Shown one piece after another: positions 1-64,000 of a stretch of DNA of 64,000 nt. Location of the stretch: NCBI GenBank assembly GCA_031213475.1, contig JARUPZ010000016.1, positions 5,396,699 through 5,460,698 of the forward strand, given 5' to 3'. The number at the start of each line of letters is the position of its first letter. Within the stretch, counting starts at the first letter, position 1. Source of the stretch: Nereocystis luetkeana. Its lineage: Eukaryota > Sar > Phaeophyceae > Laminariales > Laminariaceae. The notes under the pieces were generated by a model. The model did not search any database and was not told the origin of the DNA. It was given only the letters and a program-made list of their open reading frames with translations. The position numbers and the translations under genes are program-made.

Positions 1-942
1 TCTCGGGAGCGACGGGAAATCGCCCGATCGATGTGGGGGGGAGCTGAACCCTTGCGGGCCCGCCACCTGGACCCGCGAGCGAGGGCTTCCGCCTCTCGCT
101 GACGGCGGTGACGACCGCGGAAGCATCGTAAGAGGCGGGCTCGCCTTTTTTCTTCGAGTCGGTCGAGCGACCACCGACCAAGAGCCATCCCCTCCTCCTC
201 CGTTCCCCCCGCCCGCCTCGCCGGCCTCCTCCGCTCCCCCTTCGCCGCCTACCGTCTCCCCTGCGCCCCGATTGTCGGACGCCGCTGCTACCCCCGTTCC
301 CGCCGTCGCCACCGCCGCCGCCGTCGATGCTGTTACGGTCGCCGTGGCTGCCGCTGTTGCCGCCGCCACAGTTTCCGCCGCTTCCGCCTGCGCCAACGCC
401 GCCACTACCGCCGCCGTCACCACCACCCTATCCTGGGGGTCCTCGCGGGATCCCGTTTCAGCCTCGCTCGAAGGGTGGGACCCGTCCTCATCGTCCGTCT
501 CTCCCTCGCTATCGCTGCTGTACCGCTTGCACACTCTAGAGGTCCCGCCGGCGCCCGCGTCCACCGCTGCACAATCAGGTGTTGACGATACCGCTGCTGC
601 TGCTTGAGCGGATGTCCCCGCCCCTTCCCCCGCTCTTGTGCCATCGGCTGAGTCAGCCTCCCCGTCCCGTCGTGACGCTTCCTCGAGCGCGAGGTCTCCC
701 ACGATGTGGGCGGATACCACCCCCCGTGCTAGCGACGGCGGCGGCACCGTGGTCACCACTCCTGCCTCCTCCGCGGCCCGTCCGTTTTGTTTCGTTACGG
801 CAGGAGCAGTGGCGGCGTCGCCGGCTGGACTCGATTGCTGCCGCTGTTTCTTCTTTTTGCGAGCGTTTTTCTTCCCACTAGTTGCCCCTGTTTTTGCCAC
901 AAGAGCAGAAGAAGCGGTATTTTGTGGAAGCGAAGGCAACAT
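1..942 (-). CDS. Low-complexity open frame, partial; probable 3' exon of the ankyrin gene
   Basis: One frame is open over the whole interval on the minus strand and leaves the window at base 1. It has an in-frame ATG at 942-940. A phase-compatible splice acceptor (AG at 879-878) would instead join it from 877 onward to the ankyrin exon that ends at 2286. The encoded stretch starts with a Lys/Arg-rich patch (KKNARKKKKQRQQ) and continues with long Ala/Val/Thr-rich and Gly-rich runs. It includes an acidic patch (YSSDSEGETDDEDG), then WSVVARPTRRKK, and ends in SGDFPSLPR. No known domain is recognised; it looks intrinsically disordered. Same strand and compatible phase favour it being part of the ankyrin gene, but a separate gene starting at 942 is possible. 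Confidence 0.45.
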   Translation of the reverse strand, partial: MLPSLPQNTASSALVAKTGATSGKKNARKKKKQRQQSSPAGDAATAPAVTKQNGRAAEEAGVVTTVPPPSLARGVVSAHIVGDLALEEASRRDGEADSADGTRAGEGAGTSAQAAAAVSSTPDCAAVDAGAGGTSRVCKRYSSDSEGETDDEDGSHPSSEAETGSREDPQDRVVVTAAVVAALAQAEAAETVAAATAAATATVTASTAAAVATAGTGVAAASDNRGAGETVGGEGGAEEAGEAGGGNGGGGDGSWSVVARPTRRKKASPPLTMLPRSSPPSARGGSPRSRVQVAGPQGFSSPPHRSGDFPSLPR

Positions 943-962
943 ACCGACAAGCAGAGGGGGGA

Positions 963-985
963 GGGGGGGGGGGGGGGGGGGGGGG
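963..985. repeat. Poly-G run (23 G)
   Basis: Uninterrupted G homopolymer directly upstream (minus-strand sense) of the 1-942 open frame. It is one of many long G/C runs in the window. Confidence 0.9.
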
Positions 986-1057
986 CGGTTGAGGTGGGGC
1001 GGTTTTGGGAGACGACGAGGATGAGTCGATACGGGCGTGCAACCGCGCGAACACATA

Positions 1058-1170
1058 TTACGGGGGACCATAGTTAATGGGACCTATGGTATACATAAAA
1101 ACCTATACCTGGATTTTTTCTTCCATTTTTACCAACAATATTTGGTCCTATTAACTATGGTCCCCCGTAA
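1058..1170. mobile_element. MITE, family A (copy 1), TA target duplication
   Basis: A 113-bp element with near-perfect terminal inverted repeats starting TTACGGGGGACCATAGTTAA and ending in the complement of this. It is flanked by TA on both sides (1056-1057 and 1171-1172), as expected for Tc1/mariner-type insertion. The interior is AT-rich with no coding capacity. Related copies lie near 3953, 7365 and 62436. Confidence 0.8.
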
Positions 1171-1756
1171 TAGTGCGGTAATAAGAACGCGACAAAGCGG
1201 CGCGGGAAACGGGAGAGAGAATATGACAAGGAGGGGGGGGGGGGTGGTATTGCAATCCCCTCCTCGCCCAGAGCGACCTATGAGTAGACCGCGTTGGTCT
1301 GCACTCGATATATACATATATGTGACGAGAAGAAAGCTAAAAACACGCAATTCGACATCAATATCGGCGTTGAGGGCTGCTGGTGCTACATATGATATGG
1401 CCCCGACAAGCACGTCGACGATGTCATGCCCCCCAACGCCTTCCCCCCCCTCCCGTTCCCCCATACGCCCCTTGCCCCCACACCTGCCAGCCCGTTGCCG
1501 GCTCCCCCGCCGCGCCCCTTACCCGCTCCCAGGAGCGAGCTCGAGCCCTTCTCCAGCTCCACGAGCAAAACTCGCTCCCTCTCTTTCGCCTCGCTTTCGA
1601 GCTCCGCCCATCTGGATCAACATCGAAAAAACACATTTGGTTTGCAAACGGCGTCAACAAAAAGCTGGTCGGGTCGTGGCCGGGGTACAGGCGTTTGTTT
1701 CAGCTTGCACACGGGGTCAATAAAAGCAGGGTTGTTCACGGGCAAAGGTGAAAAAT

Positions 1757-1840
1757 CTCGCGGGTCGGGTCGGGGGGGGGTACGACCCGACCGAACACGT
1801 GACATTGTGAAGACTCTCTGACCCGACCCGCGGGTCGGCC
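1757..1840. repeat. CGGGT-rich palindromic repeat
   Basis: Contains CGCGGGTCGGGTCGGG followed about 50 bp later by its inverse GACCCGACCCGCGGGTCGG. This is the same sequence type as the larger element at 43126-43770, so it is probably a truncated relative. The rest of 1171-2285 holds pyrimidine-rich and CAG-type simple sequence and no supported exon. Confidence 0.55.
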
Positions 1841-2285
1841 CAAAATAATCAAACTTCCAAGCAACCAGGTTCAACGCTGCCCCCTGTTCCGTGGTCCGTG
1901 CTATTGTCACCAGCCCCGAACCCCGGGTCTTCAAGAAGGCAGCTTACGGTATGCCCACTCAACACAGCAGCAGAAGCAGCAAAGGCAGCAGCGGCATCAG
2001 CGATAGCAGCAGCAAAGCAGGAAGCAGAAACTATATTTTGCAACAACAATTTGCAGCAGACAACAACCGACACAACCGATCGAACTAACCAAAACACCCG
2101 CGACTTTTGCGGCGCACCTTTTGAGAACCTCATAAAGCCACAAGTACATTATATATAATTCAGAATATTATATATTCCACATCTACCTTTCGGGTCAGAA
2201 ACAACCCGCGACCCCACTCCACCCCACTAACACTCCCACTATACCCCACCCCATCCCTCGGCTGCTACTCCGGCCACGTACTCAC

Positions 2286-5200
2286 CGTTGCTTCAGCAAC
2301 CTCACGCATTCGGCCGCCGGGGCGCTGCCCCCCCGCGCCCCCTCCCGCAGGGCCGTCTTCTTGCCCTCCAGGTTAAGCGCCACATCTACCGCCGTTCGCC
2401 CGGCCTTATCCCCCACCGTGCAGTCGGCGCCGGCCTCGAGGAGCAGGCGCACCGCAGTCGGGGACTGCGCGAACGCCGCGCAGTGCAGGGCCGTGTGCCC
2501 GTGGCGGTTGCGCGACAGAAGCCTGGGGTCGTCCGGTCCCAAGTAAAACTTCCGAGAAAGCTTGCTGCCGCTGCCGCTGCCGCTGCCGCCGCTCCAGCTG
2601 GTTGCTGTGCTACCGCCGCTGCTGACCTTGTCGGAACGGGGCTGCAGAAGGGCTGCTATGGTTTCGGAGCTTGCCTCTGTCTCCACCGCCGAAAGGCAAG
2701 CAACCATAAGCGCTGTTGACGCGGGTAAAATGCGGGGGCGGCGGGGCGGGCAGGGGACGGAGGGCAGGGCGAGGGGTCGGAAAGAGCAACGTCGACAAAG
2801 TTGAGAAATGATAAATTCTACCATTCTGCTCGTAAAAATACCAGGTAGATAAGAGACGTTCTACGGCATATAAATACCACTCTGTCCCGAAATGTAAGGA
2901 CCGTTTGTATGCGAATATTTATACAAAAAAAGGTACCTATATTCCGGAACAAAATTTCCGTTTTGGTACGATCATACTTGTAGAGTTCAAGACGAATATT
3001 GTGTGTGTGTTTGTAAATATAGCGTGGCTTGTTTGAAAATCTCGAAAAGCGAGATCGCAACCCCTGGGGAGTAGGCCCGTGCTTAGATAAATTCACAGCG
3101 TAGAAGTGCGAGCGCACCTCGGAGAAAATACGACAGATACACTTGCACGAGGAGCATAACGCGTCTTCCGCAGCTGTCAGGCTAGCTGGCAGCTGCAGCA
3201 GTAGCGCTGTCGACGTGTTTCAGATATATTTTTTCACAAATTTTCATCACTCTTGGCCGAGGGGGCGAGTACTGCAATTTTCACCTTTCGGCGAATATTT
3301 CACTTCACATACGATCAATACATACAGTACCTCTACCACAATCGAGAGGTCACGCCAAGGCGTCGGCAGCTGCCAAATAGCCCATACACAGCGCCACCAC
3401 GATCATCTATTGCTAACGATATGGTTGGGAATGCCCACACGTCGGATACATAGATCATCTACAGATAGATCTACAGATATATCATCTACTGTAGATACTA
3501 ACCTGCCGTTTTATGTCGTTGTGCGGGAACTGTGTAGTACATATCCAACCTAGTAAGTACGCCCCACATGAACCAGGGAGGTTACATGGTTCCCACCCGG
3601 CAACGTGAGCTAGATCATACAGATCATACAGATCAGGGACCTATCTAGCTCCCTTGAAATACTTAGATCAAAAGCGGGAATCGATCATCTGTCCGAATGT
3701 GGAGCGTTCAGTTTGCCGCACTGCTTTCGCTGCGTGTTTGTTCAACAAACATAAAAAAAAAAACTACTTTGTACAGCAGTTATATCCCGTCTCCCCCCAC
3801 TCAAAGTGGGCAGCAGTCTTTTCTTTCCGCCGACAGCGGCGCGCCGAAAACCGAAATTTACCTCCCCTCCGCCGCCTCAAAAGGAAAAAAGGTAGGCAGG
3901 CAAAAGGTGCCCCTGCCACCATCCTCTTTGCACTTGAACCGTTGTACATACTGCTGCGGGGGACTAAAATAATCAGGACCCATCATATGCACAAAAATCT
4001 ATATACTACAGTTCACTGAGCATATTTGGTTCTGGTTACTGCTCCCCGGTAATACAACACTTACTGCGAATATCACCCTATTCAAATATTAAGTAGTTAG
4101 TCTCTCAACACATTGTTGCAGTTCTGAGGGTTATACATACGTAAAACCCCGCACGCCAGTTATGGGGGAATATTACTTCGGGACTAGGGTCAGATTTAAG
4201 TTTCCGTACAATGCTGCGCTTACTAAAAGGATTTGCACCTGTACCGTCGTGTGAGGGACAAACTACTTGGAATTAAAATTGAAACATTTTTTCCCGCGGC
4301 AAAAGGGATACCTGTATACATCACAAAAACAAAAATGAGGGGGCGAAAAAAAAAATACCTGTGTCTCCTTGGGAGGTGGCCCTTTCCTCGATCGAGGGGT
4401 CGACCCTCAGTAGCCTGCGGACGATTCCTGCCTGTTGGTTGGCGTGGGGGGGGGGCGGGGGGGGGGGGGGGGGTAGAAGCAGGGGCAGGCAGGGCAGATG
4501 CGAGGAAGAGAAGCAAGCGTAAGCGAAACATCGGAGGGCAGTCCTCGCGAGCCAATACACAATTAATGCAGCTGCTTCACCGCATTGTTGGTTTCGGAGA
4601 AGCAGGGGCAGGCAGGGCAGATGCGAGCAAGAGAAGCAAGCGTAAGCGAAACATCGGAGGGCAGTCCTCGCAAGCCAATACACAATTGATGCAGCTGCTT
4701 CACTGCACTCTTGTTTCGAGAACCAGGGCAAAATATTCTGCCGTACATCGCTCCTGGCATTTCGTAGGACGCCCTTATCTTATACCTGGTAGACTGTACG
4801 AGAATCGCCGGTGTTCCTACCGTCGACGCCAAATATGAGGGTGTTGCCTACTAAGCTTTGGGGGTAAAAGATCGATCGACTACCTAGCCCAGGGTGATCC
4901 TTGTGACAGGTGTCTGTGTGGCCGGCACACCGAGGGTACACAGCGAACCCGTGGCCCATTTGCATGACCTCTACATACCAAAGAAAAGACAGAAGAGAGC
5001 ACGTGTGGCGGGCTGTCTGTGTCAACGCCACACCTGCTCTCTTTCTGCTTTCGTTGTGGTCAAGGTCATGTACATGGGCCACGGATTCGCGGCGTCCTGG
5101 CTTTCTTATTCTGAGGGCGTTACTACTCCAGGAGCTCATTGCCCCAACTCTTTCTCTGGGGGCACCGCTGCTATTGGGTGCCCAGTGTCTATCGGCTACC

Positions 5201-7482
5201 GGTGCCGAGAGAGCGCCTCTGATCGTGTCGGGAAGGAGCGGTCGAATACCGATACAAATCGCGAAAAAAAAAAACATTTACACTGCTGTACGTTATGTGC
5301 ATACCGTTGGGTGGTACACCGTATAGACGCAGACTACAAGCGCGAATGCTGAACATGGACAACAGACAATGGCCACTGCAACAGCGATAAAAACCGCGAT
5401 ACCAGACTATTGCGACCAGATTTCCAAATTTAGTGTCGCCTACAGCAATCTGTCGACAGTTTCTACGTTTTTTTTTATCATGACCGACTACATGTCTCCT
5501 TAGATTTTTACCCCTGGTTATACAGTAAAAGCATTAGAGTACTGTTGTGTCTATTCTTGAAGGCGTGGACGTACTGCTGTCGTCCAGATATCTCGCATCC
5601 CCGCAGCAGGATGGTGAGACGCCCCACGGTGGAATACCACGGTGTATACCAGCAGAGACAAAGCAGCAATATCAGCACAAAAAATAATCACTCCCGAGTC
5701 ACCGGACTTCTATAGGAAGTCAACGTGAAGTGGATTACTGATAGCAGTATCGGGTATCGGGGTCTCGTTCGTATCATATCAGACGGAGCAGACGTGCCGC
5801 CCGGGAACAGCGAGACCTACCCCACACTTTGGATACCACCACCGTCTCAATGCAAGCTTTTACAGCACTAGGATACATAACGTACTCGCTTTTACAGCAC
5901 ATCTCCATCTGCTGTACTATCAATATTTTTTATAGCACGAGCATAGACCGTACTCGTACATCCTCGTGGAGAGAAGCGGCGCAAGCGGTGCAAGTGACCA
6001 TACCTGTGCCCCGACATGGACACAATCGACCGCCCCAACGAGCGACCCGAAGAACGCTCCACGCACAAGGGGCGGGCCCGAGGCGGCTCCGGGTCGGGGC
6101 GGGGCGAGGGGCGCGCGTGGCAACCAATTAATTGATTGCTCCCGCGGCATGTTGCCTTCCACGTATTGGAAAGCAAAACAAAACGAAACAAAGCAGAACA
6201 AAGACACCTCAAACATTGCCAGATACTACGAACGACTTGCCAGTAGTATGATATACCAGGTATCACTCTGTCCATCAATGTAAGGACCGTTTTGGTATTC
6301 ATAATGCAACCCAACTGTTCCTCTCATTTACGGACAGAGTGGCATACCGGTACACTCCGAGCGTACACTCGTACTGGTACTTCGGACTAAGACGCAAAAG
6401 AGCAACAAAAGGACCCCCCCCCCCCCCCCCCCCCCCCCCGCTCCCACCTGCCGACCACGTACTACGAACTTCTTGCTGCTGCTACTGCTGCTGCCACTGC
6501 TGACAAGAAAGGGGAAACGGAAAAGAGGTTCATACCGTTTACAGTGTGGCCCCGCCAACACGAAACGGAACTCTCTGAGCAAGCAACACGTTTATTGTGA
6601 CACCATCCTTCGGACTGCAGTCCCGTTTTTGGGACTTTGAGACAAGCCAGTCGAATTCTGGGTAATTTGTCCCCAAAACGAGACTGCAGTCCTCAAAGGG
6701 TTTATTTTAGCTCGTAGGCTATTTGTTCACCTGTAGGATTTGGTGTAGCGCTCGCTGTTGAGCACGATTTCTCGAGCAAAATACTCTTGGCGTCCCCAAA
6801 AAAGTGAGTCACTCGTCCTTGAAAAGATATTTCTGAATCGTGGGCCTGTATCGTACTCTGTATGGAGGTTAGAGGGGGTATCGAGGACACTGACTCACCG
6901 CGTTGTTCTTGGCCGCGATGTGGAGGCAAGAGCTCTGCGTCTCGTTGGTGGCCATCTTCGTCGAAGCCTTCGCCTCCAGGAGAAGGTCCACCATCCTCAG
7001 CTCCCCTGCGATGCCAGCCGGGCAGGCCGGTCAGCCAGTGCAGGGGGCAGTGAAAGATCGTTCAGAGGGAAGAGAGAGAGCAAAGGAGACAAAGTGAAAA
7101 AATCAGAGAGATGGTGGTTCACGACCTCGACGTAAAGCAGAAACAGTACGTACATAGTATAAATAGCAGGAAAAACATCAACATCAGCAGCAGCAGCAAA
7201 AGCGCCAACGTCAGCAACGGCAGCAGCAACAGCGGTAGCATCAACAACAATACTAAGCGCGCGCCTCCTCTTCAGCAGCACGTCAAAGCGGTCCTTCAAA
7301 TCAAATGCTTTACCTGGTAGTTTACCATCATACTACTGCTACCACCACTAATACTACTACTGCTATTACGGGAGACCATAACGAATAGGACTAAAAGTTG
7401 GTGGTAAAAATAGGTAAATATACCTCGTACATATTTTGTGTGTGCCGTAGGTCCTAGTTATCATGGTCCCCCGTAGTGCTAT

Positions 7483-7518
<36 letters not shown>

Positions 7519-7538
7519 CACTACCACTACCACTACCA

Positions 7539-7602
<64 letters not shown>

Positions 7603-7623
7603 TACTTCTACTTCTACTTCTAC

Positions 7624-7694
<71 letters not shown>

Positions 7695-9442
7695 ATACCA
7701 CATTGCCCTATTAATACTACTGCTGTGTACTCGTACCGTTTTTTTTTGTGGAGACACTCGCCCGCCTCCTCGTTAATTCCTTAAAACGTGCCGTTGATAT
7801 TGCTGTGCCCTCAACATAACGGGGGGGGGAGTGTGCTCGATATCATGCATGACCGTAGTCACATGACCACAGACCCTCGCATTCCTACAATGCCGGGACG
7901 GGGGGGTGATGATACTTGAAAAAAAAAAAAAAACTGGTAGCACCTACGAGTATCAGGGTGATACACAAATGTACTATAGCTGGCGATGCGGATCAACGCC
8001 ATCGCGTGCAAAACCCGGGTACGGCGAGGGGGGGCGGCTTGCCATAATGCGACTACCTCGATGACCAACTGCTGGCGGCGCGATCTTCCCCCGAAAGTAT
8101 TACCGAGGTATCGCTTCGCCTCAACTCTAAATAAATGGAAGTCTTGGATTGAAATGAAATGAGGCCTCTCAGCCACCGCTGGAGACTCCGCTCACGGTTA
8201 TTACCCTTGCTAGGATCTCAGCGCGGCATGCAACGAGCAGAGAGAAATCACCTCGCTCGGCGCGCGAACCAACCATCGTCGACACCTTCTGTATTAACTA
8301 CAATGATAATAACGGCGGCAGCGGTGGCGGAGGTGTGAAGGTTGGTGACTCTCACGAATCGATATACCTGGTATACAATATTAATAGTGTATTCAGTAAT
8401 CAACCTACTCGTACAGCCTGTTTTGTGTGGGCCTCCGTCTCGTGTTTTTTTTTAGGTGGGAAGCGTCGTCCTCCCCAGCCGAATTTTGATTATATACTCG
8501 TACCTGGTATGGGTTTTCGGATTCCTCTACGACAGCACCTTTGCGTGACCACGAACTCCTTGATTTGAGAGTTTATGTGAGAACAGCAACAACAACAACA
8601 ACAACAACAACAACAAACAGCAACAATAACTACAGGCCAGGCAGGCACATATAGCGGTTTTATTTTTGCAGTTTCACAGCAGTTGAGTTTTCGTCACGAG
8701 TCAGTCACAATTCACAATTCCTGCTTCTGGAACAAGTTGGTGCATCATGTCTACCACCGAGAAAGACTGACCCGACCCGACGACATTTTTTCGTCCCCAG
8801 CGATAACTGCGCCCCGAGTCGAGTTGCTCTTTTATGACCTCCCTATCGTACTTGAGGGACCTGATGTCGACTTCCCGCCGCCTTATAGCATGTCTATGCA
8901 CCACAACAGCAAGCAGTAGCACTTGCATAGCGGTCTATGGCTACGAGTCGGGGATCAAAGTGGAACAGGATCGCGGTCTACCTGGAAACAGGTACTGCTG
9001 TATGTACCGCCAGGTACGAAATTTTAGGCATTTTTTGCGGCCCCAATTCGACGGCCCACAAGCCGTTTATCTATGCGCTTTTTACGAGACACTGCGCAGG
9101 CAACAGGGAGGACAACCCTTGCGGAGAACCGCAGTTATCGCTGCAGTTATATGCATGGTGGCCGCATGGCACGTCAACGGAGATGGATTGCTACGTGCCT
9201 TGTGCTGACCACGACACTGCTCGCCTCTCGGCTTCGGACGCCAGCTTACCCTATGATGACGGCCACGAGACTACGTATGTACGAAAGATAGCGTTTCGAG
9301 ACTCAGTACCTCTTTCGCAGGCTATGATGAGAGGGGTGACGCCCTGAGCATCCGTGATGTTGACATCGGCGCCTCGGCACAGAAGTGCGGCTACGCGGGG
9401 TACGTTAATCCGGTGAACCGCCTCGAGCAAGCTCAAGCTCAT
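2286..9442 (-). CDS. Ankyrin-repeat protein
   Basis: Three exons join in phase on the minus strand: 9442-9310, 7005-6899 and about 2680-2286; the last may start at 2674, since two acceptors lie 6 bp apart. The protein starts MSLSLLEAVHRINVPRVAAL and gives ankyrin repeats: LLCRGADVNITDAQGVTPLI, then ACERG|ELRMVDLLLEAKAS across the first junction, then SSCLHIAAKNNA, and in exon 3 HGHTALHCAAFAQSPTAVRL with LLLEAGADCTVGDKAGRTAV. Exon 3 also carries a Gly/Ser linker. The donor at 2286 (CG|GTGAGT, phase 2) shows that the gene continues, probably into the 1-877 frame. An in-frame ATG at 9616 exists, but the 9442 start gives a typical first ankyrin helix. Role unknown; such repeats bind other proteins. 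Introns hold MITEs and simple repeats. Confidence 0.8.
2870..2975. repeat. Family B repeat fragment (ACCACTCTGTCC)
   Basis: ATACCACTCTGTCCCGAAAT followed by GTAAGGACCGTTTGTAT matches the left end of the inverted-repeat element at 6250-6350. No clear right end is visible. It lies in the long ankyrin intron 2 (2681-6898). Confidence 0.4.
3447..3660. repeat. GATC-rich short palindromes
   Basis: Repeated ATCTACAGAT-type units at 3447-3499, and a palindrome from GAGCTAGATC to GATC...TCTAGCTC at 3607-3652. A similar AGATC/GATCT cluster occurs near 62890-62935. Non-coding, intronic. Confidence 0.5.
3953..4053. mobile_element. MITE, family A (degenerate copy 2)
   Basis: The left end (GCGGGGGACTAAAATAATCA, then GGACCCATCATATG) and the right end (GGTTCTGGTTACTGCTCCCC, then GGTAATA) are diverged versions of the family A termini. 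The length matches copy 1. Confidence 0.55.
4475..4720. repeat. 123-bp unit, two tandem copies
   Basis: AGAAGCAGGGGCAGGCAGGG starts at 4475 and again at 4598, and the copies stay nearly identical through the GCAGCTGCTTCAC segment. A G-run with one C interruption (4446-4473) sits immediately before copy 1. Confidence 0.85.
4944..5089. repeat. Inverted repeat with about 65-bp arms
   Basis: The left arm (4944-5010, starting CGAACCCGTGGCCCATTTGC) is mirrored by the right arm (5026-5089, ending CATGGGCCACGGATTCG), with several mismatches and about a 15-nt loop. The transcript would fold into a long hairpin. It lies in an ankyrin intron. Confidence 0.7.
6250..6350. mobile_element. MITE, family B
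   Basis: About 95 bp with termini TATCACTCTGTCCATCAATG and ATTTACGGACAGAGTGGCAT, inverted relative to each other. Related termini occur near 2872, 47570 and 48436. Confidence 0.6.
6414..6440. repeat. Poly-C run
   Basis: About 26 consecutive C bases, in an intron. Confidence 0.9.
6603..6705. mobile_element. MITE, family C (copy 1)
   Basis: A foldback element of about 100 bp with GACTGCAGTCCCGTTTTTGG near the left end and CCCCAAAACGAGACTGCAGT near the right end. The better-preserved copies at 59344 and 61595 show the full termini, AACCCTT...AAGGGTT. Confidence 0.7.
7365..7476. mobile_element. MITE, family A (copy 3)
   Basis: Left end TATTACGGGAGACCATAACG and right end CATGGTCCCCCGTA, same length and interior style as copy 1. 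It is inserted directly next to the ACT trinucleotide tract. Confidence 0.7.
7480..7694. repeat. (ACT)n microsatellite
   Basis: Over 200 bp of nearly pure ACT trinucleotides with CCA and TCT variants. It creates spurious poly-Thr, poly-Leu and poly-Val open frames in several frames. It lies in ankyrin intron 1. Confidence 0.95.
7821..7907 (+). repeat. Poly-G-linked repeat, copy 1
   Basis: A G-run, then GTGTGCTCGATATCATGCAT, GACCGTAGTC, and CTCGCATTCCTACAATGCCG with GGACGG, then another G-run. Same order as the copies at 22037, 22262, 24586, 50229 and 50418. Confidence 0.7.
8583..8627. repeat. (AAC)n microsatellite
   Basis: About 40 bp of CAACAACAAC repeat in ankyrin intron 1. Confidence 0.9.
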
Positions 9443-9634
9443 CCTGCTTGCAATGAGGAACCAGGAGCAAGGAACCTCTCTCTCTCTGCTTCCAATGGAT
9501 GTCGGCGGGGTTTCAATTTTCGTAAGTTGCTTTCGTGAAAAGGAACCCAGGGTTGGTTGTAGTTGCGCCGCATCCCCGCAGCAGCCTGGTACCCACCTCC
9601 CACCGCACCATCCCATCCATCCCGCCTGCCCGCT
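9443..9634. promoter_or_regulatory. Candidate bidirectional promoter, ankyrin gene / methyltransferase
   Basis: Only 192 bp separate the two outward-facing start codons. The interval contains a CT-rich tract (CTCTCTCTCTGCTTCC) and no coding frame that either gene needs. No TATA-like box is evident. The role is inferred only from the head-to-head arrangement. Confidence 0.4.
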
Positions 9635-12600
9635 ATGACGTCATGCTCGCACAAGAGGAGAAGGGCTGGCGCGGATGACCATGTCAAGAATAATGGTAGG
9701 CCTAAAGAAGCGTGTGTAGCGACTGGACTAGCGGCTGGCGGTGAAGCAGCAGCAGCAGTAGCAACTACAAGCCCCGAAGATTACTCGTCTATGGAATGCT
9801 GGGACAAGCGGTATCGTGAGGGCATGTTCGTGGAATGGTACTGCGGCTTCGACCACGTTCGCCCTCTCTTTGAACGCTTCGTTCCCAAGGTAGAAGTCAA
9901 CGCACGCACGTATACGAGAGCAGTGGCTTGTTTTTCTTGGTTGCTTCGCCGGGAAATATCGACGTCCGCAGTCGTCTGCAACGCTCTGCTGCTCTTCCCG
10001 AAGAGTAATTGTATAATCCGAAGAGCGGAGCCTTATCGTCGGGTGGCCAGAACACAGCAGTGCAGCAGTAGTCGTGTGGAAGAGCCGGGAGATTGGAGTT
10101 TGGAATCGAAGCCAGTGGGCATCCATGCCATACTCATCAACATACATATACGCAGGGTGAAGGGAAAGGACGCGACAGGACGTTTTTTCTTGAGCGAAAC
10201 ATAATTGTTAGGTACTCGTATATCGGACAGAACGAGACTGCGCGACAACTACAGTTATTAATAGTACGCGTCGCGTTCAGAGTATGAGCAGTGAGCACGA
10301 CTCTCGTCCTTGCTTTCAAGCAATAATACCTACCAGGTACCAGGTACCAGGTAGCCTTCACCAGAGACCGCGAGAGATAAAAGCGGTGCCACCCTCGTAG
10401 ATATCTTCGGTATGGCTTACGGCGAGGAATCGTGAGCTAACCTAGAAATATCGCTTTTGGTGCTCGCAACACGTTCCCACCAATCGCGTCCTGGAAGCTT
10501 ACAGCAGAGTGAAACGTTAACGTTTGCCAGCCGAATTTTATCATGAGGGGGTGGGCGACAGCAGACAGGTGCGAGTATACCGGTAGGTGGTAAGTGGTGG
10601 CCGGGCTTGAGCTTTGAGCGTTGCAGTGGTTGACATTTTAGCCTTGGTTTCTTACGGCGTCCTGCTGTGTGCCCTTCTGAAATCAAGTTCGCATGCTTCC
10701 GAACACCTAATTTAATTCGTGGTCCGTGATCTGTACAACACGACCGCTACTCTATGCCTGGTGCCAGGAACCGGTATATACCATTGCCAAACTTAAGCGT
10801 TCTCGTGCAGCAAATACTGCTGTTGTAGTGGGACATTACCCGTATCACACCTAGAGCATAGACAAATTTTGATAAAAGACAAATCGAATAGTTTATGTTC
10901 ACCCTTCTTACCGGTGCACATTATATACAATGCGGCAGGACTCGAGCGTTCTGGACGTTGGGTGCGGCGACAAACCTTTGGCATGGGACCTGAGAGACGC
11001 TGGCTACACCGGTAAAATTTGCAGGTGATCATACGCTCTTCCTGCGCGTCAAAACGAATATAATTTGTAACTTACGGCAATGGGTCGCACTGTAAGTACG
11101 CACCTCGATGGATGTGCTGGTACTCTATTTCCGGCGCTGTCTGGGACACGCGTTCGCCTTGTGTGTTGATTCCATCTAGCACCTCACGTTCCGCTTGTTT
11201 CACTAGGACACAATTCGCAACAAAACGTGTTATTGTACCTATCTTGCTGTTGCACCTCCTTTTTGCCTTTCCTTAGGGGTGGTCTTTCGGTATTTGGGTC
11301 TTTCGGTATTTGGGTCTTTCGGGTTTGCGATCTTTCTTCTTGTCTCTATTTTTCTTCTTCTCTTTCGTTTCCTATGTTTTCCTTCTCTAGCTAGACCGCT
11401 ATCCCTACCAGAGGTATCTTAGCCTCATTTACGAGGTGTGGGTTGGTCTATGGTCTCATTTGGCTGTTGGTTTTTGAATAGCAGTATCTTCGACCCCCTC
11501 TTTCGATTTTCTGATGTCTAAGTAGCCATCTCTGTATCGTCGTGGGATCTGCATCTACGGCTATTCATGGTGGGCTAATGTGATAGAGTACCTTGGTTTA
11601 TAGTACACCAGGTAGAGACCAACCATGAGTACGTATATAGACCAACCGTCGGCAAATAAGATAGTTGTAATCGCAGAATGGATACGTACGTCTAGTATCG
11701 AAGTAGCCGAGGAGATAGAAATATACGTACGTACTATGTTCATACAGAACTTACGGGGCGTTGCGCTGCATAGTATCTTCAAACAGGATACTATGCTCAT
11801 ACAGAGCTCACGGGATGTTGCGCTGAATAGTATCTTCATACAGGGTACTATGCTCATACGGAAGTCATGGGGTATCTCGCTACATAGCATCTTCAGAAAA
11901 GGATACTATGTTCATACAGAATTCCCGGGGTATAACTACATAGCATCCATAGTGAGCCCATACAGGATTCTGCGGGTGCTGCTCTATATAGCATCCTCAT
12001 ACAGGACTCACCGGGTGTTGCACTACATAGTAATACCTCCATACTTGAGGTTTTACGGGATGGCACGCTTGAAGTTGAGGGTGGCGCGTGCCCCCTGTTG
12101 AGGGTGACGCGTGCCTCCTTGCCAGTAGAATATAGCCGGTTGAAGACAGATCATATTTCTGTCTTCCAAAACCAGCAGCGTCCCACCCCCCCTCCTTGCT
12201 CACTCGTCTCTTGCCCCCTTCGAGCAAGCCGCACACTCCTAATAAAAGAGAAGTCTCACGAACTGCGTCTGAGTTTGGCCAAGCACAGACACCTGTGTCA
12301 CACTTCTTCTGTGGATCATCATCACTGGGTCCCTTGCCTTCTCCCCCACATCACACTGGCCTCCATTCCTGCTACCATGACTAAAAGGTGCTCATGTAGA
12401 GTATATGTACCCTTTATCTTTCTTATCGATTCGCTTTCCGTGGGCTTGCCCTCGACTAAGGTCTCCATCACATAGAACCACTTACTTAGATCTCACTCTC
12501 TGAGCATGCTGGGGTGGTACATCCCTGGCCTCTCAGAGCTCCCACTTCGAAGTCGCCTCCTTTCATTACTTGCCGGACCTTTCCAGCGGTTCTTTGTTGT

Positions 12601-15600
12601 CTCCATTTCTCTTGGCACTCTCGGTCCTTTCTTCCTTTTTTCTTCTTCGTTTCGTGTGCGTGCGTGTACTCCGAGCACGGCACCGCGGGAGAGCCCGGCG
12701 CCGTCACGGGTGTCAGCGGGTGCTGGCGGGTAGAGGGGGGGTTGCAAGGAGCGCGGTCGCCGCTTTCGTGCCTAGGCGTCGCGTGTGCCTCGAGACACGA
12801 GGGATGCATGAACGGGCTCTTTCTGGCCTCCATTTGTGATTTTGGATAGATTATGTACTAGATACAAGGGTCATTCGAAATTGCAAGATAATATTCAAGC
12901 GGTGCTTATTTTTGCAACCACGCTAAAGTTGAAAGAGGGAGCTCCCAGTCTAAGTACCAATACTGTCCAGCTGCGAAAGATGGCCACGGTGAGCACCGGG
13001 CTTAACGCGAGGCGGGCGACGGGGTTCACTGTGGCAGAGAGGGAGGAAAGCTTTACCCGGACCGAACCAGTGTCGAGGTGGTCCCGAGAGGGGCGGGCGG
13101 CGTACGAGGCTGAGAGAGAAGCTCTGCTGTTCGTTTTTTTGCTTTTTTGACCGGTGCAAGGTGTTCCAATCAGGCAGAAAATTATTGCAAGAGAGGCACG
13201 GGGATTTTTTTTTCTTCCCGAATTTTTCGGTTTCATTTTACACTGTTTTCGCGGTGCTGCTGTGCCGTGCTGTGCTTTCTCTTTTTTCGTACTTATAGCA
13301 TATCAAAAGAATAAATTAAGTACCCTACCTGGGGTATCAACGTACGTGCGGCAACCGCCCACGATGCGAAGCGTATGCGGCGTCCGAGCTGTTTTCTCCT
13401 GAAGCATGGCGGCGGGACTCTTGGCATTATCAAGTCGCCAGTTTGCAACTACGATCATAATAAAACAACTACATTCAATCATGGACCTCTTGTCTGCTTC
13501 GCATAGTAGTTTCATGTACTTTTCCTTCCTGAGCGAGCCCAGCGGGCGGCGTAGGCCGTCCGCAGAGCGAAGCGCCTTGTATGATGCACGACTACAGGTG
13601 CTCTCGGTTTGCTCGTCGTCGCCCCCCCCCCGTACGACTACGGCGCATGACATGAGTACACCCCCCCCCCCCCCTCTCCTTCTCCTACGTCTCCCCGCCA
13701 GCTTCGACTTCTCTCCAACGGTCATCGAACGACACCTGGTGGAAAAAGAGAAGGCGGACCGCACAAGGCTTGACACCGGAGTTGAGTTTAGGGTAAGCCA
13801 GTCAATGCTTCCCAACCGCCTCACGCACAACTTGAGCATGTATGTTGTTGCCATCATCGCGCCAGGAATACCACGCAACACACCAATCTCCACAGGAACC
13901 ACGAGGCGTGACGGTTACATCTGTCCCTTGGCAATGGAAGCCTCTCTCTCTCTCCTCGCACCCTCCCCCGCACTCACCTCTTATTTTTGCTCAGTCTGCG
14001 GGAGCATTGATACAAGCGTAAAACTTTCTTTTGAGCGGATTGAGTTTTGCTTCATCTCTACGCGCTTGATCACGTGCTGCTGACGGGTATGGGCAAAAGC
14101 CGTGGGCGCATCACACGACCGGAACGGTAGCCCCGAAAGTAACGACCACATGTATAGCACAGAGCGGCCAATGGTTGATCAGTTCGATACCGATCGGTCG
14201 TTGCGCTAGCTACACACGGGGTGCAATGCGCAAAACCCCGATCTTGCGTTAGCGTACCGTCCGCGTGAGTGGAACCAAGACCCATTCGCCGAGGGCCGAG
14301 ACAGAGCAGAGCGCCGAGAGCGAGCGAGGCTATTGGCTCTTTCCTTCTGCGATTGAGCAATGCGTGTTTTTCCTTTGACAGTTGCGCTTTTCATCGCTGT
14401 AGTGAATTGGCGCTTCGGTTGCCAATTTAGCGCTTCGGCTTTCAGATTTGGAGGCGTGCTTTCAACACTTTTGCGCACACGCACGCAAAGAACAAGAACG
14501 AGAATAACGAGAAAAAAAATCAAGAACAAGGACGAGAACGACGGGAATAAAACCAAGAACAAGAACAACTGCAAAAATCGAACGAAAAATAGTATTATAT
14601 TTTATTTTTCACTCTATAATTGTTGTTCGCTTTTATAAGCCGTGCTTTTGCGGACGTTAAACCCTCTAGTATTTGGTCACGCGACTACAGGTCCTGGATG
14701 CCCGCAAGCTTCCGTTCGAGGATGGGTTGTTCGACCTCGTGGTGGACAAGGGGACTGTGGACGCCATGCTCTGCGACGAAGCCGGCAAGCACAGCGCAAG
14801 GTATCAAGCTAGCGAGCAAGGATGGCGGGCAGTGATAGTCACGACTATCGTGAGCGACATTTCAATCGCGACTGCAGACCGTCTTAAAAAAAGTCCGAAC
14901 TAATAATTTTCCCCGTAAATCTTGAACGTAAGAATGCTCGCTGTGCGGTGTCTGATACAATTTTCTGACGCGTACGAGATGCTTTCCCTGACTTGAGTGT
15001 GAAAGCGCACAGAGCGATGTTGTCCCGTACTCAATTGGTGAGATTGGCCGGGCAGGGATGGGTTTATGGGTAGGCGTTTATAGTGGCAGGACACAAAAAG
15101 CTTTACGTCGTGTATACATAAGAAGTAGTATCGTAGAGACATGTAGTATGCCAGGTACCTGGTATTTTATTTAGTACATGCAGTGAACCAGAGGCACAAA
15201 CCTGGAGCTTATGAATTCCCCCGTGAGCAGCATGCCTGTCTTCTCTACGTATTCCCAGACTTGTTTCACATCGTTCACCCCGCGTACTCAGCAGTCTCCC
15301 TACTACCAGGTACAATCGAGGAACCGTATCACAATTGAGATCGGAGCAGGTGTCTGATGGTCTCACACAAAAGAGACCTCGCGCTCCGCGTCGCGCGCCC
15401 GTTATTTGTTTTTAAATAATTTGCAGGGCGACTTGCCGAGAGGCTGCGCGAGTCGTGGCGCCGGGAGGGTGGTTCGTGATCGTGTCCCACATCCACCCGT
15501 CCACCGTGGAAGGCGTTGCACTGTTGTCCGAGGCGATGGTGCCGGCTCTGCAGGACTCTGCATCGGCGGGGGAGGAAGAGTTTTTTTGGTCCGTGGATAT

Positions 15601-15871
15601 CCACTGCGCCAGCGGAGGCGACGATAGCGATAGTGGGGGCAGCGATAACGGTGGCGGCGGTAGTGGTAGCGGTGATGATGGTATCGGTAGCGACCGTAGC
15701 AGTAGTGATGCCGGCGGTAGCGACAGCGGGGCGAGCGATGGCGAAAGAAGCGGAGAGGAGCGAGGGGGCAAGGCCGCGGAAGAAAAGGGTGAGGGTGGTG
15801 GCGGCGGCGGCGACAGCGATAGCCTAGGGCCGAGCGCGTACATGGCAAGGAAGGTGGGAGAAAAAAGCTGA
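9635..15871 (+). CDS. Class I SAM-dependent methyltransferase, METTL13/EEF1AKMT4-like
   Basis: Five exons, 9635-9889, 10939-11024, 13702-13792, 14691-14800 and 15427-15871, join in phase to 987 nt (328 residues). In order: N-terminal family signature (CWDKRYREGMFVEWYCGFDH, about 55-75), motif I VLDVGCGDKPLAWDLRDAGY (89-108), post-I acidic SFDFSPTVIERH, motif II LDARKLPFEDGLFDLVVDKG followed by TVDAML (146-170), and motif III REAARVVAPGGWFVIVSH (185-202). The C-terminal strand is SAYMARK near the stop. A Gly/Ser/Asp-rich insert of about 70 residues precedes this strand and is unusual for the family. Relatives methylate lysines of eEF1A or other proteins; the substrate here is not deducible. 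Intron 2 contains a repeat shared with the EME1 gene. Confidence 0.9.
12478..13600 (+). repeat. 1.1-kb dispersed repeat, copy E1
   Basis: From CCACTTACTTAGATCTCACT to the end GCGAAGCGCCTTGTA, this matches the minus strand of 31513-29815 in the same order. It lacks the internal part of that copy (RNase H fragment and hairpin, about 30070-30665). Apparent open frames here are not conserved between copies. It lies in methyltransferase intron 2. Confidence 0.8.
13621..13676 (-). repeat. Poly-G-linked repeat, truncated copy
   Basis: On the minus strand: a G-run, then TGTACTCATGTCATGCGCCG and TAGTCGTACG. It lies just upstream of methyltransferase exon 3. Confidence 0.6.
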
Positions 15872-18548
15872 GTTTACACAAAGAGGGAAGGGGGGGGGAG
15901 TAGCATTTCAGCTCGCTGCTTGCGCACTCTCGTTGATTGATTATTCGGCGAACGCGTGTCTATCGTCCGCCGCATTATGATAGCCTCGAACCCTTTCTCG
16001 TTTTTTTCCCGTGGAAATCTTGGACCGAGCGATGGAAATTCTGTGTCGAGTGTGGAGACAGTGCTAGCGGCACCTGATGCTGGGTTGGAGTGGGTAAAAT
16101 CTGTAGGGCCTTTTTTTGCTGTAAATATGGAAGAAATAGGTCACGCCGTGGCAACGTCTACAACCCTCTTTATCTCTCCCTCTCAAGGAATCCTGAAACT
16201 GCCAACTGCGCCTTGTGTGAAAAAGTGTTATGACCATACCTGGTACGTAAGAAGTTCAATCTTGCTATACCAGGTACGAGTTTTTCAGATATCTGTTGTC
16301 AAGATAAGGATGCGCGCGTGCATGCAAAGGCAAAACCCCTTGAAAACGTAGACAATAGTCTTACCACCGATTGTTTTGGGACAAGATTCACTGTTATTCG
16401 CCACAACGCGCAACACACATGCCAGTTCGTCCCCAATCCTCAACTCGTGCTGTACCCGCCTTCCCGCCTCATGAGTACATATTTCGTCCTTTTTTGTTGG
16501 CGCGTTTTTGTGCAGGTTTCCAAGCGGACCACCCGATCGTCGTCGAGAGGGAAACGTCAGCCGGGAGCCATCCCGATCCGCATCCACGAGTACTGACGTG
16601 ATGCGCGCGGACAGGGGGGGGGGGGGGGACGCGCTGCTCCCCTTATTTTCCCCGACCGCGCGAGCCTATCGTTTTCCCTCGTAGCCTCCGACACGGCGTG
16701 CTCGTATTATGCATACAGTATTGTATAGGTCGACGGAGGAGGAGGAGGAGTTCGACCTAGTAGTCCTTTTAGGGACTCGAGCGGAGGTAACAAAAGTGAC
16801 ACCAAGAACTGACGGTTACAACAACGGCCTCTACGTGATTGGGGGATGAATGCAAATCGGTGTCCCAGTTGCAATGGTTGATGCGAGGAGCCGTACGGCG
16901 CGGGCGCAAACATGATTATGTTACCCATGCTGGACTGCTGGGCGTTCACGCTGCTCCTAGTAGATGGTTGATCGCACCAAACTTATCAACCATTTTTTTG
17001 TCGCCATATCGCGGTCCCAACGGGGCTTAGTCAGCACTTTTCATAGTCAGGCACGTAAGAGAACTCACGTTTTGGTGGAGCGTGGAAAAACAAAAAAATG
17101 GATTTTGAAATCGTGCTCAGTAGCGAACGCTACGGTAAACCCTACCCGTGTGTATACCTTGTACGGGTGTGCAATAGCCTGCTGTGCTCAAAGGTTTTCG
17201 CGTTTCGTCGGTATTGTTTGGCGAAGAGTTCCAGAGCACACAAGATTGATGTCGCGATGAAAAAGGTTTCAAGCCTTGCTCAGGGTAGGCGTTTCTTGTT
17301 GGCAGGGCCATATACTGTACCAGGTACACATTACGTGGTGCTGTGTTGTGGTATCCCCTAATGGAGGCGTTGTGAGGAAGCTGGGCCGAGCCGTGTACGC
17401 TAGTGTGGCTTCTTCGGCGGCGTCAACTGCAGGGCATCGTCACGCTCGGTCCCCTTGGCATCGCAGCGGTGACTACCAGCACGGTGAGGTGAATACAGCA
17501 CGGGTTACGGTGCCTGTATCGCGACGGCGCGGAAATCGGCGCGTCCAGGGATATACATCTGTCTTGAAAGGTGTAGATTGTCAAGGCGGGTATCGATTCT
17601 ATATCCGACGTGGAAGCTGCTGCAACCCAAGGTTTTACAGCGTTTTGCGATACGATACCCCAGTGTGCGCCTTCGCCGACGGAAACAAATCGCACCTACA
17701 AAGAACAAAGAATACGACGCCTCTCAAGCCCTTTCGGGATTCCCAAGGAAAAAAAAAACAACCTGAAAGCACGTGACGAGTACTGGGACGACAAATGACG
17801 ACAAACAAGGAAAAAACGAGAAGGAAGTGACGATTTTGAACGGGAAAACCTGTGACGATTGACACAGGGGGGAATTAAGAGCTCAACTGTGTACGGACCA
17901 AACCTTTAAAGCTAACAACACAGAGCGACCAAAAAACACGTACCTGGTACCTGGTACGATATATGACAGCACGTAAGACTTGTGATCATCTATTCGAAAC
18001 TTTTTTTAAAAAAGCGAAAAAACAAACAAACAATAAAACAGCTTGAATGCAAGCGAACAGCCCGAACGGGGCTAGCGAAGAGCTCAGCCAACAACCACGG
18101 GAAACATTGGCACATGTATATACTACCAGCTACTGGTATACAGTAATGGCCCCTCTATACAGGTAGTGCCGGTGTGTGCCAGCCAACAATACCCGCACTA
18201 TAGCGGCAACTGGCACTACCCCAGACACTGCACTGCCACACTAGTTAATCCCGTGTGTGCCAAGCGATCTCACAGGCACTGTGGCGGGCAGCGGTACTAC
18301 AGAGAGACCACTACAACCGTACACAACAAACTAAAATCGTCCAATCAACAAAAAAACACGATTTACTCCGAATACCACAGACACACCACCCTCCGTAGTC
18401 ATACATCCATACCACTCCGTCCCAACAATATACGGAACACTGGTACAGGATCAGCGACTAAAAAATGCCCCTGTACTTTGCTACAAAGTGGTAAGAGCAT
18501 ACCAGGTACAGCAGTACGCCAGGTACACCCTTGGGTTCTACTATACCG
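15872..18548. other. Convergent intergenic region, no supported gene
   Basis: Lies between the 3' ends of the methyltransferase and EME1. It holds a G-run at 16613-16629, several TACCWGGTA motifs, and one GC-rich exon-like patch at 16521-16596: an acceptor, then VSKRTTRSSSRGKRQPGA up to a stop. I cannot link that patch to any gene. Confidence 0.5.
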
Positions 18549-21261
18549 TCAGGGAAGCACGAAATCTCCGTCCTCTTGGGTGAAGAGGTCGAAGACCCGC
18601 CGCGCACGCTTCCCCTGTGTCTTCGCGCCCAACTTATCCGCGAGGAGGGCGGCCCTCTGCGCCTCCGGCACGTTAGGGTCCAGCAGGGCGGCGGCCAAAT
18701 CGCGGGGCAGAGGATAAACCTGCGCGATCCCTTGCGCCATGGCCTCGCTTATTCCCGGCACCTGCTGTAGCATCCTCACCTGTTGGATAGGCGGGGCGAA
18801 GATTTGGGGGGAGGGGGCGGAGAAGGGGTGTGATTCCATCATGTTCATTGCCGTGTTTAGGCCGCTCGGGGAGCGTGGCTCTGTACCTCACTCACTCGAT
18901 ACGTATTGGACTTGACAATATTATGCTGGCGCAGCGTATCGAGCAAATCCCATGCCAGTGACATATCGCGAAACCAAGAAAAAAATTACGAAGGATGGCA
19001 AAGACCAGGGGGGTAGTCACCCGACCGCGTGGCTCCGAGCGGCTGAAAATCAAGGACCTAAACGTGACCCTTCCTACCGCAGCCTTGGTTGATCCCACAA
19101 TACCGAGGAACGTTCGAGTATCATACAATACCAGCTTCCAAATTAGGGCGCTTTCGGTAGTGGGCTACACACCCTGAGCTAAATAATCGTTTTGTAACTA
19201 CTAGACTGGTTGTATCGTGTTCGAAATTTTTCCGCTTGAGACCAACGCATTTGGCGACATTAGTTGCAACTTTTCCAGCAGCGCGACTTTCGAGCAAGTG
19301 CTGGAGTGTAAACCACGATTTTTCTTCGGAATTTTCTTCATCCGTTCGCCTTGACCTTACAACAACTGCACCCACCCACATCTTGGGTACAACCTATCAA
19401 TATGAATACTTGGAATCAGAGTTACTTGATTTTTCCAACACGAAAAAGTTTGAGCAAAAAAAACCCAACTTCTACAGCGGGCGTTCGGTTTCGTTGCTTC
19501 TAGCGCATACCAGGCACAATCATGTGCGGCGCAGACAGAGGTCTCAAAAACCGTCTCGTCATCATCACGGCAAACCACGGTTTCGTCCAAGAGACCGGGC
19601 GATGGTTGGTAATTGGTGTACACGACGACAACATCAACACCAACACCAACAAGAACAGCAACAACAACAAAAAACCGACATTTCACGTTCCACTCACGAC
19701 ATGTGCTACGATGATCGGGGGTAAATAGCCCTTTTCGGCCAATTCGTGTCCGACTGACGAGGCTCCTCAGCTGGGCACCCACCGCAATGACATCGCTGGA
19801 AAACAATGACTTCGTGTTTTGCGATACCGAGGCCATGGGATTTGTCAATCGGGGCTGCACTTCTTGTTTTTTCTCGGGGGCTAGGTTTGGGGTGTGGCTT
19901 ACTAACATCAAGTACAGAGCTTCTCAAGTGAGAGGCCTCAGAAGGCAAAGTAAACGCTATGTACATACCAGGTACACCGCAGCAGGAATCTCACCCACGT
20001 ATCCGCGAGGTCCTTCTCCTCCTTGGGAAGGTGCGCGGACCCTTTAGCCTGAGCATTGCTCCGAGTGACACAATGCAGCTCCGTCACATCGTCCTTCAAG
20101 GTGACGCGCAAGCACACACACACGCATGGGTGAGGGGCGGGTATCGGGGCTACTGAAAAAGACAGCAGCGTGTTACGGCTTTCCCCCCGCAGCTTCGACA
20201 AAATACTTGATACTACTGTAGTTCACACTGACTCTTCAATACATCTTTACCCCGAGAGCTCTCAGGGGATCGGCATTACTAGGGTTTAGAATTTTCCAAG
20301 GCGATCGGGACTAGGCTTGAAAAAAAACTCCACTGGGTCAGGATTAGGGTTAGGTTTTCATATCTCCAATCCGAATCAATCCAAAGCAATTTAACCGTTA
20401 GGGTCAGGACTACTGTAGTTTTTTTTCAAGAATAGGGTTCGGCAAGGGCACACGAAAAAAAAAAAAAACACACGCCACTTCTTTTGTAGTCCCAGACGGG
20501 GGGGTTACCTAGATCAAGTCAAACAAAACTGTTTTGTTTTGTTTTTCAAATTTCTGACAAAAAAATCCCAACCCGCTACTCGTACACGTAGTTTGTTTTT
20601 AATTTCGACATGGTGGCGAGTGTGTGTGGCTCCGTTTTTTTTTTTTTGTCGTGTACCCCTGGGTTAAGGTTGCGTGAAGTTAACACAATTTTAATCACCG
20701 TTCTCGAAGCTGGGACAAGGTCCATGAACACGTACAGCTCTGGGAAAAGATGCGGAGGAGAAAAGAGGCGAGTATGTTAACTTCGACCTTGCGAGCGCGG
20801 GTTGCTCCGCGACGTACCACATGCAGCCAACGAACGCAACAGCGTGCATCACTTCCCGGAGTCACGAGCAGCCTGCCATTTCTTAGCTAGCCTGTTAAAT
20901 CACCAATCGAATCTCTACGCTACACGAAAAAGTCAACATCCTAGACAGCAATCCAACACTCCATCATACGCAATACTCGACTCCACAGAGCACTCCGCAT
21001 GGAATCAGCACGCCATGCAATACTCCACACTGCTGAAACGTTTCATGCTTGATTGATACCTTGTACGGCATGGTCGACAGAGACTTGGTGAGGTCCCACA
21101 GGTACTGTCCCGTCTCCTCGCCGTTCTTGGTCGGTCTCGTCTCCACGTCCTGCACAGTCGCAGGAAGCGGAAGCGCGCCAAGTTGACAAGAGATGAGCCA
21201 AGCACCGCACCGCAACGCGACACAAACGAACACGACAACACGCAACACCCCGATCAACAGA

Positions 21262-21299
<38 letters not shown>

Positions 21300-24200
21300 C
21301 AGCATCAGCAGCAGTAGCAGCGGCATCAGCGGCCAGGAGCAGCAAAGGTGCAACGACTAGCAGCATGGCCGTGGTGTGACGACGTTTTGATCCACGCGGA
21401 ACGCAGCCATCCCTGACCAGAGCTAGCGGACAAAAGTTTCTGTCACATGCCTCCGGCTGTGCGGCGAGGTCAAACGAGGTCAAACAAGCGTTTTCGACTG
21501 AAAGGCAGCAGTCGCATGACGCACACAACGTTACAACACGGGTTCGTGCGAGGACTGTACGGCATGGTACAGTTTCAGCAACAAATTCTTCTAGAAAATG
21601 AGGGGGGAACACCCGGGGGGAGTTCCGATAGTTTCGAGGCATGGGGAGCGGGGGGGAGCTGTGGCCGGCAATGCTTAACCCAATGACCTGCCGCTCTTTC
21701 CAAGTGCACCCGCGATTTAGATACCAGCTATTTTAGTTCAGAGTGGGAAATAGTATTGCCGTTGTAAAAGGGGGTGACAACAGCAAGGGCATGCATCTAT
21801 CTGCCACGCCGGGTGGGTACCGATATTGTGACGTCAGCGAGGGCACGTGCTCACCTTGTGTATGAGGAGCCAACAAAGGGCGTCCTCGAAGTCGTCTACT
21901 ATGGACCAAGCCGCGCCGCCGGCGCTGCCGCTGTCGATTGGTCGCCGTTGACGACAGAGATCGAACAGTTTCAACAGCGGGGACGGGACGCACACATAGC
22001 AAAACGACAGCGAAAACAACGACCAGGGGAGGTGGGGCGGGTGTACTCATGTCATGCACGGCCGTAGTCATAAGACCATAGACCCTCGCATCCCTACAAT
22101 GCCGGGACGGAGCACGTCGGGCTTTCACTAACCAGACAGACATTGCCTGGGAGGGAGGGGGGGGGGGGGGGGGTGTTCATTTGTTGCTTGCCTAAGTCAT
22201 TTGGCCATTGACGACGCATCCCTTTCATTGCCTGGGAGGAGGGGGGGGATACTCATGTCACGCATGACCGCAGTCGTATGGGGGGGGGTGTACTCATGTT
22301 ATGCATGGCCGTAGTCGTATGACCATAGACCTTCGCATCCCTACAATGCTGGGATGGAGCACGTCGAATTTTCACCGACCAGACAAATAGCGCTTTCACC
22401 AAGCGCGAAGCGCCGTGAGGTATTAGGCGAGTCGCATGCAGGGTGAGCTGCATCCTACTCAGAACCGCTTGTGAGACGGACGTGCACAGGGATGACAGCT
22501 TCAATGAGTTGATTTACTTTCCGGTGTGGCCACCTCCAGAAACAGCAATGGGGGTACTATGTAACTGCCTCGTGGGTGCCTTACCATAAATATGGGGAGG
22601 GGGAAGGGTTAGGCGCAGCAGCAGCAGTGGAGGAGTAGCAGCAGCAGCAGCAGAAGAACACTAGCAGCAGTAGCAGCAAGAAAAGCAGCACGGCAGCAGC
22701 CACGCTTCGCGCGTCCGTCATGCAGAGTCTCAATTTTTGAGTCGAAAATCCACCGGAAAATCTCTCCCGAAGGCGTTCAAGGCAACGCGCTCTTGCAGGC
22801 CCGGCCCCAACAACAGACCGCCGCCCTTCCTTCACCTAGCCGCAGCGCCCGTGTCACCGCGTTCACGAGGCAACTTGCCCAGGCGCGGATACAACAGCGC
22901 TCACACACACGATGTGATCGCCGAACGCCGAATTTCCCTCCTTCCTCTACTGCCGCAACCTGTAAGCGGGAACTCGTGACCGCAACCCGTACTCGTAATC
23001 GGCGACCCGTAACCGGTAATCCGCACCAAGCAACCCGTAATCGACGACCCGAAACCGGCGACCCGCAATCGGTAACACGTAACCAGTTATTCGTAACCGG
23101 TGACCCGTAACCCGTCACAGGTACGAGGAACTCGCACCCGGCGACCCGTGATTGGGGTCCCGTAACCGGAGACCCGAAATCGGAAACCCGAAACAGGTGA
23201 TCCGTACCCAGCTATCCTTACCCAGTCACCGGCGACCCGTAACCTGCATACCCCGTGCACGGTAACCGGTGACCCAGAGCCGGTACAGTACGCCGAAACC
23301 ACCCACCTTGCAGGTCGACGACTCCGTCGCAGGTGCAATTCCCCCTCCGCTCCCTCAAGGACGAGGACCAGGCGGCTGAACTCGGACGCCGAGGCCCTGC
23401 GAGAGAGACAGAGAGGGAGAAACACAGAAACAGAGAGAGGAAAGGGAGAGAGGGAATAAGGAGGAAGAGAGAGAGAGAGAACGCAAGAAAAAGAAGGAGA
23501 CAGACGGAGATAGAGAGAGGGAGGCAGACAGAAAGATTGAAAACCATGACACCGTGCAACAGTTGTGTAGTGGCTCCGAGTGCGTTGGTTGGGACGGCGC
23601 TCTAGCCAACATACTGCAGTCTTCTGCGTTACCTTTACGCTACAGATTCGTAGACGCAAACCGACCGCTGCAACCACCACAAATCTGATCTCGCCGCCGT
23701 GTTATTTTGATGTGAGGCAGAGCACGGTAGCCTACAGCACACACAGGCACTTGAGGTGCAAGCGCTCCTCCCACATGGTCCGGCGGAATATCCAAAATTC
23801 ACGCGGGCATCATCGTCTTACAACACGAAGTCCATTTAGCACAAACTTTACGGCGACAGAGTTTTGTTTCGGACGAAGTAGGGCCAAGTACGACCCATAT
23901 AGTACAACAACAAACGTTCAGACAACTGGACTAATCCGCGCTCGAACCGGAACAATAAAAAACTCACAAGAAGACGCCCTTTAGCCACACACACTCCCAC
24001 CTCCTTCCCCTCCCTCTACCCTCTCCCTTCTCCCCCCTGTCCTCTCTCTCCACTCCAATCCTGTCATGCGTGCAACTCAAACAAATCTTCAAACACAATC
24101 CAACCCCTGCCACCAACGTACCTGATATCGTCCACGAAGCGACCGAGGCCGGGAAAGGCTCCTCCTCCACCGCCCCCTCTCCCCCCGCCACCACTACCGC

Positions 24201-27200
24201 CGCCAACCGACCCGCCGCTTGCCCCCCCCGCTCCCGAGTGGCCAAGCTTGTCGAAAAGTGTTTTAGGGTCCACCACGACGATGAGGATGTCTAGTGTCTT
24301 CACCCCGGGACCGGAAGTCGCCGCCCCCCCGTCCAGGTAAGCTTCAGTGCGAGCGAGCAAGCGGGGGAGAGTGACGTTGGAGGCGAGGGGAGACAAGGAA
24401 CGCTCATACGAATGTGTAAGGTGAAGGAGAAGGGGAAAACGAAACGGTATCGGTTTGTATGCTCCAGTGTGGTTTCTGGAAAAAAAAGGGTGGCGGGCGA
24501 CAGTCATTGTTGGAATAAAGGGGGCGCATAAGTGTCACTGGTGGATAAAGAAGGGGCAGGTAAGGTTGATTTGTGGACCAGAGGGGGGGGTGTACTCGAT
24601 AGGGGAGATGTACTCGATCTCATGCATGGCCGTAGTCGTATGACCATAGACCCTCGCATCCCTACAATGCCGGGACGGAGCATGTCGGGATTTCACCGAC
24701 CAGGCAGACATTGCTTGCACCAAGCGCGAAGCGCCGTGAGGTGTCTGGCGAGTCGCATGAAGGGTGAGCTGCATCCTACTAAGAACCGCTTGTGAGGCGG
24801 ACTTGCATATGGATGACAGCTTCAATGAGTTAATTTAATTTCCTGTGTAGGCATTCCCAGAGACAGCAATGGGAGTACTATGTAACTGCCTCTTGGGTGC
24901 CTTACCTTGAACACTACGTGATACGATCAATTCCCTTGTGCGGAGTAAAGGTTCTTTGCCTCGCACAAATGATCTAACTCGACAACCAGCTGTGGGCGAC
25001 CGCCAAAAAAAAAAAAACGGTACCCTGGTTGTCTAGCTCACGTAGTGAGCGGCATGTTTTACAGTGTCGTTGCCAATCAACACCAACCCAACCTATATAC
25101 AATATGGGGGATGTCGACCAGAGGGGGTGGATTACTGGGATTGGTGGATAAAAGGATATAAGGAAGTGGGTGATGAGGGCTAGACAACTAGCCGAGGTGT
25201 TTCGGGAAAAACTGCATAGCGAAAATTTAGAGTCGCGAAATGCCTAGATGTTATACAGAGTACCTATTTTACTCCTGAGAAACATATATCTAAATCTGGT
25301 TGCGAGTGGTTTGTCCGCCAATTGTGCGTACTAGCTCGAAAGAGGATGGCGGGTGATAACGAAATTGCTGCTGCTGCAGCCGTCGGAATAAGCGACCAGA
25401 AAGGGAGTTACTGCTTCAGTTGCACAGAAGAGCACCACCGCTGATGGCACCGCCATGAGACCGAACAAAAAAAAACACGGGATCGTGCGTGCACCCCAAG
25501 TGCGTAGACTGTCACGTCGAGAATATAACGTCATGACCACCGCGACGTGCAATACTTGTGTACTCGTAGCGACCGACCACGTATCGCCGCAGCAAAACCG
25601 TTCCCCCCGATTGGAGTACGCAAGCTGTCGGAGGCAAAAACATAGCGCGAACGTTCCGTGGGCGCGCTTAGCTGGTCAATCGCACCCCGGTGTGTCCCAA
25701 CACACCACAACGCAACACAACACAACCGTGACCGACCCAGTCCAACTCAACTCAACCCAATCCTACTCCACCCAACCCAACCCAACCCAACCCAACTCAA
25801 CCCAATCCAATCCAATCAAATCCAACCCAACCCAATCCAACCCAACCTAACAAAACACAACGCAACACCACCAAAAAATCAACCCAATCGAACAACAGCA
25901 CCCTCACCTCGCCGCGTCCACCACACCGCGCCGACGGTGCCGCAGACACCGGGGGCGACCTTGAACTTTTCCGGGTGGCCAGGCTGCTCGGAGACTCCCG
26001 CGCGAACACAGGCGCTGCGCGAGCTGTCGAAGTACCGCCGCTCCACAACGCAAGTCACCTCCAGGTGGCTGAAGTTACCCCGGGCCTTTCGAGAAAAAAA
26101 CACACACACAAAACCATTTATAAAGCAGTTACCAATACGTCAAGACGCAGAACGATTAAAAACAAATTGAATACCTGGTAGACTGCAGATGTTATACGCG
26201 TCTTGCGGACAAGTAAAACATCGTAGCGCATCGAAAAACAAACCAAATCGTGGGGAGTTGACCAGGGCGCCGCTGCTCATAGCGCTCTGACTCCGAGGGT
26301 CTCCTATAGCGCGTGGCGTGTTTATCGCGATTTCGTGAATGTTATACGAAGTGGGGGAGGGGTCGGGGACGGAAACACGAACATACGAGTCGTATGTCAC
26401 CATCCATGAAGGGGGTTGTGACAGACAGACAGGACGAATGCCGACCCTGCGGCGGTAGTACTTTGTGGATAAATACAGATATTGCGTAGCGACGGAAGGT
26501 CACACGCCGCCTCCCTCAACCATGTGGAACAAAACACGACTTAACGTTTCACACCTTTCGTTCATTGTCGCTCCCTGCGGACACGGACGGATGCACATCG
26601 ACGCGCGACACAAATAAAAGCAACCCGCCCCCTCCACCCCATGCCCCCCCAAGAGACTCCCGCTCCGTCTCGAAAGGAATGCGTGGTTGATGGTCAAATT
26701 ACTAAGGCAAGCAACCAGTGAGTGCGCCCCCCCCCCCCCCCAATATAGAAAAAATGTTAAGAGCGGTCAAGCGTTGAAAGCATCTTTGTTAGGAGCAGGA
26801 ACAGTGCTCCGTCGCGAAAGGGATGCGTGGTCAATGGTCGAATGACTAAAGGCAAGCAGAATATGAGTACTGCCCACAGGAGGCTAAACAGGACGGGGAT
26901 AAACTTAGCAAATAAATGATAGGCAATACATGGAAACAACATAATGAGCGCCCAGTTGTCGGAGGTGTCTCTACTAGTAGCAGGACGGTGCTCCGTCTCA
27001 CGAGGGGGTGCGTGTTCAGTGGTAAAATGTACAAGGAAATCAACAGATGAGTACCCCCCCCCGCCCCGCCCCCTCCAATGAAATGCGCCCTCCCTCCGCT
27101 CTACAAGATATGTGTCTAGCCCACTGCCCGCTTTCCACGGTCGGGGCTTCATCCCCTAGCTGACCTGCTGCTCTTTCTCCTTCTTGGCTGCCTTCTCGAC

Positions 27201-30200
27201 CTTCTCAGCTTGCTTTGCTCGTTCTTTGTCTTGCTTGCGCTCCGAGCGCTCGCGCTCCCTCTGTTGCTTCACGGCGGCCGCCTTTGGCCGGAAAGAAAGA
27301 AAGGAGAGCACCATCACAGCCGTAAACGAGAAAGTGGCGCGGCGTTTAGCTGAAGGTACGCCAGTAAAACAAGATAGGGTACGTAGCTGTCACCTGGAAC
27401 TCGCGTTGATAGATACTTGTAACTGTCGTCAACTCGTGTGCGTTGGTGGATCCCGGTCGGTGGGTCGGCCGCCCCAGCCATCTCATAAGAGGTCTCTATC
27501 TCTTGGCGCCGTGTACACTAAAAAATTCCACTCGCCCATAAAAAATAGCGATGATGATGTTCTCACACAAGTTCATTTTCCTGATATCTAGCCGGTGGCA
27601 ATAATATCACAAGCGCGGCCATGAAGCTGCGGCTAACGCGGGTACAGCGATTGCCTCCTTAGGTTACAAGGGTCGAGGGTCTTCGCCACGCCTGGGACGA
27701 GGCACACCCGATGTACTTCGCATCAACATACTGGTGTACTTCGAAGTACAAATACCGGGAGTGTTGATCGACTACAACAGCACGCTACCAAACCAAAACC
27801 ATCTCAACGTGTTGACAGCGTCAAGAACACAGCAGCAGGCAGCACGTTGATGCCCCAAGTCGGATGCAATCATATCGCAACGACGACGGCACCCTGCGTT
27901 TGACAACCGGAAAAACCACCGTGGAGGGCGAGGTAATGGGGGCGGGGTAGGGGCAGAGCAGGGCGCTGGACGTCGCAAGGTTGCAGGACATTTGTCTCAC
28001 CGCTTCCTGCCGCTGCCGCTTCTTGTTGGCCGTCGCTTCCTTTCGCTCAAGCGCCTTCTGTTGCTTCGAAACCACCACCGCACCAACAGCACCAGCGTCA
28101 CCGCTATCGCCACCACCACCACCACCGCCGTCATCGCCGCCATTGCTTGGGGTCAACCGTCCCCTTGAGCACGCCCCTACGGGGTCCATCGAAAACTCGT
28201 CTTCACTATCGTCAACGTCGAGGGCACAAGTACTCGCTACCGCACCGCCGCTTCCCACGCCCCCACGTCCCGCCCCAAGGGCACCGCCACGGGCCACGCC
28301 GTCTCGGGCCCGTCTAGCCGCCCGCGACGAACGGGCCGGGGATTCCTTGCCAGACGTCTGGGAGGCCAGCAGTAGAGAATCGAAATCGTCGAGCCCAAGC
28401 GTGTCTGCCGATTCTCCCAGCACGCCCGGCTCTTCCTCTTCCTCTCGGTAGGACCCGCCACCGCCACCACCGCCCCCACCTCCTCCTTCCCCTCCTCTTC
28501 GATTCCAGAGCTGTGACCGGCCCGGAGCTACCTCGTCTGCGAACGTTCAGGTGGTTTCACGAACGCCCCGCGCCGGGACAAGGGTAAGGGTTACGTAACG
28601 ATTTCCATCGAGAACATCAGCGGCTTTTTTATGTCGAGTGCACAAAGTTAAGCAAAGGGGTCGTGAGCGGTACTTGTAACGGACAGCAAGCAGCCTCTCC
28701 GCAGTGTTTTCCACAGGAGAATAATATAAAATTGACTGAACTTGACAGCAAGCGGTTGTCCCAACGGTGACAGCAGTTCCGTGCGTGTCGCACGGCACGT
28801 GGCAGAAAACGGTCAACAGCAGCATAAACACCAGCACCAGCGGCAGATATGCAAACGCACGCCCATACCACTGGCAAGCTGGCAAGATATTGAAGAAAAG
28901 CAAAGCACGAGAAGCAGCTGCAGTGGTATGATAGTAGTATGTAGTAGTAGACAGGTCAAACGAGCGCTCTTTTAAACTGTTGACTCTGCAGCGTCCGCAG
29001 CGTCATAATGCGAAAACTAAGGCTGTCTCCAACCTACAGTATCATACTTGAATTTTAGTCTACGAGGTTGGTTAGATCTCTCACTATGAATACAAGCCTG
29101 CGACGATCGACCTCTCTGCATCATTACGCGTACGTATGTACATCGTTGTCTGCGAGTCTCCTATTAATATTAAAAAATAGCAGTGGAGATCCGTCACCAG
29201 CAGGCAAGTTTTCTCTGTGTGCTGTATTCCACGAGTCGTAGGCACCGGCAATGTGCAGGCAAAACTGCTCTCGCGACACACGACTCACGACCCACGCCCA
29301 ACATGGAGGAACACGTCCCGGTCTACGGGTATAGGCTATGGCACGCAGCAGTTGTAGCCCATAGCTTATGAGCTACTACCGTACCCAGGGTATGACGGTA
29401 AACCGCCCTCAGATCCCGGTTCCTCTCCATAGAGCGGTGCACAAACATGAAGCGCTCCACCTCCGCTCCACATCCGACGTTGAATCAGAATTCACGAACT
29501 ACCTGATCAAGAAATCACGAATACCTGGCCCAGCGAGCGACCGCTGTCCAGGCGCAAGCCACGGGCCCCGTCTGTTCGTGTGTTCTACCAGTCTGCCAGC
29601 ACCGTTCCGTGCGGTATTCACTTGGTAGTCCCACAAGCGCGATCAACCAAACAGTACCTGCTGCTGCTGTCGAAGTAAGCTACGTACTACTGATACGTAC
29701 TCAGCCAAAGAATGTGAACCATAACGCCTCATTCTCTCTCCAACAACAAACTGCAGATTATTATCATATCGGTTCTCGATCTCTAACAATATTTTCCGTA
29801 TACGTACCAGGTACAAGGCGCTTCGCTCTGCGGGCGGCCTGCGCCGCCCGCTACGCTCGCTCAGGAAGGAAAAATACATCAAATTACTATGCCAAGCGGA
29901 CAGAGGTCCATGATTGAATATAGTTTTTTCATGATCGATCGTAGTTGCAAACTGGTGACTTGATAATGCCAAGAGTTCAGCCGCCGCGCTTCAGGAGAAA
30001 ACAGCTCGGACGCCACATACGCTTCGCATCGCGGGCGGTTGCCGGAGGTACGTCGCCCTACGTACATACCCGAGGTCGGGTATGTTCGTTTGGATCGTTC
30101 CAGCAGCGACGGTTACAAGTTGTAGAGGGCTGCGAAGATATACGCAACCCTCTACAACTTGTAACCGTCGCTGCTGGAACAATCCAAACGAACACCCTCC

Positions 30201-32279
30201 CTGGCTCTTCACAGCAGTGACGAGACCGAAGAGACATTCAAGACTTGCTAGGACCTAAGAACAGCCAACGACAGTCCTGCAGGAGGAAACCCGGCCACCG
30301 GGTATAAACCCCCTGTATAACACATATACTCCTAACCATTGCAATTGAACAACGGCCGCATTTCAAACGATGACCATGGCCAGAAAATAAAATGCCAAGC
30401 TGTGCCCTACTCCCCCATGCCCCTCAAAGTAGCGCAGGGTTGGCGACCTGACAAACTATTCCTCGCATCACTCAAACATGGCACTCATCGAACAATGCCC
30501 ATACCCCCTTATTCGCCGTCCAAAGGCAGATTCAACAAGAACCTACGATGAGACTTAAAAGGGGTCGCAGCAAGGGATTTCGTCAAAATATCCGCGTGCT
30601 GCTCTTCCGAAGCTACGAACTGAATGTCGATCTTCTTAGCAGGTAATCCTCTTCCTCTTTTGATATGCTTGCTGTATGTACTGCTGTACGAAAGAGAAAG
30701 CACAGCACGGCACAGCAGCACCGCAAAAACAATGAAAATAAAACCGAAAAAATTGGGAAGAAAAAAAATCCCCGCCCCCTCATGAAACAATTTTATGTCT
30801 GATTGGAACACCTTGCACCGGTCAAAAAAGAAAAAAACCGTATAACAGAGATTCTCTCCCGGCCTCGTACGCCGCCCGCCCCTCTCGCGACCACCTCGCC
30901 ACCGATTCGGTCCGGGAAACGTTTTCCTTACTCTCTGCCACAGTGAGCCCCGTCGCCCGCCTCGCGTTAAGCCCGGTGCTCACTGTGGCCGTCGTTCGCC
31001 AACTCGACAATGTTGCTATTCAGACTGGGTACCTCCGTCTGTGATTTTCAGCCCGGTCGCTAAAATAAGCACCGCTTGAATATTATCTTGCAATGCCGAA
31101 CAACCCTTTTGTTATAACTGTACGTACCCTATCAAAAATCACAAATGGAGGCCAGACAGAGCCCATTCATGCATCCCTCGTGTCTCGAGGCACACGCGAC
31201 GCCTAGGCACGAAAGCGACGACCGCGCTCCTTGCAAACCCCCCTCTACCCGCCAGCACCCGCTGACACCCGCGACGGCGCCGGGCTCTCCCGCGGTGCCG
31301 TGCTCGGAGTACACGCACGCACTCGACACGAAAGAAGAAAAAAGGAAGAAAGCACCGAGAGTGCCATGAGAAAGGGAGAAAACAAAGACCCGCAGGAAAG
31401 GTCCAGCAAGTAATGAAGGGAGGCGGTTTCGAAGTGGGAGCTCTGAGCGGCCAGGGGTGTACCAACCGAGCACGCTCAGAGCTCAGAGCTCCAAGTAAGT
31501 GGTTCTATTCTATACACGAGTGCAACGTACCAGAAAAGGTACCAGGTACCAGGTACCAGTTATCATACTGCTGACGATTAACTGTGCCACTGCTCTCACT
31601 GCTTGCCTGCGTCGTCGGAGTCGCTGAGAAGATCCACCACTTCGCTTTCCTGCGTGTTCATAACGCACTCCTCCTCCACCTCCTCCTCCTCCTCCTCCTC
31701 CTCCTCCTCCCTCTCCTCCTCTTCTTGCCAGCACATGTCGCTGCTGCCACCTGCCGCCTCACGCAGCTTGGATTTGCCCTTCCCACTTTGAAGCCGACCT
31801 ACAGCACCAGCACCACCAACACCGCCACCAACAGCTCTAGTCGCTGCATTACGCCTGCGTTTCTTCTCCTCGTCAGAGGGAGAACCAGTAGCAGTAGCAG
31901 CAGCAGCAGCAGACCCGGGGACTGCCGGCGGCGGGATTGAGCGAGACTTACCGCTAGCGGCCATCGTTGCGCTGCTTCCGCCACGGCTAGCCGCCGTCGC
32001 CGCCGCCGCTGCGGACTTCAGCCTTTCTCGGAGAGGCTTCCACTCGTCCACATCAAACAACCCATCACTGTCGACTTCGCCGACCGACTGGCCATCTGAT
32101 GCACCTTGCTCGTCGGTGAGGCTACTGCTGTAACCGAGAGACGGCGAGCCGGGAGGGGATGATGATACAGCTGTTGCTGTTGCTCGGGTTGGGGCTAGGC
32201 GCGACCTGAGGCGAGGCACTGGAGTTGTCACGTCTAGCACTTCGATGTCGTCATCTGATTCGCTTTGTACCCCTGCCAT
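18549..32279 (-). CDS. EME1: EME1-like subunit of the MUS81-EME1 structure-specific endonuclease
   Basis: Eleven phase-consistent exons: 32279-31607, 28536-28001, 27281-27165, 26286-26198, 26068-25908, 24341-24122, 23396-23307, 22873-22819, 21149-21060, 20093-19995 and 18779-18549 (786 residues). The N-terminus is disordered and acidic (SESDDDIEVLD, DEWKPLRERL), with a long Glu run. Next come a basic coiled coil (KQQKALERKEATANKKRQRQ; RERERSERKQDKERAKQAEK), the ERCC4-type fold (LEVTCVVERRYFD, GTVGAVWW, ILIVVVDPKTLFDKL, RLVLVLEGAEGELHL, QYLWDLTKSLSTMPYK) and the C-terminal helix-hairpin-helix (MLQQVPGISEAMAQGIAQVY). No ERKxxxD nuclease motif is present, as expected of the non-catalytic partner. 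Intron 1 needs a GC donor (CAG|GCAAGC). Exons 4 and 8 are the least certain. Family role: with MUS81, cutting of branched recombination and stalled-fork DNA in the nucleus. Confidence 0.85.
21258..21350. repeat. CAG-type trinucleotide tract
   Basis: A (CAG)n run of about 12 units, then CAG/TAG/CAT variants, in an EME1 intron just upstream of the 21149-21060 exon. Confidence 0.9.
22037..22500 (+). repeat. Cluster of poly-G-linked repeats
   Basis: Copy at 22037-22140: TGTACTCATGTCATGCACGG, CCGTAGTCATAAGACCATAG, CTACAATGCCGGGACGGAGC. Then a G-run at 22151-22173 and a second element, reading GTTGCTTGCCTAAGTCATTT and ATTGACGACGCATCCC. This element is flanked on both sides by TTGCCTGGGAGG plus G-run (22142 and 22231). 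Another copy of the first type runs 22262-22500 and includes AAGCGCGAAGCGCCGTGAGG. Intronic in EME1. Confidence 0.75.
22975..23285. repeat. Minisatellite of ACCCGTA/ACCGGCG units
   Basis: About 300 bp built from degenerate 7-bp pairs such as CGACCCGTAACCGGTGACCC. It lies between the EME1 exons at 22873-22819 and 23396-23307. Confidence 0.85.
23397..23535. repeat. Purine (GA-rich) tract
   Basis: GAGAGA/GGAAGA-rich. Read on the minus strand it is the long polypyrimidine tract immediately before the EME1 exon starting at 23396. Confidence 0.8.
24586..24850 (+). repeat. Poly-G-linked repeat, longest copy
   Basis: G-run, ATGTACTCGATCTCATGCAT, GGCCGTAGTCGTATGACCAT, ACAATGCCGGGACGGAGCAT, CACCAAGCGCGAAGCGCCGT, then ACTTGCATATGGATGACAGC. 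Order and extent match 22262-22500. Intronic in EME1. Confidence 0.8.
25740..25860. repeat. (CCAAC)n pentamer tract
   Basis: About 120 bp of CCAAC/TCAAC/CCAAT units, within 50 bp of the EME1 exon end at 25908. Confidence 0.9.
26600..27095. repeat. Three tandem-like copies of a poly-C-ending repeat
   Basis: CTCCGTCTCGAAAGGAATGC at about 26665, CTCCGTCGCGAAAGGGATGC at about 26808 and CTCCGTCTCACGAGGGGGTG at about 26990 are each followed by TGGTCAA-type sequence and AAGCAA/GCAAGCA. Copies 1 and 3 end in a C-run. The same sequence, inverted, forms the second element at 22178-22240. EME1 intron. Confidence 0.65.
29815..31513 (-). mobile_element. Copia-type retroelement remnant / dispersed repeat, copy E2
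   Basis: The minus strand matches the repeat at 12478-13600. Between the two matching halves it holds a Copia RNase H end at about 30680-30511, reading SKHIKRGRGLPAKKIDIQFV then ASEEQHADILTKSLA, and then a stop. The bulk of a Copia element (gag, protease, integrase, reverse transcriptase) is absent, and no LTR pair with target duplication was identified. It sits entirely within EME1 intron 1, so it is a fixed intronic insertion. Confidence 0.65.
30084..30193. repeat. Near-perfect hairpin, 51-bp arms, 8-nt loop
   Basis: The left arm 30084-30134 (GTTCGTTTGGATCGTTCCAG onward) pairs with 30143-30193 at 49 of 51 positions, and both mismatches are transitions. A second small palindrome, ACATACCCGAGGTCGGGTAT, abuts it at 30065-30086. 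It lies inside the E2 repeat and is absent from E1. Confidence 0.9.
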
Positions 32280-32822
32280 CGTTGGAAGACGGCGTCACGC
32301 CACAACCAGCCCAATCTGCAAGCGCTCTGCTGTGGTGGATACTGCTGTACACGTAGCAGATCAGCAGCTCCAGGGGAAGGGGAGAGGTGAACTACAAGTA
32401 CGACTTTGAACTGCTGCATGTTCTATTTTCTTTTTCCTATTTTCTCTCATTTTTGGGGGTTTCCACATAATATATTGTTTATCAACTGGTAGGGAAAAGG
32501 GGGCGGGCTTTAAACCCCAACGGACAACACAGAACCAAGCCTTGCCACAACTTGGTCTGAACCAGCCACCTGCAACCCCGACCCCGTGAGCAAAAATCTC
32601 CGTCCATCCCTTGCACACTGACAGGGCTTCGAAATTGCAAGGCTTTTGAGGTTTGCATTAGTTCCTCAGAACACCGGTGCCACGTTTGCAAAGCTAGGGG
32701 TGCATAAGCTGTAAGTACTTGCGGGAATTCTTGCTTGCTCTTGCGCTTTGATACCCAGTCTGTGCTCGATACGAGTAGGGTCACACACACGTCTCTGCGA
32801 GGCACACAATCCCACGCCCACG
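32280..32822. promoter_or_regulatory. Candidate bidirectional promoter, EME1 / coiled-coil NAC gene
   Basis: A 543-bp interval between the EME1 start on the minus strand and the ATG at 32823 on the plus strand. It contains no repeat element and no coding exon that I can support. Inferred from the head-to-head layout only. Confidence 0.35.
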
Positions 32823-33382
32823 ATGGAGGCTCTCAGTCCCTGCGACGAAATAACTACGACAGAAGCAACGCTTCAGCAGGGTGTGATGACAACCGACGAC
32901 GCTAATGCAAGGGAGATCGACGAGCTGTGGCGCCTGCTGGCAGATAGGGACGCCGACTTGAGACACGCGGCTGAGCTCGGTGAGTCTCCACACACGTTTT
33001 AAATCAAAACCCGGCTACATGGCGTGTACATCATGGTACACATGGATGGATGGTGCTGGGATGGATGGTGCTGGAATCAAGCGTTACTACTGCTGCTGTA
33101 AGCAACAGGACAGGTCGAGACTCCTACATCTGCTGCTGTTATTGCAGATGTTCTTATTGTTATTGTTGCTGCTGCTGTTGCTACAGGTACCTTTTTATTC
33201 TCGTCCAAGCGTCGATGTCACCCTTGCACATACCTGTATGTGATACGAACCATGGGTACAAAGAGTCACTCAATGAATCGGAAAGCACTCTCTGAACTCT
33301 CAACCCTCTTCACTCAAACACCTTTTTTTTCAGTGCAGCACGTGACGTTGAACATCGTAGCAGAAGTGCTACAGCAGTACAG
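32823..33382 (+). CDS. Two coiled-coil exons, probable 5' end of the NAC/UBA gene
   Basis: Exon 32823-32979 starts MEALSPCDEITTTEATLQQG and ends REIDELWRLLADRDADLRHA in phase 1 at a GTGAGT donor. Exon 33334-33382, after a T-rich CAG acceptor, adds QHVTLNIVAEVLQQYR and ends in phase 2 at GTACGT. Both look like coiled coil, on the same strand and with the same character as the exons from 37689. However, the phase-2 end cannot join the phase-1 exon at 37689 directly. At least one exon between 33.4 and 37.7 kb is therefore unidentified. Alternatively, this is a separate short gene and the next one starts at ATG 37658. Confidence 0.5.
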
Positions 33383-34059
33383 GTACGTGATCGCAGACTT
33401 GGAAAATCAAAGATGGCCCCCGAGGCCAGAGGGTGCGGGGGTGTAGGGGTACTGGTCTCACCCCTGTTCAGCATTTGTTAAATACGAGGTACCTGGCAGT
33501 TTTTTTTCACTGTGTACGCATACGAAGTGGATCAGTGGGTTAGATAATTTTTTATGTCATCACTTCAAGTAGCAGTTGAGTCGCGTGCAGTGGATATTGG
33601 AACGATCATCCGCCCTGCCATCCCCTGCCCCGTGCACAGCGTGCATTACCGCCGTGTTGGCTTTTCGAGTCTTTCCCACTTAGCTCGTACCCTTGACCGT
33701 TTTTGATCTTGACCCACGAAACGCACCAGTCAAGTATATTGCCTGGCTGCTGGTACCACTTACCACAGGGACCATTTTTGTGGTGGCCCGCACATTTTTT
33801 TCAGATTGTCCCGGTAGCCTTTATCGTGCGTCCGTGCGTGATCTTTGTCGTTGTTCTCACATTATCATCGCCACAATACGGAGTGGAAGAATACCCCGGA
33901 AAAGTCAGGGTAAAAAAAAAATACAAATGAAAGAATCGAAAAATAAAATGAAATAACGTACTGCTTGTTTTCGTGCCTCTTTTTCGCCAGGCACTCCCAA
34001 AGACACTCAAAGGTTGCAGGCACTAAAAATAACGCCGTTTGGCCACTTCTTATTCAGTC

Positions 34060-35640
34060 TGAAACCATGGATTGAAGATGCTGGTTTCTGATCGGAGACA
34101 AAAATTGGCGTTCTTGTGCAGTTGAAAAACGCCTTTTAGATCCAAGATTTTTCGATTATGATTTCCAACTGGACCAGGCAGTCGAAAAAACTGAGATTTT
34201 CGATCCAACTCACCAGTCGGATTCATGCATCGGAAATGTTAGAAAGTCATACTCGTACGAGTATCACACACCGAGACAACAACAAACACGACATACGACA
34301 CGATCCCACACCACAAAATCGGCGACGCTGGCTTGGCTGCAGTCACTTCTGCTGCTGCTCGGAGCGAGTCAGCGAGATACATCCTTATCCACGCCCGTCA
34401 GCAGCACGTGACAGCACCCGATGGCCGCAGTGCGCGGTATCGATGACTTTTTCCCAACTGCTGCGCTGGCTGTGGCTTTGGTGACCAGCGGTGACTCTCG
34501 AAGAAATCCAGCGCCACGATGGCCTCGAGGACGAGCAGGGGAGAACGTACCGCGTGTGAAGCTCACACGCTGCTCGAGGAAGAAGCGAGACATCAGCATG
34601 TATGTGTGGTTGGGCACAGCTGCTGGAAGATGAAGACCTCTCTGACCCCACCAGCATTACGGCGAAGCAGTTTGGAACCGACTTCCGCCTGCCCTACCCT
34701 TTTTTCTTGGAGCTTTTCATATATTAGTCAATTCACTCACTTTTACGTCATACCTCGTACGTCTCCAGAATAAACACGAAAACTGTATATTCGATCCGAC
34801 GGACGATGAGAAGGGTAGTTATTCAGAATACATTCGGAGGAATGACCGATCGGTTTCCGATTGGAGACAAAAAAAGGCAATCTTATGCAGTTGAAAAAGC
34901 GCCTTTCCAATAAAAAAACGATTTTGATTTCCAACTGGACCAGACAGTCGAAAAAAATGAGATTTCCGATCCAATTCGTCAGTCGGATTCGTGCATCGGA
35001 AATGTTAGAAGGCCCAGCCGCATACTCGTACGAGTATCACACACCCACACAACAAAACGACATACGACTTAACCCCACACCACAACACCGGCGACGCTGG
35101 CTTGGCTGCTGTCACTTCTGCTGCTGCTCGGCTCGAGTCAGCGTGATGTATCCTCATCTATGTCCGTCAGCAGCACGTAGCAGCACCCGATGGCCGCAGT
35201 GTGCGGTATCGATGATGACCTTTTGCCAACTGCTGCGCTGGCTGTGGCTTCGTAAACTGTCGAAGAAACCCAGCGTCTTGGTGGCCTCGAGGACGAGATG
35301 GAGGAGAACGCCCCTCGTGTGAAGCTAACACGCTGCTCGAGGAAGAAGCGAGACATCCGCATGTATGTGTGGTTGGGTGCAGCTGCTGGAGGATGAAGAC
35401 CTCTCTGACCCCACGGGCATTACGGCGAAGCAGTTTGGAACCGAATTCCGTCTACCCTACCCTTTTTTCTCGGTGCTACAGCAGTGGTCTAGCTACTCTC
35501 ACTCACGTACATCAAGCGTATCCTGGTCTCCAGAAGAAACACAAAAACTGCATATTCGATCCGACGGACAATAACAAGGGTAGCTATTCGTAATCCAGTC
35601 GGAAAAATAATCGATCGGAAACCGGCTTTTTCAATCCTAG
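34060..35640 (+). pseudogene. Tandemly duplicated block with PIF/Harbinger-like transposase fragments
   Basis: Two copies, about 34060-34840 and 34855-35640, share TTTCCAACTGGACCAG, TCGTGCATCGGAAATGTTAG and the coding-like segment. The reading LLEDEDLSDPTSITAKQFGT followed by RLPYPFFLEL (34618-34715), and its twin with TGITAKQFGTEFRLPYPFF (35380-35475), resembles the region before the DDE domain in PIF/Harbinger-type nucleases. Frames are interrupted and no catalytic domain follows, so both are dead fragments. They lie in a probable intron of the NAC gene. Confidence 0.5.
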
Positions 35641-35649
35641 TTTCCGACT

Positions 35650-36035
35650 CCATAAGAAGTGGCCTTAGTCCGGAATTCCCAAAATCGGGGGAAAGGGAAA
35701 ATGTGGGGTCTGTGAAGGCTTGGAAAAAATGCCTGAACTACCTTTTCTGAAACAGGCGTGCCTGAAACACCGTTTTCGTGCCTATCTTGTCCAGGCAAGT
35801 GCAATGCTTCTTTTTCCTTGTTGAGGCATTCCACCCCTTGAAACGAGAACAAAAAATGAAATTGGGATAGGATGAGGTTTCAGGCACGCCTCAGGCATTG
35901 TTTCAGCCAGATACACGTTTAAGGCACGTTCAGGCATTTTAGGCATTTGCCTATGTATATATTTTTGCCTGCGGCGTGCCTATCTTCACGTGTGCGTAAA
36001 GGTGCCTGCGGCGTGCCTCAAATGCTACACCTGGT
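35650..36035. repeat. GGCAC/GGCAT-rich degenerate repeats
   Basis: Repeated GCCTGAA, CAGGCACG, CAGGCATT and GCGGCGTGCCT words across about 380 bp, with no reading frame. Non-coding. Confidence 0.6.
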
Positions 36036-36599
36036 ACCCTGGTAGGGGCTATACGTACTCCTGCTGTATCGCATGATACGAGATACGTACGAGTTTGTTA
36101 TTAAGGGGTATACGTTTTTTTTCGTGGCGAGGAAAAACTTTCGTGTTTGTGTATGAAGGCTGTGGTCTGGGCGGCTGGAGGCAGAGGCTGTGGGTTGGCC
36201 TTCAACATCATCCACTCTATGTCGATGGGTTTGGTGACGTCGGTTTGTTCTTCCTTGTCGTGATGGTGCTCGATTCGTTGTGCTGCTGCGTCGGCCGGCC
36301 TGTCTGGAATGGATAACTGTGTTCTGTATGGGTCCGCCAACAAGAAACACCTAATCCGGGCAAGCCTGAGATTATTATTGGGGTGCCATCTTCAAATAAC
36401 GTTGAGCCTAGGCTATTACATACCAGGTAGGTTTTAGTAGTGTAGAGTTCACGACTGAGCCGTTTTCTGAACCCAATTTTCTTGAGCGTTCTCCAAAAAG
36501 TGAGCATTATGTTCTTATTGGACACTTATTGGCGGGCCTATACTGTACCAATATGTAGTTTATCATACGATATATTATTGACAGACATGGACCAGGTAC

Positions 36600-36722
36600 C
36601 AATCGATGTTGCAGGTGCACCCTGCCAAGGCTCCGCCGCATATGACCTCATGACTTTGCTGGCCTCCGCGGCGGCCTCGAGTTTGACATGGTCTCATTTC
36701 GTGGGGCGTGCCTTGGTGAAAT
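36600..36722. other. GC-rich exon-like island, strand unclear
   Basis: A GC-rich patch in AT-rich surroundings. Plus reads GAPCQGSAAYDLMTLLASAA and more; minus reads DHVKLEAAAEASKVMRSYAA. Both look protein-like. Splice phases do not fit the neighbouring NAC exons in the obvious ways, so it is left unassigned. Confidence 0.3.
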
Positions 36723-37688
36723 AGCCAGGTGTGACGCAAAACATCTATCTGGCTTGCCGGCAACACAACACATGCACCATCTTGATTGATAATCGAAAAA
36801 TATACCCGATCCATGGCGATGGTCGACGCGATTTTGGGTCACGATTCGGGTCAAGACAAGGGGTCATTTTTTTTTGTGACTGAGTGCAGATGGAACATCT
36901 ACGAGTATACTCTTAAGGAAACCCTTTCAGCACTGCAGGCAACGTCTTGTTATATTCCTATTTAATAAGTAGTTTTTCTCCGAAAATTGGCCTCAGGGCG
37001 GAAATCAGACTAGCCGCTTGCACCTACATTTTGGTGATAAATTATTTTGACGTAGAGTACAGGTAGGATACATTTTGCAATTTCATGATGCAAGTAACAT
37101 CCGACTGCTGTCCGGGTGTTTTTCTTGCAAGTACCGTTACGTATGCTGTATGTACACTACCAGGGTGCTGTATGGTATAATATGAGCAAGCAGTACGGAT
37201 GGGATGAAAGGGGTGATGGTGCGAATGCTATCTTTGGAAGAGTTGAAGGGCGCAACCTTCGAAACGCGCCAATAGAAGCACGCGCAACGCGTGCTATTTA
37301 TCTTCAAACAAGTTCACTGATTCTTCTACAACATCTAACCTACTGGTGTACCTGGTACTAAATTTGTTTTGCGATCTCAAAGGGTACCGTTGGGTCCGCG
37401 TCGAGCTGCACGAGAGATCTATAATATATCGAGACCCCTACGTGCCGTAGTCGTTCAAGTATGGCAAGACATCCACAGTCGTCGAGCACTCAATTCGGGT
37501 ATTCATGCACACGCAAAATATATTTACAGCAGTACGACGTGGTGTTTCAGTCGTAGAGTGTTCATGTTAAAAATGTTCGAGAAAAAATGGTCGCGTCTGA
37601 GACCTGACTGCTCGCATCTTCCGTACGTGCGTCGACCCTCTCCCATTCCCCGACCGTATGCGTTCCCTTGGCACCACGGGTATAACAG

Positions 37689-40600
37689 GTAAAATGCTCT
37701 TAGACGAGAAGGAAGCCGACGCAGAAGCTCACGAAGGAGAAAAGGAGGCCCTTTGGAGGCGAATCCAGGTTGGTGGCTTACAGTAGATCTGATATTTCGC
37801 TTTTTACGGCAGTGACGATAACGGCACACTTGAAAGTACTACAGACAGCGCAAAATATTGGTTTTGGGGCTGGGCTAATGAAAAAAAACGCCGTTGAATC
37901 CGTCTCGCATTCTGCGCTCGAAAAAATTGACGTCCGGTACTGCCGACCCCCGGCCATACTTCCCAAGCTTAGTTGCCATAATCCCTCCATGGCACGATGT
38001 GCGCCCGCCTGCTGCTGCTGCTGCTGCTGCCGTTGCGGCCGCCGCCCAACGAAATCCGACCAACCCAAGCCAGATATATATTCAAGATCAAAACCAAAAC
38101 TCGATACAAAGTACTTTACCCAAAACTAAAATATGCCACTATAATATAAAATATATTCTGAAACACACAATCGAAGCGCACCAAACCTAAACCAAAACCA
38201 CAAAAAGCCAAAATCGAACGCCCAAACGTGAAACACGAAACCTTAAACCTCAAAGCTCAGTTCCCAACCCACAAATCATAACCAGGAAATGGCGAGGCGG
38301 GTGATGGAGCTAGAGCAAGACGCGGCGGAAATGCGCGCTATTTCGCACCAATCACATGCTGCCGTCGCCGACGACGACGAGAACGAAAAGGCGTTTCCAG
38401 CAGGCCCAACCGATATACCGGGGCACAAGGAATGGGCTGGGCGCGGGTCTTTCGGGAGCAAGCGTGGGTCTATCGGAAGCGGCAGTGAACGCGCGGAAGA
38501 GAGGGTTCTGAGGGCGAAGAATGAGATGCTTGAGAGGCAGCTGGAACACATGAAGGAGGAGGCGGAGGAGACGGAGCTGGAGTTGGCCGCGGCTAGGAAG
38601 GTGAGAGTCGTTTGATTGGTTTGGTTGGTTTGTTGGTTGGTGGATTAGTTGGTGGATTGGTTGGTTGGTTTTGATGGTTGATTGATCGATTGACACTCTG
38701 CTCGCTGTCATTGGTTGGAGGACTGATTGCTATCGATAGTGTGCTTGCTTGTTTCCCTTGTCGCTCGTCTTCGGTACGCTTTCAGTATGTGAGGCGACGC
38801 ATTTTTTCTTAGAGCCATGGAAAAGGGCCGAGGGTGCCGTAGACGCACAGGGAGCGACGGTACGCAGAAACATAACGCTCGGGGGATCATGAACACTGTA
38901 CTGGTAGGTGTCAAGAGGGGGCGATGACGCTATTCGAAACGAATCCTCCGCGTCCCAGCAAGTCTGAACTGAATTTGTTTTCGCTGCATATCTGTCTGCC
39001 TGTCTTTTTGTTTGTCTGTCTGTCTGCTGTATGGTAGCCTGTATCTATTTGTCTGCCTTTCTATCTTTCTGTCTGCTTGCCGTCATCTCTCTCCATGTAT
39101 GTCTTCCTTTCCCCCTTCCTCCCTCTCTTGGTCACTCTCTATTCGTTTCTGGTTTGCGTACACTCCCGTTTCCGACTCCGTTCGCCTGCGACCAAAAAAC
39201 ATGACCTAAACCCGCAAAGGCGCGTTTCGGAAGGCGGTCCTCCTGCTACGGCCGGCGCAGCACCTCCCGCCCGCCCTCCTCGCGAGCTTCCTCTTCCCGC
39301 ACCGACCGCGTCAGGTGCAGCACCAGCGGCCGCAGCGCCATCAGCCCGTCCCCCTCCACCTCTTCCGCCCTTCACCGCGAGAGCGGAACATTCGGCAGCG
39401 GGGCTTACGTCAGCGGCGGTGCCAGTGTTGACGGTTGCGGCGGCGGTGATGGTGGTGGTGGTGGAGGAGGCGGCGTTGGTGGGGGTGGGGGGGGGGTCGG
39501 GGAAGGAAAAGTATACGGGTCTTACTCATCCCGCCCGGGTGGGGCGGCGCTAGGAAGACGCTCCGTCGCTAGCGGGACGTCGTCCTTGTCCCGGCTGTCG
39601 GGCTGGCTGGCCTCGCCCCGCGTCTCCGCTGAGGGTGTTGACGAGGATGATGACGAAGGCGATGACGTAGATGTTGGTGATGCGGGTTCGGAAGCATCGG
39701 AAGAGGCACTGGTAAGTGCTTGTATATCTGTTTTCCGATGAATTGGATGGGGGGCGGGGGGTGCAATATTGGTATTTGTGTCATTGAGTACGTGATCATG
39801 GGACTAGGTTCGACTCGTGTAGCAGCAGCACCAGCTGCTGTGTGAGTTTGTCCTTTGGTTTATCTGTGTGCCCGCAAGAATTTTTCCCAGACGGTGCAAA
39901 GGCAAAAATCTAAAGGCTTTCTGTCCTATCACCGGGCTTATTACAGCGTCGGTTGTCCTTTCTGGTTCGCCACCGCTGTTCTTGTCATTCCCGTGTACGA
40001 CGTATATCATGGTATCACTACTTGCTCTCCGTAGCACGTGAGAATCGTAATTGTCGTCGAAACCCGCGTGTCCCCGAACAGCCGAGTACCTCCCCGCCTA
40101 CTCGCCTACCCACCCCTCCAGCCCCCCACCCTCCATCCCCCGCCCTCATCCCCACCATTACCCAAACACTTCGGTTTCTATTCTGCTGTACCGAACCCGT
40201 TGTTTTGCTCGCAGCGCAACGCCGACCGTATTCACGCCTCCGGCTGGACCAGGGGCATCGGGGTCGAAAGTGTGGGGGACCTCGCGGAGGAGGGGGAGGT
40301 GGTAGGTGATGAGGGTATTGTCGATGAACATGACTCGGCGTGGCTGTTGGAGCAGAACGCTTGGCTGATGGAGGAGCTGGAGTCGAAAGACGGTGAGTGT
40401 TTGTCACGGTAGGCGCTTGCTGTTGATGGGGGTGGGGACTGGGGCCGGCTTGCCCGGTTGTTGTCTGCGGCCGGGATTGTGGGAGGCGGGTCGAAGGGGT
40501 TGTTGGTGTTAGTGGTGGAGTTGGTATTGGTGGTCATATCGGCGGTGTTGGTGGTGTTGGCATTGTGGTAATGGTGGTAGAAGAGGTGGCGATGGCGGCG

Positions 40601-43600
40601 TTGGTGATAATGTTGATCCTTGTGTTGGTGTTGATGTTTTCGTCGTTTCTCCTGCTGTTGCTGTCGTTGTTGCTGGTGTTGTTGCGGTCGCCAATGTTGT
40701 CATTGTTGACGTTGTTCATGTCGTCGTCATCGTCGTTGTTACGCTGGGTCGCCTGAACAGATGTTGCCTGAGCTTGAATCACGATCGGCTGCAACTCTTA
40801 CCCGCAGCGTCCTTCCTGCCACACTTTGCGGTGGTTCCTTTTTCTGACAACGCCACCCTCGTATGTTGGAGCATCTGGTTCACTCGCAAACTTCAAAGGC
40901 CTTGCACCACTTTGCCATTCTGTGTTTTCAGCAAGTTGGATAGCCTGTCTTGCGACCACGGAGTAGGCTCTTGCGAATATATACTGCGAAAAACAAGCAA
41001 AACGCAGACGGCACCAACAACGACAAGCGCAGGAGCGGGGACGATAACGACGACGACAACTGCAATAGCAAGGACAACTGCAAGGGCGACACGAACAGCA
41101 GCGGAACGACCATAGCAACGACACCCACAACAACAACAACAACAAGGGGCATGACCACAATGACCACGATAGCGACACCCCGACAGCAACGGGGACGATA
41201 ATCACAACGACAGCATCAACAACAACGACAAAAACAATGGGAACGAAAGCGACAACAACGCCAACGGCATGAACAACAAAGGGGAACGACTATCAGAGCG
41301 GCAACACCACAAAAACACTAGCGACAGCAACAACAACGAGGATGACAAAGACAACAACAACGGCAAGAGGAACAACGGAAACCATAACAAGAAGAAGAAC
41401 AACAGCAACGCCAACAACATCAGCAACAGCAACAACCACATCGACGTCGACAGCCTCAACAACACCAGCAATGACAACAACAGAGGAAAGCGTTTAACAA
41501 CGACAGCATCAACAAAGACGACGGCCATGTCAACGACTACGACAAGAACGTGAAACGATAACACCAACGACAACCGGAATGGCGACGAGGACTATTGGCA
41601 ACAATAACGACAGCAGCGAGGACAATACCAACGACGACAACAGTATCAGCAACGGCGATAACAACAACAGCGACAACAGCACCGACAATGACCAGAACAA
41701 CAAAGGGAAAGGCAGCAAGATCACAGGACAACAACGACGACGCAAACGGCAATGACCACGACAAAGACAGCAGCGTGAACGATATCATCAATGGCAACGG
41801 CAGCAACAACTACGGCGACCACGACCAGATAACATCGTAAACAACAATGGGAGCGATAGCTATAACGATGAGCACAGCAGTAACAACAACGCAATTGCAC
41901 CAGCGACACCAATGACAACATCAACGGCAGCGATAACTACTGCTGTATGACCGCAGCAATAACAACAGCGACGACGACAAAACAATGACGGCAACACCAA
42001 CAGCAACGACGATGACGGCTACACAGCAACGGGAACGACACCATCAACAACATCAACGACGACAGTGCCAAGAACAGCGGGAGCAATGGCAATGCCAACA
42101 ACACAACAGCGGCGACGATTACGACAATGACAACAGCGACAAGAACAACGACAGGAACGATAACAAGTATTAATAGTGCGACAGCAGCAACAGCGATAAC
42201 CACAGCGATGACGACAACGACAGTAGCATCAACAACGGCATCACAGCGGTAACGATGGATAACAACCCCAACAACACCACAGCCAAGAACAAGAAAGGCA
42301 AGGATGGAGAGGGTAACAACTTCGACCGTAACAACGACGACGACAAGGATGGCGGCAACGGCAACAACAAGGGCGACATCGTTAACGACGACGACAATAA
42401 AAACGACTATGACAACGGCAACAACAGCGACAATAACAACAACGGGTACGATGACAACAACGACGGCATCATCAACAACAACAACAACAACAACAACAAC
42501 AACGACGGGAATGATGACAACAACGACAACGACGAGGGCAGCATCGGGAGCGATACCAAACAACGCAGCGCCCTGTTCATAATAGCTTTTCCGAATTAGG
42601 AATCTGGAATCTGGAATATTACCGCCCCCCCGTAGGGAGCGAGGTTATTTAAGGCTTCATTTGAACTTTCATGCCAATTCGATACAACATGCACCATAAG
42701 TCTACAACTTCCACAAAAGGTTTTCGTGGGGGAAAAGTCGCGCCTGTGCGATTTTAAAATCGAGATTCCAGATTCCAGATTCGCTTCTGTGAAACGGGCT
42801 TGATAACAACAACAGCAGCCCAACAACAAGAACGACGACGACGGCAAATGTCAACGGCGATGGCAAACAACAGCGACAGGATTGGGATCGATAACAGCAA
42901 AGACGGCCACGAGAACGGCGACACCTACAAGAACAACTGCAGGAGCGACAGCAGCAACGATGACGACAACAACAACAACAACAAATTGGGGACAGCAACG
43001 ACGACGGCAACAAGTAACAACAATCAAAGCAACATTATCACAACAGCTACGACAACGATGACAACAACAACAATAGCTACACCAGAAACGATATCAACAA
43101 CGACAAATAACCAGGGCTTGTTAGGGCTTCTCGCGGGTCATGACCCGACCCGCGGGTCGGGTCACGTGGTGTTCAAAAAGTCACGGGTCGGGTCGGGTCG
43201 GGTCTGGAAGTGTTCAAAACCTCACGGGTCGGGTCGGGTCGGGTCAAGAGGTGATGAAAAACTCACGGGTCGTGTCAGGTCATGAACCGCGAGAAGCGGG
43301 TCACTCGCGGGTCGGGTCAGCATGATCCGCGAGTTGTTTTCTACTGATCCGCGGGTCGGACCCGTGCAGTCGACTTGAGGATCCGACACCTGAATCACTT
43401 CCCGCTCTCTCACAAGAAGGCTTCTCTCGTACCTATACTCAAAAAAACTTTTTGGTATCATGTTCGAACATTAGAACACAGCCAAATTTATTTTCGTGTG
43501 CCCACATCCATTCATACCCACTATAGCAAGGTTATATATCGCTGTGGGGCACTAAAATGAACATGAAACTGTTGTAAGTGCCGGCCCACGGACCAGATCC

Positions 43601-46600
43601 GCGGGTCGAATTTCGGGTCAAGACAAATGGTCTCGCGGGTCAAGGTGATCCGACCCGCATGAAACCCGTGTCTCACGGGTCAATCTGAAGGTGATGGGTC
43701 AGGTCGGGTCGGGTCAGCTGACCCGACCCGACCCGTCCGTGAGGTTTGACCTGACCCGCGAAAAGCCCTGCGAATAACAGCAATACTACAGCGACAACAA
43801 TATCGTAGGCAGCACGACACCGACGACGGCGACAACATCAGCAACAAGAACATCAAATGGAACGACAGCAACATCTACAACAATCTTGTCTTCCCCCGAT
43901 GCTATTGTTTTCAACCCCCGCCGCATCTTCTACGCTTGCGCAAGCCTTCTTGGTGATGGGCACACCCACCACTCATCCATTCCTCCCCCCCGTCCTGTTC
44001 CCCCCGCGCTGTCGGCAGCGCTCATCGAAGCTCTGAGAGAGCAGCTGCAGCAGCACCATCGTCAATCAGAGCAGGGGGGGGCTCGGCATTCGTACCTGGA
44101 GCGGGTGGGTCGTGCTAGCAGTGACGACGATGACGACAACGATGAAGATGGCAGTGATTGTTCCAGCTTCGAGGGTCGCGAGGTTAGACTCGCTGCACTG
44201 TTTACGTGTCACTGGACTGTTTCTGTTGATGTTGCTGCTTATGATATTGTTATTGGTGTTGGTGTTGACAATGGTACTGATGTTATCTTAATTGACATTT
44301 TTGTTGAGATTGATAACGATAGTGGGCATTTACATTTTGTAGTGGTGAGCTGAGCTTGTGACATTGATATTTAACGCATCGTTTTTTGCTTGTGTGTTGA
44401 TATCGTTGTTGCTTGTGAGCCTGGGAGTTTGGTAGCTCGAGATTTTATGAAAAATGTCGAGAGTAACTGTACGGCTGGTGACTTGTGACACGCTCTTCGC
44501 GGGCAATCATTCAATTGTTTGATACATCGATAGTGGCGACACAACAGTCCAAGTTGAGTATCAGCTACTCAATCGGTTGAAGTCACAGCTGAGGTATTGC
44601 AACAATTTTACAAAACAGTCAGCGGCGAGCGGGGTGTCTAGCCTGGCGACATTGAGATCGTTTGTAGTTTCGTGAGAAACAGTGAGCGAGATCTTTTGGT
44701 TGGGTCGATTTCCATCCGACCACAGTTTTTTTTTCTAACGATGAACTCGTCAGCGAGATATTTATGCTGGGTTGGTGATGCGATGAGTAAGGTCGTCCTT
44801 CCTTGACATGAGCGATCGACGTCACCCCCTTGCTCTATTTGCAGCGCTCCTTCTTGGACAATATCCTAGACGGGAACGATGGGCAGACCTCGGGGCAGCT
44901 TTACCGCCGGTACTCGAGCGCCGACACGGTCACCGAAGAAGGAGAAGGAGAGGGAAGAGGAGGAGAGGGAGTTTTCGAGGCCGCCGATTGTGATGCTGAC
45001 CGCGTGAAGTGCCGTGCCCAGAGGGTGCGTTTGATTGTTGTGTTTTTTTTTCGTGAATCTGCTCCCTGTTCATATCTGCCCATACTGCTGTATACTGTAT
45101 ACTATTGGAAACATTATTTACACGTCTTGCTGCTGTCCTGAACATGATGAACCTGCTTCTGTGCCGTGCGTGTCCAGCGGTCGTTCGGGGAGGTCCTGAC
45201 GGTAAACGCCCTGCCAGGCGTGGATAACTCTTCTGAAACGGGCGCCTGGAAGAGGGCAAAGGTGCGCAGTTCTGAAAGAGCGGGCGCGCGTGACCGAAAT
45301 AATCTGTCTATGATGGACTGCCTAATAGTCATGTGAACGGCTGTTGGACCGATCTTCGTTTGGCAGCGTCCCACGCCGTTCCACCCCCCCGGCACATGAA
45401 GCTCTCAGCTGCTGAGACACTGTAGGCCAGGCTGTAGAGCTTGAGCTGTAGGCGGCGCACGTTTTTTTCTCGTTTTCCGCCCGTCGCATTGTCCAGCCTG
45501 TTTTCCACGGGTTACCATATGACGCATTATGCACTTTTTGAGATCGACAGCCTTCTGCCCTTTCCCCTTCTTCACTCCCCTTCCCCCCTCCCTTTCTTTC
45601 CCCCCCTGCCCCTCATCCTTCCTTTTTTTCACGACGCCGTCAGAGCAAGAGCCCCGTAAGGGAGGGTCGCGAGAACTCGCTATCGCCTCTTCGCCCCGAC
45701 GAGGAACAGCAGTCCCCTCGGCAGCAGCGGTCGTCGGTAGAGCTCAATGGGTTGTCAAGGTCGCCAATTGCGCAGGTACGCCGGCTGGAAGATGGGAGGG
45801 CGGCTGGGGTGGGGGTGGGGGTCGAGACAAGCGGTGGAGGTGCCGCCGCCGCTACTACCGCTGTTGCCGCCTCCGCTGCTGCTGCTGCTGCTGCCACTGC
45901 CACCGCAGCTACTGCCGCTAACGCTACCGCTGCGCCGAGGCTGGTCGGAGAAGAAGCGTTGGAAACCCAAGCGGCATCGCTTGAAGAGTCCTTGTTATCG
46001 TCGATAGCGGAGGAGGCCATCCAACAACCCGCTGCTCAACTACCCTCAGCTGCAGCAACGGTGCCCTTAGAACCTGCGTCCGTAGAACCCGCAGGTCTAG
46101 CGCCCGCAGTCCTAGAGCCCGTGACCCAAGTATGCGTAGCTTCTGCACCCGTGACCCTAGCATCCGTATCACCAGCGGTCACATCACCAACAGCTTCGGT
46201 GTCGGCGGCCCCAGTCGCGCCTGGAGCTGCCTCTGGTGCTCTTGCGGTGAAATCGGAGATGAGGGTTGCTGCGGTGATAGAGCCGGAGTTGACTAATGAG
46301 AGGGATGCTGTTATTGGAGCTTATGTCGAGCGGGAGGAGATGGCAGCGGTGGCGGTAGTAGCGGCGGTGTTGGCTGAAGTGGTGGCCGCGGTGGCTGCTG
46401 CTGCGGAGCAGAAGGTCATTGTGGCGGTCGCTGCTAAGCAGGAGGAGGAGGAGATGGCAGCTGCTGCTGTAGCAGCAGTCTCTGCGAAGCGGAAGGAAGA
46501 GGAGACTGTAGCAGTCGCTGCGACGCAGAAAAAAGAGGACGCGTCAGCTGCTGCTGCTGCCGCCGCTGCTGCTGCTACGGCTGCTGCTGTAGCGGCCGCT

Positions 46601-49187
46601 TCGAAGAAGGAGAAAGCGGCTGCTGCTGTAGCGGCCGTTTCGAAGAAGGAGAAAGCGGCTGCTGCTGCAGTAGCAGCCGCAGCGGAGCAGAAGCGGGAAG
46701 AGGCTGCTGCAGATGCTGCGGCGGCGGCCGAACCTCCGGCGGCACCTCAGAATCGAGCGGAGCGGAAGAGCCGCCAGGCGGTGGAGAAGCTGGGGCTGCG
46801 CACCGTGAAAGGGGTGTTCCGCATGACCATGAAGACCTCCAACGGGGTGGTTTTCGTTGTGAAGAGGCCGGACGTTTTCAAGCACCCGCAGCAGGTTTGA
46901 GGACGGAAGGGGGGCGTGGCGAACCTTGCGGTGGCTTATGCGTTGGCGGGCAAGGGGTTGCGTCATAGTTGTTGGTCGCTGCTGCTTTCGTTTGTTTTCG
47001 TCGGTCGTTGATTGCTATTCGTTGTGTTGGTTGCTTTGTTGTATAGTCATTGTGCTGATGTCTTTTCACATTAAGAAGTGTTCGTTGTTATCGCTATCAA
47101 CCCTTTTAGGACCGCAGTCCCGTTTTGGGGACACAGCGGCTGAATCCTAGGCAATTTTCCCTCAAGTCCTGAACGGTTTCATGTTTCGATGTTCGCTGTT
47201 TTGTTCTGTTGGTGTGAGTCGTGATGGTGCGCAGGTGAATAGTAACCGCGAAACCGATTTTTTGAGCCGCGGCCTACCAAAACATTCTAACGTAGCCGAA
47301 AGCTTGCTCGTGTGCGCCGCTCACTTACTCGTGTAACCTTTTTAGAACTGCACCCGCGTTTTTGGGGACAAAGTAATTGAAATTATTAATAGTGTGTGTT
47401 ACTTTTTTCAGTAGTAAAATGGTGCCGCGGGGGGAAACACGTGATCCACGCGTTGCACATCTTATTCGGTTGCTGTTAAGGTGAGGTGATTTTTAGTGTT
47501 GGAATTGTCGGATGGATGGATGGATGAGTGATGTTTTGGCGGGAAACATATCAAGGGCGTGAGCAACATACCACTCTGACCGGTATTATTACAACCGTTT
47601 GGTCTCTGACATAAACATCAAACATATCTTATATTCCCGGCCGGAGTGGTATCGAACGCCTAAGAACATGTCGCGGGTGGATGGCGGTTTTGAGATGGCC
47701 ATTCACCACCCGCACTGGCAACGCTCCGTCGTGGCCAAGTCGCCGCCCCCAGAGTACACGTCCCGTTCGATTATACGCATGACCCGCCGTCCCATGCGTC
47801 TAAACTACTTTACACGACTCAAAATAATAAGGATACTACTACTCGCAGAGATCGCCGACGCCTAAAATCTACCTCAACCGACTGCGGTATATAACGTCCG
47901 AAAAAAAAGAAATCGGGACTGGGGGACTTTTTTGTTCGAACCAAATCTCCCGAAATTATTGTGCTGCACGAGTTTCTTCCTGGTGACAGCTCACACCATC
48001 TTTGCTAACTGCCTCTCTCTTTCCGCGCTCACCCGCCCTCTTGTTCGGTCTCTTCAGGAGACCTACGTCGTGTTTGGAACCTCGGAGACCGACCGTTCGG
48101 GCAGCGAAGTTCGCGTCCCCTGTTCGGGGGCGCAGACCGCTTCGGCAGCGGCCACCGGCGTCCAGCGGAAGGTGGTCAAAGTAAATATATAATTTTTCCC
48201 CTCAGTTATGGTGCGGTTGCCGAGGCGATGTATACATACCGGAGAGAGGGGAGGAGTGCCCGCTATGTCCCGGATCTGATGTTCGGAAGGAAGGGAGGGG
48301 GCTGGAGAAGTAACGCAAATGTAATAATGTAGATGGGGCGGACAACATATGTAGTGAGAGATACGTTGAGAGAGGGACAAAGAGCGCAGTGGTACCACCC
48401 GCCACCTGGATCGTAGAGAAACGTCGGTACAGCGTACCACTGTTGTGGTCTGGAATGTAAATGCCCGTTTGGGCGCTGCTGGGAACATCAAACGGAGCTT
48501 ATATTCCCGGCCAGAGGGGTACTTCGTATAATATCATATTAATATACCAGTCGTAATTACTAAATATTGTAGGTTTATGTTGCCGCCAAGTCTTTGACAC
48601 ACTGGCTGCATTTGATGGGGTCTTAAAAACCCGGTTCCTTGCTACGCGGTGCGACCGTCCCGCCACGTTGTCCGCGGGTCAACCGCCGAGACACACCTTG
48701 TGTTAGCACCTCTACCCTCCCCACACGTGGGTGCAGCCCCCCCTCCCCCCCCGCCAGGATACACTAGCAAGGCTTTCAGGATGGCCAAGCTTACTCGTCC
48801 GCGTAATGTCCATCTTGAGGCTCTCCGGGTCGCAAAGCTCACGCGTCCACGTCTTGTCCGGCCCTTGTCTTTTTGTGTCTGCTTCGTCGCTGTGAACTGC
48901 AGGGCACCGGTATGGAAATTCTAGCGCCAACTCCAGCGTCAACGGCAACAGCTGCGCCAATATTGTCCTTGACGGCGCCGGCCTCTTCGGCAGCGGGAGG
49001 GAGCCCGAGTCGGTCGCGGCCAGACCCTTCGGGGGTGGAGATCAAGTCGGTGGCGGCGGGTGTCGATCCGGCAGACACCCTGACCATCCTCTCCCACGCC
49101 GGTTGCTCCACCGAGGTCGCCATCGCGGCCCTGCGTCGGGCGGATGGGGACGTTGTAGACGCCGCCATGAGCCTCACCGCCGTCTGA
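37689..49187 (+). CDS. NACA: Extended NAC-alpha-like protein with coiled coil and C-terminal UBA domain
   Basis: Ten phase-consistent exons: 37689-37768, 38286-38600, 39220-39711, 40215-40392, 44019-44182, 44845-45024, 45178-45261, 45644-46894, 48058-48180 and 48903-49187 (about 1,050 residues). In order: coiled coil (EALWRRIQEMARRVMELEQD; LLEQNAWLMEELESKD; LIEALREQLQQHH), Ser/Gly-rich and acidic linkers, a long Ala/Val/Glu/Lys repeat region, then the NAC-alpha signature ERKSRQAVEKLGLRTVKGVF with VVFVVKRPDVFK, continued by ETYVVFG in the next exon. The rest of the NAC beta-barrel is poorly conserved. The last 40 residues are a UBA domain (DPADTLTILSHAGCSTEVAI, then DGDVVDAAMSL). The Ala-rich part and the NAC motif share one uninterrupted exon, so the extension is not an annotation merge at that point. 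Ordinary NAC-alpha is about 200 residues and binds nascent chains at the ribosome. Confidence 0.8.
42593..42790. mobile_element. Foldback element with GGAATCTGGAATCTGGAAT termini
   Basis: The left end TAGGAATCTGGAATCTGGAA mirrors the right end GATTCCAGATTCCAGATTCG about 190 bp away. The interior is unlike the surrounding AC-rich repeat, marking an insertion. Confidence 0.7.
43126..43770. mobile_element. TIR element rich in CGGGT repeats
   Basis: The left end AGGGCTTCTCGCGGGTCATG is mirrored by the right end GACCCGCGAAAAGCCCT. Subterminal arrays of CGGGTCGGGT lie at 43150-43330 and, inverted, at 43600-43750, around a unique AT-rich core with no coding frame. It is inserted in the AC-rich intron. 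Confidence 0.7.
47098..47400. mobile_element. Degenerate family C MITE fragments
   Basis: AACCCTTTTAGGACCGCAGT then CCCGTTTTGGGGACA at 47098, and CCTTTTTAGAACTGCACCCG then TTTTTGGGGACAAAG at 47338. Both are left-end matches to family C with eroded right ends. NAC gene intron. Confidence 0.55.
47567..47658. mobile_element. MITE, family B-related
   Basis: CATACCACTCTGACCGG on the left and CCGGCCGGAGTGGTATCG on the right form inverted termini. The copy at about 48436-48525 shares TTATATTCCCGGCC and similar ends. NAC gene intron. Confidence 0.6.
48432..48527. mobile_element. MITE, family B-related (second intronic copy)
   Basis: GCGTACCACTGTTGTGGTCT on the left; GGAGCTTATATTCCCGGCCA and GAGGGGTACTTCG on the right. 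The interior CATCAAA...TTATATTCCCGGCC matches 47567-47658. Confidence 0.55.
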
Positions 49188-50228
49188 AGTGTGATGTAAG
49201 AGGCCTGAGAAGGCTTCCATTACACTATCCCTAGACATATATTTTTATGGGAAATTTCTCCAAGAGAGCAATCGAGAGAGTCGCCAAGAGAGTTTTTTTC
49301 CAAGATAGGCACTGCAATGGGAGTCAAAAGACTGCTATTGTTTTGGAATTTTTCTCCAAGAAGTGCATTGTGAGGGGGGATGGGGAGGGCAGCGTTGATC
49401 GTACAAGTATGTGAGGAGTGGCAAAGGTCATTGTTTCCCCAAGAGAAGACATTCTGGGAGGTAGGAGGGGAGGGGGGGGGCGTTGGTCCCAGGACGAATA
49501 CATTGTGTCCATTTGCTCGTACGTACTGTCTATGGTCAGGTGCATCGCTTGCACGAAGAGCGGCTATACTCAACATAAATCATCCAACCCGGTAGTAGCA
49601 GCAAAAGCAGCAGCAAGTGGATTTTCCAGTTTACTCCCCCTCTGTTTGGAGAGAGCAGCGACTTCGGCGAGCGAGCGTGCCGCGGTCAGTCAGTGGTTGT
49701 GCTAGTCTACATGTCGCGACAGATGACGCGATCTCCTACTACTGGAACTATTTTAGTGGCTTTTGCGTGGCGGGCAAGGAGAAAAATGTCGGTCGGAGGA
49801 TTCGACTTCCTATTTTTTTATCGTCCGAGACGGCGCGTTTAGGTTGTCGCGACGAGGCGGGTCCTTGTCACAAGGTCAAGACAGCAACACATCGATCAGA
49901 GTTTACCGCCATACACGACAGCAGCAGCGCGGGAAGAAATATCGCAATAATACGGTTACCTCATGCAAGCAGGCTTCCATGTGCGTAGCCTAGCTGCTCT
50001 GGCTTTATTTAGCTCCGGGGTTATTCTTGTGTTGGAGAGCTTTCCAATAGATGGACGGATAATTAATTGACCATGGAATTGGGTTTTAGGCACTGGAGTA
50101 CAGGTGTACAGTTCGGACGGTTGTCATGGATATGGTTGAGACAAAACACGGGTTCCACTGGCTGTCCTAAATCGCTGGCGCAGTGAGGCCACCTGGGCGA
50201 TAGGACGGTGGCTACGTGCCACCTAATG

Positions 50229-50540
50229 TGGGGGGTGTACTCATGTCATACATGGCCGTAGTCATATGACCATAGACCCTTGCATCCGTACAATGCCAGG
50301 ACGGAGCAACATTGGGCTTTCGCCGACCAGGCAGATATTGCTTGCACCGAGCCATCTAGAGGGGAGGGCGGCGTAATTTGCAGGAACGGGGGGTCGTGTT
50401 TGGCAGGCCTTATGCTTGCTGGGGGGGGGGGGGGGGGGTACTCATTATCGTGCATGGCCGTAGTCGTTTGACCATAGACCCTCGCATCCCTACAATGCCG
50501 GGACGGAGCACGTCGGGTTGTCACGGCTTGCTGGGGGGGG
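50229..50540 (+). repeat. Two poly-G-linked repeats, one with flanking duplication
   Basis: Copy 50229-50345 matches the family up to ATTGCTTGCACC. Copy 50418-50535 starts TACTCATTATCGTGCATGGC after a G-run and is bounded on both sides by GCTTGCTG plus a G-run (50410 and 50525). This looks like a target-site duplication that includes the homopolymer. Confidence 0.75.
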
Positions 50541-51039
50541 GGGGGTATGCTATAGGAGGCCGCGCGGTTGACCCCTGGACTGACCGCGTCCATACACTAA
50601 AACCAACATAATAAGGCTAAAAGAGGCCTTGACACGTTCCCCTTTAAAAGATCGGCCTTCTGGCATCTTTACTGTGGGCTGGGATGTGTTGGGGGGGGGC
50701 GGGGGGCTAGTCTGCATGTTTCGCTTTTGTGCTCGTGAACGGGAAAAACAAAATTGCGCAGGTGAAGTCGGTTGGTCGGGGTGTTTTTGTGTTCATCAGC
50801 GAGGAACAAGCATTGTTGGGAGATGGGCTGCAGTAATAGCAGCAGGAAGCAGTAGATCTCCCTCTCTTGATTCGGTTTTTAGTGTTTTGTTGTTTGTGTG
50901 GGCGCGCTTTAAAAAGCGAAAAAAGGTGGCTTGCTGGCTTTCGATGTCGGGCTGAGCGGTGGAATTTCGATTTATGGCCGTCCGAGATGGCACTTTTAGG
51001 TGTCGCCAGAAGGCGAGCCTTTGTCACAAGGTGAGAGGC

Positions 51040-51165
51040 AGCAAGCAATAGCAGCCGACAGCAGTAGCATTAGGCAGCAGCAGACAGCAGCAGCAGCAGA
51101 CAGCAGCAGCAGCTGTAGACGGCAGCAGCAGCAGTAGACAGCAGTAGCGGTAGAAATGGTAGTAG
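51040..51165. repeat. CAG-type trinucleotide tract
   Basis: GCAGCAGACAGCAGCAGCAG-type repeats over about 120 bp. Confidence 0.9.
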
Positions 51166-51419
51166 TGGTAAGGGCAGTCTTCTCTGCCGAAACGTCCTTA
51201 GTACTAGTCTAGTGCTACGAGTACTGCAAGCAGTACGTTGTGCAGTCTGTGGCGACTATGACTGTAGGGTACGGTACCTGCTGGAACCAGTGTGATTATT
51301 TAGCGATATGTACAAAGTTAAATCGCGAGACGCTGGCTGCTATACGCACAGCGGAAGTGTGCCGCGGTTTGACTCGCATCTACGCGGAAAATAGCCGGAA
51401 TTTTCCAATGTTCATCATT

Positions 51420-51840
51420 TTTAGGGGTTCAACATCCGGAAGGATTGTTTGTTTTTCGTCGTGTTTCGCGTATTGGGTCGAGCGTGCGCAGGTTCTTACC
51501 GTACGGGAGAAAAATCTCTTGTTTGTTTGTCGTTCTTGTGGAGTCACCATTGGAGGAACGTTTTTCGATTTTTCGTCAATTTTTGCGTTTTGGGTGATGC
51601 GCAGGTTCGGCATCTAGCTACAGTAGTTTGATATAATAGTTTAGGAGAGGATTTCTATTTTTCGTATCATATATATATTTTTTAATGGTTCGCCATGTAT
51701 ATGTGCGTTTTTTTTTCGGCAATCGAATTTTGGCGAATCGAATGGCGCACGTTCCACCGCCTTGTTTTTTCCCCCGTCAATTTTTGCGTTTTGTTTTTTC
51801 CGTGGGCGGGCGGGCGTGCAGAGGTTCTCCATCTAGGAGG
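51420..51840. repeat. Three degenerate tandem units of about 100-200 bp
   Basis: TTTTTCGTCGTGTTTCGCGT, TTTTTCGTCAATTTTTGCGT and CCCGTCAATTTTTGCGTTTT are each followed by a GTGCGCAGGTTC-like or GTGCAGAGGTTC-like segment. Confidence 0.5.
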
Positions 51841-52136
51841 GGGACTGGCGAGAGTTGGCTTTATTTTTGCGTGATACGGTTGCTACTCTGGCGCTGCCGC
51901 TGAAATTCATTGCATCGGATATTCGGGAGACGTTGCTGTTGGTGACGCTGCTATGATACTGCTGCTGCAGGTGTGATGCGTTAATATGGAAATGGACGAG
52001 AGATCGATGTGATGCTGCGGTTGCCCCTGCTGCTGTTGTGATCCGCGGTAACGTTGTCACCATTCTACTTACTCTACGTAGATCGGGGGGATCGGGGGGA
52101 GGGGTTTCCACAAAAAAAGGGAAAAGGTTGGTAGTG

Positions 52137-52165
52137 TGGTAGGGTTAGGGTTAGGGTTGGGTTAG
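52137..52165. repeat. Short telomere-like TTAGGG array
   Basis: About three and a half TTAGGG-type units (GTAGGGTTAGGGTTAGGGTT) in intergenic DNA. Confidence 0.7.
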
Positions 52166-52444
52166 CGTTGGGAGCGAGTTTAAGCAGGAAGGTGGTTGAA
52201 CACCCCCCCCCCCCCCCCCCGCACAATACTGGTCGCTCTCTAGGATGCCGTGGTGTCTTCGCCGTATACTTCGTCAGCGCGGGCGAGCCGTCGAGTGCAA
52301 CGCACCGGTAACGACTATAGTGTGGGTGCGACAAGCGACAAGCTATCTGCCTGTTCGATTGGTCCAATAGTTGCACGCCACATGTAACGGCAAAATTAGC
52401 AATTACGCAGAATACATTACAGGGTTATCTTGCCCGGCGATAGG

Positions 52445-52762
52445 CGAGGGGTGTACTCATATCACGCAGGGCCGTAGGGCGGGGGGTATGGGGGGTATGC
52501 GGAGAGGGGGTTAACCCCCCAAATTCAACTAATAGTAACTAATAGTGACTGCCCGCGGCCACGTTTTGAGGACAAACTATTTGAATGTAGAATGGGAAAT
52601 CTTTTCAATATAGCGGAAGGATCAAGTTGGTCTGTTTTTGTTTTTGTGTGCTTGCTCTTTGTTTAGGTTCGTCAGCATTATATCACGTTTTCTACCGCGC
52701 GCGAGAATGGGGGGGGGGGGGGGGGGTGTTCTCGATATCATGCGGGCCGTGGCCGTGGGGGT
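52445..52762 (+). repeat. Two truncated poly-G-linked repeats
   Basis: GTGTACTCATATCACGCAGG then GCCGTAG at 52450. A G-run, then TGTTCTCGATATCATGCGGG and CCGTGG, at 52710-52760. Confidence 0.6.
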
Positions 52763-54489
52763 AGTAACGCTGCCGGCGGAGCGAGAGAGCTTACAGGTTT
52801 CGTAACAGAAAACGACATTATTTGCGAGATGTCTGGGAGACAGACATCGTTCATGCAGGTATTATACAGTATTGAGTGTCAGATTTACCGCGGTAAGGAA
52901 CAACCACAAAACGCGCGAAATGCGCGCAAGACGAGAAAAATGCGCGTGTTGAGGGTTTCAAGTAACTGAGAAAAATGGGTATTTTGAGGTTTAAAGTGAG
53001 CAAAGTGCACATTCGGAGGGTTTCAATATGAGCACAATAAACAGTTTAGGGGCTTAGCTTAGTACTGCTGTAGCTCTTCTAGTAATGATGTCAGCTTTAA
53101 ATAGTAATAGCAACAGCAGAGTAACAGGGTACGGGAGAACATCCTATCGTACCGTAAGTACAGTAATTCATGCAGTTCATGCAATCAGCTTTCATTAATT
53201 CAATCGATACGTACGCACAGTGGTTTCCAGCGTTTGCAGTTTGCGTACCCTCGGAGGCGGGGGGAGAGAACGGGAACAAAGCGCGAGGAGTTTTCTTATT
53301 GGCCAGGTTTTCTTGGAAGGAAGCTTTGGTTGGTTGGAAAACCACGGTCCTCCTGTTTCGCATACGACTACCGTTACCAAGCAAATGGCGGGGTTTGTTG
53401 GGTTTCGGTTGCAGCATGTAAAAAATGTTGGCTTCGTAGCTTGTCTGCGGTCGGCTGGGTTGGGGTGGGTCGGATCGGGTCGGGTCGGGTTGGGTTGGGC
53501 GCGCGCATCAGCTGGGAGCTCAAGTGGTGCGTGGTGATACACGGATGGCTGCTATCTGTGACCATGATGTCATATGCACGCGGCGTTGTTTGCATCGAGA
53601 TGGATGATGCATTTTTACCGGTGCGTACACGTGTTTGAGTTAGAAGTACGTATCAGGCACCAGATACCAGATATCATATGTATTTTAGAGATAGTTACAT
53701 ACCCGGTAGGATATTCCGTGTTCACCGAGAGGTTGGTGGTGGCTAGGTGGCTAGTCGTGGAGCTCTAAAAGCTACAGAAGCATGGATGAGCACGGTTAGT
53801 ACTTCGAGGCATGATAGTACGTAGTACTTCGAGGCATGATAGTACGTAAGAGTGACATATTGGCCGAAGTCATTCCATATAATCGAATGGACTGTTTTGA
53901 AAGGTCGAAAGAAAATTAGGGGGACTTGGCGGGCGGCGGGGGGGGGGGGGGGGGGGTGCATGGATTCGTTCTTTGTTCGCGCAACACGAAGCTGGGTTGG
54001 CGATGACACCTACAGCAGTATCCTGCACGTGGGATTAGGTACTGCTGTACCAGGTATCCATAGTAGTGGTTTGTAAAATCAAATTGAATAACACAAAGGA
54101 TCACCGAGTCTTTTTATAGGGAATGCACAAAGAAGAAAAACGTATTCGGACGTCGACTCGGTAATTAAGGCTGGCCGTATCCGAACACCGTCGCCGGAAC
54201 ATCGACGCCCTCGTTGTGGTGTGTCTCACTAGCGAGGCACTGCTGCTGTAGCCTGGCCAGCTGTCCACGAAATACGATAATAAATTATCTGGGCAGATTC
54301 GTACGTCTGACAATGGAATGATGCATATTGACTTCAAGAAAACGTCCCAAGAAATGATAGATGATTCCCGTGTAATTGAGCTTTCGATATTCTTCTCCTT
54401 CACTGCCTTCATATCAATCGTAAGTGCCTGTATTGCTTGATCCTCGCTCACAACAGACTGGCTCCACTCCTCTATTTGGTCATATTGTG

Positions 54490-55310
54490 GTTAGACCACG
54501 GAAGACTCCAAATTAGCAAACTTCTGACAAATACGAGCAACCAAATCACCCTAGATCGTCTGCTCGTACAATAACCTTTTCGGTTTTACAACAACTATAC
54601 GTAATGGCAATCGATCCTATGCCAGGGCCTTTATGCACTTTTCAACGTTTTTCTTGACACCAAGTCAACGTGGTACCCAACGGCAACCTTGACCTTTCCA
54701 CATCCTATGATCCGCGTTTGTATCTTCCCATAACCCTGAAATATCCATATCTTCCAGATCCAGGGTCTACTGACGACAGGCGATGACGACAGGCAGGCGA
54801 TGACCAAAATTCAATCCACTTCTCAGCCTGTTCCTCGAGATCTATCTATCACGTCGTCTCTTATTTTCGTAGACAACGTTGTTACTTTTCGTCCTCAATT
54901 GATGTCAGGTATAAGCTTATCACAACATTGGCCCATCCCGGTTTTGACTATTACTAGGTACATGTTTGATAAATAACTGGTACGAATCGGTGTTTGAAAA
55001 CAGGGTGGGTTAATGTTGTAAGAAGGTGATAGTTGGCTGTCAATTGGGACTGAACAGTGAGAATATAGTCTTCGAGAAGAGACGACGCGATAGCTTGATC
55101 TCGAAGAAAAGGTTGAGAAGTGGATTGCAAACTTCTGACAAAAAAGACGAGCAACCGAAACAACTCCGGATCCTCTCTGCTCGTAAAATGTCATTTTCGA
55201 GTCTACAACAAAACTACGTACGATACGGGCAGCAATCAATCCTACGCCACGACCTTCCTAAGTTTCTCAACAGTTTCGTAGCAGCCACTTTACGAAGTAT
55301 CCAACAACGA
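54490..55310. repeat. Diverged direct duplication
   Basis: About 54510-54650 and 55120-55260 share GCAAACTTCTGACAAA, CGAGCAACC, CTGCTCGTA and ACAAC(A)ACTA, with GGCAATCGATCCTATGCC against GCAATCAATCCTACGCC. Neither copy keeps a convincing frame. Confidence 0.55.
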
Positions 55311-56934
55311 CCTTTTTTCCACTCCGCTTAACACGCATGCGTGCACATCTTCCAAAACCCAGCACAAAGGACGACTGCCGCGCATGTTTCATTCCCGGAG
55401 AACACTGCTGTCCACTTTACACTCACTCAGAGACGTCACCCAAACAGAAGCAACACGTCTATACACCATACACGGGATCTATTTCACGCTAAACTTCGTT
55501 CCCCGGCAAAGACAGGACCAAGTGAGTTCGGGCTGGCTGTGGAATACCAGGTGCGTCGGATCACCCGACCACGGTGTACGTGTTTGTGTGTATCTAGTCT
55601 TCTAAGCTACCAGGTATCAAGTATATCCAAGCTGCCATGGGCCTCGAACGTCTGAAGGCTGATGTTCAGGTGGAACATATGCGAGCCCTGGTGCTGGGTA
55701 CTGGGCTCGCGTTGATTCTGAGCGGTCGGATGGAGAAATGATTTAGTGTTTCACTTGATCGACCGGTTGTCAGACACGGGCAGTAGGACCACCGCTGTCT
55801 GATCGTGAATGACCTGGGACAAAGCAAGCCTTTGGTCCTGAGTTTCAAACTTCATTTTGGAATTAGGGAAAATCCCGTAGTACATGCCGGTACGTAACTG
55901 TTTTTAATACCAACAACCACAGGACGGAAATAAATGTAATAATGTGACGGGAATATTTTTCAAGTGTACCAGTAAACGCTTTACGAAGGTTGTTGTGTTT
56001 TTTTACGGCAAGGTGCTCTGATGGGAAACGGTCACTTTGTTGTTGGAGGTAACTATTACTATGTTTGGGAGACTACTACATACACCGGCGCTTTTTCGGC
56101 GGTAAAAAAGGGTAATAAACGAATCGGTGGTAGCCACTTCATTTCATTCGGCGGTGAGCGGTAACATTTTCGGCAGCGATGTTATTCGCGCTAAGATGAA
56201 CGGTGAAACCATAAAGCTTGCGAGAAATCCTTACCGCCGAATTTGCCGTGAATCCGCGGAATGTTACAGGGAATACGCCCCGTTGTACAAAAAACGTTCA
56301 TTCGTCCGTCGTCCTTCGATTCACATGCATAGCATAGACGCAACCGGATTCTACCGCACACTGATACGCGCACAGTAGGGTCATCGTTTCGCCCACCACG
56401 AGGACAACGGTGGTGATGATGGTGGTGGCGGGGGCCGCAAACAACTAAAAACGAGCTGACATTTCGGGGATCATACACAAAAATGCATGTATGTATGCAT
56501 GCATGCATGCAAGCGAGTGGCGATATAATCGTAGCCTGCTCGTGCTTTATTCGTATTTTGTTTGTGTCTCGTCTTGTTTTCTATTTTTCACACCACTCAC
56601 ACGCGTCAGCTGAATGAACCCCGGGGCGGGCCCCTTGCAATTTGTTGACACATCGACACGCGCCACAACCATGGCATAATATCGACCACCATAACCAACC
56701 CTCAATACCGCCGGCCAAGAGTAACCAACAAAAATAGTGGCACAACAAACCGAAAAGAAAGAAACAAGTAGCATGCTTGCCATTCACCGTCCATTCATTG
56801 TTGCACTGTATGGATATGTACAGCTAACTGCTGCCGCTGCATGGCATAGCAAGAAAACGAGACAAGCTAAGCCAAGGACAACAAGCTACTAATCCTCAAC
56901 TTCCCACCCCCTCCACATGCAACTCGCCCAACAC

Positions 56935-57085
56935 CTCACGTTTCGTTTCGCGTTTGGTGCAAGCAATCTTTGCCTGGTCAGGCGAAAACCCGACGTGATC
57001 AGTCCCGGCATTGTAGGAATGCGGGGGTCTATGGTCACACGACTACGACCATGCATGGCATGAATACACCCCCCTCTCCCTCCCT
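56935..57085 (-). repeat. Poly-G-linked repeat, inverted copy
   Basis: On the minus strand: GTGTATTCATGCCATGCATG, GTCGTAGTCGTGTGACCATA, ATTCCTACAATGCCGGGACT, then CTGACCAGGCAAAGATTGCT. Confidence 0.75.
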
Positions 57086-57719
57086 TCCACCACTCCTCAT
57101 GACAGACTACAACAATCTTCTAAACAAAAACTTGACAGACACCTTCGGTTAACCGCCATGGCAAGACCCGTATTGCCCAATCAACCTCACGTCGCAAGAC
57201 GAATCTTACCTTTTGCTCAATCAACTTCATGTCACACAAACTGAAGCCTTTGCTCAACCTCATGGCGGACAGCAGCTGCAACAACAGCAGGTCGCAGCAG
57301 CCGCAGCCGCAGCCGCAGTAGCAGGAGCAGCGGCAGTAGCAGCGCCGACAAAGACACCGTACGTCCAGTCCAGCAGTCACGACCGAAGAAGCTACCACCA
57401 GAATAGACTATTAGTCTCTGTAGGAGGAGCACACCATCCCTTCCTTTCGATCACAAAAACGGCAGCAACAGGAACCTGTCCTCCCCCAACCCACACCTTC
57501 CCCCTTCACCTTGCTAAGATGCAAAGCTCGATATGCCTCGCATCCTCTTATCTCCTCTGTCCAATCTTGCGGAGGCACCAGAATGAGCGAAAAAAACAAG
57601 ACTAGCTTGGAACGTTTGAGTCCGAGCGAGTGTACCTCGGACACCCCCCACGGCCCTACACGCAAATTCAGCCGCTAGCAGTACTATTGTGGCACAATTA
57701 CCAGGCCTTGCCCAAAAAG

Positions 57720-58195
57720 ACAGTAAGTCTTCGTGACTACTGCCTACTGCCTGCGTCATAGCTGGCTACTGCCCCCAGAAGACATCTGCTCGTAGCGGAT
57801 CACTTTTGCCCACAGTAGTAGCAGCCTTCTGCTTACCGGTACGGCCTGCATCCTACTGCCCGCAGTAGCTGCCTACTGCCTGCAGGGGCTGTTGGTAGCT
57901 GCCTGCCACCTAAAGTACCTGAGTATTGCCTACAGTAGCAGTCTACTGCAAAGCGTAGATACCTCCTGCCTACAACAGCTGACTACAACCTAAAGTAGCT
58001 GGCTATTGACTACAGTGACTGCCTACCTTCAGCTTACTGTCTGCAGTGACTGCCTACTGCCTAGAGTACAAGCCTGGCCGCCGCCTACAGTAGCCTACTG
58101 CCTACCGAAGCTGTGAGCAGCCTACAGCAGGCACCTACTGCCTACCGTATCTGCGTACTGCCTACCATATCTGCCTACCACCTACAGTCGCCGCC
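57720..58195. repeat. Minisatellite of CTGCCTAC/CTACAGTAG units
   Basis: About 475 bp of units such as CTACTGCCTACAGTAGCTG with variable spacing. Each unit is partly self-complementary. Confidence 0.85.
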
Positions 58196-58899
58196 GCCGC
58201 CGCAGCAGGAGCAGCAGCCCCGGCCCGCTTCCGCACACGAACTCACCACCTCACGCGATCTCTCAAACAACAGAGATAGGGGAAATGTGTCCCACATTTT
58301 AGTCTACTCTGCTAAGCCCCAACACGCTGCCCCCATCCCCCTGCGCGCTCAACAACGCCCCGTGTTGACGAGGAGGCTTATCACACTGCGACTTTTCGAG
58401 ATGAACGAGTATTCGCCCGATCGCGCGCGCTCATTGACGCCAGGAAAAACACCATCCACTGGTGCTGATAGCCACCCCACCACTGTTACCACCCAAGAGC
58501 GCTAGGGGAGTGCGGTTTCGCCCTGACTGACCGACCCCTGCACTAAAACTAGTATACGAAGGCCAAATGGGGCCTTGACGCGTTCAAAAAGACCGGTCTT
58601 CTATGCCTAGCCCCTCCGGATAGCACCGGCACTGCCGTCACCACCACCACTACCAAGACCACCACCCCACGCGCGCGCTTTCGCGCAAGCACCAACCACG
58701 CACCGAAATAATGATGTGATAGGGGACGCACGATGTGAATTTCGATCATAGAATACAGAATGACACGTGAGGGCCTCGCGGGGTGACTGGAGTCTATGCA
58801 CGGTGTGTCCTTGCTGGTAAGCAAGCGTGGGGAATGGTCGCGAAATAAATGAAACACGAAGCGACTAAAAAGTCGTGATTCGTTCAGCGACGCTCCCCC

Positions 58900-59010
58900 C
58901 GCCCCCCCCCCCCCCCCCCCGATCGAAAAAAACAGTAAATTGTGATAGGAAGACTCCACCAGTCCTTCACCAACCCCTCAGATACCAGTTCACCCCCCCC
59001 CCCCCTGCCT
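58900..59010. repeat. Two poly-C runs
   Basis: C-runs at about 58902-58920 and 58994-59005. Confidence 0.9.
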
Positions 59011-59102
59011 GCCTCCCTTATCGTCAGGGGGGTGGTAAAACGATTAACAACGCAACAGCAGCAGCACGAGGTCGTCCAACTCCTGCCCCCGACTCGTCCC
59101 CT

Positions 59103-62100
59103 TCACTTGGATCGTTTGTAGATCTTGTCGATGAACTGGTGGAATACCTGGAGGGGGGCAGGGAGAGGGGGAGGGAGGGAGGGAGGGAGGGAGGGAGGGA
59201 GAGAGGGAAGGGTTGAACGAGGAACGAAGAGAAGGGGGGTATAGAAGCACGCAGTGCAAACAGACGTACCGCACGAACGAACGAACGGACGGACGGACGG
59301 ACGCATCCATGCAAAACACAGAAATATGGAGGGTTTTGAGGCTTTTTTAACCCTTCTAGCACTGCAGTCTCATTTTGGGGACAATCTACTCAAATTTAAA
59401 GTCGTTTTTCCCCAAATCGGTACTGCAGTTCTAAAAGGGTTCAGGAGGGGCGGGGGGGGGACAAGAACAAAAGGCAGAAAAACGAAAACATAGCGGTACT
59501 CGTGTGTAAGATATTATATATATACGTATATATACATTCCGAAAGTTTGTACATGTTCATGTTATGTGATACCCGCTACAAGAGAATGGCCGAGAAAGTA
59601 CGGCGAACGGAAAATATGAATATGATACCTTAACCTGGTACCATATCGATTTGGGTTGGGGGAAACAAACGGTGAACCAAAAAGGTGGAGACAAAAAAAA
59701 AAATACTGGAGAAATAGGTGAGGAAACAAAAAAACGAAAAACACCGGTAGAACGCGGCATACACACGGGGGGGGGGAGGGATGACGAGAAAAGCAAAGAA
59801 ACCACCAGTCCAAGAAAACAAAAGCAACCATCCACTGCAAGCACGGACAGATATTAACATATATATTAATATTATTAGTAGAAAAACTCACCGCGTGGGG
59901 GATGTCGTCGACCTTGGCGATGAGCTCCTTGATCTGCGAGTGCGTCTCCTCCTCGTACTTCGCGTACACATCCTCAAGCTCCAGCTCGCGGTACAGCTCC
60001 TTCACGCGCTCGATCTGCTCCACACCATGGTTGCGATAGAGTTTCCGGTAGGGGTTCGGTTAGGGTGGGGTTGGGAGGTGGGGTGGCATTGAGGTGGGGC
60101 TCGGGGAGGGTTGGGAGCACATGCAAAAAATAGATCCCAAGACACACTTAAGAGATACCTGTAACTTTTAACATAACCCCCCGCCGCCTAAAACAAAACA
60201 ACAAAAACACACAGCACGATAACAAAACGAACAATACAAAAAAACAAAATCAAGCTGACCTTTGCCTCCTCATCGATGGCGTAGTTCTGGACGAGCACTT
60301 CCTTCTGCTCCTTGGTCGCCCTCTGCAGCGCCTGCACGACGAGCCAGCTGCACTTGTTGTCCTGGATGTCGGTGCCCACCTGCGTCCCGGGGCGAGAGAG
60401 AGAGGGGCACGATCCCCACCCAGGAGAGGCACGACCCAAAGAAACGACGTGGTCGAAAAAATAAACACCATCAACAACAGCAACGATAGCCACAGCAGCA
60501 GCAACGACAACAACAGCAGCAACGACAAAACCAACCACAACAATAGCATTAGCAACAGCAGAAGCAACAGCAGCATCAGCAGCAGCTATAACAACCGCCA
60601 TAACAGCAAAAATGACAGCGACCACGGCAACATAACCACCCGCAGCAACTACAAGAAATACCACAACACCAGCAGCAGCAGCAGCAGTAGCAACAACACC
60701 AACAACACCAGCAAGACCAACATCATCACCAGCAACACCAACATCATCACCACCACTACCACCACCACCACCGCAACCACCACCAACATCATGTTTCCTT
60801 CACTCGCCTTTTCACTTCCTTCCTCGCTCATTTCTTCACTATGTTCACTTTCACTCACTCCTTCGCTTTTTTCGCTCACTCCTTCTGTTTTTCTTTCAAC
60901 TCGCACCTTCCCGATGACCTTCGGGTCGCCGAAGCAGTCGAGGAAGTCATCCTGGATCTGGAAGAACTCCCCTATCCGGCAGCAGATGTCGCGGGCGAGT
61001 CTGTAGCTGGCGGGGTCCTTCACCCCCGCGTAGATCATTCCGATGGCGCAGGGAAGGTAGAAGGTGTAGTAGGCCGTCTTGTAGCGCACGATCATGCGGT
61101 ACCGAGTCGGTGTGAACCTGCTCCAGCCCAAAACGCGCCAAAAAACGAAACAAAAGTAGAGAGCCATTGTAAAAAACAAGAAAGTAAATAAAAAGAAAAG
61201 AAAACACAAAACACAAAACAAACACCGCAAGACTGCCAAAAGACTAGACCAAGCCGCACCTCAACTTTTTCATACACACGTGTTGCTGATCCTGCATAAT
61301 TTTGACTGTTTCGCGCCAAGCTATATACGAGCTGCAGCAGTGGTCAGTCTACACCGTTACCGTACCGGTACCCAGCGGGGGTCGCGGCTAAGGATAGGTG
61401 CGACTTATCTTGACCCTTCTAGTGCGCCACCTGAATAGGCTTCTATCTCCAAGTAATTTTCCCCACCATGGGAGTGCAGCCTTGAAGGGATTACACCCGA
61501 ACTTCTCTTGAACCGGCATGGGTATTATATACTGGTACTAACTGGTAGATCAGCTTTTAGTATGCCCGCGCCAAGCCATTTAATTTTAGCCTCTCTTAAC
61601 CCTTTCAAGACTGCAGTTCCGTTTTGGGGACAAACTACTTAGACTTTGAGTGGGTTGTCCCCAAAACGGGACTGCAGCTCCGAAAGGGTTACGCCAAAAC
61701 TTATCTAAAACCGATACCAGGTACCGGTAGGTATTAACCCTAACCGGTTCTGGATGATACAGTGGGGTGTTCATTGTAAGACCACCCCGTGAAAAACCAA
61801 ATAGAAACGGCTTACCTCTCTGCTAATGTAGCCTTATATTCCACTACTGATCATACACGCACGTACATATTCCAAGAAGTTGTTCTCTTTTGACTTGAGC
61901 CGATCTACTTGGTCTTATCTCCCGAAACGTCTTTAAAAACTAACAGATGCTCTTAAAGTGGGTACCCAGCCCACTGCTAAAGCGGGGACCCCAATGTACA
62001 CTTCTCGCCTTGTGAGGTCGGAAGGAGCGTCCATCGGCTGAGACGTGAGGTCGAGCAGCTGGCCCATCTCGGTGCGGTAGGTCACGTCGTGGAACAGCTC

Positions 62101-63433
62101 AACCAGCTGCAGGTAGTAGTCCTCGTGGGCGAAGTGGCGCTTCAGCATCTGCGAAGGAATCAAAAACCGAGCGAAACCCGAAACAAAAAGGAAACACGCT
62201 TCTTCGCTTCTTCGTGGACTCGACTTTCTGTTGTTTCATCTCGTGTTTTTTTGGTTCGTTGTTCGCTGTCGATTGACATGACACTCGCGCTACTCACTGT
62301 TGGAGGGAAACTCGTCAACGTAATGGCAACACAAACAATAAATACTGGTACGTACAATACATAGGGTGGTGAATACCTAATTCACTTTTTTGTTCAAAAT
62401 ACACGGAATGATAAGGGAGGGAGAAAAAGGATAATTACTGGGGGATGATCGGGAGACGAGCCACTTTGACGGGTGGACATAGTAATAACGACCTAATGTG
62501 CTCAGTAAAAAATCTGGAGTATATAGGCCTTTTATGTATATGATGGGGGTCCTGAATACTATCGCCCCCCGTAACAACAATCCGCGGTCTGTTGTACACG
62601 AGAGATCGAGGCGTGTTGCTTCATTTTCTGGGTTTGAAGAATTTCACACCTCTCGGAAAGATCGTCGTTTCCCACTTCAAGGTCTAGATTTTTCAAGGCA
62701 GATATTTCGCCGACCTTTTATGTATGTGTGAATGTATGGATGTATGTATGATCTACTTACACATAGCTCATACTGCCGAGAGGGACCCGTACAGTCTACT
62801 CCCACCATCTAGCGCATGCTTCCTGGGTCGGATCTGTCCTATAAGGCAGATCTTGCACAACCTCCAACAACGGCAGGTGAGGAACTAGATGATCTATCTG
62901 ATCTGTAGATAAATAGATCATGATATGTTAGACGTAAGGAAGGATCAGTCTTGGCTGTAGGAGCGTGGCATTTGTTTGGCGTATCGCGTGAGTGGTAAAG
63001 ACCAAGCGGATACAGCGCGGAACGGTGCGTGCTGACAGATGGTAGAACATTTAAACAGGCAGCGGTGATGCCGCTAGAAAGTAATTGAACAAAAAGGAAA
63101 CAAAATTCAACTCAGCCGGGAGATCGAAAAAATCTCAGAAAAACGATGTACGTGTGCAGGCCCTGTGTGACGTGTGCAGGCCCCGTGTGATAACTTCGAT
63201 CGCACGCGTTACCTACAAAATCCCAGTTTTAGCATCTAGCTGACCTGGCAATTGCTGCCCCCCCCCGCTCGCGACGTCTCGAGCGTTCGTTACCAAATAA
63301 GGAACTGCTGCGAACAGCACCCGTGAAATAAAACACACAAAACACTAAAAAGCTTACGAACGTGACCTACCTTAAAGACGTGGGCCTCGAGGATGAAGGA
63401 GTCGTTGATGGCGATCTCTTGGACCTTGGGCAC
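59103..63433 (-). CDS. FPPS: Farnesyl diphosphate synthase, 5' exons beyond the window
   Basis: Six exons, 63433-63371, 62148-62000, 61117-60907, 60379-60260, 60017-59892 and 59147-59103, join in phase (237 residues plus stop). Signatures in order: VPKVQEIAINDSFILEAHVF, YRTEMGQLLDLTSQPMD (GQxxDL), YKTAYYTFYLPCAIGMIYAG, the second Asp-rich motif FFQIQDDFLDCFGD, GTDIQDNKCSWLVVQALQRA, RVKELYRELELEDVYAKYEE, and the C-terminus FIDKIYKRSK. The first Asp-rich motif and the N-terminus must lie to the right of 64000. The enzyme condenses IPP with DMAPP and then GPP to give FPP, the precursor of sterols and other isoprenoids. The exon 2 donor (GT|GTACAT) is atypical but phase requires it. The acceptor at 60017 is also weak. 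Confidence 0.95.
59159..59300. repeat. GGGA and ACGG tetranucleotide tracts
   Basis: (GGGA)n at 59159-59205, directly upstream (in gene sense) of the last FPPS exon, where the minus strand gives its polypyrimidine tract. (ACGA/ACGG)n at 59272-59300. Confidence 0.85.
59344..59444. mobile_element. MITE, family C (intact copy)
   Basis: TTAACCCTTCTAGCACTGCA on the left and ACTGCAGTTCTAAAAGGGTT on the right. Inner arms are CTCATTTTGGGGACAA and TTTTTCCCCAAATCGG. FPPS intron. Confidence 0.8.
60440..60800. repeat. CAACAG/ACC simple-sequence tract
   Basis: Degenerate CAACAG, AACAGC and ACCACC repeats in the FPPS intron between the exons at 60379 and 60907. Confidence 0.9.
61595..61693. mobile_element. 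MITE, family C (best-preserved copy)
   Basis: TTAACCCTTTCAAGACTGCA and GACTGCAGCTCCGAAAGGGT are the termini. Inner arms TTCCGTTTTGGGGACAA and TTGTCCCCAAAACGGG make an almost complete foldback. A degenerate relative lies at about 61408-61490. FPPS intron. Confidence 0.85.
62436..62575. mobile_element. MITE, family A (copy 4)
   Basis: Left TTACTGGGGGATGATCGGG; right GGGGGTCCTGAATACTATCG then CCCCCCGTAA. FPPS intron. Confidence 0.6.
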
Positions 63434-64000
63434 CTGTTCGAACACAACGCAAGCGCCCAACAAGGAGGGGGGGGGGGAAACTTCACACATAAAACATGCA
63501 GAACGAACGCAAAAAAAGAACAAACCAAATCAAACCGAATCAATCCAAACCAAACCGAACAAAACCGAAGACCGTGGAGTAATGCCACGGTAGCAGTCGT
63601 GCCTTCTGGGGGTGGTGCCTTATTGCTTCGAGGCACTTTCTTCGCGCATCCCGACCAAAACTTCCTACCAGGTATGCGCCATTGAATAGTCCCACAGAGA
63701 AAAACTTCTGCAGCAGTGAAAACAAAGTATCATACGTATAAACCGGTACGCTAGTAGTTGCTCACTTGATGAGCTCAACCTGAGAGGAAAACATTCAGCC
63801 AAAAAGTGGAAACCCTACTGTGGGGTGAGTCGCTGACCACCACTGACATATAGACATACCACACACCAAAATAGAAGATGCGAATAGGGGAGGAGGGGAG
63901 CGGGAGGGGGGGGGGGGGGATGACCACAGCACCAACAAAAAGTCTTCCCCCGGCAGTAGCAACAACAACAGGGAGTGGATGCTCCAAGCCGTGCCACGGC

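Follow-up and report, generated by a model that had tools for sequence, protein, structure and literature searches.

A predicted long and diverged NAC-alpha paralogue in the genome of the kelp Nereocystis luetkeana

A ten-exon gene model and its coding support

The window, by which we mean the whole 64-kb stretch of DNA that was analysed, carries a predicted gene of ten exons on its forward strand (37694-49187). Joined together, these exons make 3,147 nt and encode 1,048 amino acids with no internal stop. All nine introns are bounded by GT-AG and the frame is kept at every join, which agrees with the original prediction of ten phase-compatible exons encoding more than 1,000 residues. GC content is 0.43-0.56 in the introns and 0.55-0.69 in the exons. 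The features of the predicted gene, with the evidence for each, are as follows:

37694..37768, + strand: exon 1, a possible first exon; open frame, weak donor (CAG/GTTGGT), weak coding score
38286..38600, + strand: exon 2; open frame and coding score; alternative start ATG at 38289
39220..39711, + strand: exon 3; open frame; Gly/Ser-rich; other frames score higher
40215..40392, + strand: exon 4; open frame and coding score; acidic
44019..44182, + strand: exon 5; open frame; coiled-coil-like by eye (ALIEALREQLQQ), with an acidic tract; other frames score higher
44845..45024, + strand: exon 6; open frame
45178..45261, + strand: exon 7; open frame
45644..46894, + strand: exon 8; a single frame takes in a Ser/Arg-rich start, an Ala-rich part, a basic helix and the opening part of the NAC domain
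45866..46759, + strand: Ala-rich segment with Val/Glu, amino acids 571-868, 39% Ala, by composition
46751, + strand: candidate phase-0 acceptor (cctcag/AATCGAGC), of which this would be the first exonic base, just 5' of the NAC motif
46760..46894, + strand: first part of the NAC domain, Pfam positions 1-45
48058..48180, + strand: exon 9; NAC domain completed (48058-48090), followed by a changed linker
48903..49187, + strand: exon 10 with the stop codon; remaining linker and UBA
49062..49178, + strand: putative UBA (UBA_HYPK-like), scoring below the Pfam cut-off

Exon 8 is exactly 1,251 nt long and stop-free, with 27 and 6 stops in its other two forward frames, and the 452 codons around it form the longest open frame of the window in any of the six frames (the next has 284). 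The Ala-rich repeat and the NAC motif had been claimed to lie together in this one exon, and they do so in the same frame. When exon 8 is read unspliced, a stop follows one codon past CAG (GTT TGA); the exon 8/exon 9 splice is well supported, because the NAC domain carries on into exon 9.

Each exon was then given a codon-position score, trained on 365 codons from the canonical NAC-alpha of the same genome (described below) and from parts of NAC-beta, polyprenyl synthase and an ankyrin exon, and was compared with a background of 1,000 windows for which the best of six frames was taken. The model frame was the best of six in seven of the ten exons (1, 2, 4, 6, 7, 8 and 9). It was outscored by one forward and two reverse frames in exon 3, by a forward and a reverse frame in exon 5, and by one reverse frame in exon 10 (0.135 vs 0.074). 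The share of background windows scoring as well was 0.146, 0.012, 0.085, 0.015 and 0.159 for exons 1 to 5, and 0.120, 0.099, 0.000, 0.048 and 0.044 for exons 6 to 10. We regard exons 8 to 10 as firm, exon 10 chiefly through its homology, and exons 2 and 4 as fairly supported; for the remaining N-terminal exons, splice sites and an open frame make up most of the basis. Because the donor of exon 1 is weak and 14.6% of background windows match its score, the start codon is uncertain and may be at 37694 or, in exon 2, at 38289.

Intron 4 (40393-44018) is 3.6 kb long and contains a long ACN/AAC-rich low-complexity stretch, a CGGGTC-type repeat in three copies 41 nt apart (43153-43281) with a diverged fourth at 43673-43715, and inverted arms at 43283-43351 and 43614-43682 that are 71% complementary.

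The NAC and UBA domains and their counterparts in the genome

A Pfam search on the C-terminal 208 residues of the paralogue matched the NAC domain (PF01849) with E 7.1e-18 and 64.7 bits, against a cut-off of 21.3, over profile positions 1-56 of 57 and across the exon 8/exon 9 splice. In a PDB search the best NAC-alpha chain gave E 4.8e-20 and the best BTF3 (NAC-beta) chain only E 0.084; a NAC-beta identity is thereby ruled out and the domain is, judged by its sequence, of the alpha type. The UBA gave a weaker match to UBA_HYPK (E 2.9e-4, 20.6 bits), below the 27-bit Pfam cut-off. It aligns with the UBA of the PDB NAC-alpha chains, at an i-Evalue of 5.2-6 when taken alone, and a single-sequence model of exon 10 placed three short helices at its site with low confidence (mean pLDDT 51.2). 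The last three exons encode a NAC-alpha-like motif, as claimed, and a putative UBA with a weak score.

The genome, of 465 Mb in 1,987 contigs, was searched for further members of both families. PF01849 gave four scored candidates, and three of them had E values of 0.001 or less: contig C2 with a full domain (80.6 bits), contig C19 with part of one (46.7 bits) and the paralogue itself (45.8 bits, exon 8 part only). The match on C2 is the canonical NAC-alpha, an intact gene of five exons and 200 amino acids (G000:C2:12573736-12578246, - strand), with 77.3 bits for its NAC domain and 41.1 bits for its UBA. A second, short NAC-alpha gene, for which the original prediction had suggested searching, is therefore present, and its separate place in the genome bears out the reading of the long gene as an extended paralogue, with 1,048 amino acids in the gene model against about 200 residues in a usual NAC-alpha, which is a ribosome-bound helper protein. 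Since the canonical gene lies on another contig, an isoform of the skNAC type is ruled out and the long gene is a diverged paralogue. The exon on C19 belongs to NAC-beta, as its six PDB matches are all to BTF3, with E 9.8e-12 for the best, and is the only NAC-beta found; a further NAC gene, split or diverged, may lie elsewhere in the genome.

Nine places were scored for UBA_HYPK, and five of them had an E of 1 or less. An exon on contig C13 ranked first, followed by the canonical NAC-alpha, the paralogue in third place and two weaker matches. The C13 exon (L006 1501-1623; G000:C13:6463901-6464023) is a separate locus that reaches 46.0 bits on its own, and with HypK at 0.0033 and an uncharacterised chain at 0.0036 as its best PDB matches it looks like the HYPK of the same genome. 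It shares the UBA_HYPK family with the paralogue and is known from its UBA exon alone.

A search with the NAC-UBA part gave eight genome matches at E up to 1, three in the paralogue, one in the canonical gene and four at E 0.015-0.879 with stops inside, so that no near copy was found besides the canonical gene. Amino acids 1-197 likewise had no near copy, the three genome hits within E 0.01 all being the paralogue itself. With these two queries, a recent duplicate or second haplotype copy was looked for and none was found.

We compared the domains with the canonical copy and with a PDB NAC-alpha chain, which we take to be human. Over 61 core positions, the PDB chain and the canonical copy are identical at 42, the PDB chain and the paralogue at 29, and the canonical copy and the paralogue at 28; over 41 UBA positions, the corresponding numbers are 31, 15 and 19. 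The core of the paralogue is, by sequence identity, about equally distant from the canonical copy of its own genome and from human. As a gauge of the duplication's age, positions common to the paralogue and the canonical copy, and not to the PDB chain, number four in the core and five in the UBA, and those common to the paralogue and the PDB chain, and not to the canonical copy, number five and one; these counts point to no particular age.

The original prediction had set a poorly conserved second half of the NAC barrel against a UBA that is kept. This contrast failed, as the NAC profile is matched over positions 1-56 of 57 and the UBA falls below its cut-off; on alignment, the UBA appears at least as diverged as the NAC core. 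What stands is a divergence of the second half of the barrel, which is not missing: of 18 core positions where the canonical and PDB NAC-alpha agree and the paralogue differs, 13 lie there, and five of these are the final EAKIE. This altered EAKIE at the barrel end could also harm pairing with NAC-beta. The basic helix ahead of the barrel is mostly kept in the paralogue.

The two genes also differ in their introns. The barrel is interrupted by an intron in the paralogue and by none in the canonical gene, whereas the UBA is split by an intron in the canonical gene and not in the paralogue. These differences, together with the roughly equal distance, suggest that the duplication is old or that the copy evolves fast; retroposition with intron loss, followed by a later gain, is also possible. 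The paralogue may have evolved independently and may have an altered role, as the original prediction proposed.

The linker and the N-terminal extension

In human NAC-alpha, the contact helix at the joint of barrel and UBA lies on Naa15 of NatA, and the UBA can contact Naa15 or SRP54 (PMC11372111). We equate the stretch after the barrel (EAKIED...) with this helix, and its status as a defining feature is our judgement. Taken as a NAC-alpha feature, the segment is not kept in the paralogue: the linker stretch reads EAKIEDLSAQAQQQAQQQAAERF in the canonical protein and TSETDRSGSEVRVPCSGAQ in the paralogue, where EAKIE has become TSETD and EAKIEDLS is changed. Pro and Gly account for 16 of 86 linker residues in the paralogue against 3 of 57 in the canonical protein, and Ser and Thr for 23 of 86 against 7 of 57. 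A linker rich in Ser, Thr, Pro and Gly seems to take the place of the contact helix, and NatA docking should be weakened as a result. In both genes a single phase-0 intron interrupts the linker, following the VFG motif at a distance of 34 and 27 residues; because the two linkers do not align, these introns could be one and the same.

In the predicted gene model, the frame stays open for about 870 residues ahead of the NAC domain. Its composition changes along its length, where amino acids 1-130 (exons 1 and 2) are Glu-rich, coiled-coil-like by eye and of net charge -12, amino acids 131-294 are Gly/Ser-rich, amino acids 295-408 are acidic (net charge -21) and amino acids 571-868 are the Ala-rich segment. 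The Ala/Lys/Glu part of exon 8 includes an in-frame 39-nt tandem repeat (46578-46667) of 2.3 copies with 98% matches. Pfam gave nothing above its cut-off in amino acids 1-562 (the best was Csm1_N, E 0.016, at 338-372), and the PDB search of amino acids 1-547 gave only two chains, with E 0.009, both over the Gly-rich stretch. The extension would likely serve in recruitment or localisation.

Proposed role, other readings and known long NAC subunits

With confidence slightly better than even, we propose that the gene encodes a separate, diverged and lengthened NAC-alpha paralogue that would pair with the shared NAC-beta and dock less well on NatA. NAC is anchored on the ribosome by the N-terminal helix of NAC-beta (PMC12858966). 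The paralogue would use its NAC barrel to pair with the single NAC-beta found, the bearer of this anchor, and some NAC dimers would thus bring the long subunit to the tunnel exit. Its UBA may still reach a partner there, such as SRP54 or Naa15, and NatA docking would be weakened through loss of the contact helix. The coiled-coil-like, acidic and Ala-rich extension might bring other factors or nascent chains to such ribosomes or, alternatively, place the subunit elsewhere in the cell. An extended form of this proposal, which we consider speculative and of low probability, is that of an old specialised NAC whose alpha subunit would have lost the contact helix and acquired the extension of 870 residues, with one NAC-beta split between two tunnel-exit complexes, of which just one would serve N-terminal acetylation.

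A somewhat unlikely alternative is that the model joins two transcription units, a coiled-coil gene of exons 1 to 7 and a NAC-alpha-like gene whose start lies in or close to exon 8, or that an alternative start or splicing at 46751 gives a short isoform. The frame tests the joins weakly, because all but one are phase 0 (exon 4/exon 5 is phase 1, the remaining eight phase 0). The candidate acceptor at 46751, also phase 0, has a pyrimidine content of 0.60, compared with 0.45-0.85 at the 13 sites used in the two NAC-alpha genes. In the alignment, six residues separate it from the intron that precedes the NAC motif in the canonical gene, and it would permit a shorter isoform; an alternative start would find five in-frame Met codons in exon 8 (amino acids 702, 729, 767, 890 and 892). 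When exon 8 was scored in 150-nt sub-windows (45644-46843), three of the first four fell below zero in the NAC frame, with three of all eight negative and 46094-46243 better in another frame; however, the NAC frame was the best of the three forward frames in seven of the eight, the Ala-rich interval 46244-46543 scored 0.41-0.43 in it and -0.46 to -1.03 in the remaining two, and the 452 codons without a stop also argue for one unit.

We consider it unlikely that the protein is a moonlighting NAC-alpha with a role away from the ribosome, such as a nuclear one of the kind reported for skNAC in transcription. The long extra region on NAC-alpha recalls skNAC, which has been called a transcription factor (PMC10340688), but no such domain scored above the Pfam cut-off and none appeared in the PDB search of amino acids 1-547. 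It is improbable that the gene is a NAC-alpha duplicate in decay, with little or no constraint upon it, since for all the 46% identity of both domains to the canonical copy, the UBA below cut-off and the changed EAKIEDLS, its 1,048 codons hold no stop or frameshift, nine of nine introns are GT-AG, and a neutral copy so diverged would be expected to have gathered stops.

Very long NAC subunits are already known. Human NACAD, which we take to be a long protein with a C-terminal NAC-alpha domain encoded by a separate gene, presumably resembles the paralogue in this respect. In the same kelp genome, the canonical NAC-alpha has the NAC domain and UBA in common with the paralogue (28/61 core and 19/41 UBA positions identical), but differs in its 200 amino acids, its five exons, the presence of the contact-helix stretch and a barrel contained in one exon.

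Drosophila germline NAC-alpha (gNAC-alpha), like the paralogue, has its own gene beside the ubiquitous NAC-alpha and combines NAC and UBA with a longer N-terminus, the disordered part of which is about three-fold longer (PMC9249742). A layout of this kind (separate gene, C-terminal NAC and UBA, long N-terminus) fits the kelp paralogue, with a weak UBA and an extension taken from the gene model. Unlike gNAC-alpha, the paralogue has an Ala-rich extension of about 870 residues, a NAC domain far more diverged from the canonical one, and a changed UBA and linker; melanogaster-group flies also have amplified gNAC-beta genes (PMC9249742), whereas only one NAC-beta was found in the kelp genome. Drosophila uncNAC-beta is likewise a NAC-domain subunit with about 800 extra residues, which are disordered (PMC9249742), but it is a beta subunit and these residues follow the NAC domain rather than precede it. 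Vertebrate skNAC carries a large region ahead of NAC and UBA, and is a splice variant of alpha-NAC with 23 + 192 residues common to both (PMC10340688), whereas the paralogue has a gene of its own and a diverged NAC domain.

Judged by titles and abstract openings, no paper that the literature searches listed had a long NAC-alpha paralogue in an alga. What sets this example apart, as read from the sequence, would be an alpha subunit with a long Ala-rich N-terminal extension, a strongly diverged NAC domain and UBA, and a changed contact-helix stretch. If the proposed lengthened paralogue is real, nature would have separated the functions of NAC-alpha in a case outside flies and vertebrates, one in which the canonical gene is kept and the contact-helix stretch is changed; dimer formation, contacts of the UBA and docking on NatA could then each be assayed on their own.

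Relatives were also sought in viral_contigs, where 19 stretches fit a pattern and none was confirmed. Within the 64-kb window, Rfam at its gathering threshold and the tRNA search gave no hits. Two further exons lie on the reverse strand of the window: an ankyrin-repeat exon at 2285-2860 (Pfam Ank, 3.7e-8) and a polyprenyl synthase exon at 60652-61260 (PF00348, 1.4e-20), the latter a farnesyl diphosphate synthase by eye.
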